From: Ceratodon purpureus
Taxonomy: Eukaryota > Streptophyta > Bryopsida > Pseudoditrichales > Ditrichaceae
Direction: 5' to 3'
Length of the DNA: 64,000 bases
Assembly (NCBI GenBank): GCA_014871385.1
Contig: CM026426.1
Coordinates: forward strand, 17,546,183-17,610,182
The notes under the pieces were generated by a model. The model was not told the DNA's origin and ran no database searches. It was given only the letters and a program-made list of their open reading frames with translations. Shown here in pieces: positions 1-64,000 of the stretch; position 1 is the stretch's first letter, and every line of letters begins with the position of its first letter. The position numbers and the translations under genes are program-made.

Positions 1-1170
1 CTTCGAAGGCTCTGTCATTACGAGCAATCCAACAGCCCCATGAGACTACCTCTCAAATGAAAGCCCGAAGGACTACACTGCCCATACATCTCAGCCTGGT
101 CCTTCTCGCAAAGACACATTGTTCAAATGAGATATTTACGGCTGGATTGAGGTTTTGGTTCCTTTGGTATGCCAATGCATGACCTGGAACGCAAATTTCT
201 ATAACCTCATGAATTTTGAGCATTGATAGAACCTGTAAGTGTAAGTTTGAGGCACATTGGAATTACAAGCCGGGCAACTTGGGTCAGCCATATGGTTAAA
301 ACGTTGTCTCCAAATATTCGTTGCAACAGCCTGATGCCAAATTGACCAGATGAAAGCTAATTCTTGATCATCGTTATCAAACCTCCTCCCAGTCCAGTTG
401 GAATTCGATAATTTGCTGATGCCTCCATTTGTGAGCTATTGATGTTTTGAGCTGTTCACGATTCGCAAAAATTCCTTCCCCACTTTGGCACTGTATTGAA
501 TAAGAGGAGTATTATTCTCCCACTTCCAGAAGGTGGGATCCAAATTATGGCACTTGCCCACAATCCCGTAGTACATGAGTGACTCCTTCTCCTGAGCTTT
601 CGAAACGAGCACCGCTCTTGCCGGGTAAACTATGCCGGTCCATCCTCTAATTACTGGAACTATACCTTCAGATTTAAGAGGGATAAGAGATATTGACTGC
701 TTGCGCACGGAGTATACAAGATATTCGGATGGAAGACTCCTTAAGCCACATGAGGTTCGAAGGCCTCCCGGGGCCTAACTCCGACTGCCTTGCACAAGAA
801 ATACCGGATCAGGAAGGTTTCCATTCTCAAAGCCGGCTCCCAAGCAATTGGAGGAGTGATCATAGCCTTTGCTTGAAGGTGAGACCTGTAATGTGACTGC
901 TCATGTTTACGCACCATAGCCCCACTTGGGATTTCTTGTCGAGATAGAGAATAGTCACTGGTAATCTGCCGTGACGAATTTAGCTGCATGCTTGAAGAGT
1001 CCCTGAGATCACCGACCTCCCTCTGTCCGCAGTTATAAAGAGATAGTGCGAGCTGCTGAGAAGTATTACAGCCACCCCCTTTCAAACAAACTCCTATCCA
1101 AAGCGAAACCTGCCGGACGTCTGAATTGCTAGAGGGGGGATAATCTTCAAGTATCGTTCCCATCTTCAAG
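1..1170 (-). mobile_element. LINE (non-LTR) fragment with zinc-binding RT tail
   Basis: Broken reverse-strand coding sequence in three frames. Around 120-400 the translation reads like the zf-RVT domain that follows the reverse transcriptase in plant L1-type LINEs: an IWHQAV core, then a CPAC cysteine pair, then FYQCSKF. The 741-1169 and 436-708 segments keep open frames that would lie just upstream in the polyprotein. Several frame changes and stops show it is dead. It runs off the left edge, so its 3' end is not seen. The family assignment rests on the zinc-binding pattern; the upstream reading is weaker. Confidence 0.55.
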
Positions 1171-1319
1171 TTATGATCCCTTTTGATTGTGGAAAGAAAC
1201 TCCGTTTCTCTCTAAAAAAATGAAATAGAAAAAGGAAAATGAAATCCTTCATTTTCATTGATTTATTTTTGAAGCAAATGAAATAATTCATTGCATGTGG
1301 AAATGGTACAACCAATCTT

Positions 1320-1760
1320 CTTTGGACCTAGGTCTAGGGTGGGAATGGGGAGAAAGGACAAGTGACTAATGTTAGCCAATTTCGAATCACAGAACCAGCA
1401 GGAATTAGGTTCCATGTGATTTTGAGGTCAAATCTGGTGCCAAGTAAACTTCTGAAGAGCTAGGTCATGTCAAATCCGATTTGCGTGCCTCTCACTTGCA
1501 GTTCATACTCGTAGTTTTCAAGTGCGGTCATGGTTATTCTCCCCGCCACTCTACCATTACCGAGGAGAGTCTCCCATACTACTTGTCTAATTTTCTAAAT
1601 TGCCTGCTTTTCGCCCTCAAATAAAATGCTGTTCCTACCGATCCATATTGACCAGAGGCAAATCCCTCTCATGAGAGACCAATTCATGCCTGTGCATTTC
1701 GGAAATCCCTCTCAGGAGAGAACAATCCATGCCTTTGATTACTAGACACCTGCTTCGATG
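1320..1760 (-). mobile_element. LINE C-terminal tail fragment
   Basis: Reverse-strand translation around 1600-1660 reads LWSIWIGRNSILFEGEKQA, the W-x-x-W-x-x-RN-x-x-x-F pattern that ends many plant L1 ORF2 proteins after the zf-RVT domain. It lies upstream, in transcription sense, of the zinc-binding fragment at 1-1170. The two are therefore probably separate LINE copies rather than one colinear element. Confidence 0.4.
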
Positions 1761-1869
1761 AATCACACCATCTTGGATAGTATCATTGAATCTGCGCGGC
1801 TAGAATGGGCATTACTCTTAGGACAGATGGGATGGTTTGCTGGTGTTGTTCATGAGAGTTTAAGTTATT

Positions 1870-3040
1870 TAATTCGGAGTTAAATGGCGCTGATTTTTTT
1901 AATTTTTTTTTTTATTTTACCGCAAATCTAAGAATGGATTATTTACGTGCTAGTTGAGCTCCAAATCCTTGGTTAGATTCTACCATAGTGATAACACGAG
2001 GTTTGAAAGCGATCTATGAATTTGCAGTGTTTGCAGAATGGGCTGCTCCTTTTCTTGTCTTGAATTGAACTCCAATATAATACTACCCCATCAAAAGGGA
2101 CGGATATTTTATATCCTTCGTACAACAACCTGATAATCGGATATGTGCATTGGCAGAAGGGATGCTTATTCACGTCGCGCCGGCGCCAAATGGACTTGAT
2201 GATAACGATCGGGAGGTTGTCAGACTTTCATATATTATCCCGACACCAAAGAATCTGGACCAGTGATCGATAAGATAATTTTTCGACACGGGAACGTTAC
2301 TGTTACCATTGATTTTAAAAATAAATATTAGGTCTTGGCTTGCTTCTATTTAGATGGTAATTGCCGATTTCTTTTGGGTTAACTGGGTGCCTCGCCGTCT
2401 CTTCGATCAATTTCAATTGCAGAAGATGGAAGGCACCAATTGGCTTCAAACCAATATCTGACAAAAGTACAAGAATATATGGATTTCAATTCTGATTAAA
2501 AACGCCATTGGAATTACTCATTGAGTCAGTTTGTTATAATAAATAATGGACGTCATTACCTCGTTTACGAATTAATTGGGGGGGGCTTATATACTACAGA
2601 GACTTGATTTGTTCATAGTCGGGATCCTGATATCAAATCCGTGTGATCTTCATCGCCAGGAAGGACTAAATCGGGCTACTCAATGCTTCTAAGTTTATAT
2701 TTAGTATTTTGGGAACGACTGTTTCAAGATTTCAACAATATTCAAACTAGGCAAGGTCGAACGACGGTGGCGAGGGAGTCGAAATTGGAGGCACCAGGTA
2801 AACTATGTAAATTGAGGTACCTGGAGCCGAAATTTGGAATTACCGGGGCTGGATCTGAAATTGTGTCCTTGTTGGCCGTTGCGTAGGTCCAAACATTGGA
2901 ACCAATATTTAGAGTTCGTAACGGTTTCTCTTCTACCTTAGATTCACTGGGTTGGGGATGTCTATGTGTGAATCGAATTGCGGCTGACATAATAGGTGCA
3001 TGATTTATATTCAATCGCTAGTGAGTTTGAAACAGCTATT
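1870..3040. other. Gene-poor AT-rich spacer with one palindrome
   Basis: No convincing gene. It contains the palindrome at 2176-2190. A TATA-like stretch (GGATATAAAATATCC, 2103-2117) lies on one side of it and CATATATTATCCC (about 2228-2240) on the other, so it could be an old divergent promoter, but no good reading frame follows in either direction. Confidence 0.4.
2176..2190. repeat. Palindromic intergenic motif, copy 1
   Basis: CGCGCCGGCGCCAAA. One of eleven copies of the imperfect palindrome WTGGCGCCNGCGCCAW. Left boundary of the unit holding the gene at 3890. Confidence 0.7.
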
Positions 3041-3046
3041 TTTGAA

Positions 3047-3782
3047 GGGGAAGCACAATAAAGTGGACCAAAAAAGTGCTTATCTTTTCACCAATTTCAG
3101 CCCCTTCCGTAAACACTAGAGAAAGTGGGATCTACGTTATGTCGATGCATGATTAAGTTTAGGATACGAATAGTAGACTTAATGGACTTCAACTTCCCAA
3201 AGTTGCGGAAGAAGACATTGAGTTTACCATGGAAAACGGAGACGTCGAACTCGGATAAAGTGAACTGACTCATTCGGAAAAGTGAACATAACTGTTTAGG
3301 GTTTTCTCCAAAATCACTTTTAATTTGGGGGCCCCTCCGTATGTTTAAGAGGTATTCTAAAATAGTCAATTCAGATACTCATTGATTGATTTAGGGTTCC
3401 AAAAGTATCGCAAGGATGCTTTTTAAGAAGGTCTTTTCCGCGATACTTTTTGTCACTTTTTTTTCACTGAATGTTGTTTTTTAAATTGAAAAAAACATCA
3501 TCTTAAGACAATAGAGGGCCCCAAATGAAGAAATTAAGACTTTGGAAAAGTTTGTTTTCATGATTTTGAACTAGTGGTCAAATTTAGTTTCAATTGAGGA
3601 TGTTCTGTTTATGAAGATGTGTGTAAGATACCGTATTACACCTTAGAAAGTGACTAAAATGCTCAAAAACTACACCAAAATGCTCAAAATCGGCTTTGAG
3701 CCTTCAAAAACAGCACACTTCATATTCACTTGTTAGTGGTCACATTTTGCACTTTGTGGTCCACTTTATTGTGCTCTCCCCC
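3047..3782. mobile_element. MITE-like element, copy A (about 736 bp)
   Basis: The ends are inverted repeats: left GGGGAAGCACAATAAAGTGG, right reverse complement GGGGGAGAGCACAATAAAG. It is flanked by a short imperfect duplication (TTTGAA left, TTTGAG right). The body matches a second copy at 50911-51649 over its whole length, including the CAATTCAxATACTCATT segment. It encodes nothing obvious. The superfamily is unknown; the short target duplication and G-rich terminus do not fit hAT. It sits just upstream of the gene at 3890 and probably displaced that gene's promoter. Confidence 0.8.
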
Positions 3783-3889
3783 TTTGAGTATCACTTTCGG
3801 GTTCATCGGTGCTTTGTATTATTGCATAGTCCTGTGGCCATACTCATCTGCCCAGTTCGTGGGTTCGGTATCGAAAATTCCACACTGAT

Positions 3890-4531
3890 TATGGGGGAAT
3901 TAGGAGCGACGAGGACTTGGAAGGGGAAGTATGGAGGCGGTTGTTGTGATCATGGGTGCGTTGTTTTTAGCAACTGGGAAGAACCAGGTTTACCCGTTTC
4001 GAGAGGGGCTTCCAAAAGGCGACGCGGTGAGCTCCAGCATATTCGAGACGCCCCCCGCACGTTGACGGAGCTGATGTAGTGGCTCGGAAGCGTGTCGGAG
4101 TTTGAAGTTGAATATGGACTAGTGTGCCCTAACATTGTACCGGTTTGGGATTTGGCTGAGCCGTCTTGGAAGGGGACGTGGATCCAGGAGGCCTTACTCT
4201 CTTTTTTAGCAGCTGCAAATGCGTGTGGCGTGATGCATCCCCCTCTTGATGTTCGAGTCTTAGAGCACACTAACGCAAATCGAAGTCTTGGAGAGCCATC
4301 GGTGGCTGATGCAGATGTTCCAAGAGGTATACAGTCTTTTGGAATCTTGAGTGATTCAGATCCGCCTTTGGATGGAGTGTATTTAGTACCCAACTTAGTG
4401 CCGTTGATTGTATTGTCCGATTCCAGCTTAAACTCGGCATCTTGTGATGCGGATTCGAAGATCGAGTTGGACAACATGGCCGAGTCGATCAATGTCAATG
4501 ATGATGCGTCGAGCCCTTGTATGGAAGGTTA
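3890..4531 (+). pseudogene. Lineage-specific gene, paralogue of the 8352-8868 gene
   Basis: From the ATG at 3890 the frame runs to 4531 (TAG at 4529-4531) with one in-frame TAG at 4077-4079. Middle segments match the reverse-strand gene at 8352-8868 in the same order: EEPxLP, then HLRDAP/HIRDAP, then LLQWL (here LM-stop-WL), then W-x-G-x-W, then ANAxxVMHPP. Where the paralogue has CAG (Gln), this copy has TAG. The C-terminal half is Ser/Asp-rich. The family is not recognised. The MITE ends 107 bp upstream, so the original promoter is likely lost. It is either a recent pseudogene or two short proteins. Confidence 0.55.
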
Positions 4532-4857
4532 GCTACATTAACTTTAAACCAACAATTGTCCTTAGTTATTTCTTACCACTAATTCTGATACTTGCTTCGT
4601 GGTTCTGACGTTCTCAAGTTGCGTTACCGTTCTATTGACATCCGATTCAAAATGCAGAGGACGTCACGATCACTAATGCACCTGGACAACTTTCCAATCC
4701 TGCATTACTCTAGATGCCAAACAGCTAGCGTTGTAGGATTATTCATTTATATGGTCATTTTTCGGCCTGAATATTTGCTGTGTTCTGTATTGGACCGACG
4801 TCGTCCGAGGTTATTTGAATCAGCTTTAGCATTCACTATGGTCATCCGATACAGCAC

Positions 4858-4873
4858 CCGGCGCTGGCGCCAT
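4858..4873. repeat. Palindromic intergenic motif, copy 2
   Basis: CCGGCGCTGGCGCCAT, about 330 bp after the end of the gene at 3890-4531 and about 1.6 kb before the next gene end. Confidence 0.7.
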
Positions 4874-4899
4874 CTATGTCTTTGGCAATGCGTCTGATG

Positions 4900-6460
4900 T
4901 ATTCTGAGTTGTATGAATGAGAAGCTGATTCGGATGACATACGGTTTTCACATGTTTGCCGTCTACAATCTTTTCGTTGTTTTTCTGAAAATTAATATGA
5001 TATGATTTCACCTTGTAATCCAGCGCCTTCGGATTGTGACCTGCTAATGACGGTCAATTACCAAAGCTTCTTTTTACTGCTATATTAGATTTGCAACGAA
5101 GAATGCAACAATAAATATGTTGACGATCTTCCTTTTGCCACCGGCAAGAAAGTTATTGCAATTCATTGCCATCCTATGAAATCACCACTAAATTCAAATT
5201 TTTACGAATTTTGGCTAAGTTACGGCGAGGTGAATCTGCATAGAAATTTAATAGAAACACTCGCTGGAAGTAGCCTTGGTGATTGCACTATTACATGGTT
5301 TGATACTTTATTGGATTTTTAGTAGTGGATACTTTGGGTGATTGCATTATTAGGTCGTTAGAGAATAATATTTTAGTATGAGACGTGCTGGTAATGATGC
5401 AATCGTGGCATTTTGCACGGACATGCATCAGAATTCAGTACAAGAAATAACATGCAGTCATGTATGCAATGTATATTTTTACTGGCATTGTTTCAAAACC
5501 TTGTCGACCAACACAAGGAACCTGAAGGAATTATAAGAATTACTTGGACATATGTTTATTTTTCTGGTTGAATGGGAACAATACTCTTCCAGTGCAGTTA
5601 GAAATTGTATGATCCTGTTGAGTGTTCGTAATACTCACTCACCAGACATAGATGGTTCTCGATGGTTGATAAAAGCTAGCTTTTCTCGTTGAGCACATTG
5701 ATATCATGTTTGTAAGCTTTTTGATATTGACGAGAAATTGATTTTCAATCACTTGAGATTCTGCGATCGTCATACGTATACAAGGATAATATTCACGAAC
5801 CACAGATATCCTAGCTAACAGAACATCATGTGAACTGCCTACTTTTGTTGAATAGAGCCGAGCTAGCAGTCAGAATCGTTTCGGCTAAACGTCTCGGAAA
5901 TTGTGTATATCATAAAACTATTCACAATTGCCGGCAATGACTAAGAATTGCATACGCGCATTTGGTGAATTCTGATTGCAGAGCAGTACCTTTGTTGGGT
6001 CGATGATTAGCTTTCTTTGAGTTACAGTTATTCTAGTCTCTCGGCCGAAGCAGATTAACGTCAAAGGAACGTATATCACAGTACAAGGATGGTAAACCAG
6101 TGTTCAGTAGCCGTTGTCGAATATTGACTTGCGCGTGATTCGTTTCAAACTGATAAATTAAATGTGTATGTGCTTGCAACCACGTCACTAAGAGAAAGGC
6201 AAGATATAGTGAAATGGGTACAGAAGCCTCGTAATTATGGTCAGGATGAGAGAATAGGAGATTAGTATCAATGGATAGATTCCGTTCCCTTTCGTGAGCT
6301 GATTCAACCATTTAGACAGTGGAAATAGTCGCTGTGTGTTTACTCCATATGCCAGAATAAACATTGATATTAAAAATTCACTTAACATGTCCGGTCTTTC
6401 CTTATCAACCGCTCTAAATTGCTGACAATAAAATTGCACTACTAAGCTGGAGTCATATAT
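4900..6460. other. Gene-less spacer
   Basis: Roughly 1.5 kb with only short overlapping frames of no sensible composition and no repeat structure I could see. It may hold the 3' untranslated region of the reverse-strand gene that ends at 6463. Confidence 0.4.
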
Positions 6461-6462
6461 CA

Positions 6463-7119
6463 CTATGCAGAGAGCTTGACAAGGGACAATCCCGTGTAGA
6501 TCGTGGATGCGCCTGTGATTGAGTCATTGAACGTCCACGTCATTCCGACCCTGCTCCATCTCGTAAGTGTTCGCGTAGATAGGCCTGTTCCAGATTGGGA
6601 ATCAACTACAGAAAAGACCATTAAATTTACATAGTCGTCGTCGAGATACTTCTCCTTCCAGAAATCAGCACGCAGGAACGTTGGACCTCGAGGTAAGCTT
6701 GGCTGCGTGAAAGCAAGGACTATTGTATTCAAGTCAGGGCAAGTTCGACCTTGACCTAGACTGGGTGTAACTACAGTCCCGGATTCCGGAGTCTCCAAAA
6801 TAAGTATTCCGCCCGTTAGCGACTCCTTGAATCCCAGCCCATATTCCCACACCATTAGCATCATGCACTTCACGCTCCTGATGCATCCACTACCCTGAAT
6901 CCGAACATCTAGAGAAGAGGCCGACGCGGAAAAAATCTTTATCAGCCATGTCTTGTGATACTGAGACCATGGTTCGGGTGCCTTGTACAGGTAGTATTGG
7001 ATCATGGAGTTTGGCGTCAACCTACGAATAACAATATCTCCAATCTGCGGTTCCAGCAATGAACACGGATTGAGCATAAAGAGCGACACAGCGTCAAGAG
7101 TAAAAATTAGCGGAGCCAT
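6463..7119 (-). CDS. Hypothetical protein, paralogue of the 15297-15998 gene
   Basis: An intact 218-residue frame. It shares ordered blocks with the 233-residue gene at 15297-15998: EPQxxDIxxRxxTPN, then YxxxExWSxxxKTWLxK, then a LMxWEYGxGF/LLEWEHGxGF block, then DFWxxxYLxDDxxxLxxxSxVD, and a final Trp-rich stretch. A TATA box (TATAAATTC on the reverse strand, 7183-7191) lies about 65 bp upstream of the ATG, and palindrome copy 3 lies 52 bp beyond that, a normal short promoter. No signal peptide or membrane segment is obvious. No known domain is recognised. Being open while a divergent paralogue is also open suggests a functional protein. Confidence 0.6.
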   Translation of the reverse strand: MAPLIFTLDAVSLFMLNPCSLLEPQIGDIVIRRLTPNSMIQYYLYKAPEPWSQYHKTWLIKIFSASASSLDVRIQGSGCIRSVKCMMLMVWEYGLGFKESLTGGILILETPESGTVVTPSLGQGRTCPDLNTIVLAFTQPSLPRGPTFLRADFWKEKYLDDDYVNLMVFSVVDSQSGTGLSTRTLTRWSRVGMTWTFNDSITGASTIYTGLSLVKLSA

Positions 7120-7182
7120 GACAAAGCCGAGAGAAGGTGGTAAGGAACTCCGAGCTGATTGGCATTTGCATCCATTGAGCGT

Positions 7183-7191
7183 GAATTTATA
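7183..7191 (-). promoter_or_regulatory. TATA box of the 6463-7119 gene
   Basis: TATAAATTC on the reverse strand, 64 bp upstream of the ATG and 52 bp downstream of palindrome copy 3. Confidence 0.6.
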
Positions 7192-7242
7192 CGCAATGAG
7201 TAGATATGGAGTGACAGATGACCCATCAACTAGGCGCTCTCA

Positions 7243-7256
7243 TGGCGCCGGCGTCA
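7243..7256. repeat. Palindromic intergenic motif, copy 3
   Basis: TGGCGCCGGCGTCA. Exact reverse complement of copy 4 at 7428-7441, so the two form an inverted pair 185 bp apart between two genes. Confidence 0.75.
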
Positions 7257-7427
7257 TCTTCAGCGGGATCAGTGCCCATTTCAATCAAATCTCTAGCGGA
7301 ATCAATGCCCATTAAGTCCATGGCTCCCAGAGTATGCTCTTGAATTCCGCGTCTTATTAGCGCCGTCCTGTTACTAAAAATTATGTAAAGTATTAAGTTC
7401 TGATACTATAAGTTGGTTGCCTGGATT

Positions 7428-7441
7428 TGACGCCGGCGCCA
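7428..7441. repeat. Palindromic intergenic motif, copy 4
   Basis: TGACGCCGGCGCCA, exact reverse complement of copy 3. Confidence 0.75.
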
Positions 7442-7444
7442 CGC

Positions 7445-8350
7445 TATGCTATTTCTTTGCAAAATAGCGGTATGTAAATGTCAGTGGCACAAAAGCGGTC
7501 GATAACATCGCCAGTGGGACACAATTGTTCACCTAAATCTCTTTGAGTCGCTTGACGTCGTATAGTTGGTCTGGCTTGCCATCTTGTACCTCGTAGAATT
7601 AACTTGCTTCTAAGTAACCCATGCGAGAAGTCGCATTGCAAAGTTGATCAATAAATTGACACCCTTATCTTGATACTCTTTTTATTTATCCATGATCAAT
7701 CATAAAATCCACATAACTCGTCACAGATGCAGCCTAGGCCACCCTGAATCACTTATTCTATCCCAGGAATCACCCATTCTATCCGTTATGCTTACAGTCA
7801 TTACTGTCATAAATCGAAGCAAAATCAGAGTCTCAATGTACGACCAATCCGCATGACTATCGAGTACATACCGAGTTTGTCGAGCAAATCTTCAAGTTGA
7901 AACTTAGACTCAATGTGCAGTGCAATACGTGAATGTCGTACCGATAGGTGAGTATTGTTTTCGACCAATAGTTTCAAATGTTTTTCTGCCTATAAAATTC
8001 ACTGGAATAAATTGATGTGACACTGAATATACGCTAGCAATCGATCTATAATGTCTATTGAAGGGAGTGCTGAAGCACGGTCGCATTTTGGATCATACTC
8101 TGGTTTAGCCCTATAAGCTATTCTTCACTGATGAGCATCTATATATAACATATAAAAGGGGGTTCCATATCACAGAACATAGTTTGGCGATCTTGTTTAT
8201 AAACTATAGAAACTCTTATCTCTCGAATGTAAAATAGAGACAGCTGGGCTAAAAAATGGATATATAACGTTTTCCAAAATAAGAGATACTGCAGTAGCTG
8301 AACATTTTCATCATTGATTGCAACTATTGAGAAATTCAGCGGTTGTAACT
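7445..8350. other. Gene-less spacer
   Basis: About 900 bp without a supported gene. The sequence is moderately AT-rich and no repeat is visible. Confidence 0.4.
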
Positions 8351-8351
8351 G

Positions 8352-8868
8352 TCATTGGCATGTGACTCCCATGTTTAGTCCTCTCAGATCAATTCCAGGT
8401 GAAGATTGAGCTGATGTCAAGTCAAGTCCGTGTTGTCCGTCGAATGGGAACAGCAAGTAGTGGATCCCGGTAACGTCTGTACCCACGCGGTCGGTAAAAT
8501 CTAGGCGGGTGCATGACTTCAGATGCATTGGCCACGGCTTGAAAGGCAAACAGAGTCCTAGTGGTCCAAACCCCTGACCACATCGGAGAAGCTAAAGACC
8601 TTACTGAACTATAATCTGGAGATCTGAGTCCCGTTGCTTCTTCGAATTCGTTAAGATTTGCGAGCCACTGCAACAAGTCGTCGACGTTTGTCGGAGCATC
8701 CCTCAGGTGCTAGAATTCGCCATCTCTTCGAGTAGCAGCTCCATTCCATATTGGTAAATCCGGCTCTTCCTAATCAATGATACCGCCGCAGCCAATGCCA
8801 AGAAACTCCAATTGCTCTCTAGTAATAGCCAATGAAAGCTTCCTTTTTACGCTCCTGAGTTGCGACAT
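8352..8868 (-). pseudogene. Lineage-specific gene, paralogue of the 3890-4531 gene
   Basis: A TATA box on the reverse strand (TATAAATAT, 8931-8939) lies 63 bp upstream of the ATG at 8868. The frame MSQLRSVKRKLSLAI then EEPDLPIWN, LRDAP, LLQWL, and W-x-G-x-W followed by ANASEVMHPP parallels the gene at 3890. In-frame stops occur after GGIID and before HLRDAP, so this copy is broken near its start while its promoter looks fine. The N-terminus is basic. Its function is unknown. The paired decay of both copies suggests relaxed selection. Confidence 0.5.
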
Positions 8869-8930
8869 CGTGGGTGGCCTTGTAGCTAAGAATGGTATAA
8901 CGCGTTTGAGAAAGGTGGGCAGGATTCCGC

Positions 8931-8939
8931 ATATTTATA
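8931..8939 (-). promoter_or_regulatory. TATA box of the 8352-8868 gene
   Basis: TATAAATAT on the reverse strand in the context TTGTATAAATATGCGG. Confidence 0.55.
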
Positions 8940-9138
8940 CAATTGAAGAGTCCTGTCCTTTTTGCAACGTTCTAAAACGGTACACAAATCACCGAGGTCC
9001 CATTGGATCATCATAATCTTTTTCAGGATGTCATTATGTATTGGGCCATGTTTATCGGCAGGGCAAGAATGCCGACGTAATCATAAATCGCCCGAGGATG
9101 TGGCTCACACTCCTAAATATTTTGCCATGAATACTAGA

Positions 9139-9150
9139 TGGCGCCAGCGA
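9139..9150. repeat. Palindromic intergenic motif, copy 5 (degenerate half)
   Basis: TGGCGCCAGCGA: one intact arm and a decayed second arm. It lies upstream of the 8352-8868 gene. Confidence 0.55.
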
Positions 9151-9419
9151 CTCTACCCTTGGCGCGTATTTCAACCACTCCATGAAGGTGCTTGCTTGAT
9201 CCAGGTACACGTGTTCTGAACTAAACACGGGCAATTCAGCCTTAGAATCGGCAATTATTCCAGCTTTTTTTTCAAAAAACTGAAGTAGTTTTAGAAGGAA
9301 ATAATAAATCACAAAATTAGAACAAGAAAAGAATCAGTATTTCTATTTTCAACGGTTTTGGATTCTAATTTCAGAAATAAATTTCAATAATATCCGTATG
9401 CTTCTTTTAAAAAACCGTG

Positions 9420-9780
9420 TCCACTCGATGGTTGTCAAAAAAAGCTACTCTCACAGTGTCTCTCCCATTCTGCGTTTCTCTTTATTTGTGTCTCGGCCGG
9501 TCTGTCTATATCCCTGAGCCACTCACTTTCTCCCAGTATATCTCCCTTTCGCTATCTCCATCCCTCTAACTTTCTCTCTCCCCCTTTCTTCATTAGGAGG
9601 TCTCTCTCTCACACTCTCTTTGTCTCACTCTCTCTATCTCTGAGGTCATTTCTCTCAGACTGTCGCTCTCAATGTCTCTCTCTAAGGCGCTCTTCCACTC
9701 TAAGTCAAGCACTCTTTTTCTATTTCTCTCTCTTTCTCTCTCTCTCTCTATCCTTTTCTTGCACTTTCTCTCTAATCATT
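9420..9780. repeat. CT-rich low-complexity tract
   Basis: About 350 bp dominated by CTCTCTC, TTTCTCTC and related pyrimidine runs on the + strand. It is an interrupted (CT)n microsatellite directly before the hAT element and contains no gene. Confidence 0.75.
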
Positions 9781-9908
9781 AGGGCTGAATGAGTTAACTC
9801 TATTGAAAATTACTCATTCCGGCGTCACTTTGACAAGGTAGGACCAGGGTTGTCACGGTCGTCCGGGACGCTCGGGACGTGGGAACGTCCGCGGACGTCC
9901 GCCAGCGC

Positions 9909-9924
9909 CACAGGACGTCCTGTG
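9909..9924. repeat. Perfect 16-bp palindrome in hAT end
   Basis: CACAGGACGTCCTGTG, inside the left subterminal region, a plausible transposase-binding site. Confidence 0.5.
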
Positions 9925-10059
9925 ACTTAGAAAAAAAAAATCACCCGCATAAGTTTCACCCCGGGGTGAAACCACACCTTGTACGCGGGGGAGGGGTTGC
10001 GGAGGAGGGTGCGGCCGTCGCCGTGGAGGGGGGGGGGGGGGGGCGTCGGCCGCGTCGAG

Positions 10060-10290
10060 AAGGGGCCGTCCCCGGCGACGGCCCCTTGCCGTCGCCGCGG
10101 AGGGGGGGGCCGTCCCCGGCGACGGCCCCTTGCCGTCGCCGCGGTGGGGGGGGGGGCCGTCCCCGGCGACGGCCCCTTGCCGTCGCCGCGGTGGGGGGAG
10201 GCCGTCCTTGGCGACGGCCCCTTGTCGTCGACGCGGAGGGGGGGGCCGTCCCCGGCGATGGCCCCTTGCCGTCGCCGCGGTGGACGGCCT
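10060..10290. repeat. Tandem GC-rich repeat, about 45-bp unit, 5 copies
   Basis: Units start near 10066, 10110, 10157, 10201 and 10245. Each reads CCGTCCCCGGCGACGGCC then CCTTGCCGTCGCCGCGG and a G run. Each unit contains its own short inverted repeat. A second, 12-bp repeat (GACGGCCTTGGA) occurs three to four times at about 10382-10420. Confidence 0.75.
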
Positions 10291-10576
10291 TGGAGACGTC
10301 CCCCAAGGGGGCGGCTTGCGGCCCTCCGATCGCGGCCGTCTCCGCAGCCGTCGCCGTCCGATGGCGGCCGACCGCGCGGGGACAGCCTTGGAGACGGCCT
10401 TGGAGACGGCCTTGGAGACGGCCCCGTCGGCGACAGCCCGCGGCCGTCCGATCGGGGCCGTCTCCAAGGCGACGGCCGTTCAATCACGGCCGCGGTCGAA
10501 GGGCCGTCCCCGCGGACGGCCCCTCGCGGAGACAGCCCATGACCGTGGGGACGAGGCCGTCGCGGCCGCGGGAAAT

Positions 10577-10610
<34 letters not shown>

Positions 10611-13220
10611 CCCCCCTTTTTTAAAATACAAATGATAAAAACATATAATGCTACATCTTCCGACCACATATTAAACTGAACCTGTTAATTTCTTTCACCA
10701 ATTAAAATCAGAACAGCAGTTAATGTTAACATGAACTAAAATACTTCATGGTAATCAAAGCATCTAAATTCTTCAACGAGTCATTATTCCGTACGCTCCA
10801 CCGAAGTTAATGTATGTGTCATTTATTCGAATCATTCTTTCTGTTGTTTCTATCGTACGCATTTCATGCTGTCTACCATCGCACTCCAGAAGTTCCTTGC
10901 AGAAATCGAACTCATCTAAACCTGTTTCAGAAATTGTAATCTTAATAGTTCTCCGTCTTCTTATTCTCCGCTTTGAATTTTTGTTTTTTTAAATACATAA
11001 ATACTTCTATTATACTTTCATTAAACGGCTTCATATTCTCAATTTAATTCGAGTTACCATCTCTTTATGTACTTTTGACGTTCCTCCCTCTATACAATTT
11101 CCACTTTCGAATATGGTTTTCATTTACTTCTTCTTTATTTTCCTCTATGTTTATTCCCCCCTAGTTTATGCCCTTTTTTTAACGTCTAATTCGTCTAATC
11201 TACCACTCCAACCCTCAAAGCTCCATAAATGTCACTGTTGAATTTCTTCCTTTCATATCGTTTCGAACGTTCGTATTTCGATTTATTTCCTCCATGACCC
11301 ATGTTAAAGTATATTTTACTAATTCGACCACTATTCCACCATTTTACTAATTCTACCCTACTGCTTTAGTTTTGAATTATATTCTACTAGATGTACCCTA
11401 CTGCTTTAGTTTTTATTGAGTACTGTACCCCTCTTTCATATATACGTTTTGAACTCTCCATGTATCACTACATCATGGCCGACTTCTATTTCTTCTAATA
11501 ATTATAATTTCGATACTTTCCCTCTCAAACTATTTTTTTTTCGTCTATTATTTCGATGGTTCACTCATTTGTTTACTTATGAATATACTTCTACTTCACA
11601 GTCTCCCCAAGTGTATCGATACGTTATTTCTTAATATTACACCCGTCGTCGTTATAGTTCTAATATTCATATCCGTCCTCAAACCTCTTATTCTTTGTGT
11701 TGTTCATTAATTTAATTAATTACTATTCCGAAACAATACCACCCTACCAAACATCTTTCATCAGTATTTTTAGTATTCCAATAATATATATATATATTTC
11801 TAAAATTATGTCCCGTCAATATACGTTTTCGTGTAATAATTTTATTTCCGTACTTGTAGCTCCAAGTATTTCACGTCGTGACTTTTTAATTTTTCCTTGG
11901 TACAGTATAGTCTATGTGTCTCTATGAATTATCGTGTTTGTTAAATTCTCTCATTGTGTCATTAGTAAGTGATTACTTTTGTACGTATATACTATACATT
12001 GTACAAGTTAGAATCCAATTCCATATTTATATTTACGTTAAAGTGTATATGAATAAACATATATTCGTATAGTATAAAATGTAAATGTCTTACCTAATTT
12101 ATTTATTTTATTTCATATAAGTTACAACTCAATTCTGGGCGTGGGAAACTAGAATTGTTTATAAAAACAATGATTTCAATTTTAGTCGTTCACAAATTGG
12201 CATTATTCAGTGACGATTGAATGTTTTGTGTTTTTGTTTTATTTTTTACTATTATCCCTTCCTCATCTCATAATGTGAGCTAGTGATTTTTTTTTTAATG
12301 TTAACAGAGTACTAGGATATGGGAGTGTGTAAAATAAAAGACATAAAAGTGCAAGGAGAGTTTTTATATTTCATATAACTCTAAACTAGGCATGAGAAAT
12401 TAGAATTGGACCATTTGTTATGAAAACAATGATTTGAGTTTTATTCCTCCCATGAATTCCATAATCCCAAGAGAATTGAGTGTTTTTTTTTTGTTTTTTC
12501 AATTTATTATTATCTCCAGTTTCTCTCATAATCTAAACTACTATTTATGTTTTTATTTTTGATTTTATCAAAATACTAAAGAACGGAAGTATGTAAAATT
12601 AAAGAAATAAAACTGGGGTAAATCATTCCATAAAAACTTAGAATCAAAGAATCTATATAAATATTTTCATTGTGTACCACTATTCGAGAAGAAATTGGAT
12701 CTATATATCTAAGAGATTTATGAAACCGTAAACCGGTAAAATATAAATGCAAATCTCTTAACCATTTAAACGTAAGTTGCACCGCATGAAAAACCAAGTG
12801 TGTACATGAATTTATGCGTTGAATTACTTCTAATGCATTCTCTCCGCGATGTTCCTCTTATCATCTCGTTGTTGACATTTACTCTTTTGATTCGTTAGTA
12901 TAAAATGTTAATTCATTACCGTATGCTAAAACATGAGTAACTTCGTTTCTTTAAATGAGAATTGGTAAAAACTGTTTTAGTATACCCACAATGTTTACGG
13001 TTCTTTCCATTCAATAGGATATATATTCTTCTTCATAAACGTGTTCACATTATTTGTAGATCCTAGGGGGTTATCCACCCCCAAAGAACCAAAATATCAC
13101 ATAGTTCATTGGATCCCAATTTCAAACGTCGACCCCACCTCCCCGATCACAGGATCTTCAGGACATTCCCCACAATATCCGGGATATGTCTGAATTTCCC
13201 ATTTGGAGGAGATATGCAGT

Positions 13221-13248
13221 CCAAACAATCCCAAGTGGGATTGTTTGG
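13221..13248. repeat. 28-bp inverted repeat (13-bp arms)
   Basis: CCAAACAATCCCA, two bases, then TGGGATTGTTTGG: a perfect stem in the hAT core next to a roughly 70-bp almost pure purine tract (13249-13321). Confidence 0.7.
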
Positions 13249-14314
13249 GACAAGAAGGAGGGGGGAGAGTAGGGGAGGAGAGGGGGGGAGGAGAGGAGAG
13301 AAAAAACAAGGGGAGGGGAGTTCCTTCGACCCTCCCCCCCCCCCTCCCTCCCCGCCGTCCCCGGGAACGGCCGCGGCCGACCCCGCGTGGACGGCCGTCG
13401 CCCACGGCCGTCGGATCTTCTCCGGCGAGAAGATCCTACGGCTGCGGACGACATCCGTCCACGCGGGGACGGCCGTGGTCGACCCCGTGTGGACGGCCGC
13501 GGCCGACACCGCGGTCACAGCCCCCGGACCCCGGGGACGGCCACGGCCGACTCCGCGGTCGGAGGGGCCGTCCGCGTGGATGGCCATGGCCGACCACGCC
13601 GCCGCAGCCTCCGACCGCGGGGTGGAGCACGGCCGTCCCTGCGGTTGGCCGCGGCCGACCCCGGGGACGGCCGTCCACGTGGCCGTCCACGTGGTTCGAT
13701 CCCGTGGCCGTCCCCGCGGCCGACCGCGGAGACGGCCGCCTGATCGGACGGCCCTCCCAGGCTGACCATGGGTGCCGCGGGCCGTCCGATCCCGCGGCCG
13801 TCGCCGTGGCCGAGTGCGGGGACGGCCAGAGGGATCGGACGGCCCGCGGTCGGCCGCGGCGATCGGGCGGTCCCTGATGGCCCGCGCCGGGGTGGATCTG
13901 GGCTGTTGGATCCTGCGGCCGTCCCCGTGGCCGTCCGCGCGGTCGGCCAGGGCGACGGCCGTGGGATCCGACGGCCTTGGAGGGCCGCCCACATCCGACG
14001 GCTCGCGATGTGCCAGCACGGCCGCATCTTGGCGGTCGGATCGACGTGCGGCCGTCCCCAGCGACATCGCGGCCGTCTCTGTGGCCGTCCCCGTGGACGT
14101 CCCCGCGAACGGACGGCCGAGATGGGGTGTGGTGGCGGGATCGGCCGATCGGACGGTTGGGGAATGTTTTTATCCCTCCGGGGTCGCAAAATTTTTACCG
14201 CGACGTAATTCTCGAGCGTCGGGGACGCCATGTCCGGGACGGGGGACGTCCGGGTCGGACGTCTTGACGTCCGGAGCCGGGTCGGACGTCTATTTGAACA
14301 ACCCTGGGTAGGAG

Positions 14315-14779
14315 CCACTTGTTAGTGGACAACCATTTGAAGCCATGGATTTTTAAGATTTGATTAGTGTGTTATATTCAAGATCATTAATATGTAGAAG
14401 TTGTTCTTTGACATGATCATTGTTATAATCTATAATTGGGATATATAGTGAAATTTTATGAGTGACCGATTTAAAAAACATAAACAACTTCGTAGTTTCC
14501 CACCGATCAGGTGTGATGCTTAAGCCCAGATTTCGAAATATCGATTTTTGTGAACATTCAACCACGTCGATTACATTGTATTGTTCTCTACTAAATAAAA
14601 TTGTTCTACTCCCCTAGTTGGGAAATTGATATCAACATTATCGCGTAACCAAGGAAATAAATCTTTCCTGGGGAGTGAGATTATGCGAACCAAAAAACTC
14701 GTTGCCTTAATATAAGTACTATGAAATTATCAACTAGGTATTCACTAGTCCGTCAAGGTTCTTTCCGGGCAAACCACTT
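14315..14779. other. Gene-less AT-rich stretch
   Basis: Only short weak frames. It lies between the right end of the hAT element and palindrome copy 6. Confidence 0.4.
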
Positions 14780-14795
14780 GGCGCTGACGCCATCA
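14780..14795. repeat. Palindromic intergenic motif, copy 6
   Basis: TTGGCGCTGACGCCAT, 20 bp upstream of a short Cys-rich frame and about 500 bp beyond the end of the 15297-15998 gene. Confidence 0.7.
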
Positions 14796-14815
14796 ATAAA
14801 ATTTGATATCAGAAA

Positions 14816-15013
14816 ATGAAAAGTCGCTCCTCCCTGGATCGACATGTATGTCAATTCAAATGCACGAGAAAATGCAGGTTCCAAGCATCTGGTTGTCTTG
14901 TTGGTTGTGCGTGTTTAACTTTGAAAAATTGTGAATCCAATGCAAGTTGCAAGTCCATCGAAGTCAGAAATCCAATAGGAGCGTGTATGAATAAATATGT
15001 CACGAAAATATAG
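14816..15013 (+). CDS. Short cysteine-rich ORF
   Basis: A 65-residue frame with an ATG and nine cysteines arranged CxxxC, CxxxC, CxxxCxC, C, C: QFKCTRKCRFQ, then GCLVGCACLTLKNC, then RNPIGAC. The spacing recalls CXC/tesmin-like or other zinc-binding Cys-rich modules often seen at the ends of plant mobile-element or chromatin proteins. It may be a real small protein or the surviving exon of a larger dead gene. No secretion signal is visible. It starts just after palindrome copy 6. Confidence 0.3.
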   Translation: MKSRSSLDRHVCQFKCTRKCRFQASGCLVGCACLTLKNCESNASCKSIEVRNPIGACMNKYVTKI

Positions 15014-15296
15014 AGGGTTCATACAAAGATGACACATATCGCAGCTTGGGAGTCAATTCGAAATGGCATGTTACCTGATGAGTTTGGGTTATCAACCTCC
15101 TGCTTAATATTACTAGCGACATTACTACGGAATAGCAGATCGATAAAAATTTGGCGTAGACTATTTTATATATGTTTTTGAAATCTATGACTATATCACA
15201 CTTATCGAGAGCTGTTATATTCAAGATAATGAAATGTCATAATGTCACTACTATAGATTTTCAACATTGTAAGATCGATCATTATATCATAAAATA

Positions 15297-15998
15297 TTAC
15301 ATCCAACGAACTTCAACTACAGACGCACTGATGTCCTGCTGTTTTGGCCCGGTTACAGTACCACCACAAATCCAACGATCACCTGCCCGTTTCCACGCGC
15401 TAACTGTCCTCACTGCTAAGGAGTCAAGGCCACAAACAACTGCCAAGGTCTCGGAGCTTGAAACAACTGGAGTGTCGACAATCGACAAAAAAGATAGTTT
15501 GTCGAAGTCATCACTAAGGTAGTTGTCCTCCCAGAAATCAACCATTATCATCGTTTGACCACTGGGCTGAGAGGGCAGCGATTTCACCATGGCTATGCAA
15601 ATTGAGTCGTTCCTGAGGTTGCCCTGCCCGATACCCTGGATCTGCGATGCGGTCACGGGAGCAACTACGCCGCCGTTAGTCACCTCCCTAAAGCCATGGC
15701 CGTGTTCCCACTCTAACAATATTAGGCACCTCATCCTCTGCAGGTTTCCTCCACTAGGATTCTCGGGGTCTAGGTAACGAATTGGACATGTATGAACTTT
15801 GAGTAGCCAAGTCTTTGCGTTCGCGGACCAATCCTCAGAGGACTGGTACACTGAGAATTCTACACCCAAGTTTGGTGTTCGTTCACGAAGTAGTATATCC
15901 CAAAGTTGAGGTTCTCTCAAAGTGCGTGACTCTGATATGAAATGTGATGAATCGTTGAACATGGTGTATACAAAAGACATCCTGAAAAAGCTGGGCAA
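15297..15998 (-). CDS. Hypothetical protein, paralogue of the 6463-7119 gene
   Basis: An intact 233-residue frame with the same ordered blocks as 6463-7119: EPQLWDILLRERTPN, SEDWSANAKTWLLKVH, LILLEWEHGHGFRE, DFWEDNYLSDDFDKLSFLSIVD, WICGGTVTG. No recognised domain. A TATA-like element (GGGTATATACATG, reverse strand, about 16030-16042) lies about 35 bp upstream of the longest ATG; an internal Met near residue 7 is an alternative start. It is bracketed by palindromes at 14780 and 16385. Two open, clearly divergent copies imply protein-level selection. Confidence 0.6.
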   Translation of the reverse strand: MPSFFRMSFVYTMFNDSSHFISESRTLREPQLWDILLRERTPNLGVEFSVYQSSEDWSANAKTWLLKVHTCPIRYLDPENPSGGNLQRMRCLILLEWEHGHGFREVTNGGVVAPVTASQIQGIGQGNLRNDSICIAMVKSLPSQPSGQTMIMVDFWEDNYLSDDFDKLSFLSIVDTPVVSSSETLAVVCGLDSLAVRTVSAWKRAGDRWICGGTVTGPKQQDISASVVEVRWM

Positions 15999-16384
15999 CT
16001 CAACTATTGCATATCAAACATCCAAACGCATGTATATACCCGTCTCCAGGGTTTGAGTTGTCACGATCAATATTGCCGGCGGTTTATTAATGCTAGGAGT
16101 GCTGGGACTCCGATCTAAAAACAACCTTCTCCGATTTACCTATCAGACACATGGCAGCCGTCGAAATTCAGCCGTCACGAGGCTTCATTTTCCGAATAAA
16201 GTATCTTCACATTAGAACACCGCTATATCAATGACTTGATTTGTATCAGTTTAGGATTCAGTGGATTTGGTGCCGTCTAGGCCACGTCTTTAAGAGCGTT
16301 TGCTGTACAATTGACGGGTAGTCCAAATGCCGCTCCTTGCTTAAATGCGGAATCCCTCACGGATCGCGTTAGTTGGCATGGCCG

Positions 16385-16402
16385 TTTGGCGCCTGCGCCA
16401 TT
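16385..16402. repeat. Palindromic intergenic motif, copy 7
   Basis: TTTGGCGCCTGCGCCATT, between divergent genes. A TATA box for the + strand gene follows 32 bp downstream. Confidence 0.8.
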
Positions 16403-16433
16403 GGAAATAGCATAGCAGAGTGGCAACACTCAG

Positions 16434-16441
16434 TATAAATA
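16434..16441 (+). promoter_or_regulatory. TATA box of the 16508 gene
   Basis: TATAAATA, 67 bp upstream of the ATG at 16508. Confidence 0.6.
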
Positions 16442-16507
16442 TCTGGAGCCATAACCGACGGTTATCACAGTTTGGTGCTTTGCTATGTCGTGTTGTCCTA
16501 AGCGACA

Positions 16508-17066
16508 ATGAGCTTAATTGATGGATTTTTGGGCGACCTTGTTCTCAAGGATATCGTCCCAAAACTTAGACTTACTGTTGATAGCACTGGAGAATGCTCT
16601 GGCAATTGCGATGCAATACTTGTTGTCCTTTCGAGGCTGCGACAGTGTTGGGCAACGTCCAAGAAATGGAAGTCCATTATTGAGTAGACACTGGAATGGT
16701 CAGCGTGGCGTTTAGCAAGGTGGGAAGCTGAACAACATCGGTTGGTGTCGAACAGTCCTGGTAAGAACGAACCCTATTTAGTGGAGTGAATTGGAATTCG
16801 CCTGGTATATTGCATACCTACTTACTAGAAGCTGCGCCTCTGCAGGGCAAGAATATAAAATGATTCAAACTTGTCCTCGGAACGTGCTGATTGGGAAATC
16901 AGACGCTCTGGAGAACTTCATTTTCAACTTCAATATGTTTTCCCGATCCCGTGATCAGTGGACGGAGTGTAAGCGATGTCCGCAACTCAAGTGGGCGGAT
17001 GTCGAGCTGTGGTTTTCAACACTTACGATCAACGAGCTCGTGATGGTTCGTAACAGACTAAAGTAG
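16508..17066 (+). pseudogene. F-box-like protein, paralogue of 17990-18502
   Basis: From the ATG: GDLVLKDIVPKL, then LSRLRQCWATSKKWKSIIE, then WSAWRLARWE. This is the L-x-x-L...VSxxWxxxI...LxRLA pattern of a degenerate F-box, the Skp1-binding domain of SCF ubiquitin ligases. A TAG follows KSIIE, and a frame change leads into 16791-17066, where FNFNMFSRSRDQW and INELVMVRNRL align with FNINWSVFRSSW and VELDQLRSLLL of the neighbouring gene. It is broken in this copy, with a good TATA box and palindromes on both sides (16385, 17238). The F-box call is by pattern only. Confidence 0.5.
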
Positions 17067-17237
17067 TAGATTGTGGACAGTTTTCGACAAGTTAGAGTAG
17101 TCAATATTTTCTCATTTTTGGATATGATGTAGTATCCAAAATACGCTATAAAGTTCTACTTTTAATCAATCTGACTCTCAATAAATATGACATTCTTGCG
17201 ATATCCAATCACTTCGTACATTCCATCATCCAAGTTG

Positions 17238-17255
17238 TTGGCGCTGGCGCCAAAT
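17238..17255. repeat. Palindromic intergenic motif, copy 8
   Basis: TTGGCGCTGGCGCCAAAT, 170 bp past the end of the 16508-17066 gene. Confidence 0.75.
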
Positions 17256-17368
17256 CAATCGTGCGGTCACTCTCTGCATCCACTCCTTCAATCATCTGTG
17301 ATGTATGAGATCTTTGCAAATTCTTGAGCTCTCTGTGTTACAGTTTGCACTGGGGAAAGTTAGCTTGT

Positions 17369-17420
17369 GAGCGGAGAGCGTAGAGCGGAGAGCAGAGAGC
17401 AGAGAATGGAGAGCAGAGAT
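17369..17420. repeat. GGAGAGC microsatellite-like tract
   Basis: Repeats of GAGCGGAGAGC/GAGCAGAGAGC over about 50 bp. No gene lies between 17256 and 17980. Confidence 0.6.
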
Positions 17421-17989
17421 TTGATATTTAGCCAAATTTTCAAAAGCAAAGTGAATCCTATAACCGTGGAAATAAACCAAAAAAAGGCATGATTTTGTTA
17501 CTTTTTTTAGTAAAGGTGTATATATCCGTGGAATTCAGGGTTATGTCTGGTAAAAAAATTTTACGTTTTAATTTTGAGGCACAAATTAGGGCTGATGTCA
17601 TGATGACGTCATGCATACAATCCTTTACAATTGGTCCATTATTGGATCTAGATACAAGTATTCCAGCATGATGTTTTTAGATCAGAACAGTAAATATTGA
17701 AAAGAAAACTATAAGAAAAAAAAATTCACAAAAGCTAAAGTTAATGGTCTGAAACCTTCGTAAAAAATATATCAAAGTTCGTGTACAATATTCGAGCTGC
17801 AAAAACCAAGATGTATACCATGTCAGAGTGCTTGTTTTGGTCAAAGAATTCTCAATCTTTAGATAAGACCATTCCTACCTTAAGTGGTCAAGCAACGATC
17901 TACATAAACCTTAGCAGATGTCCTTGAAGTTGTATTAGCTCAATGATTTCTGTAGAATTTAATCTTGTACTTGTTAGTTGTGTGAAGGT

Positions 17990-18502
17990 ATGGGCGATTC
18001 ATTTGAGGTCGTTGCCTGTAAAATGATTTTACAGGATCTGCTTAAGCGGATGGCGGATGGGCCTAACCCCTGGGATCATATAGGTAGTAGTGCAACGCAC
18101 GGTTGGACTCCTCCAACGGTAATCACGTTTGAAGACGTCGAGAACGCTCGAGCTGTGTCGAAGAGGTGGAAGCGTGAGATTGACAGCAGTCCTGAATATG
18201 CATGCCTTCGGCTAGCGAGGTAGAATTACTTTTCGTACGAGGGTCGCCATTGGAGTCCGAAGGACGAATATGAAGTTAATCAGTTCAACATCAACTGGAG
18301 TGTTTTTAGGAGTTCTTGGGAACTTACAAATCCAATTTACAACGAGAGGATAGGGACAGCGTCCCTTGGAGAACTTAGTTGCGTTGAGTTAGATCAATTG
18401 AGGTCATTGCTATTGGCCAATGGGAATCAGGTCTTGGATGTGCCGGAAGGGGAGAAAATTTCTCCGAGAGATTGTATCTGGATCTCTCCCAAGAATAGGT
18501 AA
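17990..18502 (+). pseudogene. F-box-like protein with one in-frame stop
   Basis: The ATG at 17990 opens MGDSFEVVACKMILQDLLKRM, then VENARAVSKRWKREIDSSPEY followed by LRLAR, a recognisable F-box-like N-terminus. A TAG at 18221 is followed by an uninterrupted frame to the TAA at 18500-18502, beginning NYFSYEGRHWSPKDEYEVNQF. Without the stop this would be about 170 residues and colinear with the 16508 gene. The stop is C-to-T compatible (CAG to TAG). It is either a recent pseudogene or polymorphic. No palindrome was found downstream. Confidence 0.5.
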
Positions 18503-21500
18503 CATGGCTATGGTTTAGTGTGAGATTTGGAATGATTAAGAGAAAAATTATAGCACAATATACATTTTGAGCTTTACGGTTGTGACATTTCATCCTTTAC
18601 ATACACTGATACGAACTGGAAATGAGAATCATAACTACTTTAGGGTGTTTGCAGTAGAGTAGACGAAGGATTACGCAATCAATTCCAATTAAATGAAATC
18701 AAATTAGATGAAAACAATGATAGACCAAAGCCTCCTCCAAACTCACAACATGCTACAATCGCTACTTCCACTCTCAGAACTAGATGACTCTGAATCTCCT
18801 TCTACAGCCTCTGCATCGACGAATACAAGGGCCCTGGGATCAAAAGTACTTGACCAACTAGGAACATATGTAAGGGCTCTAGATTGAAACGCTTGTGCTA
18901 AGCCCTCTGCATAATCCGGAAGTATATAAGGCAGAATTGGACTGGGATGAAGACGCCATGATGGAATGGACACGGGCCTTGGCCTACGTGGCGGTGTTGC
19001 CGCAACTACTCTGCAAGAGAAAATCGATAGTGGTAAGAATAAGTGGGTGAAGATGGAATCAGTAAAGAAGCAAAGAGAACTAGCCCAGAAGTTAGAAAAT
19101 GTAAAGTAGAACTTATAGTACTTATCTTGTCTTGCTCTCTTTGGAGGTGCTTCTTCCACTGCTGCCGGTCTAGGATGTTTAGGAGGGCCCATGGCGGATG
19201 ACGTAGCCATATTTGGTTTGAGAAGGGCGTTGAATATGGCTTCGTCCTCCTCACAAGCAATAATATGACGACCAATACTCTGGCAAGCCTTGATGGAGGC
19301 ACCTGAAACACGTAGCACAAGAATGAAGTGAGTCCCTGTGGAGAAAATCAGAGGATGGAAAAGCAGAAACTGTGAATGAAGGATTACTTGTTCCTGCCAT
19401 CCACTCAAAGACTATGTCACCGGGGTGGACATCTCCTCAATTATGCCCTACATCATCCCTTGGCCCTCTCCACGGCACCTCTCCATTCATGTGCTGCGAT
19501 TCCACATCGGTGAAGTTGAGAATGGCATCACTCTCGGTAATGTGGAGGTCGTTGTATACGACATCGGATTTCTTCGTTTGGAAAGTGAAGTTGGATGGGG
19601 GATGGCCACCACGAACAAAGACGCGCACCCAAAATCGAAGAGACTGCGGGACACTACAATATGTGAGTGTAAATAATGATAAAGTTTAGCAGAATGCAAA
19701 GACAAGGAAAGATTATGATGTACATACCAAGGAGCCGGGGATCGTAGGGTGAGCCAAGCCTAGTGCATTGAAGCCCCACCAGTCTGAGTGCTGCACGAAG
19801 GAATTGTCCTTAGCCTGTACAGAAATATGCGCAGCAAGGTCTTGGTCGTTGTTGTGGATTATGCAAAGAGCACCATCGTACTGCAAATAATGTCTTGCAA
19901 ATTCGAAGATGTTCCACACATAATCCTTATCACGAGAGTTCCAAGGTGGAATGACGTGGGGGGAATCAGACACCGAAGGGCCCGGAAGATTCTCAGGGAT
20001 GTCGGCATTGATCAAATCAAATCCCAAGTGATTCTGGTCTTTGCAACGTTCAGAAACTCCGTTTTGGCGGCCTGCTCCAAACTAGAGGAAACAAGACAGA
20101 ACAAGTTGAACATTATAAGATTTACAGCATTGTATATATCAAAGGGAAATCACTAAGCAACGGATCATATCTTTCAAACGATGTCTAGAGCCTTGTTCCA
20201 TTCGCGATTGCCACCTATGTCAGAGAGCTCCTTGTGTCGAAGCAAAACTGTATCCACAAAGGAGTTGATGACATAAACCTGTGTGGAATTCGGAGTTCCT
20301 GCGGAAGAAGTAGTCTGCAGAAATTGCTTGGTCTTTCTCTGCTCAAGGAGACTTCTGGTGATTTTGGAAGCACTGATCAAGGAAGGAGCTGGCGAAGAAG
20401 TTGGAGAGGGCTTCATGACAGCATTACCTGGAGAGGGCTCTGGTGCCTTCTGCCCTGGCGCGGAAGACTCCGCACCGGTTTGCTGTGATGCCTCTGATTG
20501 AGAACGCAGTGATTTAAGTCGCCGCCCCCTCCCTCTCTTTGGTGGAGGAGCAGATGATTGATCCTGCTGTCCTTCGAATTCTTCTGCACCATCCACCGTG
20601 TCTTCGACCACCACCTCACCCCCATCGTGTAAATTCTTAACGTCCACCTCCGAGTCAATAGTGAAACCACGAGAGCAATCAAGATACCAGCATCCAGCTT
20701 CCAAGTGAGGAGCTTTGTACCTTATCAACTGCTGTGGAGAGTAGATACAGTGGTCCGAGCTTCTCTGAATCCATGAAGTGAAGTACTTGGGGAGCTGCTG
20801 GACGTTGATGGCCCCCTTCAAAACAAGCTTTCGCTTGAAGTACCTAAGGAAACCAATTTTTAGAAGGTTATTAGCATTGAAAAAGCTAGAGCGAATTATA
20901 AAATGCAAATGCATAAAAGTTAGGTAACGTACCGGTAAATAACCCGCTTGACAACTTGAGCGGTTCCAGGGAATTTAGCAAAATTGGTCTTCTTGTCAAA
21001 GGGCTTCTCAGCCTTCTTTCCAATGAACGTAGGGAAGGCCTTGTCCCATAACAGAATACATGAACTCTCCACATAATCGCCTGGCTGTTGGACATCAGGA
21101 AATGCCCTCCAATTGATATCGAGGTTCTCTGCCTTGAATATGTCCTCGACTTCGTTGATGACGGCTTCCTCCAACTGTAAAACAAAATTCAAATAAGTAG
21201 CAACGAGAAAGAATTCAGTAAAATAAGAAAGCATGTTGTATTTGGAAAGGTATATTTCGAAACCATACCCCAGCCCAGAATGAAGCCTTGTTCAACCAAG
21301 GGTTGAATTCAGTATCCTTGAATTCGGGCGGTGGAAATCTATAAGACAGTCGGGAACTCAGAGATGAGTCCCACCACCTCAGCCACCGAGCCTTGTACTT
21401 GGCCTCAACAGCCGCTGGAACAATCTTCTGGAGCTTATCGAGGGACATCTCAGGTTTAGAGGACTGACTGTAATGCCGATTGATCTGCCACGAGTAGAGA

Positions 21501-22133
21501 AGTATTAGAAAATATAATTGCTTAATGTTGTTACAATTTCAAATACCGAATTGAAATCTAGTGAAGGTCTCACCTCATTGAGGAAGTCGTCTCCATTCTT
21601 GGGATTTGCAATCGCCAAGTACTTGGTGAAGTCCTTCCTCTTAATGAGGTCCACCATTCTATCTGATGCGTCATTCATGACATCCGAAACCGTAGATGCA
21701 GTCTATTCATCCGGCGATGTCTTCTCAAGATAGGCCCTAGCTGCTTCATCCGAGGCCACTGCAATTTCCCGCTGTAGAAAGATAACCAAATCTTAGAGAA
21801 TTCATAAATGAAGAAATAGTAGTTTGCAAAGAGTCACAGGAGATAAACTTACCCGTTACAAAAATGCGATGAAAACTTTAGTTGTCAAGGGAAACCATGA
21901 CGGGTTAGGTGGCTTGTTCTTCAAACAGGCATCAAATTCTTCAGGAGTCAGGAGGTCTTTAAACTCCTCCAGCTTCATCATTCCGAATGAGCAGATTCGA
22001 AACAATTCTGCTGGGAGATTACTCTTCACGTGGTCATTCTCAGTCGACCTGAATATCAAATTAGAAAGTAAAAAGAATAAAATATATCAATTATTCAATA
22101 TGGATAACAAATATTCAATACTTATGAACGTAC

Positions 22134-22716
22134 CAGTTGTGTCGTGCATGGCGTGAAGGAGATTGCCCACATGGCCGCGGGGGTCAAGTACAATGCAATG
22201 CACAGATATGTGCCATGATGGGTCGTCCGCATGATGCTTGTTTATATGCCGGAGCCAAGCAAAGAGGCGATGATTACCCTCCCAGACAAAAAACATCTTG
22301 TGCGAGAACTGCATCCACTCCTCGTCTCCACGGATCTCATCATCAAAATGATCACTCGCAGCCCTCCATAAAGGGCTCCAACTAGCCATGATATCCGCCG
22401 TAACATTCTTTGTCTGCTCTTCATTGTTGTACATGGAGATGTACATGACGCGGTCGCCATCTCTATATCTTTTAACAAACTCCCACTCCAAATGCTGTAC
22501 CCCCATTCCGCCCACTGGTCTAACCTTGGCCATTGGGATCATCCTGCATAGAGGCACCAACATTCGAGACTTTTGCCATGGTTTGATCCTGAGGTTGTTG
22601 ATGACGGCTATGGAGTCCACCTTGTGTTGTTTTCGATGCTGCAATTCCCCTTCTATAGCAGTCTTCAAGTTAGTCGGACAAGATGGTTTTGCCAACACAT
22701 CTTGTGTTTGCGTAAC
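22134..22716 (-). other. Exon with ParB/Srx-like GNHR domain
   Basis: The acceptor CTCGCAG precedes 22716; a donor GT follows 22134. The exon encodes about 194 residues. An IPMAKVRPV strand, a middle region, FFVWEGNHRLFAWLRHI and WHISVHCIVLD reproduce the beta-strand / G-x-x-R-x-x-A / beta-strand core of the ParB N-terminal/sulfiredoxin fold, where the GxxR motif binds nucleotide. The fold is inference from the motif alone. Confidence 0.45.
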
Positions 22717-22908
22717 CTGCGAGAAAGTGTGAAAATTAAGAGAAGAATCACAATTAAAGAAATCATGCAAAGAAGAGAAGTATGTAATAGAAAATAACAA
22801 TACAATTTTATAGTGTCATCTCTTTTGTAACAACTCATGTATTATCTGCGCTTGGAGGAACTATCTACGTGATGATCGACTATAATACTCCTTAGACTGT
22901 CTACAGTT

Positions 22909-23292
22909 CTAGTGACGGCGCATCCTCCAAAACCGCCTGGTTTGCTGAACCGGGCACGGCAGAATTGCCGGTAGAGCGAACACCACATAGGCTGGCCTTC
23001 TCACTCTAATAGGCGAGGAAGGAGAGGGTGGAGACATCGGCGGTGAGCCCTGTGGAGGGGAAGTGGGCATGGAGCCCGGGGACGTAGGCTCATACACTGG
23101 GGATGTAGGCATGTACACTGGGGATGTAGGCATGTACACGGGAGAGGTAGGCATGTACTCTGGAGAGTGGACCTCGAAAGGTCCACTATCCACACCTACA
23201 TGGTTGGCTACATCACAGGTACAATAAGGCTGATCAAATGAATCCGAGAGATCGGAAACATTGATAACTGAAATAGGGGAGGTGGCTGACAT
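22909..23292 (-). CDS. ORF with RNA polymerase II CTD-like heptads
   Basis: A 127-residue frame from the ATG at 23292. Residues 46-72 repeat YMPTSPV three times, then YEPTSPG, then SMPTSPP and a Ser/Pro tail. The RNA polymerase II largest-subunit CTD consensus is YSPTSPS, so each unit keeps Y1, P3, T4, S5 and P6. A Cys pair (YCTC) precedes it and a basic tail follows ([10 protein letters not shown]). It lies directly upstream of the ParB-like exon on the same strand; whether it is spliced to it is undecided because no clean phase-matched junction was found. Confidence 0.5.
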
Positions 23293-23614
23293 CTCAGGTG
23301 CATCTGAAAATACCTAGAGTTGAAGAAACAAACAAAGGGTTATCTTCTACTTTAAATAGGGTCAAGGCCAAAGCCCAACTAGTAATTCATACAACTATAC
23401 GGAGGTTGAGAAAGTATTCAACTACCTCGGTCTCTACTGGAGTTAGGTCTTGACGTTGGCTCCCCATATTTTCCTTAGAGGACTCCTGATTACAAAACAA
23501 AGTAATGGTTATTAGAAATCACAATAATCATGATGCTTAGTGTTCAATTACTCAATTCAAAATCCAAATAAACCACACAACAAGTCTGGAAATCGTAAAA
23601 CCAAATAATAATAA

Positions 23615-23958
23615 GCATCATTGGCCTACCCCGGAGGGATGAGCCTCCGCAATCATTTCGAGAGGGCGTCTCCCCGGCCTATTGTCTGTGACGACAGTAG
23701 GCTTGGGGGATGTCAAAAATAAAAATAATAATTTCAAAAAAACAAGAAATTAATATTGCAAAAAAAAAAGCATCCTCGGCCCACCCCCAAGGAGGTGAGC
23801 CTCCGCAAGCTTGAGCTCTCCGGGGCTCCCGGCCTACTATCTGTACAGATAGTAGGTCCGGGGTCGCCTTTGAGCAAATTAATATTGCAAAAAGAAAGCA
23901 TCCTCGGCCCACCCCTAAGGAGGTGAGCCTTCGCAAGCTTAAGCTCTCCGGGGGCTCG
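23615..23958. repeat. Three dispersed direct repeats with hairpin
   Basis: Units at 23615-23710, 23770-23874 and 23899-23958 share GCATCCTCGGCCCACCCC, AAGGAGGTGAGCCTCCGC, AAGCTTGAGCTCTCCGGGG. The spacers contain the A-rich string AATTAATATTGCAAAAA. Units 1 and 2 end in a conserved stem-loop; unit 3 stops before it. Confidence 0.75.
23833..23856. repeat. Perfect 24-bp palindrome
   Basis: CCTACTATCTG then TACAGATAGTAGG, reading the same on both strands. The cognate position in repeat unit 1 (about 23680-23702) forms the same stem with different bases. Confidence 0.75.
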
Positions 23959-24428
23959 AAGTCGCTGCCTCCCTAAAGTTGATCACTAGCTCGAGTGACA
24001 CGATGTGGCCATCCGCGAATTGGCACAAGACCATCTCTACTGGTAAGCAGCAGCACTACGACCTCGACACTCTCAAATCGAAAAATCTCCCCAACTCCGC
24101 CCAAAGGCAAGGCCTCCACAATCCCATGAACAAGCGGAGCATGCTACCCACGCAGCCCGAAGCAACTGCAAATAAGCTAAACCCAATTCGCAAAATTTCT
24201 CGAACTACAAAACCTTCACATCGCAACCCTCAAAAATGCATCAACCAACTACCCACAATCCACAACAGCAAAACACGACACACAAGCCACATCAACAATG
24301 ATTATCACTAAGTCAAACTTAATCGACCCGTACAACATAATTGTACGACCAGAACTCATTACTTAAAGCTTCAATACCGTACTATCGAGTATTGCCCCAA
24401 GATTCAAACCCCACCCCATTCAAATGCC

Positions 24429-24750
24429 TCAGTAGTCTGACAAGCTCAGACCCCGTACCTGCTCTCCATCTTCCGGGTCTTCCTCCCCGTCGTCCTCGTC
24501 CGCCCTCTCCTGGTAGTCGCTCGCCTCCCCAGCCAAACCGAGCTGCTCCTTCCCTCCTCCCTGCTCGTCCGCGGCCATCTCAACAGGACCCTGCCCCGCG
24601 CCGACTTGCTCTTCTTCCTCTCCCCTTAGCAGCTCGACTCTTGCAGCCATTGCCTCGCCCCTTTCTCCTGCTCTCAATATCTCACACCTCGCCCTCCTCG
24701 CGATAGCAACCAAATGCTCCAGTTTGCTCCGCTCTTCAAGAAGTGAGCCC
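24429..24750 (-). CDS. Glu-rich coiled-coil fragment
   Basis: An open frame, EERSKLEHLVAIARRARCEIL then AGERGEAMAARVELLRGEEEE, ending in acidic EDDGEEDPEDGEQ. The heptad-like Leu/Ala spacing suggests a coiled coil. Boundaries are unclear and no family is recognised. It could be the N-terminal exon of a repeat-associated protein, given the repeats just downstream. Confidence 0.3.
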
Positions 24751-24946
24751 CTACTTGAATCTCCGAGTACCCTTATCCTTGGGTACCTCTAAGCATGTAT
24801 TTAAAAAATTTACAACCGTGATTTCTTAGGCATTTATGTGAATTTAAGCAGATCCTTCGGAAATTTGCCTAATACAAATTTAAAATCGTAAAAAGCATAG
24901 CATGTTTTCATTTTAATACTGAATTAATATAAACAATCAACATCAG

Positions 24947-25417
24947 TCAAGACGGTATAGTAACACTAACCTCATTGGAGTTAAAATGTAGATCTGATTG
25001 AGAATCCGGATCCCACGTCAAAGAGTCATTGAATCTGATAGACGGCTGTGGTGACTCCACTCTTTGACTACAATTAAAAACTAATTTTTCCGTCATGGCC
25101 TCACGTGCAACTCCACTTAAGAGTACCTCATGTTCCTGTTCGTGATTCCCAACGACGGTATTCTCTAAAAACTCTTTCTTTTCCTCCACTATAGAGTCTA
25201 GAATGAGTTTACGAATGCTACAAAACTTCAAGGCTACGGGCAGACCCGCTCCTCTTCTATTCACGGGTGCACTCAAGTGATCAGCTTTTAAATCTACCTT
25301 CTTACGTGATGCTCTCCTCTTTCTCGCTCTCTTATTCATAAAATCTGTCTTACATGGTTTACTTCTTGGTTTAGGAGTGACATAAGTGGAGGAAGTAGAC
25401 CCTCCACTATCCTTCAT
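24947..25417 (-). CDS. Small basic, nuclear-looking hypothetical protein
   Basis: The first ATG (25417) follows a TATA box on the reverse strand (TATATAAG, 25479-25486) by about 60 bp. The product is about 156 residues with a strong bipartite nuclear signal (NKRARKRRASRKK, about residues 28-40) and an acidic C-terminus. No domain is known. It lies head-to-head with the MULE-type gene whose TATA box is at 25926, sharing a 0.45-kb intergenic promoter region, so it may be an accessory gene of the same element. Confidence 0.5.
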   Translation of the reverse strand: MKDSGGSTSSTYVTPKPRSKPCKTDFMNKRARKRRASRKKVDLKADHLSAPVNRRGAGLPVALKFCSIRKLILDSIVEEKKEFLENTVVGNHEQEHEVLLSGVAREAMTEKLVFNCSQRVESPQPSIRFNDSLTWDPDSQSDLHFNSNEVSVTIPS

Positions 25418-25925
25418 GTGTCTAAGTAACCTACTGACCCTCCTCACAATAAAGGACTCTATAGAACTTGAGCTCTGCTTATATACTGATCATTCCTAAC
25501 TACTGCTGGAGAACTCTTCCTATCATAATATTATCGATCACTGACATGTGCCTTTAAAATTGGTCACTGACATTCTACAACTAATGATAAATGAATTTTG
25601 AATTAAAGTTGATGTGCAAATAAATTTAAATAAAATTGATAGGAAAATCATTAAAATCTCTACTTAAATAGAATTGATGACAAAGGGTCAGCCATCACAG
25701 AGGGCCTGGCCATAAGTCCCAGAACGAAAGGCGGCTAAAGCTAATCCTATACATGCTCTCTTGAACAAAAAATCAAACCACGATCTAAAGTGCTTCTGAC
25801 ATGAGATAATATAAGTATACTTAAATTCTCATTACGGCGCCAGGATAACTAACTCTGTTACTTACAGGCTAACTAACTTCCGTTACTCGTGATTCAGATT
25901 CATTTCCTAAGATGCAACCAGAACT

Positions 25926-25933
25926 GTATATAA
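25926..25933 (+). promoter_or_regulatory. TATA box of the MULE-type gene
   Basis: TATATAAT, about 90 bp upstream of the ATG at 26017; it faces the divergent TATA box at 25479-25486. Confidence 0.5.
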
Positions 25934-26016
25934 TCATTGTACTCGACCTCTTCAGTCTCTCATTCTTGTGCACCTTCACTCGATTAGTGTCATATCCCCC
26001 CACTCTACGTTTCAAT

Positions 26017-29000
26017 ATGTCGTGCGCAGCTCCTTGGGAAGTCCAAGGCACAGTCGTCCTTTATGCTCACGGCCTTGGAATTCCTCTCTCTTTTCAGACC
26101 AGTGCCGATGGTATGGCTAGCGTGTCCTCCCAGCACCTAAGTATGAGATTCACTTTTGGAGGATACAATCAGGGTTGAGGAGGAGACTTTTGACGAGATA
26201 ACAACTGAGGTCACTCACACTCTAGGTCAGTTGTCCGAGAGGGGTGAAGATGGAATTCTGTATTGGCACTTGTATCCTGGTACATATAGAGTTTATGGAC
26301 TTATAGAGTCGCAGATGTAGACGTCTACAGAGATTCTTACTCCCCGTCGCTCCTCTACTTGCATTGTTCAGACTCCGCTTCCTCGTGACGTGAAGGTCAA
26401 GGTAGAGTCTGGCCTGGATACTCCTTTTCAAACTCCGATCATCTCTCTCTCTTAAGATGTGGAATGTAGTCTTGCTATGTCGTCCCTTCCTATCACGCAG
26501 GACGCTGCAGAGTCTAGGCCTCCAGTCCCCCCTCCTGTAAAGTCTCCTCATTCCTCTCAAATTTCAAATAATAGTACTATCAGTATAGTCCATTCACTTC
26601 GCAAGCTTGCCGAGAGACCTGGTAGTAAGAACGTTCTGAAAAAAATGGATTACGAAAAACTCCGACACGAGAGAGTAGGGTACTTGCGTGCTGTTTTTGA
26701 CGGACCAGTTCTCTTCGAGTTGCCCCCCGCCGCACTAGGAGCATCACGGTCGCAAGCAAAGTCCATGCAAGGAATGGACAAATGATACGACGACCACATC
26801 TGGACGGAGACCATCACCACCAACATCACCAACGACTTAGGGCTGTCTTTTCGGTCCTCCAACTGCTCGGATGGCTGCGCTGTAACAACAAAGACTGCCC
26901 ATTTCTCGAACGCCGGCCCCGGATTCGTGACGTGAACGAGACCGACTTCGACGCCTGCACACTCCAAGCCTTCAGTGTAAACCTGCCACCACCAAAAGAT
27001 TCCACGGTTGTATGCAAGGTATGCAAAGAACCCCCCGCCTGCATTGCTACCTATAGGGCCCAAATTTTTTATGTGTCTGGTACAGTCAATCAAACTAGGG
27101 TGTGTATCCATCTTGGAACTCACGATCACCCTGTTAAGGTTGGCGACTACAAAGATTCAAAGGATGAGATCAATAGTTTGATCTCAGAACAGGTCGAAAA
27201 CACACCTGGAGCAACAAAGAGCTCTGTCGTGTTGGAGGCGAGCAAGGTTCTAATCGGGAACTTCGTCCAGGAGAACAAGTTCCCAGGCCAAGGAGCTGAG
27301 AGAGAGAAGGTCTTCGTCTTCAAGATGTCAGAAGTAGGGCCAGGTAGTGGTGTCGACTTGGTCACCAGAATGCAACCAGGTAGGGATCTTGACAATGCTT
27401 GGATTATGTTCGACCACGTGAAGCGTGTATGGGATTGGTCCACGATGGCTTGCCATGTATATGACGCCACCTACTGCCGCGTCATGACGATTGCAAGTTG
27501 CGACATGCAATCCGAGGACACTGAAGCCCAGCTGGTCTTCTGGAAGAACCTCAACATCGTTATGGAGAGGAATGGCGTTGCAGCGCCAAACTTCAAGGGA
27601 TTCATGGCAGACAACGCACAAGCAAATTGGAATGCGGTGCGTATCCTCTACCGAAATGGCAACAAAGAAGACAAAATGGACAATTGGGAAAGGTCATGCT
27701 TGTTCCACTGGACCCAGAACATGGTCCAGTACACTGACAAGTACTTCCCCGAAGAGCTCCGGGAACAGCACAAGAAGATGTGCAACCAGTATAGGACAAC
27801 AACGACTTTGACAGAGGCAGACACTCTTTATCACGCGTTGCAAGCATGGTGGATATCTATTGGGGTCCTTGGAGAGAAGGGCCTAAGCAATCTGGGGACT
27901 TGGCTCGCATTCTGGCACCACTGCTATCGTCAGTGGGGTGGATTCATGTCTGCGGTATGATGCTACTAAACCCTTCTGCTGTACTTGTTTTCTGTTTAGG
28001 TAACATAATCGACATCACTTCTATAATTGATTCTAACTACTGTAATTGCTTAAACTGCAGAAATTTACTGAAGAAGAACTTACGGAGATGCCGACCTGTA
28101 ACCTCGCCGAAACAGTTCACAATAAGTGGTTACAAGCATCAGGTAACAACGGCAGCGACCTCTATGTTGCCACTGTGGACGATTACGTTCGAGGCTTTCT
28201 GCAAGTTGTAAACTACTACCAGTTCCTGAAAGGTGATGTAGGCAGAACTGGACCTTCGAAGAAGGAACTCAAGCTTTGAATGGCGGAATGCAGGGCGAAG
28301 AAAACAGGAAATCCTAAAGTCCTTGAAGATCCCATGCTGGATATGCTTGGTGCAGATGAGTTCTGCACCCGTCAGCCTGTCCTGGCAGGAGCAGAGGTGT
28401 TTGGATCACAGAAGCGTAAGGCGGACGTTCTCATCGGAGCTGACGAGGAGTCACACCGACCAGACAAGGTTAACTTCTCACGTCCTAGAGGTGTTGGACG
28501 TAACGTTCGAGCTCGCCCTGTCCAGCTGCCCATCATAGTCAAGGACGATTGTGAAGAAGAAGAGGCCCAAGAATCTCCCGTCCAAGAAGCTTACTCGCCC
28601 CCAACGTCTCCTGTGAACGAGGTCGGCGTTCGCCATGTCAACGCTATTGAAGAAACCAAGGTCGATGTGAAGGAGTGGCACATTGCAAGACTTCACAAAG
28701 CTTCTGCAAAGTGCTGCTGGGCCCAAAGAGCTGGTACAAAAAAGAAGTGCACTGAGAGAATCGTCAGGGGCCCAAACTTCACTGCTGCACCGACCTACAC
28801 CGGAGTTTGGACTAACTATCGCAGGAATACGGTTGAGAGGACACAGTTCTTCTTCTGCTCCAATGATATTGAGCGCTGCGTGAAAGGCACAAGGCGCAAG
28901 TGGGTTGCACACTACTCCAAGGACCAGGAAGTGCCGCCGATTCCAGAGGCGTGGCCCGTAAAACTAGGTACTAACCTGAAGCTCGAAGAGATCCTCGCCC

Positions 29001-29524
29001 TTGAAGCTGCAGGGTTCCAACTCCCGCCGAAGAAGCCAGTCTCCCCAAGACGTCTCTTCTCGTCTGCTCCGCCTCCTGCAAACCTCGCTTATTTGCCGAT
29101 TCTAGCAGAAGCTGACCGCCACCCTGGTAAGCAAGATGGGAACTCGACCTAACCCGGCGCAGCGACTCTCCATGGGCTCCTCTCAGTCCCTCAAGGCTCG
29201 CCTCCGTTCCATCACCATGATACCTCATCCAGGCCATGGTTGCATCATCGGGCTGGATTCGGGCATTGCTCCGTACATCACACAGTACCACATCACCATC
29301 ACCTCTTACCCGAGTTGCACTTGTCCGGCTTTCAGGAAGACGATGACTAAGTTTCAAGGTAAGATACAGTTTTCATACTGTAAACATATTAATACATCTT
29401 TTTAAAGGTCTGCAACCGTAATCCGGAGGCCGAGCTTTTCATCCATGCACCTATCTTTAGTTTCAACGAAGTCAAGCTAGTCCTAGAGAACGAAATCTTG
29501 ACACATCCCTTGGCCAAAAGATAG
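26017..29524 (+). mobile_element. MULE-type transposase gene with SWIM zinc finger (decayed)
   Basis: The N-terminal part from the ATG at 26017 ends at MDYEKLRHERVGYLRAVFDG. A long open part (26782-27960) follows, with Cys pairs (CKVCKEPPAC), a WRKY-like/FAR1-like ACIHLGTHxHPVKVGD block, then the MULE DDE core: CDMQSEDTEAQ, GFMADNAQANWNAVR and the CLFHWTQ (CxxH) motif. An intron runs from about 27955 to 28059 (CTGCAG acceptor). The C-terminal region (28060-29150) carries NLS-like and acidic segments. It ends with a SWIM finger (CTCPAF, later YCKH, 29310-29395) and VCNRNPEAELFIHAP, stopping at 29524. The architecture matches plant MULE proteins. Stops at the N-terminal junctions and a few frame changes make it inactive. 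No terminal repeats were found. Confidence 0.7.
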
Positions 29525-29783
29525 GAGGCACTATACTATTATGGGTTCGAGTATGCATAGTGGACAGTGGTTCATACGGATACATAGCTTGAGGTGATTG
29601 AATTTTTCCTTCTACTGAGTTAGCAATACAAATCTCGTATTGCCTATTTCAATATAAAGGTTTTGTCATTCACATTTATTACATGGTATTACAATAGCAT
29701 TCATTTCAACAAGTGGCATTTGTTATTTATATCAACGCACAATTGGACTGTACTCACTCCATGAATACATTTAAATATAGATT

Positions 29784-30236
29784 TTATTCCTTGAACTTAA
29801 TGCGTTTTGGTATCCCTTTCGCATTTTCAGCACAATCACGAACTACCTCCTGCACTACATGACAAGCTGCATTGACTCTCGTTGTTTGATCCTCAATTGG
29901 CACTTGTCGTAGGCGGGGACGTTTCAACAATGGAATAGCTTCACTCTTTCCACGTAATGCCTCCCTAGAATAAGTCCCCGGTGGAATCCTCTCGACCTTG
30001 GAGTATGCATGAGGTGCCAAAGGGACAACCGGTTCCTCCAGGGGAACTACGAGAACACCTGGCTCTTCAACAGCCACTATGTCTCCTATCACATCTACTT
30101 TTTCTTCCACGCCATCATTTTCAGAACGCCCTTCATTGCACCCATTCAACTCCTCTTCCTCCTTGACCTCCACATACGGATGAAATGGGCCAACGACATC
30201 ACCAAGTGAGATAGTGGTTTCCCCGGCAACTTCCAT
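29784..30236 (-). CDS. Small acidic hypothetical protein with nuclear signals
   Basis: The ATG at 30236 lies 76 bp after a TATA-like ATATTTAAG (reverse strand, 30312-30320). It is about 151 residues long. An acidic start (EVKEEEELN) is followed by KRPRLRQ and a C-terminal KRIKFKE, both NLS-like. It is intact. Like the gene at 24947-25417, it is read toward the MULE-type gene from the far side or end, and may be an accessory gene of that element. A GGCGCC core at about 30338 lies upstream. Confidence 0.45.
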   Translation of the reverse strand: MEVAGETTISLGDVVGPFHPYVEVKEEEELNGCNEGRSENDGVEEKVDVIGDIVAVEEPGVLVVPLEEPVVPLAPHAYSKVERIPPGTYSREALRGKSEAIPLLKRPRLRQVPIEDQTTRVNAACHVVQEVVRDCAENAKGIPKRIKFKE

Positions 30237-30479
30237 ATCACAACACGCTCTTCTCGGAACTTGATTCAAGAAGAGCACGAGCAAAAAGGATGAAAGCTTC
30301 TACTGCCACTACTTAAATATCGAGGAGTTAGATGCTCGGCGCCCTTGAATAGTGGGATATATAAGAATGTTTAAATATTATACCACTCCATGGCATGAAT
30401 AGGTTTGTTATCACTATTTTGATTAATTTGTAGACAAAATACCCTAAACCATCAGTTGAGAGTGAACTAGAACCTCTTT

Positions 30480-30761
30480 CAAAAGATAGAAAATAAAAAA
30501 TGAAAAGGTAAAGAATTGAAAGATAGTAAAATTAGAAGACGAATGAAAAAAAATAAGGATATAGAAAAGATAAAAGATAAATGATAAAAGAATATGAAAA
30601 TAAATAAATTAGTTGATTAAAAGAAAAAACACATAAAAGAAAAAATATACATATATAAAGAGTGCAAAAATAGAAAAAAGTATAAAAAAAAAAAGGATAA
30701 TGATGGAATTAAATCAAAAAAAAGAAGATTTAATGATTTAAGAAATTAAAAATAAAATAAG

Positions 30762-30823
<62 letters not shown>

Positions 30824-31330
30824 GAAGAAAAAAAAGAAAACACTATAAAATAAAATAAAAATAATAAAGATACAAAATAGAAACATTAAAAAGATAAAAG
30901 GTATGAAAATTAAAAATAAATAAAAAATGATTAAAGATAAAAAGAATAAATGATAAAAAAGCGTTAAATGATAAAAGGTAAAAAAATTTAAAATAAGTAA
31001 AAGATAATAAATGCAACTTAAAGATGATGCGTTAATACGAACCGTACATAGTATTTAAAAATAAAAATTAGAAGGGAATAATTCAAATGAAAAAACAATA
31101 AAAAAAAATATACATTAGAAAAAATTGAACACCAAAAATGGAAGATTAAATGGTGATTAACATCAACGTTGTAACACTTTTACTAGAGATTAAAAAACAA
31201 TTGTTAGAATTGGAATTTAAAAGATGGGTAGAATTGAAGAATGCCGAACGAGAAGTTAATTCAAATAATTGAAAAAAAAAACAAAAAGACATGAAGAGAA
31301 CGGTTGAAATGTAGTAATGTGAAGAAAAAT
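30480..31330. repeat. A-rich purine-biased tract with (AT)n
   Basis: About 850 bp of AAAGATAAAAG-type sequence, strongly A-biased on the + strand, with no gene. It includes an uninterrupted (AT)n array at about 30764-30819. Confidence 0.8.
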
Positions 31331-31338
31331 GACCTAGT

Positions 31339-31584
31339 CATGGTTGTTCATAGGACCTCCCTGTCCGAAAGATCGTCCGGTCCGCTTGTCCGTCCGTTAG
31401 AGGTCATGTCCGGTCCATAAGAGAATATTCAAGCATATTCGAGCATATTCGAGCATATTTGAGAAAAAAATTGGAATATTCATAAAATATGTACGATTTT
31501 CACCCCGGACCGACCGGTCCGTCCGTCCGTCCGTCCGTCCATGTCCGGAAATTTTGCCCATGTCCGTCCGTTATGACAACCCTG
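31339..31584. mobile_element. hAT miniature element (MITE), 246 bp
   Basis: A perfect 8-bp duplication GACCTAGT (31331-31338 and 31585-31592) surrounds ends CATGGTTGTTCAT and ATGACAACCCTG. Its left end parallels that of the 10.9-kb hAT at 47148 (GGACCTCC, GTCCxAAAGA, GTCCGTC). Its right end parallels the other end (ACCGACCGGTCC, then (GTCC)n and GGAAATTTTGCCC). It is an internally deleted derivative of that family. Confidence 0.9.
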
Positions 31585-31599
31585 GACCTAGTATTCGAA

Positions 31600-32300
31600 A
31601 TTCAGTTATTCGGTCATTACAACATTAAATAAAGGGGCAGAGGACCTAGATTGAAAATTATTAGAAATAGTGAATTTCAGTCCACGGTTATAGGGTCATA
31701 TTTATTACCAAAAATAGTAATATTCTTAGAATATTCTAAAAATATTCTAAGAATATTCGGATCTACTAATAATAGTTTTTATTATTAGTAATAATATTAC
31801 TGTTTTTAGATTTAGACCTTCATTTTCTGCTCCTAGCTCACCAAATCTCCGCTCGCCGCTCTCCGCTCGCCGCACGCATCCAAGCTACCCCCGCGCCGTG
31901 GGGATTGGAAGTGCCCCAAGCTAGCTCCTAAGCTTAAATAGCTAGGTTTCGAAAGGACTAATCACCTATTCATCTAAAGTATAGTAGCCTGTACCAATAT
32001 TGCATCTAGATTTGCATGCTAGTATATGTATTTGTGGGAGTGCGTTCCTTGCATTGTATCGCCGAAGACCTCAGTATCCCAAATCAGTCCATCCTGGACA
32101 ACACATTCTTAATATATTATGACTCCTTTGAGTCCTTAACTTGCAAATGCCCACGGAGGCTTCCTTCCACTCACTACGATACGACGTTACCCCTAAATCC
32201 CTAATATACTCGGATGGCAAGAGCGGAAGTCAGAGTGCCTGCTTCTCCTCAACGTTTCAATCTACAGTTCATACTGTCTATAGAACAGTCATCTCAGAAT
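31600..32300. other. Gene-less stretch with AT hairpins
   Basis: Contains inverted AT-rich repeats (AATATTCT arms near 31728-31763; TACTAATAATAG and TTATTATTAGTA near 31765-31800) and GCTCGCCGCTCTCC repeats near 31850. No gene. Confidence 0.5.
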
Positions 32301-32317
32301 CGGGCCTTATTCGCCCG

Positions 32318-32834
32318 TCATACTGCATTTTCACTAGCTATCTCAATGTCATCCCAAAATCTCGCGATTAGTTCCGTCACCGTTGCGGACTCCACGGCAT
32401 CGCAGATTACATCAGATGATTGGTTGACCAGCTCAGCATCTATAAAATCAGATTTTACCTCCCTTGCGAAGGTGGAACTCGCCGGATCTTCGGTCACTGG
32501 ATACTCGTGGAAGGCCCTCTCAGTCCGCGGTGTAAGGGTCATTCCATTTGCAAACTCTAATCCTCTAATCCAAGGCTCGAAATCAAACGCACTGTGGAAG
32601 TCTGAATGCCAGATACAGTCGGCCTCTGCGCAAAAGCCATTGCCCGGCATAGTTAGAAAGAACACTAACCGTCAAGCATACTTTTCAATCCTTTGCAAAA
32701 GCAATTACAGACATACCCGCACAGGAGATTTGGATAGCGCCTGGAACTCGAAGTTGCACAGTCGCCCGCCTTGCGCATCCCCGCCTAGATCTTCGCTTTG
32801 CTGCCTTCTTTGCTCGTCTCTTCCTTGGCGCCAT
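32318..32834 (-). CDS. Two-exon small nuclear-looking protein
   Basis: Exon 1 is 32834-32717 (MAPRKRRAKKAAKRRSRRG, a strong nuclear signal), with donor GTATGT. Exon 2 is 32625-32318, acceptor GCGCAG, phase-matched (G plus AG). The product is 141 residues and intact. A TATA box (reverse-strand TAAATATAAGG, 32920-32930) lies about 90 bp upstream and palindrome copy 9 a further 75 bp away. Exon 2 contains TARTxRAFHEYP-like (TPRTERAFHEYPVTEDPAS) and TELIARFWDDIE. No known domain. The start codon context ATGGCGCCA is coding and is not a palindrome copy. Confidence 0.55.
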
Positions 32835-32919
32835 GACTGTAGACGGCAACTGAGATGGAGAGTTGAAAAAGAACTACCTGTGTATATTCCGTAGTGACGA
32901 AGCTCCATTCTCAAGTCCT

Positions 32920-32930
32920 TATATTTATGC
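32920..32930 (-). promoter_or_regulatory. TATA box of the 32318-32834 gene
   Basis: GCATAAATATAAGG on the reverse strand. Confidence 0.55.
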
Positions 32931-33005
32931 CGTCACCACTGGTGACATTGGATAAAGCGCCATTTTCTGAGCCACCACTCTGTTCTAGGATTTAAAGCTT
33001 AGTCC

Positions 33006-33025
33006 AAATGGCGCCCGCGCCATTT
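33006..33025. repeat. Palindromic intergenic motif, copy 9
   Basis: AAATGGCGCCCGCGCCATTT, near-perfect, between two divergent small genes. Confidence 0.8.
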
Positions 33026-33445
33026 CTTGGAATGAGTAGTTTCTATTTTGATTTCAACAAATCTACTATTAATTGCGCAGACTATGACCAAGAATTCAAA
33101 TAGCATGCATCGTGTGGTGTTCAGTCGTATTTTATCTGAATTGGCGAAGTTTTTGGTCCAATCAGATATCTCTTCACCAACCTTCATATCTTTACAAAAT
33201 ATTGAATTCAGGTCTAATTCAATTAGTAAGATTGCCATTTATGATTTTGAGTGTTAGAATTATATAGCCCGCCATTGCTATTTTTTAGTGTTTGAGATGT
33301 ATCTACTAATTCATATCCTAACCGAAACTTCGTTACTGAAGATCACAATAAAAGACCAGGGCTGCACACCAAAGCTTGAAGTGTTCGTTCTTACTACTAG
33401 ACTGACATCGTTCGTGTCATCAATTCTTGTTCCGTCTTTCTATAG

Positions 33446-34096
33446 ATGTCACCTGGGAGCCGAGTGGCGAAGTGTACCATGTCGGGTTTGTTCAAGAGTG
33501 TTGAGAACGTTCAAAAATTTCCTGTTGTTCTTCCGAGTCCCCCGGGACTGGAGTCCTTGTTTATGGGAATGTCGCTTCGATGGTCGGACTTTGCTGGTGG
33601 TATTGAAGTCGTCGGGGAAGGAAGTGATAGCAGCGACTCCGACTTCGAACCAAATCATGACTCGATCATGTGTAAGCCCAAATTGTCTAGGAGCTGGTTT
33701 AAATTCTTGTCATCAAGTCGACTGTTTAAAGCGCTCACAGTGATCTTTCCACATCTAGATGTTTGCCCAAGCAATTGCTTCTCTTGGATCTCTTACACCC
33801 ACGGCATGAGTATCCACACATTTCCGTATCACCAGCATTCACTTGTAATCAAGGGTTCAAGCATAGGGCCTAATTCAGACCGTATCGCGCTGTACCTTTC
33901 TCGCGGATGGCAGTCTTTTCTGCCAAGAGAGGTTCTAATCACAAGACAGGTGAAGGGCCGACTGATGATGCAAGTCCTGGACTTCTGGCAGTTAGATGAT
34001 AGCGGTTCGACTTGGTGCCATCGTGGAACCGCTCGATACATCATAACCGAAGGCCAACTCTGGAAGGAGGTTGAATTTCAGGCTACAAACATTTAG
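33446..34096 (+). CDS. Hypothetical protein bracketed by palindromes
   Basis: An intact 216-residue frame. It has a Ser/Asp-rich stretch (EGSDSSDSDFEPNHD, about residues 60-75). The C-terminal block ALYLSRGWQSFLPREVLI then DFWQLDDSGSTWCHRGTARY loosely recalls the C-terminus of the 6463/15297 pair (DFW, then WxxxGT). A TATATAG at 33261-33267 may be its TATA box, implying a 150-bp leader or an additional upstream exon. No known domain. Palindromes lie upstream (33006) and downstream (34344). Confidence 0.5.
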   Translation: MSPGSRVAKCTMSGLFKSVENVQKFPVVLPSPPGLESLFMGMSLRWSDFAGGIEVVGEGSDSSDSDFEPNHDSIMCKPKLSRSWFKFLSSSRLFKALTVIFPHLDVCPSNCFSWISYTHGMSIHTFPYHQHSLVIKGSSIGPNSDRIALYLSRGWQSFLPREVLITRQVKGRLMMQVLDFWQLDDSGSTWCHRGTARYIITEGQLWKEVEFQATNI

Positions 34097-34343
34097 TGGG
34101 GTGGATGGATTACCTCCACACGGGCGCGAGACGATCTATGATTTCAAAAATGATCATTTCGGTTAAGCAGAGTCACGGCTCTCGCAGGGATTGAGTTCAA
34201 CCTTACAATATGAATTTTCCTAGAAATTCAAGCCTTATTTTTGAGGGCGGTTATTGTTCGATTTTGAACGGTCAGCTGTTGCGTCTTGTATCAAGCTACG
34301 TACTGCTACAAATTTCTCGAATGTAAGGGTATATTCTCGCCTT

Positions 34344-34359
34344 TTGGCGCTAGCGCCAA
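34344..34359. repeat. Palindromic intergenic motif, copy 10 (perfect)
   Basis: TTGGCGCTAGCGCCAA, a perfect 16-bp palindrome, 250 bp after the preceding gene. Confidence 0.85.
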
Positions 34360-34676
34360 GCTCAAAATGCTGACTGTCTACGCACCAGGCCTCGCTATCG
34401 ACCCCTTCAGGAATGCCGAGCCTTAATCGGATTCAGCCAGCGTTGGGCGGCCACGGACACTGTATGCTTCATCGAAGGTGACGCCATCCACTGGACTCAC
34501 GCTCTGACTTCTCCACTCAAGCTAGGCCGATAGTTTAGATGCTCCAGGTAGCCAGCTACTATTAGGAGGTAAAAAGGTTCTTAAGAATTGTTATGCGCCA
34601 GTCAGGTCCCTGACTCGGTTCTGCGACGGTATGTAAGTTCTATTATTGTAATGCAGTTTCTCACCATCTGACTCCT

Positions 34677-34677
<1 letters not shown>

Positions 34678-34709
<32 letters not shown>
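34678..34709. repeat. Poly(A) run, 32 nt
   Basis: An uninterrupted A run preceded by unique sequence. It may be the tail of a retroposed sequence on the + strand, but no flanking duplication or body was recognised. Confidence 0.5.
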
Positions 34710-34710
<1 letters not shown>

Positions 34711-34783
34711 AAGCTTACTGTCTAGATCCTGTTGTATCTAATAGCTTGATTTGGATTATGAGCGTGGGTGCCTCATGAGAGGC

Positions 34784-34799
34784 TAGCGCGGGCGCCATC
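34784..34799. repeat. Palindromic intergenic motif, copy 11
   Basis: TAGCGCGGGCGCCATC, one good arm and one decayed arm. Confidence 0.6.
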
Positions 34800-35217
34800 C
34801 ATTGCTGCAACGTTTGCCCTCTCGATTTTGTATTATGAATTATTTTAACTAAGGAAATGATGAAATTTGAATGGTTAAGCTAACGATGTTCTTGTTATGT
34901 TTGTATTGTCGTTCATCCAATGGTGCGTTAAACGAAGTGGTATTTATTGAGTTAAGTTTGAGGTTACGGTCATCTTCGATTTTGTTTTGATTTAGGTTAC
35001 GATTGCACGTCGTCGCAGATTTAACAGTCTCTCTCGCAGTGGAATTCATAAATCGTCCTTCGAGTTCCGTATAGTATTTGTGTATTTGTGCATTTGTGTA
35101 TAACACTTATATACGTTACATTATAGCTATTCGTATCTAGAAATTGATGAAGCTCATCCAATAATTATACTTTGGATGTTGATGTACAATACGCATATCG
35201 TTGTCGTATACTTGTGC

Positions 35218-35457
35218 TCAGACATACGGTTGGATGACATTCTTGTCAAGTGATGATTTTTGACTTTTTGGTTTTGAGCCAATATTCCTGTTGACAGATA
35301 CGCTCCACGTCGCAGGCCTACTTGCATCCTGATTTACGCACTCGAGAACCACTACCTCAATGTCAGCGACTTTGGAATTGTTAAAAGCTCCTGAAACCAA
35401 TGCGTTCGTGGGCAACATTCCCTTGCAGTTTAGTGAAGCGTCATCCTCCTGAAACAA
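35218..35457 (-). CDS. Possible exon of unknown protein
   Basis: A 79-residue frame with normal protein-like composition (GAFNNSKVADIEVVVLECVN). No family is recognised and no clear promoter was found. A splice acceptor-like TTGCAG is not obvious, so it could be a chance frame. Confidence 0.25.
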   Translation of the reverse strand: MFQEDDASLNCKGMLPTNALVSGAFNNSKVADIEVVVLECVNQDASRPATWSVSVNRNIGSKPKSQKSSLDKNVIQPYV

Positions 35458-36120
35458 TCCTTCATTCCTATCTGCAATATCAAATCAAAGTATAATTCCT
35501 ACAGTAAAGTCCCCAATACCACCAAAATTCACTATGTTCCTAAGTAGGACAGGACTGAGATTGACATTGCCACAGAGTAATGCACATCTTCAACTAGTGT
35601 AATATTCAGATGATACATCTCGACAACTAGTTTTTTGTGATATATAACAAAAAAGATGGGGAGCTTATTTCAAACATTCTTTTAGGATCTTCTTGCGTTC
35701 TCTGGTATGGAAAAGTATACGACCTTACCAACCAATATTACAGCGTGAAATCAAGATGCCGAGAGATGCCGCAAGGCTAAGAAGCCGATGTTCTCTACAA
35801 AAACCCCCATTCAGTCGGTGGCCAATACTCACCAATCCTTGCAGGGATGTACTTGGGTTAGTCAAAGTTCAACCAATCAATATAAGTACTAGTATTCTGG
35901 AAACGTACATAATAACGGAAACATTAAAAATTTGCAGTAAATTGTATCGTATTATCTATCACTTTTTTAATTCAACAGTATTACCGGGTGTAAGTATGCT
36001 AGACCCTATATACTTGTGGCAAAATAGCGGAGTACTAAAACTACACGATAGTACTCACATGTACTTACTATTGGTGCAGGGTTTCAATTTTGGCTACGCA
36101 TTTGAGATCGACGGTGGAAA

Positions 36121-36426
36121 TTGGTGGATCTGAATCCTCCAATCGGGAAGGAGGTATGTTACAAAAGGTGGCACGGAAAGAATGTAACTATATTCGGAGT
36201 AGTACACGGGACTTTTGGAGAATCCCATGGTGTGACAAGGTACTTGGTCATCAGACAGGGTGGACAAGCATGGTATCACGCTCGTTTGGTCAAGCCACCT
36301 AACTTCGCGATTGTGGCAGCCATTGACGCCTTGACACGTATTCGAATAGGGCCAAAAATGGAAGCATCGAATCTTATGCGATTAATTTTCCTAGTTGGCA
36401 TCCAAAGCCCAAATTTAATCCACTGA
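36121..36426 (+). CDS. Possible fragment of unknown protein
   Basis: A 101-residue frame: IGKEVCYKRWHGKNVTIFGVV, RYLVIRQGGQAWYHARLVKPP. The first half reads like a small beta-rich domain. It lacks a convincing start context. The surrounding 34.8-37.7 kb is AT-rich and otherwise without supported genes. Confidence 0.25.
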   Translation: MVDLNPPIGKEVCYKRWHGKNVTIFGVVHGTFGESHGVTRYLVIRQGGQAWYHARLVKPPNFAIVAAIDALTRIRIGPKMEASNLMRLIFLVGIQSPNLIH

Positions 36427-36429
36427 ACT

Positions 36430-37740
36430 TTCATTTGAAATGCTTTAAGTCTCATCCAAATCTGCCTATCTAAAATATTTAAAAGGCAATATGCTATGGT
36501 TTCAACAAAATGCATAATATTAATGTGGATGTTGCATGGATGAAAATTCATTCAAACGTTTTTTGGAATGTATGGAATATTTGTTAACCCAATGAAGTAT
36601 TCAGTAATACTCGTATATAAATTGAATGTGTTAATGCTATTCAAATCCATTTGTTTAATTGTAATGCATGCAAATCTAATAATAGTTCTTTATTCTATTT
36701 GACCCAAATCCCATTGAATATGATATTAAAATTAGTACGTAAGGGTATTTATATAATTACTTCATTTTAATTTTATATGAATACGCATGTAATTCAAACA
36801 ATAGTATATTCTAGTCGGCGACGAAGAGGCGCCATTCAGGTGCATTGACAATTCAGCGCTTGTGTTGCATGTGTTGGTTTTGGAGCATTGCAGGCATTGC
36901 AATGCCAGCATCCAGAACATTGAATCGCAAAAGAACATAACTATTTTGATAACCCCTCCTTTCTTGCACCTCAGACTGCTAACTCAGCATTTTCTCCTTG
37001 CATTGCCAGCTTGTCCTTTGGGAGAATATTTGGGACTAAAAAGTTGACAGAAAGTTGACAAGGATTAAAAAATATGACCGAATTGACAAAAATACAGAGA
37101 ACAATGTTGAAGTTATTATATTGGACATTTTGTTGTCAAAGTTCTGTCAATTCAACATAGTTCTTCTTGTAGTGATATGTATATGGAATGTACATTTATT
37201 TGTGTTTTATGCACTGGAAATCTACCATATGCATACACTTCACTGATCCTAAATCTACCATGTTTTTTCATTTTTCCAACTATATATCTACACCATAGCT
37301 ACATCACCATTCACTCTTAAATCTATACATATTAAAAATTCCACCTCCAAAATTTTACACAAAAATAGATTCATATGAACAATCTTAAAGTTTATTTCAT
37401 GCAAATTTTATATGTACTTTATATAAATTTAATATCTATTTTACCTTCAAAAGTGTGTCGGAACACGAAAACTCCCTAATCATCCGGTTAACACTCAAAA
37501 CGAGCAAAAATACTTCTGCACGGTCCGTGTGACCTCTTCCGTGACCGTCTACACCTCGGATCGTCTCATGGTGACTGTCGTTCCTCTAATTTCTGTTTGG
37601 CCAACGGGGATCGTGCAACTCTGCTGAGCGATGCTGGCTCTGGGAGATGCCAGATTGGCTTCCACCATCGCCATCAGATCCGCAATTGTCCGATGTAGAC
37701 CGAAAATACTCGGATCCGTGACCATTTCCTGATCTTTCCT
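36430..37740. other. Gene-less AT-rich spacer
   Basis: About 1.3 kb with no supported gene or repeat. A lone GAGGCGCCATTC near 36826 is only half of the palindromic motif. Confidence 0.4.
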
Positions 37741-37743
37741 AGT

Positions 37744-39160
37744 CTAAGGCGACTGAATTTGCTCTTGCGGAGCCTTGAACACTGCTCCACGAGATTCCCC
37801 CACCATTGTCCAAGAGGGAGATCCAGGGAGTCTCGAATCGACCCTTGGACTTCCGGTTTCCAGGCAGAGCAACTTCTTCATCAACTTCAGGGTCTTGCCC
37901 ATCGAGAACTTGTACTTGGCCAGGATCGTAATGATCTTCTCTCTATCCGGCTCGTTGGCCGTGGTCATCACGTTCTCATCAAACATCTGGGCTTTCTTGA
38001 CCACATCGCCCAGAACTCCCACCAACTTTCGGATCTCATTCAGGGTCTACTCTTGCTCGGCGTGGAACTTACGGATCTCCTTGCTCTTCGTGGCCAGCTC
38101 CGAGGTGAGTTCCTTGATCTGAAGCTCCAGCTGCTGCTTCTCGGCCCGCAACTTGGATGCATCCTTCAAGAGCACAATCTCCCGTAAGACTTCCTCCGGC
38201 TCGCAGCCTCCTAATGACGCACAAACCCTTCGGAACATCGACTTAATCCATTCGTAAGTGGCTTGAGCGTCTCGGGTTCCCTCCCAAAGTGACCAGAATG
38301 GATCATTCGGAAAACCCTGCTCGGAACTAGCTGCCTTCCTCGCTGTGCCATCTCGGGCTGTGGAGGGTTTCGCGTGGTGGGACGTAGCTCGTTTTGACTG
38401 CGACTTGGAATGGGCCTTCATTGGGGCAGGTTCCGGGAGCGCCTCCACATCCGGTTCCTGATCTTCCGTGGAAGTCGTATTGGTGCTCTCTTCATAATGC
38501 TCCTCCTCTCTTTCCGGTGCCTCCTTGAAATAGAGGAGATCCTTCGCCACCTTGTACTCACACTTTTCATCGTCCAGCAGTAGGCTATTAGCCTACTAGA
38601 AATGATACAGGAACGGGGTAATTGGAGTTGGCTTCTTTCCGACCTCGGACAGCAACTTCTGCACGGTATTCGATACGAGCTAGGCCCAATTCACCTGCCG
38701 CTCACCCGTGATGGCTCCGAAGATCGTGATCCCGACCGTGATGGTGACTTGGTCCGGTTTCAACGGATACAGAATTGGAATGAGAAAGGCTAGGATCTGT
38801 CTCTCTCATGTCCTTGCACGCGTCTATCACATACCCATTGTTCTTATGGATCTTTCTGGAGAACCTATCCTGGATGTACTTATCCATTCTGGTCGCCCAA
38901 TCGTACCCCTCCTGAAGGAAATTGTAAGTGTCCGCCGACATATCCATGGTCCACTGAGTTGGGTGACCTCGGATCAAATTATCCCATCTATTATCCGGCC
39001 CATCTACGATTTCTCTCACCATCTCTTCATCCCTCAGCAACTAGGGTCGGGAAAGCAACCCTTGGCACCTCATCCGAGTGAGGTCCTCTATCAGCTCGTT
39101 CATCTCACTCTCTGTCTTTGGAATTGCGGAACTAAGAATCCTGAGCTGAATTGGCGCCAT
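37744..39160 (-). pseudogene. Broken member of a repeated plant gene family (unknown function)
   Basis: A TATA box (reverse-strand GTATATAAG, 39310-39318) precedes the ATG at 39160 by about 150 bp. Parts in order: an N-terminal helical region; a block YIQDRFSRKIHKNNGYVI then DACKDMRE; a block YPLKPDQVTITVGITIFGAI then TGERQVNWA and PTPITPFLYHF; an acidic/Ser linker; a long coiled coil (REIVLLKDASKLRAEKQQLEL) and a C-terminal helical segment. From memory, similar multi-copy proteins occur in bryophytes. Whether they are host genes or belong to mobile elements is not settled. The locus has a handful of breaks, so it is treated as a fossil. Confidence 0.45.
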
Positions 39161-39164
39161 AGAT

Positions 39165-41361
39165 AAGTCTCACTTCTCTCCCTTTACAACCCGACAGCAA
39201 AAAACCCGGCAATCCAACTGCTAGTGAATCGGAAAAGACAAAACACATCACCACTCGTTCACTCCCTACTCACAATCCGCAAAAGGAACTCCAAAACCTA
39301 ACACCCCCGCTTATATACTAAAGCAATCATTAACTCTAAGACGACGTGTAATTGCAGCCGCCACCGTACAGAGCCAAGGGTCATCCGTTCATGATTACTC
39401 ACGCATCGGATCGGATCCTGCACGCGGTTACTGTAACGGTCAACTCCCGGAACGAACCCTCAGTCCGAGTTCTCCATCCGAATACTCTCTTCTGGGTTCC
39501 AAGATCTAGATCCGAAGACACTACCTGAGTTAACCGTTTTAATGATATTTGAGTATTCGGTTCTAACTAACTCCTAATCCGGATAGTGTCTGGCCTATTT
39601 TTACCTATTTAACCAAAAAAAATGAAAAACTAACTGAATCCTGACTCCGGTTGGGGATTAACCGGTTTATTCTGACTTTCTTGGATCCCACAAAGTATAC
39701 GTAGAATTTATGTTCTTTTTTTTTGTACAACGGGGACTAATTAAATTGACAAAAATTTAACGATAGATTTTTGTAAAAGGCTAGCTCATTAAATTCAATA
39801 GTAAATTTTTATAGAATTCATATGAAATTTACTCCATCAGACATTTCTGCTTCTTCCCATTTCAATTTGAGACAATCACATACATTGTTAACACCTACAA
39901 AGGAGTACAGTTTTATCAAAGCAAACTCTTTGTGTGTTTGTACCATGTTGTTGTCCCAAACATGGCATTTGAATAAAACTCTAAGTTGCCCAAACGATGT
40001 TGTATCTTCATCTTTTGTATTCTCTGATCGTAAAGAAACACTGCTAAAGCAACTCCTACCATGATGTTTTGCAGTAGCTCTGCATATGTAGGTGCCTCTC
40101 CATATTCAAAGTCCCAAAATGATGGTAGAGCAAGATTTATATAGATAAGAAGGTGCTGCACCAAAAAAAAAAAAAAAAAAACTTCCCTACCCCTAAGGGT
40201 GGGTGGGCGGGACATCCCTTTACAGGGCAACTTTTATCACCTTCCTCACCAAATTTCATTCTCAATCAGCCCATTCTCAATTCAAACCTAATCAAATCTG
40301 TGCACTCTCTTGTGGTTCCAAATTACCAGTATAGACACATAGTGCTTTTCACCAGAGAATTCTCAATCAACACACTACTTACAATATAGCAGTGTATGAG
40401 AAAACAATCCAAATAATAGAGAAAAGTTTGTCTTAAAACTCACAATACAAGATCAACACAAAATAGTTTGAGTCTCGAGAAATCTTCTCATCTCTTGAAT
40501 GTTGGTGTAGTAAAGTAAGAAAAATCCAGAGGTAAAGGACCTCACCTGTCCCCATAAACACAACCAAAAGCACAGTTAGGATTATGTTTGTAGACAAGGT
40601 GTCAACAGCCCTTTACAGCTTGTTATTGCAGTCACAAGAAAAATCAAACCCTACACCAAACATACAAATCAAAGGGAGAGATGAAAGAGTCTAATTGCAA
40701 ACATAAATTAGAAGACCTAACTAGTAGTTCCACCAGACTCAGCCATGTTGCACTTTGCTGAATCAGCTCCACACCACCATATACCAAAACTTCACAAGCT
40801 CTAAAAATCTCTCACACACATGTAGCAAACTAGAATTACTTTCAAAGTAGACAAGCAAACTAGAATTACTTTCAAAGTAGCCAAGAAACTCCCATGGTTT
40901 TATACCCTCAAAGAAGTCTCTAGAGATTCACTTGTTTGTTATATGGACAGGAATAGCCTCGCTGGTCCAATCATCTCTGACCCTTAGATGAAGGTTAACC
41001 TAGATCAAATGGTCATAAATTAGTGACTTGCTAGAGTAAAGTTCAAGCTTATAGTAAGCCTCAAGTAAAGTAAGCCCCAAGTAAAGTAAGCTTCAAGTTT
41101 GGAGTAACTACCAGTAAGCCATGTGTAAGGAAGGTGGGTGGGTTTCACTAATTTACACCTTATTCAGCATATCATGCCATAATAAAGTGACTATGTAATT
41201 GCTTGCAAAGTTTTACAAGTAATGTGCAAATTTATTTTGCAAGCCTACATAACTGAAGAGTGCAACTTCTGTCTGAATCATTGTAATAAAAACCTTATTT
41301 AGAAAATAAATTCTAAATTAAATACGGGTATAAGATCTTCCCAATATTTTTAAAAAAAAAA

Positions 41362-41396
<35 letters not shown>

Positions 41397-41490
41397 ACCT
41401 TGATTGTCTTCCATACATTAATTTATATAAACAAAAAAAGATTAGAAATTATATTATAAACAATATCAAAAATACAATCTTGATGTATAT
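39165..41490. other. Gene-poor stretch with poly(A) and small tandem repeats
   Basis: It holds the 39160 gene's promoter, poly(A) runs at about 40162-40180 and 41352-41395, and a 36-bp tandem duplication (AGCAAACTAGAATTACTTTC units near 40826-40882). Reverse-strand frames near 39916-40230 might be a terminal exon of the Plavaka-like gene but are not convincing. Confidence 0.4.
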
Positions 41491-41494
41491 TTAC

Positions 41495-44400
41495 TTAACT
41501 GATATGTTGGCATATTATTGGAATTTCATCCAAACTCTCAATCAAGTATGAACCAATCTCAGGCTGATTTCGCAAAATTCGTTGTAATTTTGTTAAATCA
41601 TTTGTTTCAAGATGACCACTCGCAATCACATTTTGGAAGTTTGGTTCTTGACTTTTTATAGTCACGGTGTGACCACTCATCACATGTTTCCTTGTTTCCA
41701 TTGCTTATTCCATACATTGCATAATAAAATTGAATAATGAGCATATTTACCAAAAAAATACACCATGGTTGAAATCAAAATCATAAATGAATTAAAATAG
41801 TAAACGCATATTCATTGAACACCTCAGTTATTCGAAAATCATTAAAATATAAGTTGACTATTAATTTTATAATTCTTTGAAAAATTCATCGTTATTTTGA
41901 GATGTTTTAATCAGAGATGTTGGCATCACATACCCCATTCAAAGGAGAATTGCTTTTCTTGGGCTAATCAAATCCGTCCTTTTCCTGAACATTTGTCTGT
42001 AGTGCTTGTAATCTTCTGTTGTACTTTATAATAAATTTTTGAAAGTCCCTTTTGTTACCAGTCCTGTATGCCTTTTCATCAGTGCTATATGGAGGTTTTC
42101 ATACAAGTTTGAACTTTATTCAAAAGGAGAACCCGATTCGAATAATAGCAGTACGGTAATGAGACATGTCATGAATCTTGATAAGTTGAAATTCAGAACG
42201 TTGCCAATCTGATAATACTCTCACAAAAGTATTCATTGCTCTGAAAATCAAAAAAAACATGTCATTACTATTTAGTTTGAGACTTATTAAAAATCTGTGC
42301 TTAATCTAAAATTTCAAAGAGAAAAAGTAGCTTACAATTCCGTAATATAGTTAATCAATACATGACATACTTAAGTAAATACAAAAACAACAAAGTAAGA
42401 CACTTACTCTCTCATTAAATCATTCAAACTTGTAAGTAACTCATTATTATACTCCTTTTTGCGGCATGCCATTTGATACCATTTCAAAAAATTTAACAAT
42501 GACACTTATAACGTGATCTTCATATAGACCAAACAAACAAAACAGAATGACTTGTCAAAAAAATTAATTGAAGCAATGTTCATATTCATACTAATTAAAT
42601 CATCTATAACTATTTCATCATCAATAAAAAATATTGCCAAATACTAAATCTACTGTCCATTGTACAAAACATTTAAAAATAAACAGATAATATTGTAATT
42701 GAAAAATATATAATCCATTCAGAATATAAAAACATTAAAAGTTTATAAATATACAATGATAGCTTCATGATAATATAAGAAGCTTCATAATAATCCACAA
42801 ACATTATGTGATTATTCAAATGTATTTTTGATGTCTTAATGTACTACCTATTTGAAGAATGAAACAAATAAATCATATGTACAAACCATACTGCGCCATT
42901 CACTTTTGTTAAAAAAAATAATCAGGTTTGAAAAAAAAACATACATTTACTGGATGTAGAGAATATTCCTTTGAAATTCGTTAAGCCTTCGAGGCACTGA
43001 ATGCACTTAAAATGTTGTTCACAATTTGCTTCATTGTTGCTTTGGTCCTCAGAGTATGATCAACATGAACGTCTCTTAATTCAGAAGCACGACACATGCA
43101 AATGCTACATGGATGTTGACATCTTCTAGAATCATAAGTACATGTGACATGTACACAACATTCACACGTTCCTTTTGAAGCAAAACCAATCACTATTCAA
43201 CACATAAAAATTACAAGAAAATCATATGAAAAAACATGGGCAAATAATTTAAAACCGTTTATTTTTGGATACTTTTTGATAACTTTTTTCTATCAAAAAA
43301 AGAAAAAATGAAACAATTTTACCTTACATTTTTCGGGATGATCAGCCACATATGCATATAGTCTTAGATATATTATTCTTTGAACACCAAATGGATCTTC
43401 ACAATGAATTCCCTTGAAAAAAAATTACAATTCATATTAATTAAGAATAAGTTGTAAAATAAATCTAACCTTAACATCCTTAATACAATATAACTTTCAT
43501 AACTATGTCATTTTGTATTATTAACAACTTTAATGTTCAATTTAAAAAAAAATTCAGAAAACCTTCTGAAGATTATCTTTGGATACTTACACAAAACTTG
43601 CCTCTTTTAATGGTTTCAAAACCACTTCAAGACATTCTTGAAAAACCTGAAGTTGGTCAAGGGATGATGAAGCATTTGTTTGAAGAATGGGTAATGTTGC
43701 AATCATACTATGACCTTCATCATGATATCGATTTCCGCAAGCGATATTATCAATGATGAGGACTATTGGGTGTCTATATTATCAATGATGAGGACACCCA
43801 ACATTTTTGCAAGCAATATTATCAATAAATAAAAACATTTAAAAAAGACATACAACATAATCTATATATCTTTAAAACAAGGATAATATAAATATATAAG
43901 AGAAATAATTAAATAATGATCAAAGATAAAAATTTAAAAAAAAAATAAGAATAATGATCTAGAGATCTAATAAAATTTAAAAATTGAGTAAGATTAAATA
44001 ATATAAGAAACGAAAAGAAAAAAGTAAGAAATAACCATTGGTGTAAATAAACATGTAGATGTAGTTTTAGAAAAGCACATAGACTAAAGAAACATAATTC
44101 AAACATACAAATGTAATTTAAGCAAGACGTAGTTCAAAGTGCTTACTTGCATGTCACGCCACCAAGTATCAGTTGTTGGGGTGGAATAAGGTTGTCCACG
44201 ATTTGTAGGTCTTAACATGAAGCACTCATTCATTTCCTTATAAGAAAACAATAATTTCACTGCTTCTAGTGAATCCTTGTACCTCAAAACATGCCCTTGA
44301 ACCAAACAGTCCTTCCATCCATCTGATTCGCTGAATAAAGATTGTTCATATTTTTCCATACTAGCAGCCGATCCATAAGATAAGTCTTGTAGATTAAACT

Positions 44401-45778
44401 GAGGGTTGAACGAAAGTTCTTTAAACAAAACATCTACCACATTATTTGACAAACTAGAACTATTGTTACTTGTCCTAGCCCAATGAAGGAATGCTTTGTG
44501 AGAGTCATAAGGAATTGAGGATGGCTTATCTGATGTAACTGATGGAATTGGGTCCATCAAATGTGAATCATTGACAGTCGTATGTTCTTGTTGTTGAGTG
44601 GATCCAGATGCTGGTGAAGGCAATACATTAGGAACGGTAGGAGGCACTTGCGGTAGTACATTCAAGTGATGACTTCGTCGATGTGATGAATACCCAACGC
44701 CACTCCTTTAAAGACCACCTCCACAGGTGTTGCAATGTTTACTATAACCTGTGATAGAGTTTGATTGATACCTTGAAAACATACATTATTCCAATTAGTT
44801 CTCAAATGTACCCATGAAGAAAATAATAGAATCGAATAAAAAATTAAATATGAAAGCCCAGCTGCTTTCTCATTCTTAAGAAGAGCAACTGCTGCAAATC
44901 CCAGTTCTGAAAAACTGGCAGCCTCTGAACGTTTCGTTTCAAATCTTCATTCCAGTAACGCAGTCATTGTGATAACACAAGATTTTTAAAAACATAAACT
45001 ACCATAGAAAAACAAAACTAAGGTTTTTTGCATATATCGAGCACCTCTGAAAATCACATACATGTATGAAAACATACCAACAAACATGAATACTCCAAGT
45101 GCTAGGTCGTTTTATGAACGATCATACTTACAGCTTGAATAGCAGCGGCAATGTCACTCTATGCGAGCGGCACGCCAAGAGAGAGAATTAATTGCAATGC
45201 CTTCAGTAGTGTCTCTCGTTTATGTGGACCAAGCTTTGTGTGGTTGTCAGCGTGACGAGGAGTCGTTCGCTTTGGCAACGGCCCTGTGCTGCCTAAACTA
45301 GTTGCACCTGCTGGACGTGGAGGTGTAGAATCTCCAGACGCTGCTGCAGATGGTCTTGGTGGAACCCTAGAAGGTCCAGCGGTTGTCGGAGAAGACCTTG
45401 TTCTTCCTGTAGCTGACGGTGGAACTTGTGGTCAAATGAAACGTGGAGGTGGAGTCGTCTTCAGAATTCGTCTACGCCGAATTGGCCCAAATGCTCTATA
45501 TTGTCCTGCACTCGATGGGGAGACTTCAGGTGGTACAGATGGTCCCAATTGACTAGATGGAGTGACAGAGGCGGCTGTGTAGCAGTAGAAAGAGGAACAC
45601 TAGATGCGGTCGACGGGGTAGAATGAGTGCTCTCTAAGGGCCGGACTACGGGTGTTGCAGGGCTACAGATGGGAGCGACTGCTGGGATGCCCTCAGAGAA
45701 TGGTACTTGCGTTTCTGGACTACTGTCCACAAATTGCAACCCTACATGTGTGTACTCTCTATCGTGAGAATTTGCCAT
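41495..45778 (-). mobile_element. Plavaka-like (CACTA-superfamily) transposase gene
   Basis: Exon-like blocks on the reverse strand in the order of Plavaka transposases. Pro-rich N-terminus (45778-45150); GSAASMEKYEQSLF then DGWKDCLVQGHVLRYKDSLEA and NRGQPYSTPTTDTWWRDMQ (to 44148, donor GTAAGC); GNRYHDEGHSMIATLPIL then FQECLEVVLKPLKEASF (about 43765-43591, donor GTAAGT); IHCEDPFGVQRIIYLRLYAY then VADHPEKC (about 43415-43323); a Cys-rich finger (43193-42981); AMNTFVRVLSDWQRSEFQ then KIHDMSHY (about 42243); KAYRTGNKRDFQKFIIKYNRR (about 42050); a C-terminal frame at 41701-41495. Family resemblance is from memory. It is partly decayed (frame changes near 45550). Ends were not found. Confidence 0.55.
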
Positions 45779-45787
45779 AATTGGTAG

Positions 45788-45915
45788 AGGGGAGGGGAGT
45801 GTGATGGGGAGTGGAGGCTAGACACAAAGAGGAGGGGAGGAGGGGAGGATAGACACGGAGAGGAGGAGGGGAGGCTAGACACGGAGAGGAGTGGAGGCTA
45901 GACACAGAGACACTA
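45788..45915. repeat. GAGG-rich minisatellite
   Basis: About five degenerate copies of GGAGGCTAGACACGGAGAGGA immediately upstream of the Plavaka-like gene's first ATG. Confidence 0.7.
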
Positions 45916-46402
45916 CAAGTTACTTTAGGGTTTAGGGCTTGGTGTGGAAGGGTACCTGATGGAAGTCTGGTTACAGAGGTGGAGGAGCGGTGCACTGGTC
46001 GTTTGTTGTGGTTTGCATGTATGTGGGAAGTTTTGAAAAGCTCATTGTCAAAGCTTCTTAAAACCGAAACCCCAGAGGCCTCGGTTTCTTGTGCACTGTG
46101 AGTTTTCTGGGAGTGAAGCGCTGATGGGACGCATCTGGATACTATTCTTTGAATTGGGGTCGTTGGAAGGGGCGGATTGTGACCACGAAGCCGAGAATGT
46201 CAATGGATTTTGGCCGTCTTTCTTGAGCTTTCGGTGGTGAATTGGATATGTGGAGTTTTGAAGTTTTGATGGATTGAGATTGTGGGGTGGAATCTTGTTG
46301 AATATGTTTGTGGTGTGGTGGTTGGCTCACGGGGTATAGATTGTTACCGGTTAGTGCGTTGTTCTCTTGTTGACTTCTAATTGAGTATGGAGATAGTCTT
46401 CG

Positions 46403-46560
46403 CATGGCTATGAATACAAACGAAGATGGGTTTTCCAAGAGACGCGATGACGAGCAGCGCAGGTTTGGTTGGGATTTTCTTGCTAGGGTGGGACTTGGGA
46501 CTTCGAAGATTGTTGGCTATAACCCTAGTCGATTTTTTATAGAGTGTTGAGGGACAGAAA
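46403..46560 (+). CDS. Possible first exon of the interrupted host gene
   Basis: The ATG near 46403 reads MAMNTNEDGFSKRRDDEQRR then FGWDFLARVGLGTSKIVGYN, protein-like and on the same strand as the exon broken by the hAT insertion at 47148. The link to that gene is inference only. Confidence 0.25.
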
Positions 46561-47037
46561 CCTTTACGAACTAGAAGTTCGAATTTTGGTGTTATAGGCC
46601 TATATTCTGATTGTGGAGCTTCAGATTGTGGAGTTGATTGAGAATTGAGATCCGAGGATCCTTACAGAGTGATCACAACATAATGTCTTAGCATCATTGA
46701 GGATTTGGCTGAAAATTGCAGCCCTTGGGAGATGTTTGCCGCTTTCATGGAGGGAATGTTCTCTAATTATTGAGATTTTAGGGTTGTGATTGCTCAATAC
46801 CATTCTCATCTTGAATTCCAGTTTTGATGTTAACAATATGTGTGTTATTTCCTCTCTTTTATTAAGTTTTGGAATTAGAAACCGGTTATGAGAAAAGCCT
46901 CACTTGATGACCTGTGTAATTACAATGTCTAAACTTTTGAATATCACTTGCTCGTGGGAAAGTGCAGGCCTTAAACATCTACAGAGCATCTGAGACTCTC
47001 ATCTACTGTATTCCTCTAGTATAGGGGCTTTCTTTGG

Positions 47038-47147
47038 GTGAGTGAACTCACTCTGATTAGAATTGAATACCATCGTCTGGTCGATTGTGTCGGTAATGTA
47101 ACCCACGATTTGCATGTTGAGGATTATGTACCTAGTGCCATGCTAAA
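47038..47147 (+). CDS. Host exon, left part, split by the 10.9-kb hAT element
   Basis: The frame LTLIRIEYHRLVDCVGNV then HDLHVEDYVPSAM reaches the target duplication ATGCTAAA (47140-47147), where ATG is a codon. The same frame resumes at the right copy of the duplication (58062), so this and 58062-58371 were one coding exon before insertion. Confidence 0.55.
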
Positions 47148-47365
47148 CATGGTTGTTCATGGGACCTCCCCGTCCAAAAGACCGTCCAGTCCGCTCCTCC
47201 GTCCATTAAGGGTCAGGGGAGGTCCGTTTGACCGAGACTTACGGTTGACCGTCCAAATGGTGAAATGGAAGTTACCTTGGCCACCTAGGATGCCACGCGT
47301 CTGATATGTCACCAAATATTCCACATATAGAGTTGACACGGAGGATGTCGTGGCTAAGAGGTAGG

Positions 47366-47562
47366 GCGCCAACGCCTTGAGGGAGGGGGGCGCGAGCGCC
47401 TTTAAGGGGGCCGCGAGCGGCTGAGAGGGAGGCGCGAGCGTCTGGGGAAGGGGTGCGCGAGCGAGGGGGCGGAGGGGGGAGGGGGGGGGGGGGCGGAGGG
47501 GGGGAGGGGGGGGGGGGGGCGGGTGGAGGCGCAAGCGCCTGCGAAAGGGGGGCGCGAGCGGG
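47366..47562. repeat. G-rich subterminal array (left outer)
   Basis: Variants of GGCGCGAGCGxCTxxxGGGG repeated about eight times with long G runs on the + strand, matching in inverted sense the C-rich array at 57786-57880. It is G-quadruplex prone. Confidence 0.7.
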
Positions 47563-47830
47563 GACCAAAAAAAAGGCATTGAAGGAAATTAAGACATGAG
47601 TGAAGTTTTCATAGTGACATAAATGAGAGAAATTTCAATTCATGTCAAAACAAAAATACATCCAATAGCCTTAGCTAATTTTTTATGGACATTGACTAAG
47701 ATTAACATATAAGTATCTACGTAAAAAATATATATATTATATATTTTTTTAATTTTTAATATTTTTATTGGAGTTATATATATTATACTTTGTCTATATA
47801 ACTTCTATATCTAATATGCTGAAAGATGTA

Positions 47831-50800
47831 TTACTTTTTTTTATTTTTTATGGCGGTGCGCCGTGGCGGATTCGTTCGAGTACCGGGCATCCTCAATGGT
47901 ACTCTTACAACAATGTCTTCATCATTAGGTGCTTCTACACGACTATCTTCCGATGAATCCGATCCATCTGAGGATTGTGAGCCCTCGTCATCTCCATCTC
48001 CATAATTAATAGGCACATACTCCTCCACTGTGGAATGAATGTTGCGCAATTCGTAGTCAATTGTACCATCCACCACCGTAGTCACAATTCTTTTGACCTT
48101 CCGTCTTTTGGTCTTATCGGTGATCCCGTCCTCATTGATTACGGGTAATCTACGTTTACCTACAGCCACAGTTAAAGACGAGGTAGTCCCAACAGTATAT
48201 ACTGAAAAAAATGGACGAACGTTTGTTGGACCTTTACTGAACCGCTTCACTCCACGACGCATCATAGAAGGTCCGGCCCGCGGACTTGCTCCAGAAGAAG
48301 TGAGTGGAACACTTGTATTCAGTGTTGGAGTACTTGAACCATGCCCAGTAGATCCGCTTCAATGAGGTGGGGGAGGTCTACCCAACCCAGCAAGTACTGC
48401 TCTGATTGAAGGTGTATTCTGAGGCAGCGGTGTCTAAAACAATTGGCCAATAGGAATTTCATCCTCTTGTCCATTTTGAACTCTCTCTGAATGTTCATTT
48501 CTTGGAGGGCTTTCATTCAAACCTCCGGACCTGATTGTTTCTTCAACATTTTCTGCCAGAGCGCCTCGGAGTTGTTCAACTTCTTCTCCTCCCTCAACGT
48601 CTTGTGGAATTGGAATTTGCACTCCACTGTTGTTATCCCCTCCTTCATTGTCATTGTTGGAAACGCTACGAACGAGGTGAATGTCATCATTATGGCCACC
48701 ATCGTTGCTTTGATGCTGAGTCATTTCGACTTCAAATTCATCGTCAATATCATCGTCTGCCCAATCGTATGCGACCACGCCTCTAGTTCGTATTTCATTG
48801 ACAACGTGGTGAGGCGAAGTAGCTGCCTCTTCATCAAATCCTGCCCAGTCAAAAACTCCATTCGGCTGGTTAACGGGTTCATTGCGTGGCATGTCACCAC
48901 CAGCATTGTCTACGAGTAACTCTGAATACTCATCATCCATACTACCATGATAATAATGAACACCACCATCGTCACCATCGCCTCCATTATCTTCAACTCC
49001 ATCGTTGAATCCTTCATCTCCATCATTATCACAGACTTCTTCGTCGTGCATGGCTGCAACTTCTTCATCCAAGTCTTTGGAGAACGGTTGGTTGTCGTAC
49101 CAAATAACAGGATCTGCTCCACGTCGTTCTCGAAGGAGCTTACTGTTGGTGTAAAGGTACACCAAGTCCTCTGCCTTCTTCACGCCCAATTGGTTGCGAA
49201 TCTTATTGTGAACAAAGGAATACATGCTCCAATTTCGCTCACATAATGATGCCGAGCATGTTAACGAAAGGATGCGCTTCGCTATCAAGGGCAACGCATC
49301 GCCCCCAACTCGCTGCCACCATTGATGAGGTAGCATCTTAGTCTGTCGAATGTTTGGGGCCTCCAAAGGGCTGAATGGACCGGTGCGTTCCTCAAATTGT
49401 GTTAGCTCGAACATCACAGCATCATGGTCCACTCTAAGGCACTTACTTAAATGAATTAGCACTTGCAGGAGTGCACGCTTTGCAGCATCGTTAATCAATA
49501 GCTCGTGGCTCTCCGGGAAAATATAGGGATTCAACATGGCACCTGCGTAGTGGAGATCTGTCAACATCATCTTCCATCTCCTCATAAAATGTTTCTCAAA
49601 GCGCCCTGCTATAGCGGGGTCTAGGAAAAAAGGGTCACCCCGTAGACAAAACACATGCTTCTTCAGATTATTCATGGCCAACCACGCCCTCCCCATTGCC
49701 GGTGTTTTTCCATCAAAGGTCATCAAAGTCACAACAGCCCGCTTCATAACATGCACAAGATTCTCACAACGTAACCAAAACGTCTCATCGAGAATGGTAC
49801 TCCATACTAGACCTGCTAAGGCATGAGCACGATGCCCGTTTTGGCGATTGAATAAAGTACCCACGTATTCGTCCCATTTCTGATGGACTACCACCTGAAT
49901 TAGTGCCTCCCTCAGCTCAAGCAATCGAACAATCATCAAGTACTGGCATCCAAATCTTGTCTCTGCTGGTATCGACAAAGACAACTTTGGGCTGAATTGG
50001 CGAAACAAAGCCATGGTCACATGACGGCAACGTATAAAATTTAGTATGCGTTTTGCCAAGATAATCAGCTCTTTGAAGGTTGCTTCCTTCTCCCAATCTT
50101 CCAGTAAGAGGTCCATGATGTGAGCTGCACATCCTTGCTTGTAAATGTGTGGGTAAGCTTCTACCACCTGGTCCATGGCTCCCAACATCGCACTAGCATT
50201 GTCAGAGCAAATCTTTACCACATTCTGCGCTCCAACTTCTTTGATGTACTCTTTCAATTTCCCAGCTATGTATGCTTTTGATTTCTTGTTCCCCGTTGTA
50301 TCAATGGAACCAAGGAATATATCTCTTGCTAGACACACAAGCATGACATTCATCAACGGCCGACGAACAACGTTGTCCCATCCATCCGAGCAAATAGTTG
50401 CCCACTACAAGCTAATACACTGCTTGGTTTTCTCCTCTATTTTCGTCTTGACAAGCTGCTTTGTTGGCTGGATGTGCTTGGTTTGCATTGCGTTGTACGC
50501 TGGTGGACGGTAGACAAAACCCGCTTTCGAGGTTGCCTCCACTACTACGATGAAAGTTGGATGTCTAACCACATTGAAAGGCACATTTGCTTCGTAAAAG
50601 TAGGCCGCCCATTTCTCATCCAAATCATTGCGCTTTCCAATCTGATAGGCCTCAGTAAAACTTTGTTGCCGCATAGATCTTGGTGTACAGGAATCGCCTC
50701 TGCTTAGAAGCGGAGTTGACTGAGACGGTTCAACTTAAGAATTCCTCTCCTCTTGGACCTACTCCGCTCCCTGAGGCACTTCTGTAGATTGCTCAGCAGG

Positions 50801-51849
50801 CATAGACTGGCTAGAACATGGTGAGAAGCTTGCCTTGCCATCACCAGCGTTAGTGCCATAGATCTTCGCATGTGTCATTCTTTTCGGTATTACATTACCA
50901 CAATTGGCAAGGGGGGAAGCACAATAAAGTGGACCACAAAAGTGGACGTCTCATTGTCAATTTCAGCCCTTTTGCAAAAATTGTACAAAAGTGATGGAAA
51001 GATGTAGTTGAAATCAAATTTTTTTGCAAATATAGATTCTTGACTTGTTTTTGTACAACTTGAAAACGTTTCAAGCAAAGTGGACACTATAAAGTTATTG
51101 TATGAAGGCTTCAAATCCAAGCAAAGTGAATGCAGTCATTTGGAAAAGTGGCTATAAAAGAATCAAAACCTATCTAAAAATCACTTTTGATGAAGTGGTG
51201 CCCTCTGTATGTTTAAGAGGTATTCTACAATAGTCAATTCATATACTCATTAATTAGTTTGGGGTTCCTAAAGTACCGCTGGGATGTTTTTTAGGAAGGT
51301 CACTTCGGCGGTACTTTTTGTTAGTTTTTTTTCACCGAATATTGTTCTTAAATTGGAAATAACATCCTCTAAAGATAATAAAGGGAATTAATTGAAGAAA
51401 TCAAGACTTTGGAAAAGTCCATTTTCATGATTTAGAACTAGTGGTCAAATTTAGTTTCAATTGAGTATGTTCTTTTCATGAACATCCGTGTAAGATACCT
51501 CTTGACACCCTAGAAAGTGACTAAAATGCTCAAAAACTTCACGAAAATGCTCAAAATCAGCTTTGAGCTTTAAAAAACAGCACACTTCATATTCACTTCT
51601 TAGTGATCAGATTTTGCACTTTGTGGTCCACTTTATTGTCCTCTCCCCCGCAAAGCGTCTAAATACGGCGGCAGGGGCCTTGGAACAATGACTCTTGCTT
51701 GAACCTTCACCCCATCCATAGTGCTTCATAGCTCTTTGTCGTTTATAACAAAAAGTCTCATTGCACCACACACATTCAACATGGTCCTTATCAAGGAACT
51801 ACCATCAAGGAGCCCACTCAGACGTCGGTTGACTCTGTTGTCCTGTCAT
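47831..51849 (-). pseudogene. hAT transposase (BED finger, DUF659, dimerisation domain)
   Basis: The ATG at 51849 opens an exon with a BED-type finger (CVWCNETF, H, HCSKAP), split by the MITE at 50911-51649. The DUF659-like region follows: VEATSKAGFVYRPPAYN, WATICSDGWDN, VKICSDNASAMLGAMDQV, GCAAHIMDLLLEDW. The main open part is 50356-48434 (640 residues), with ETRFGCQY and the C-terminal dimerisation block SASLCERNWSMYSFVHNKIR. An acidic tail and a basic end run on to 47831. In-frame stops at about 50408 (TAG) and 48432 (TAG), plus one near 48360 and two in the BED exon, and the MITE, make this copy inactive. Transposase acts in the nucleus on the element's ends. Confidence 0.85.
50911..51649. 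mobile_element. MITE-like element, copy B (739 bp)
   Basis: Same family as 3047-3782: left GGGGGGAAGCACAATAAAG, right reverse complement GGGGGAGAGGACAATAAAG. GCAA is duplicated at the borders. It interrupts the BED-finger exon of the hAT transposase, so it arrived after that element was built. Confidence 0.85.
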
Positions 51850-52059
51850 TCTCCGATCTCTGAAAAAGTTCAATGATCTCTTGTCTGCAAGTGTTAGTAT
51901 GTCACATGTGGAAAAAAAATGGTATGTGTAGACATCAACCACAGGCCAATGTGATGCACATAGTCTCAAGCAAGGAGCCCACAAAGAGTTCCGGGACTAG
52001 AGGCCATGATTTGAAATGAAATTAGGCTTGGCCTAAGTTGGTGGCATTTATACTCGTTA

Positions 52060-52475
52060 GGGGGGGGCGCGAGCTCCTGAGGGGGCGAAAGCTTCTCACA
52101 TGGGGGGGAGAGTATTTGGTAGGGGAGGCGAGAACTTCTAAGTGGGGGTGAGAGATTTTGCGAGTGGGGGCACGAGCTCTTGGAAGGGGGGGGGGGGGGG
52201 GGGCGCGAGCTTGTGCAAGGGGGGGGGGGGGGGGGGGGGGGGGGGGCGACTACTTATGTGGGGGGGGCGAGTGCTTTTGGAAGGGGGACGAGTACTTCTG
52301 AGGGGGGGCGAGTGCTTTTGGAAGGGGGACGAGTACTTCTGAGGGGGGGCGAGTGCTTCTGGGGAAAGGGGGGGCGACTGCTTCTGGGGAAGGGGGGGCG
52401 AGAGCATCAGTGGAGGGGGGGGGGGTGCGAGCTTCTGTAAGGGGGGGCGCGAGCTTCTGAAGGGGCAGTCCCGGT
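52060..52475. repeat. G-rich minisatellite (left inner array)
   Basis: About 16 units of GGGGGGCGAGTGCTTxTGGA-type sequence. Pure G runs reach over 20 bases. Read in the same orientation as the left outer array. It lies 3' of the kinase gene. Confidence 0.75.
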
Positions 52476-52663
52476 GAATGGGCCATACAGTTTTTTTAAT
52501 TTTTTTTTAATTTTTTTTTTCAATCCATTACAAAACGAGCAATATCATTTCATGTTCCACCCGAGCACATATGCGCCAACAAAAGGATTTATTAACATAA
52601 TAGAAACGTGCAAACAAGGCCACATAGGCAATCAAAATGTTCCAAACGTAAATCACTATGGAA

Positions 52664-54241
52664 CTACAATGTGTATCTAAAACAACCATTGGAAGCTTGG
52701 AAGTTGTAAGGGGGACTCATCAAATCATCCACAACTTTTGCAAGTGAAAGCCTCTTTGCAGGATCTTTGTTAACCAAGCCATCCAACTTTGATGAGAATG
52801 CAATCATTGACATTGGATCCTTGAAGAGTTCTGGGCATTCTTTGTCGTTCCATATCTTCTTTGCCAAATGGCCTACCGAAAATGCATCAGATTACGTTGT
52901 ACATGGATGCATCCTCTTCATGCACTCCAAATTGCATTCCTCGTCATCTTTGTCGCCATATAAAAAAAACAACTCCGGTGCAACTTCTACCCTCCTCTCC
53001 TTTAATCGTGGTAGATCATCGGGGTTCCTCAAACCATAAGGGGAGGCCTTCTTCTCAACGACTCTGCTTGCCATACCCCAATTGCACACACCAATATATA
53101 CTTTATCCTTATCATGAGGTGGAAAGTGGAGTAGAATGTTGGATTGCGTTAAGTCGTTGTGGAGGATTTCAGCCTTATGGACTATGTCCATAACGTAGAT
53201 GAGACTCCATGCCAACATTCCTCGGTTCTTTCAATAGGCAACAATTCTCTGGCAGTCTTCCATAGGCATTTTGGGCAGCTTCAAAATTTCTTTGTAACGT
53301 GCTGCCTCTGACGCATTCTTATTTAATTTGAGGAAGTTGCGCAAGCAATCTCCGTTCCACCACAGGGTATAAGCTTCCATGGTCTTGGAATGACAAGCCC
53401 AAAATTTTATCACACCCGGATGCTCTACCAGGCAAGCCATGGCCTCAATCGCTCGTTCTTTTTGCTTATCCTCTTCAGTTTTAGCCTTGGACATTTTTCC
53501 GGCAAATTCGATGTGAATTGGAATACGCTTCATATTGGCTATTCGCACTTTTTGCACTTTGCCATACCCCCCCTCGGCATTGAAGCCAGATAATGGCACA
53601 ACTTTGGCTGTAGTCAAAATCCAGATTAGTGAACCATACATGTGTGCTTCCAATGCTGAGTTCAAAGCTTGTTCATTCCAAGGCATAATCTTCGTTTTTC
53701 CCTTGGAAAATCTCTGACATGCTTTCTTAACCGTTGTCAGTTTCTGAATAAACACTTTGTCTTGGTTGCTCCATTCTTCGCCTTGTGGTTTCTTGACATG
53801 TGATTCGAACACATGAATGACATTTGTCGTAGCACTGGTCACTTGTTGTGCCAACCACTTCGGGCTGTGATAATACTTCGTGCAATCCATGTAGAACTCT
53901 GACCCTTGCAATGCGCTCCAAAATTCCCTTTCCAAATCACGTTGGAGCTTGTAGATACCATTCTCTCCTTGATCGAGGTACATTGTCTTCAACATTCGTA
54001 TGCTACAAGCCTTGTAGTACTCGACGGTCACCTTCCTGATGAAATGCGTATACTCCAATGGTGGATAACCCTCATCCTTCTCATGCCCCCCAATCTTCTT
54101 CTTCTTCTTCTCCTTCAAGCTAGATGAAGGAGTAGAACCAGTATGCGATTCAGCTCTTACACAACTCATAGGGTCCACCGCATCTGGAGCATCCAAATCT
54201 TCATAGATAGGCCGCTTGTCGGAGCCTTGCCTAGAAGACAT
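52664..54241 (-). CDS. Transposon-borne protein kinase (possible pseudokinase)
   Basis: From the ATG at 54241. A Lys-rich N-terminal extension (KEKKKKKIGG) and a helical region (residues 60-210) precede the kinase fold: glycine loop EGGYGKV (223-229), the ATP-anchoring Lys in FAGKM (249), EHPGVIKFW, hinge LWWNGDCLRNF. Next comes catalytic loop ILHNDLTQSNILL with Asp and Asn kept, then VCNWGMAS where DFG/DWG is expected (Asp to Asn), then VAPEL and a C-lobe ending DPAKRLSLAKVVDDL. One TGA interrupts the frame near 53234, between IVAY and the catalytic half, and another stop occurs near 52897. The metal-binding Asp change would impair catalysis. It lies wholly inside the hAT and flanked by opposed G/C arrays, so it is likely captured and then moved with the element. 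Confidence 0.7.
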
Positions 54242-54279
54242 CGCAAAGTAAATCCCTGAAAAAAAAATCAACAATTCCC

Positions 54280-54472
54280 CCCCCCCCCCCCCCCCCCCCA
54301 AATGAAGACTTTCCACGTAAGCAGTTCCAAGCAAGGCGTGTTTTCACACGTCAGGACAAGGAGCCGCTGTAGAAAGGAGTGTGGGGGGCGAGAGCGTCTT
54401 CCCATTTTATATAGTGCCCCCTCTGAACCTGCTCGCGCCCCCCCTAACCCGCTCGCGCCTAACCCGCTCGCG

Positions 54473-54511
<39 letters not shown>
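54280..54511. repeat. C-rich minisatellite (right inner array)
   Basis: A C run at 54280-54299, then CCCGCTCGCGCC units and a C run over 30 bases. Inverted relative to the array at 52060-52475, with the kinase gene exactly between. Confidence 0.75.
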
Positions 54512-54513
<2 letters not shown>

Positions 54514-54529
54514 CCCTCTGACATTTCCT

Positions 54530-55600
54530 TTTTTATTTTTATTTTTATTTTTTGTTTTCTTCTTAAAGAAGTGGAATCTCTGCACCATTTCCTTAAAGAA
54601 AAAAAAAGAAAAAATTAAAAAATTAAAAAATTAGAAAAACTCCGGAGATTTATATATGCACAATCTCTCTTCCAACCCTCTATCATCCTTTGCTATTGAC
54701 TTCAATCTATCCCCTTTATCTTCCAAATCAATAGCCTTGAGCCCTTCATAACGGTTCTTTATATTTTTAATTATATGTTAAAGCATTGTTTGTTTCGTAT
54801 GTATAATAAATTATATAGATTGATTTATTTATCTTTAATCCAACCTTCTTCCACTCTATGCTATTGATTTTATTGTATTCCCTTTATCTCTTTCAATGTT
54901 GATGTTTTTTATTTATTTTTTTATTGTCAACATTTTATTTTTAATTCTTCATTAGATCATTATTCTGTTAAAGCATAATTCAGTTTCTAATCATTCTGAG
55001 ATTTATTTATTTTTATACTTTTTCCATCTCATGTTATTCATCCCTTTTTATCTCCAATCTCTTATAATAGTCATGATTGTTTTTATCCAATATGATTGTT
55101 TCATCCCCAAATTTTTTTGAGCATTATTCCTTATTTAATTATTTGTTTATATTTTTGTCTTTCAACCTTCTTCAACGCTACTCCATTGATTTTATATGTT
55201 TTTTATTTTCTTGATGCAAATGGTGATTTTATTCGACTGCAAAATAAAACAAAGACACCGCTATGCAACTGAGTAGACACGCTTGTTAATTCTATAATTC
55301 TGATGTCTCTTCCAATATTAAGGTTCATATAGCTCTTCAAGATCATTTTTTATTTTTTATTTTTAAATTTTTTGCTGTATTGTTGGATACTTGGGTGGGG
55401 TCTACAGTATTTTGACAACGCCACGTACCATCTTTCAGCCTTATTTTGTACGCTCATCCAGGAATTTGGGCCCTAAATTACCTCACGGTGGCTTATTGCT
55501 GAATACTTGGGTGGGCCACAAAGTATTGTTAGAATACCGTAATCAACCACATAGGAGATTTGTAAAACCATTTGGGCGAAGTTTTGAGTAGTTGGTGTGT
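54530..55600. other. AT-rich spacer inside the hAT element
   Basis: About 1 kb, T-rich, between the two divergent cargo genes. A direct repeat GATACTTGGGTGGG/AATACTTGGGTGGG occurs at about 55385 and 55502. No gene. Confidence 0.5.
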
Positions 55601-55634
55601 TTTTTAACACACTCAACTTTCCCAGTACACCACC

Positions 55635-57707
55635 ATGGAGGGAAACCCAGCTCTGGCGGCGGCAGTGCCACTCACCAAGGCGAAAAGAAAGCGAATTAAA
55701 GATTGGGAACAGAAGCGTGGTGGTAAGAAGATGAAGAAGCGGCTTCATGTGTTGAACAACCCTGCAAAGTTGGCATTTAGAGGTTGGCAAGATGAGCTAG
55801 AACCGTAAAAATATTCCACATGCGAGGAATTCATTGAGTGGTGCCACATCACAAAACTATTTCCGCACGAGCGCCACAGAAATAACAGGACCTCAGACAA
55901 GGCTAACCTCTACTTCTGCTTCAATGCGGAGTTTGTTGAACGTTGTATACAAGTTTACCAGCATCTATACAAGCAATGATCTGTAGAACGCAATGAAGCA
56001 CCATTGTTCATTTGTAGAATGGTGTATGTTGAGTTGGTACTTCACAAAGTGGTGGATTGGTGCACCATCAAAACCACGAGGAGTGTTACGACGCCAAGAG
56101 TGATTGACATTCCCAAACAAAGGGTATACCCTGATGGTGGCTTGGGGAGAAATATGAAGGTAAAACCACAAGAGAGGGAGCCTGAGACAGAAGAATCAGA
56201 ACCAGATTCTGATTCCGATGGTCATCGTGAAGAAAGGGTGCCAGGTAGAGTTGCAGCACCAGCAAATATGGCTGTAGTGCCTCCAATCAACCATCCAGCG
56301 GACGTCGTAGAACCTCACGACGATGCGAACATCATCTTCGTGGAAAATGATCCGAATACGGCAGCTAATTTGGAGGTGGTCGGAACTGAACCTACGATGG
56401 TTCTTGGCATGCCGGTTGTAGTTAGAAATGACCAGTCTAACCAAACCGAGGAGGTCGGGGAGTTGCAATTACAGGTTATAGAAAAGGATGGCTTCATTGC
56501 AGAGTTACAAGAGACCATCCGAAAACTACGATTGGAATCAGCAGCAAAAGATGCACTAATATCAGATTTGCGCAATCAATTGCAAGAACGAGAAAGACCT
56601 CAGTCTTCTCAAGCCAATGATATACTTGTAGTTGAAGATCCAATGTAAGTGGATGAATCTTACATCAACAACACGGTTGATGTTGCAACGGCTTGTGTGT
56701 TGGAGAATATTTCCACACCAGCAAAACAACGACAGGTTGGAATGATATTGCCTCCACTAGGCCCATACGCGCGACCCTATGTGGACATTGATGGACCATA
56801 AGTCAAGATTCCTTGTCATTTCCACCCAATGCTCAAACGGAAGAAGTAGAGACATTGAGGAGAGCCAATGATGAATTGCGGCTCCTTGTTTCGAGGTTTG
56901 CTAAATCATACTATGAGTGGAAAGTGGCAACCATTCTCAGCGTTGATCGCGGTCGCCAGATCGCAACAGAGTTCAAGAAGATTGACGAAGAGTACTTGCA
57001 ACACAACAGACGAAGGGATTTTGGCCTCACTTCATGGACTAATGCAGATGATATGTTTCCATCCACTCTGCCAATGCAAGAATCGGATTCTAAACTCATA
57101 GATTGGGCAAAGTTGGATTTTGATGTGGAGAACGCAACTTCGTGCCATGATCTTCAAATGAAGGAAGGAGTTACAGGCAGAAAGCTTTGGCCAAATCCTC
57201 GACCATGGGTGTTGAATGGTTCTGAAACATGTATGGTGTGTCTTAATCCATTTGGTCCGGACGGGGGGATGGGCACTTGGATCATGTCCACACATGTTCC
57301 ATCCAATGTGTTTAATTAACGTATTTTTGGTTAGGAGATTTTGTCCGGTGTGCAAATCTCCGTTCCATGAACGCTTATACGAGGTTTTTGGACTCACTCC
57401 ATACATGCTACCAAGCCATGAGAGAAATCTCGAAAACACCCCGGGTGAATGTTACCGCAATATGTGGGGGGAAGATTTGATTTGGAGTTGGCGGGCCCAG
57501 ACTCACTCGGTCTTCAAGAGCAATGTAAGTGACGAGTTGAGGTGGGAGGATGACCACAAGGCGATTGTGAGGGTGTGCAAGAAGATAATTGGATCAGCGA
57601 AGGAGGACCAAGGGAAACAAAAAAAATTCTATCAGACTTTGAATGGATACTGGGATGCGAAGCATAAGAAATTCCAACTTGGTACGCACCCACAAGGCCT
57701 CATATGA
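55635..57707 (+). pseudogene. Transposon-borne coiled-coil RING-finger protein
   Basis: The ATG in good context (CACCATGG, 55635) opens a very basic N-terminus (TKAKRKRIKDWEQKRGGKK). Then an acidic Asp/Ser stretch (EPDSDSDG); a leucine-rich coiled coil (LQLQVIEKDGFIAELQETIR, about 56461-56600); a second helical part (57000); and a split RING: ETCMVCLNPFGPDGG (about 57222) then HMFHPMCLINV and RRFCPVCKSPF (57275-57364). The spacing C-x2-C ... H ... C-x2-C suggests an E3 ubiquitin-ligase-type RING. It has about four in-frame stops (near 55807, 55976, 56646, 56800) and frame changes near 56810 and 57285. It is broken here but clearly once one protein. It is transcribed divergently from the kinase gene. 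Confidence 0.6.
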
Positions 57708-57785
57708 AACAAGGAAGGGAACTTGATTACAGACAATGAAGGTCACGCCACTCTGACCGCCCGAGAGGCAATCCAAATGTCTACT

Positions 57786-57880
57786 TGAACTCACTCGCGC
57801 CCCCTCTTGAACCCGCTCGCGCCCCCCCCCTGTACCTGCTAGCGCCCCCCCCCCCCCCCCTAAACACGCTAGCGCCCCTT
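57786..57880. repeat. C-rich subterminal array (right outer)
   Basis: CTCGCGCCCCCxxxTxxACCxG units, the inverted partner of the left outer array. Confidence 0.7.
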
Positions 57881-58061
57881 TTGCATATGTGGAATTCCTC
57901 GTCAGCGTTGGTTGTCCATATATAGGTAAGTTGTAAAAAATTAAAACCAACCTAGTAATTTTCCTTCTCCCCTCAATGTCCGATTTTCACCGTGGACCGA
58001 CCGGTCCGTCCGTCCGTCCGTCCGTGTCCGGAAATTTTGCCCGTCCGTTATGACAACCCTG

Positions 58062-59005
58062 ATGCTAAATGCTAAGTACAAAGATGGAATTCAATGCTGC
58101 TTTTGTTCAGTATTTTCACGTCTGCAGAGGCGACAACATCACTTTTTCCAGGAGGCTAGTTGAGGGCTTCTTGCACTAGTGCGCTTGGCTGCACAAGATG
58201 ACGAAGATAAGGACAAAGAGGAAGAGGAAGAGTTTGTTCATGCAATGGACGGGCAGAACAAAGTACCACTGAAGCAAGTTCGTGCAGCCATTGTGGACGA
58301 CATTGTGCAGGTTGCCCTGGCTGTCAGAGACACATGCGACACTGTTGATGCAAGATTCTCATTCAAAGAAGGTAGATCATGGCAAGAAGGAATCATCTCT
58401 TATTTTCATGTTTAATCGTTGTTCAGGCATTACAAGTGCTTTTGGTGGTTTCATCCTATCAACATTGTACTATTGTAATGTTCACTAACATTATGTATCT
58501 TGCATCTTTTGTGGAATCAATACATTTCACCTTTTGCCCTATAGTTTGCAATTAGTTATAATCAATTATCTCGTAACTCTTTAGCTTAAGACTGTCAACA
58601 TTGTCAATTCATTGCCAGTCTTACATATGCTTAAGATGTGGAAGAGCTGCAGGTTGACGAACACGGCAAAGATTTCCAGCAAAGACTAGGAATGTTTGCT
58701 CTTCAGATACTGGTTTGTACTCCTTGATCTCACTTTTAAAAGCCATATTTAGCACTGTTCTAAATTTATAATCTTGGTCACACCTGATACACATGTTTGT
58801 CAGTGTTGGTACTTTTATTATTTTGCTCTTTGTCTAAGTGTTGATTGATTGCAGGGTATCGCGGGGGAAAGAATTGCACACTCAGGATGGGAAGTCCCAC
58901 TGGCAGTAATCGAGCTTGTTGAGCTGCTGCCGTCCTGTGGTGTTTCTATGTTCTTGCTGCTCATAGGCGATCGGATTCAAGCTCTTATTGAAATGACAGC
59001 CGACG
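58062..59005 (+). CDS. Host gene exons right of the insertion (ALF4/glomulin-like?)
   Basis: Exon a, 58062-58371, continues the frame broken at 47147. It has one in-frame TGA near 58161, then LAAQDDEDKDKEEEEEFVHAM, and ends in donor GGTAGA. Exon b, 58636-58712, and exon c, 58855-59005, are phase-matched (G plus AT; then phase 0). Exon b reads FQQRLGMFALQIL; exon c reads VELLPSCGVSMFLLLIGD. The ALQIL...LPxCGxSxxxLxxG arrangement recalls ALF4/glomulin, regulators that bind the RBX1 subunit of cullin ligases. That is a guess from pattern. Exon phase agreement shows a real, if damaged, gene. Later exons were not identified confidently. Confidence 0.45.
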
Positions 59006-59009
59006 GTAA

Positions 59010-59717
59010 GCATTTTAATTTCTAACATTGTGACCCAATTAGTTTCTTGGCTTTAGTTTCCGACTTGCATAGATAAGAAAATTCACTCAGAATAGATCAC
59101 CTATGTTAATGAGACGCAAAGCATGAGATTGCACTATCTATTAGCCTTTCCTTGCAGATTCAATATCTAGTTTGAAAGGGCAATATGATTCAAGTAATTG
59201 CTTAAGAGATGATTACATATATGATTTAAGCTTAATCCTGCATTATTTTGACAATATATGTTCAAACAAATCTGCAGCCTTCATAGTTTGCCATGCTGAC
59301 GTTGTGGTCTCCATTTAGAGGTGGCAGGGAGCTCTGACCATGTTGCACAAACGAACTAGAAGAAAGGAGAAGCTACAAAAGGAGCCGCGCTTGAAGGTTA
59401 GGTGTCCGTGAATGTTCACTCTGTGTCGTTTATAATCCGAGGATCCGAGAATTGAAGTGGCCTGTGAAAATAGACTCCGAGGGTCCTTTAGCTCCGTAGA
59501 AGAAAGTTGATTCATTCAATGAGGTTCTTCGTGATGTTGTGGATTGGCTTATCACTCAGGTAGAGCCTTTTTATTTTTATTTTTTATGCATGTTTCCCTT
59601 GTACTGGTGATGTTATCGGTGTTATGTTTTGTCCGTTTGTGCAGTACATATAGCCGCAGCAAGGGCAGAAATTGGTGCGCACAATCCCATTGGAAGAATC
59701 CGGATTAAGGTCGGAAG
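59010..59717 (+). other. Intron or 3' remains of the host gene
   Basis: It contains a weak frame (YNPRIRELKWPVKIDSEGPL, about 59430-59490) with a stop. It may be another exon or mobile-element debris. The CACTA terminus follows at 59718. Confidence 0.25.
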
Positions 59718-60442
59718 CACTAGAGGAAAACCGAGGCTTAGGGGACGTAAAAACGCGTCAAAGATGACACGGGCCCAGACTATACGAAATTAGTGTGGAA
59801 ATCTGGTCCAAAGTGACGTAGTGTACGTCAAGTAGGGTTAACGTGCGAATGTCACATTTGACGCGGCTTTGACGCAAAATAAATTTACGTCACCTTGGAT
59901 GTTACGAGTGACATAGCAGCGTCAAGAGAGACATACAAGGTAGATCCGGCAGTGTGGAAAAGTAAATTTTTGAAGGGGTTTTTTACCTCGCCGTGATTTT
60001 CAAATGGCTAAATATGGTAATATCTAAAGTCCGCACGTCACTTTTAACATAGATGGGTGTCATACATGTTAAAATGTGTTAAAAGTGATGTTATTAGAGA
60101 TCCGACGTGGAAAGCGTGTTTGATGTGACCAACTGACGTGGAAGCTATGGCTGACATGGACTCGAGGGTTGAACAGGGTCAACAGACCGGGGGGGTGTCA
60201 ATAGTGACGCGTTTGTTTCTAGTGACATCAAAACGCGTCAAGTATGTATTTCATATGACATATTGGAACAGCTGACGTGTCCCTTGTGCGGATAAGGTGC
60301 GGCCAACGTGGCACCTAGGGCTCGACCTAGTCAACATCCTAGGAGATGTCAATAGTGACGCGAGCGTCACGGTAAACATGAAATTGAGTCAAGCTGTGTT
60401 TACGGAAACGTGTTTACATCCTAGGTTTTCTGTGCTTGGATA

Positions 60443-60925
60443 GTGTCAACAGGATCGGTGATCACCAGGAGGTGTGAGTGCGCCACACTTCATAGGTCAG
60501 CCATGCCCGAGTTGGGGGTGGGGGGGAAGGCTGGGGGCACAGACAGAGCATCTGCTGAAATGGCGAGCGTGCGTCTTGCAACATCGAGGAGGACGAGAGC
60601 AGCAGTGGGTTTAACCGCGGAGGCTCCGCAAACTGTGGAAGACCTGCGGCCATGGATGGCAGAGGTGGAGCGAGCGAAGGGTCGCGGCATGGACGTCCGG
60701 GAGTTTAGACACATTGCAAAGCTAGTGGAGCCCGGAGCGGAATGGCGTTGGACAGTGTGCTGCACCACTGAGCTCCTGATGGTCATGGCGGATTCTCTAG
60801 TTGCGTTTCCCTTCAGGATCAGCGACGCCAGAAGCTCTAATGGGGCTTCAAACTCTGCTGCGTGTGCGAACCCGGAGAGCCACGGAATTCTACACGTGAG
60901 TTGGTTGGGGGATTCTGCACGTTAG
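60443..60925 (+). CDS. Possible second ORF of the CACTA element
   Basis: A 160-residue open frame, GC-richer than its surroundings, opposite to the transposase: GVGGKAGGTDRASAEMASVR, EDLRPWMAEVERAKGRGMDV, FRHIAKLVEPGAEWRWTVCC. No domain is recognised. Its position between subterminal repeats is where captured gene pieces often sit in CACTA elements. It could equally be a chance frame in GC-rich sequence. Confidence 0.3.
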   Translation: MSTGSVITRRCECATLHRSAMPELGVGGKAGGTDRASAEMASVRLATSRRTRAAVGLTAEAPQTVEDLRPWMAEVERAKGRGMDVREFRHIAKLVEPGAEWRWTVCCTTELLMVMADSLVAFPFRISDARSSNGASNSAACANPESHGILHVSWLGDSAR

Positions 60926-61494
60926 GGATAGGCAAAGTTTTACATACCCAGCTGCACATTGGACTACCCAGCAGGAGTCGCTCGTCACGGAAACTTGTAT
61001 AGTCTGTTTGGAGTTGTACTGAATCTACTTCCTGTATAGATACCGTACCTTTCGACGTTCAGTACGAAGGCTTTAACAGAATCTACTACTGCTTGAGGGA
61101 TTCGCATGTGTGTATTGAATAGGAGAGTGCGGTCATGGAAACATGTCTCTGCACATTTAGGGTTGGAAATTGTGCCTCCGCTGTGCTTGGTGAACAACCA
61201 GATTCCTTTGTAATGTCAAATGTGTGATTTACTTAAAGTAACCGTGTGGTGATTTGCTTCAAGTCCGGTTGCGCTGTACCACTCACGTCAATGTTGACAT
61301 GAGATTTCAACATTTGTTGCGTCATTCTAGACAAGCAAGCGTCTCCATTGACAGCCCGAGCGTCACCACTGACGTAACGTTAACATTAATGACTACTTCG
61401 TGGACATAAGCGAATGTTTTTTGGAATTCCAAACGCGTGACAGTGCGTCACTTGGAACATGCTATGATGTCATGCAAATTAGGTCCTGAAGTCT

Positions 61495-63760
61495 TCATTC
61501 ATCACTGTCTGATGAATCGCCAAGGAGGTGGTCCGAGTCCTCATCGTCAGCGACATCTCCTGCTCCCACAGGCTCTACTACGTGAGCGTGGACAAAAGAG
61601 CCGTTCCTTATGGAATCTTCCGCTTCTGAGTGCCCTCTTCCACGTCTGTCTACGTTACTAGCGCCACATGGATGGGGGCTGCTAGTGATCACTGTGTCAG
61701 CGTCATCATGTTCATCATCAAATGCGCGTGCTCCACGGCTGCCTCTAACCTCAACCTTGCACACCACTTTCCACGGCCCATCGTCTTGAACATAAAACAC
61801 TTGGTGCACGTGAATGGGGAACGCAAACGATTGGGGACCTAGAGGTATGTTGTTTTGATCAGCGAAGTTGACAGACATAAAGCCATGTTCATCTCGCTTC
61901 ATTGTTGGTGACGCACCTCCCATTCTTCCTTTAACCCATGAACAGAGTAGAACTACAACGCATGTGCGCCTATAGTCTAGTTCTAGTATTTCTTCAACAT
62001 GCCCCACGTACTCCTCTGTCTGTGCCCCTTCGTCGTCGGTGAAGGTAGCGTGCACTCCACTGTCCATGGTGGTGCCAGACGCTTCAATTGAGCGGCAGCG
62101 GAAGTGCATGTCGTAGGCCTTCATCGATCGATAGGCCGTTGCGTTTACAGTGGGAGGTCTAGACAAGTCGTACGTAGTCTGATCGATGCGCCTCGATCGA
62201 GCTGCCCGGTCTGTGTCAACTGCTATTCTTAGCCACACCAAAAATGGTGGCATGGCCCTCGCCTGTGCTGAATTGACAAAAGGTGGGCGTCTCCTTCGCC
62301 CACCTCGTCCACGTTGGCTCCCTCTCCCGAGTAATAACTTGGACGACTTCTCGACCTCGTACGCCCTAGAATAAGACACATCCCGACATTTGCTGTTTTG
62401 TCAAACACCATCAGCATTCATGGTTACAGCAAATTACTAGGGGATTATCTTCAATAGAGTGACGCGTTTTAACGTTATTGGCAACATGCGTTAGCGCAAG
62501 CGGACTGTCTTAGACGTCAATACGTGTTTATGATGACGTGTTCCTATCTTAACGCATGTTAATAGTAACGTGAAAACATGACGCAAACCTATGTTTAGTC
62601 ATGTTCCGAATCTGTGATAAAGGAACCTTCCTGTTAATAATGACGTAAACATCTCACCTTCTATAGTGTTGCAATGTGGCCGCGTTTGTGACTACAAAGT
62701 TGTGAATCCAGTCCCGAAGAGTGCGGGACACCACTCGTTTCGTACCCTTGCCCTCCACCATTTCGTCATGCATTGCTTGCTCTTCGTTTGCATCCCACAC
62801 TCTCCGGGATGTAGCTCCGTAACGTTCCACATACTCTGAGCAGAATCCGAGTGTTTCTTCCATTGAGTATGCCTCCGCCATGCAGCCCTCTGGTCTAGCA
62901 TACGAACGCACATAGTCCTTAAGGGTCTTCATGTATCGCTCCATCGGGTACATCCAGCGGCAATGAACTGGACCGCATATGAAGAGCTCCTCCATGAGAT
63001 GCACTAGAAGGTGTGTCATGATCACCATTGACCCCAGGGGGAATTCGCGCTCGGTCATACAAAGCGTCTCATTCGCGTCTGCAATCCATTCTTGTTCTTT
63101 AGACATGTCGACTGTGCGACTACACAAGCGCCTAAATACCCTGCTAACCCTCATGATGCAAGTCCGGACATCTGTACTCATGTCCACATTACGCAGCGCT
63201 GATGGAAGTATCTGCAATAGCATTGGTTCAAGATCAGTCGGTTACGTAGTCAGACGGAGTCCTAATGTCATGCTGGATCCATAGAAGAGTTTGACGACAT
63301 GGTAGCATACACAGAATTCAGAAATCCAGATTTCAAGCGAAGCACATAGCGAGGATAATTCAATGCACCTGTTGCATGAGGACGTGAAAATCGTGGGATT
63401 TGAGGAACCAGAGCCTTCCCTCTGAAACTCGTTTGTGAATCGCACCAGCGAAATTGGATGGTACCTTCGTTGAACCAATCACGCCAAGCATGTCAGACCT
63501 AGCTTGTGGAAGGAGAACATAAGGTGCGTGTGGCATGAAAAGGCGGCTGTCGGGACCCTATGCGGGCCTCAACCATAGGTCAGGCCTAATTCCCATGTCC
63601 TTTAAGTCCAAGCGTCCTCTTGGATAATCTGTCTCTCCAAATAAAGTCTTTATTATGTTTTCACAAAGGTTTTTCTCGCAATGCATGACGTCCAGAGTGT
63701 GTCTTATGAGCAAGTCCTGCACTACATTGAACACTGCATGAAAGAGGCCAAATGACTTCT
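61495..63760 (-). pseudogene. CACTA transposase, C-terminal exons (tnp2 end, DUF4218, DUF4216)
   Basis: Exon at 63760-63369: tnp2 end HTLDVMHCEKNLCENIIKTL, RLDLKDMGIRPDLWLRP, a TAG at about 63560, then DUF4218 start LWFLKSHDFHVLMQQ and donor CAG/GTGC. Exon from 63211 (acceptor TTGCAG) to about 62660: ILPSALRNVD, VHCRWMYPMERYMKTLKDYV, RSYARPEGCMAEAY, the hallmark of DUF4218. Exon about 62373-61495: DUF4216, with HVEEILELDYRRTCVVVL, HQVFYVQDDGPWKVV and an acidic tail ending at 61495. The intron between the last two exons is packed with TGACG/AACGC motifs. It is a plant En/Spm-type transposase; the N-terminal domains lie outside the window. Confidence 0.8.
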
Positions 63761-64000
63761 GTAACCTTGGGGTGTAAGGGTTTAGGGGACGCTGGTTTAC
63801 ACAACCTTGCGATTCATATGAATCATGACAGTGGTTGATGGGGACAAATGTTAAACGACGTCGAAGATGACGTACATGAAATATGGAATTTTACTTCACC
63901 AGCGTTTGCAATGACGCTATTGAACGTAAGTTTCTCTCACAATGCGTTTAAATTGATAGAAGAATGAACAACATTTACGTCAAAAAAGCGTTATTATAGA

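What the first reader, a model, noticed from the sequence alone, without database searches (positions are those of the whole stretch)
47148..58061. A 10.9-kb hAT element carrying a kinase and a RING-finger gene
Seen: hAT ends with a perfect 8-bp duplication enclose a hAT transposase plus two divergent, unrelated genes, a protein-kinase domain (GGYGKV, AGK, HNDLTQSN, APE) and a coiled-coil RING protein. Known: plant hATs normally encode only transposase; host-gene capture is common in Pack-MULEs, Helitrons and CACTAs but unusual for hATs. Inference: a cargo-bearing hAT lineage in which kinase and ubiquitin-ligase-type proteins may modify host silencing or transposase activity.
Basis: partly seen in the sequence, partly recalled or inferred. 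Interest (0 to 1): 0.88.

Follow-up and report, generated by a model that had tools for sequence, protein, structure and literature searches.

The report
Three-gene hAT transposon in a moss
A moss genome holds many near-identical copies of a jumping gene that carries, besides the enzyme that moves it, genes for a protein kinase and a ubiquitin-ligase-like protein, which suggests the element brings its own regulators; the copy first noticed is an old, broken member.

Summary
47148-58061 is a hAT element with a perfect 8-bp duplication (ATGCTAAA), enclosing a hAT transposase, a protein-kinase gene and a RING gene. In this copy all three genes are broken (stops, frame changes, and a nested 739-bp insert in the transposase).

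The host is the moss Ceratodon purpureus; the window lies on its V sex chromosome. The genome holds a younger family with the same layout. Of 14 copies fetched (of 82 listed kinase hits), 13 have both ends and all three genes; duplications are perfect in 9, 7 of 8 in 2, absent in 2; the 14th breaks off in the transposase. Scans with 34-base words (up to 2 mismatches) give 215 RING, 205 transposase and 121 kinase places. Among listed exact words, 68 of 96 RING words have a transposase word downstream on the same strand (1 of 96 with strand flipped); 49 of the 68 have the kinase word between.

The ORFs are uninterrupted in many copies; pN/pS is 0.14-0.34, and all three genes show similar dS against the window copy. 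So kinase and RING look like old, co-inherited, selected parts of a 12-13.5-kb element. Whether they act on silencing or on the transposase is untested.

The parts
47140..47147 (.). left target-site duplication ATGCTAAA
47148..47165 (+). left terminal repeat CATGGTTGTTCATGGGAC
47366..47566 (.). G-rich array built on GGGGCGCGAGCG-like units, beyond the transposase 3' end (limits approximate)
   Evidence: counterpart blocks in young copy C3a
47833..51849 (-). hAT transposase gene, broken: stops at 51807, 51801, 50761, 50737, 50407, 48436, 48361; DUF659 and hAT dimerisation domain
50911..51649 (.). nested 739-bp inverted-repeat element inside the transposase, with GCAA (TTGC on the minus strand) duplicated; absent from the 12 young elements examined
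   Evidence: exact limits read
52056..52470 (.). G-rich array between transposase and kinase genes (limits approximate)
52666..54241 (-). protein kinase gene, broken: stops at 53233 and 52894, CNWG in place of CDWG
54278..54518 (.). C-rich stretch and array upstream of the kinase start (limits approximate)
54651..55200 (.). degenerate repeats; about 54691-54920 aligns with the 210-bp tandem array that separates RING and kinase starts in young copies
55635..57789 (+). coiled-coil RING-H2 gene, broken: stops at 55806, 55977, 56646, 56799, 57705 and two frame changes (near 56800 and in the G run near 57260); 3' end missing relative to young copies
57788..57880 (.). C-rich array beyond the RING 3' end (limits approximate)
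58044..58061 (-). right terminal repeat, reverse complement CAGGGTTGTCATAACGGA
58062..58069 (.). right target-site duplication ATGCTAAA
31339..31584 (+). 246-bp non-autonomous relative with the same kind of ends (85% over 68 bp and 86% over 96 bp) and its own perfect 8-bp duplication GACCTAGT

Best explanation
This is an old, dead copy of a family of large autonomous hAT transposons in Ceratodon purpureus that encodes three proteins from uninterrupted ORFs: a DUF659-type hAT transposase (about 1,095 aa), a 526-aa protein kinase with a helical N-terminal domain, and a 793-aa coiled-coil RING-H2 protein. Shown: the three genes lie together between terminal repeats with 8-bp duplications in independent insertions, were already together in the common ancestor of the window copy and the young family, and have pN/pS below 1. 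Inferred: the transposase binds the CGGAC-rich subterminal repeats and moves the element; the kinase and the RING protein are expressed from a shared divergent region (a variable 210-bp tandem array) and help the element persist, most likely by phosphorylating and ubiquitinating either a host silencing factor or the transposase itself.
For: Window anatomy. 82 scored kinase places at 97-99% to P0001 on 13 chromosomes, 80 of 82 without a stop inside. 14 of the 82 fetched: 13 with both ends; duplications 9 perfect, 2 at 7 of 8, 2 none; the 14th stops matching inside the transposase. ORFs: kinase open in 14 of 14, RING 801-802 codons in 12 of 14, transposase 1,109-1,112 codons in 7 of 14. Words with up to 2 mismatches: 215 RING, 205 transposase, 121 kinase, reversed control 0 each. 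Among listed exact words, 68 of 96 RING words have transposase downstream on the same strand against 1 of 96 flipped, 49 of 68 with the kinase word between. Of 43 listed kinases in that part, 43 have a transposase word downstream and 37 also a RING word upstream. 59 of 77 exact left ends have the RING word 2.54-2.79 kb inside. pN/pS 0.315, 0.341, 0.142 for kinase, RING, transposase. dS to the window copy: kinase 0.199, RING 0.148-0.214, transposase 0.174-0.237. Kinase catalytic positions conserved across 21 aligned sequences, RING zinc ligands across 19. Kinase model mean pLDDT 80.9, protein-kinase folds in Foldseek.
Against: No expression, transposition or biochemical data were available. The kinase copies were picked by protein score, which biases their intactness upward and their pN/pS downward; copies with broken ORFs were left out of each pN/pS (RING 1, transposase 6 of the 13 copies used). 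RING and transposase words outnumber kinase words (215 and 205 against 121), so some members may lack the kinase or carry a diverged one: 19 of 68 RING-transposase pairs have no exact kinase word, though one of them, on C4, has a kinase protein hit with one stop. One of 21 aligned kinase relatives (P0030) reads HNN in place of HND. The RING model is poor (pLDDT 57.7). Two of 13 copies with both ends show no duplication.
Confidence: 0.72

Rival explanations
1. Passenger cargo: two host genes were captured once and amplified as hitchhikers without a function for the element, like histone H3 in fungal hATs.
For: Precedent for hAT transduplication of histone H3 in fungi (PMC6710886, passages). Cargo pN/pS is two to three times that of the transposase. 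ORFs without introns would fit capture of a transcript.
Against: pN/pS of 0.31-0.34, under 1; RING ORF full length in 12 of 14 copies while the transposase is in 7 of 14; relatives run from 96% (RING) or 83% (kinase) down to 40% and less at nearly full length in other sources, so the ORFs have been kept for long; no host donor was seen.
Confidence: 0.17
2. The kinase and RING genes serve host or sex-chromosome functions and the transposon merely spread them.
For: The window lies on the V sex chromosome (C6 length 110524308 equals the contig of KC19_VG232100).
Against: 18 of the 82 listed kinase hits are on C6, 22%, although C6 is 30% of the assembly, so no enrichment there; the 82 hits, 97-99% alike and spread over 13 chromosomes, look like a mobile element, not a host gene family.
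Confidence: 0.05
3. The kinase and RING genes sit in the hAT by later nested insertion of other elements.
For: GC-rich arrays bracket every gene in C3a and could mark old junctions. I did not search the young copies for hidden ends or duplications of another element around the cargo.
Against: The 13 complete copies have the same order and orientation; similar dS of all three genes against the window copy.
Confidence: 0.02
4. A sharper form of the best explanation: the two genes act as one module against host silencing, as VANC does for VANDAL elements.
For: Transposon-encoded anti-silencing proteins exist in plants (PMC12730594 introduction; PMC6446971 passages).
Against: Pfam scans gave no link of either protein to a silencing function, and no methylation data were available.
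Confidence: 0.35

Closest known systems
hAT superfamily DNA transposons (Ac/Tam3 type)
   Same: 8-bp duplications, CA..TG ends, DUF659 and hAT dimerisation domain in the transposase, a short non-autonomous derivative
   Different: about 12-13.5 kb and three genes; a passage in a research paper gives about 5 kb as typical and a range up to 7,144 bp (PMC6710886)
TET/JBP-carrying hAT7, IS3EU and other fungal DNA transposons
   Same: accessory enzyme genes kept inside DNA transposons, with conserved order in some; TET-carrying IS3EU also has an alpha-kinase gene (PMC12730594, introduction, section 4.1 and passages)
   Different: fungal; 7-bp duplications for hAT7; dioxygenase and alpha-kinase, not a Pfam Pkinase-type kinase plus RING
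Histone-H3-carrying hATs of Dothideomycete fungi
   Same: host-type gene amplified by a hAT with 8-bp duplications, about 9.5 kb (PMC6710886, passages)
   Different: single captured gene, in P. fijiensis inactivated by RIP in the copies; here two genes, open in many of the copies read
VANDAL (MULE) elements with VANB/VANC; MuDR with mudrB
   Same: plant DNA transposons with extra genes, some with a shown role for the element (PMC6446971, passages)
   Different: Mutator superfamily; no relation of the proteins was found (Pfam)
Pack-MULE, Helitron and CACTA gene capture
   Same: gene sequences inside a transposon
   Different: those often carry fragments and are often non-autonomous (recalled); here full-length ORFs with pN/pS below 1 beside the transposase

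Membership tests
hAT superfamily | 8-bp target-site duplication | tested here: met
   window 8 of 8; 246-bp relative 8 of 8; young copies with both ends 9 of 13 perfect, 2 of 13 at 7 of 8, 2 of 13 none
hAT superfamily | short terminal inverted repeats starting CA and ending TG | tested here: met
   CAGGGTTGT at both ends (read inward) in 12 of 12 extracted young elements; CATGGTTGT and CAGGGTTGT in the window copy
hAT superfamily | transposase with hAT dimerisation domain and DUF659 | tested here: met
   PF05699 and PF04937 over cut-off
hAT superfamily | BED zinc finger | tested here: inconclusive
   Cys/His pattern visible near the N terminus, no Pfam zf-BED hit
hAT superfamily | RNase-H-like DDE catalytic triad | not tested
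   motifs CSDGWD, CSDNAS and CERNWS are visible output; their assignment to the triad is recalled only
eukaryotic protein kinase | glycine-rich loop, VAIK-type lysine, HxD aspartate, DFG-type aspartate, APE | tested here: met
   21-row alignment: G224, K249, E266, H361, N362, N368, A421, P422 invariant; D363, D387 and E423 at least 90%; exceptions include N at 387 in the window copy and HNN in P0030; motif HND, so not an RD kinase
RING E3 ligase | RING zinc ligands | tested here: met
   C533, C536, C551, H556, C559, C570 invariant and C573 at least 90% of 19 rows; the remaining ligand, H553, is C in P0054 and P0066; PF13639 over its cut-off in P0051 (just) and P0060, no family in P0066; E3 activity not testable here
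transduplication / Pack-type gene capture | identifiable host donor gene outside the element | tested here: inconclusive
   of 43 listed P0001 kinase hits in the compared part, 43 have a transposase word downstream, so none stands alone; but only 82 of 1423 and 84 of 1345 candidates were scored
VANC-type anti-silencing elements | element-encoded protein that lowers methylation of its family | not testable with these tools
   no expression or methylation data

The most novel reading that the evidence does not exclude
A plant hAT lineage that carries its own two-enzyme counter-defence module: a phosphorylating kinase and a RING ubiquitin ligase, co-expressed from a divergent tandem-repeat region, that mark a host silencing factor (or the transposase) for change or destruction and so let a 13-kb element spread to a hundred or more places.
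Probability: 0.35. Interest if true: 0.87.

Novelty: new variant of a known kind. Interest (0 to 1): 0.72.

Why it matters
Extra genes on plant DNA transposons are best known from Mutator-like elements (PMC6446971 passages, and recall). This is a hAT with two conserved signalling genes, at high copy number and young, in a moss with assembled sex chromosomes. That makes an old question directly testable: what do transposon accessory proteins do to host silencing? If the kinase and RING act on the host, they point to silencing components of bryophytes.

Tried and rejected
Rejected: cargo as separate nested insertions. Rejected: my first idea that all stops in the window copy are C-to-T changes; the comparison with a young copy shows several that are not. 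Led nowhere: a diverged sister family in the same genome, sought with kinase P0007; the 84 of 1345 candidates scored are at 56-57% and nearly all at places already in the P0001 list. Loci L001-L008 from the first hAT search are 3.2-kb pieces of other hATs: none matches the kinase or RING set at 1e-5, but they are too short to judge. The RING model is too weak for fold matches beyond the RING itself. PDB sequence search only finds generic kinases. NCBIfam and further Pfam matches of five kinase relatives are weak and below cut-off apart from the two general kinase models. I could not tell whether relatives in other sources are genomic or transcript contigs: many contigs are only a little longer than one gene, which fits transcripts but also fits assemblies broken at the GC-rich arrays. 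Paper searches for hATs with kinase or RING cargo: 15 of 31 listed; 0 papers; 3; 10; 0; 6; 5; 12 of 23 listed; judged by titles and abstract starts, none is about such an element in plants. A 2026 review of plant gene capture has 0 whole-word hits for hAT, kinase, moss, bryophyte or RING (PMC13317346). The Ceratodon genome paper is not held and was not among the papers listed (10 of 17) or 22 (10 of 23); so a description there cannot be excluded.
Full report
WHAT IS IN THE WINDOW. The element runs from 47148 to 58061 (10,914 bp) between CATGGTTGTTCATGGG and the reverse complement of CAGGGTTGTCATAACGG, with ATGCTAAA on both sides, 8 of 8 letters. The minus strand holds the transposase (47833-51849) and the kinase (52666-54241); the plus strand holds the RING gene (55635 to about 57789). 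Pfam gives DUF659 and the hAT dimerisation domain for the transposase, the protein-kinase domain for the kinase, and weak RING matches for the broken RING ORF. A second, 246-bp element at 31339-31584 has the same kind of ends (85% over 68 bp, 86% over 96 bp) and its own perfect duplication GACCTAGT.

THIS COPY IS DEAD. The transposase frame has seven stops and a 739-bp inverted-repeat insert at 50911-51649 with a duplicated GCAA (minus strand TTGC); the 12 young elements read there have the uninterrupted site. A relative of that insert lies at about 3045-3790 of the window. The kinase has two stops and has lost the aspartate of its DFG-like motif; the RING gene has stops at 55806, 55977, 56646, 56799 and 57705, two frame changes, and lacks the 3' end seen in young copies.

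WHERE IT IS. The window is G000:C6:17546183-17610182 in a 362.5-Mb assembly. C6 is 110,524,308 bp. Transposase relative P0079 is named KC19_VG232100 of Ceratodon purpureus and comes from a contig of exactly that length, so the window is on the V sex chromosome of that moss. A review passage gives U and V each as over 100 Mb, about 30% of a 360-Mb genome (PMC8000587, passages).

THE YOUNG FAMILY. A protein search with the window kinase, X at its stops, found 50 relatives, the best 526 aa and 83% identical. That protein (P0001) matches 82 scored places in G000 at 97-99%, on 13 chromosomes, 80 of 82 with no stop inside; 1,423 candidates were seen at first look and only 82 scored. I fetched 14 of these 82 with flanks (two of the flanks hold runs of N outside the element). 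In 13 of 14 both ends are present: left CAGGGTTGTCTATTCGGACGGA (12 exact, one with one change, C1a), right CATGAACAACCCTG. The 8 bases outside match perfectly in 9 of the 13, at 7 of 8 in 2 (C4a, C12a) and not in 2 (C1a, C13a); the 14th (C6a) has the left end and matches the family only up to inside the transposase. The 12 elements whose left end is exact and right end present measure 11,960-13,504 bp. Order, read with the kinase forward: left end, RING (reverse), 210-bp tandem array, kinase, GC-rich array, transposase, right end. The coding frames are uninterrupted by introns: kinase 526 aa open in 14 of 14; RING 801-802 codons stop to stop in 12 of 14 (461 in C9a, 773 in C6b); transposase 1,109-1,112 codons in 7 of 14.

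GENOME-WIDE CO-OCCURRENCE. The 22-base left end occurs exactly 134 times, reversed control 0. Words of 34 bases, at most two mismatches: RING 215, transposase 205, kinase 121, each with reversed control 0. The tool lists only the first 100 places per search, and every listed row is an exact match, so words with mismatches and C7-C13 are outside the distance counts, which were made on the shared part (C1 to C6:72.49 Mb). There, 68 of 96 RING words have a transposase word 3-14 kb downstream on the same strand, against 1 of 96 with the strand flipped; 68 of 100 transposase words have a RING word upstream. 49 of the 68 have the kinase word between them and 19 do not; of 61 kinase words 49 have both partners. 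The 19 without have a spacing of 3.1-6.2 kb (median 5.7, against 6.6 kb for the 49), so most could hold a diverged kinase; one, on C4, has a kinase protein hit there with one stop. Of 43 listed kinase protein hits in that part, 43 have a transposase word downstream and 37 also a RING word upstream. Of 77 exact left ends in the RING-listed part, 59 have the RING word 2.54-2.79 kb inside. In the part shared with the transposase list, 13 of 74 left ends have none of RING word, listed kinase or transposase word; they may be short derivatives or diverged copies. Of 48 left ends (of 100 listed) without a listed kinase I read five for 1 kb: four follow the full element throughout and one leaves it after about 420 bp.

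AGE AND SELECTION. Among young copies mean pS and pN are 0.0114 and 0.0036 for the kinase (13 copies, pN/pS 0.315), 0.0165 and 0.0056 for RING (12 copies, 0.341), 0.0153 and 0.0022 for the transposase (7 copies, 0.142). Thirteen copies entered (C6a was left out) and those with a broken frame were dropped, 1 for RING and 6 for the transposase; the kinase copies were chosen by protein score. So these are low estimates; RING was not selected for directly. Against young copy C3a the window copy shows dS 0.199 (kinase), 0.148, 0.193 and 0.214 (three RING pieces), 0.237 (64 codons) and 0.174 (1,023 codons; transposase), and dN/dS 0.38-0.59. Similar dS (no formal test made) means the three genes parted from the young family at about the same time, so the cargo was on board in their common ancestor.

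THE PROTEINS. Across 21 aligned kinases (30-84% identity to the window kinase) the glycine loop, AGK lysine, HND, the following asparagine and CDWG are conserved, with N for D in the window copy and HNN in P0030; the asparagine in HND makes it a non-RD kinase. The AlphaFold model of P0001 (mean pLDDT 80.9) has a helical domain at about 52-202 and a kinase fold after it; Foldseek gives 1,772 matches at E 0.001 or better, generic kinases such as CASK, RET and FGFR2 at 14-19% identity, with loose overlays (rmsd above 5 in the rows listed). Pfam gives zf-RING_2 over the cut-off in P0051 (just) and P0060 and nothing in P0066. Of 38 transposase relatives, five carry an organism name: two of Ceratodon and, at 27-29% identity, Ranunculus, Closterium and Brassica.

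OTHER ANATOMY. Both ends carry repeated CGGAC: 9-10 in the first 250 bases and 6-7 in the last 250 of four young copies counted, 8 and 2 in the window copy; such subterminal repeats are usual transposase binding sites in hATs (recalled). In C3a, blocks of a 20-23-bp GC-rich unit (GGGGGCGCGAGCGGGTTCA type) lie at about 230-434, 3444-3541, 5987-6168, 8172-8506 and 12519-12613, that is on both sides of each gene, and a 210-bp unit is repeated nine times at 3954-5823 between the RING and kinase starts. Their role is unknown; the tandem array sits where a shared divergent promoter would be.

COMPARISON. Accessory genes on DNA transposons are known: TET/JBP on fungal hAT7 and others, an alpha-kinase on IS3EU, SET methyltransferases, the VANDAL protein that regulates its own silencing (PMC12730594, passages, introduction and section 4.1); mudrB and vanB/vanC (PMC6446971, passages); histone H3 on fungal hATs (PMC6710886, passages). 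I found no report of a plant hAT with kinase and RING, judged by titles and abstract starts, and the library lacks the Ceratodon genome paper. By the features tested this is a member of the hAT superfamily; as a three-gene hAT with signalling genes it is a new variant.

VERDICT.

Noticed in passing
window 31339-31584: A 246-bp element with the same family of ends and a perfect 8-bp duplication GACCTAGT: a short non-autonomous relative.
   Followed up: partly
window 50911-51649 and about 3045-3790: Two copies of an unrelated inverted-repeat element (about 86% alike over 474 bp) whose ends hold CACAATAAAGTGGACCAC-like sequence; the first interrupts the transposase with a 4-bp duplication.
   Followed up: partly
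copy C3a (L015, L016, L032), element positions 230-434, 3444-3541, 5987-6168, 8172-8506, 12519-12613: GC-rich minisatellite blocks bracket each of the three genes; long G or C runs lie at broadly similar places in the other 11 extracted elements; function unknown.
   Followed up: partly
G000, all chromosomes: RING (215) and transposase (205) words outnumber kinase words (121), so some members may carry a diverged kinase or none.
   Followed up: partly
L052 (C6:94013101-94014100): A left end that follows the family for about 420 bp and then runs into GC-rich arrays, perhaps an internally deleted member.
   Followed up: no
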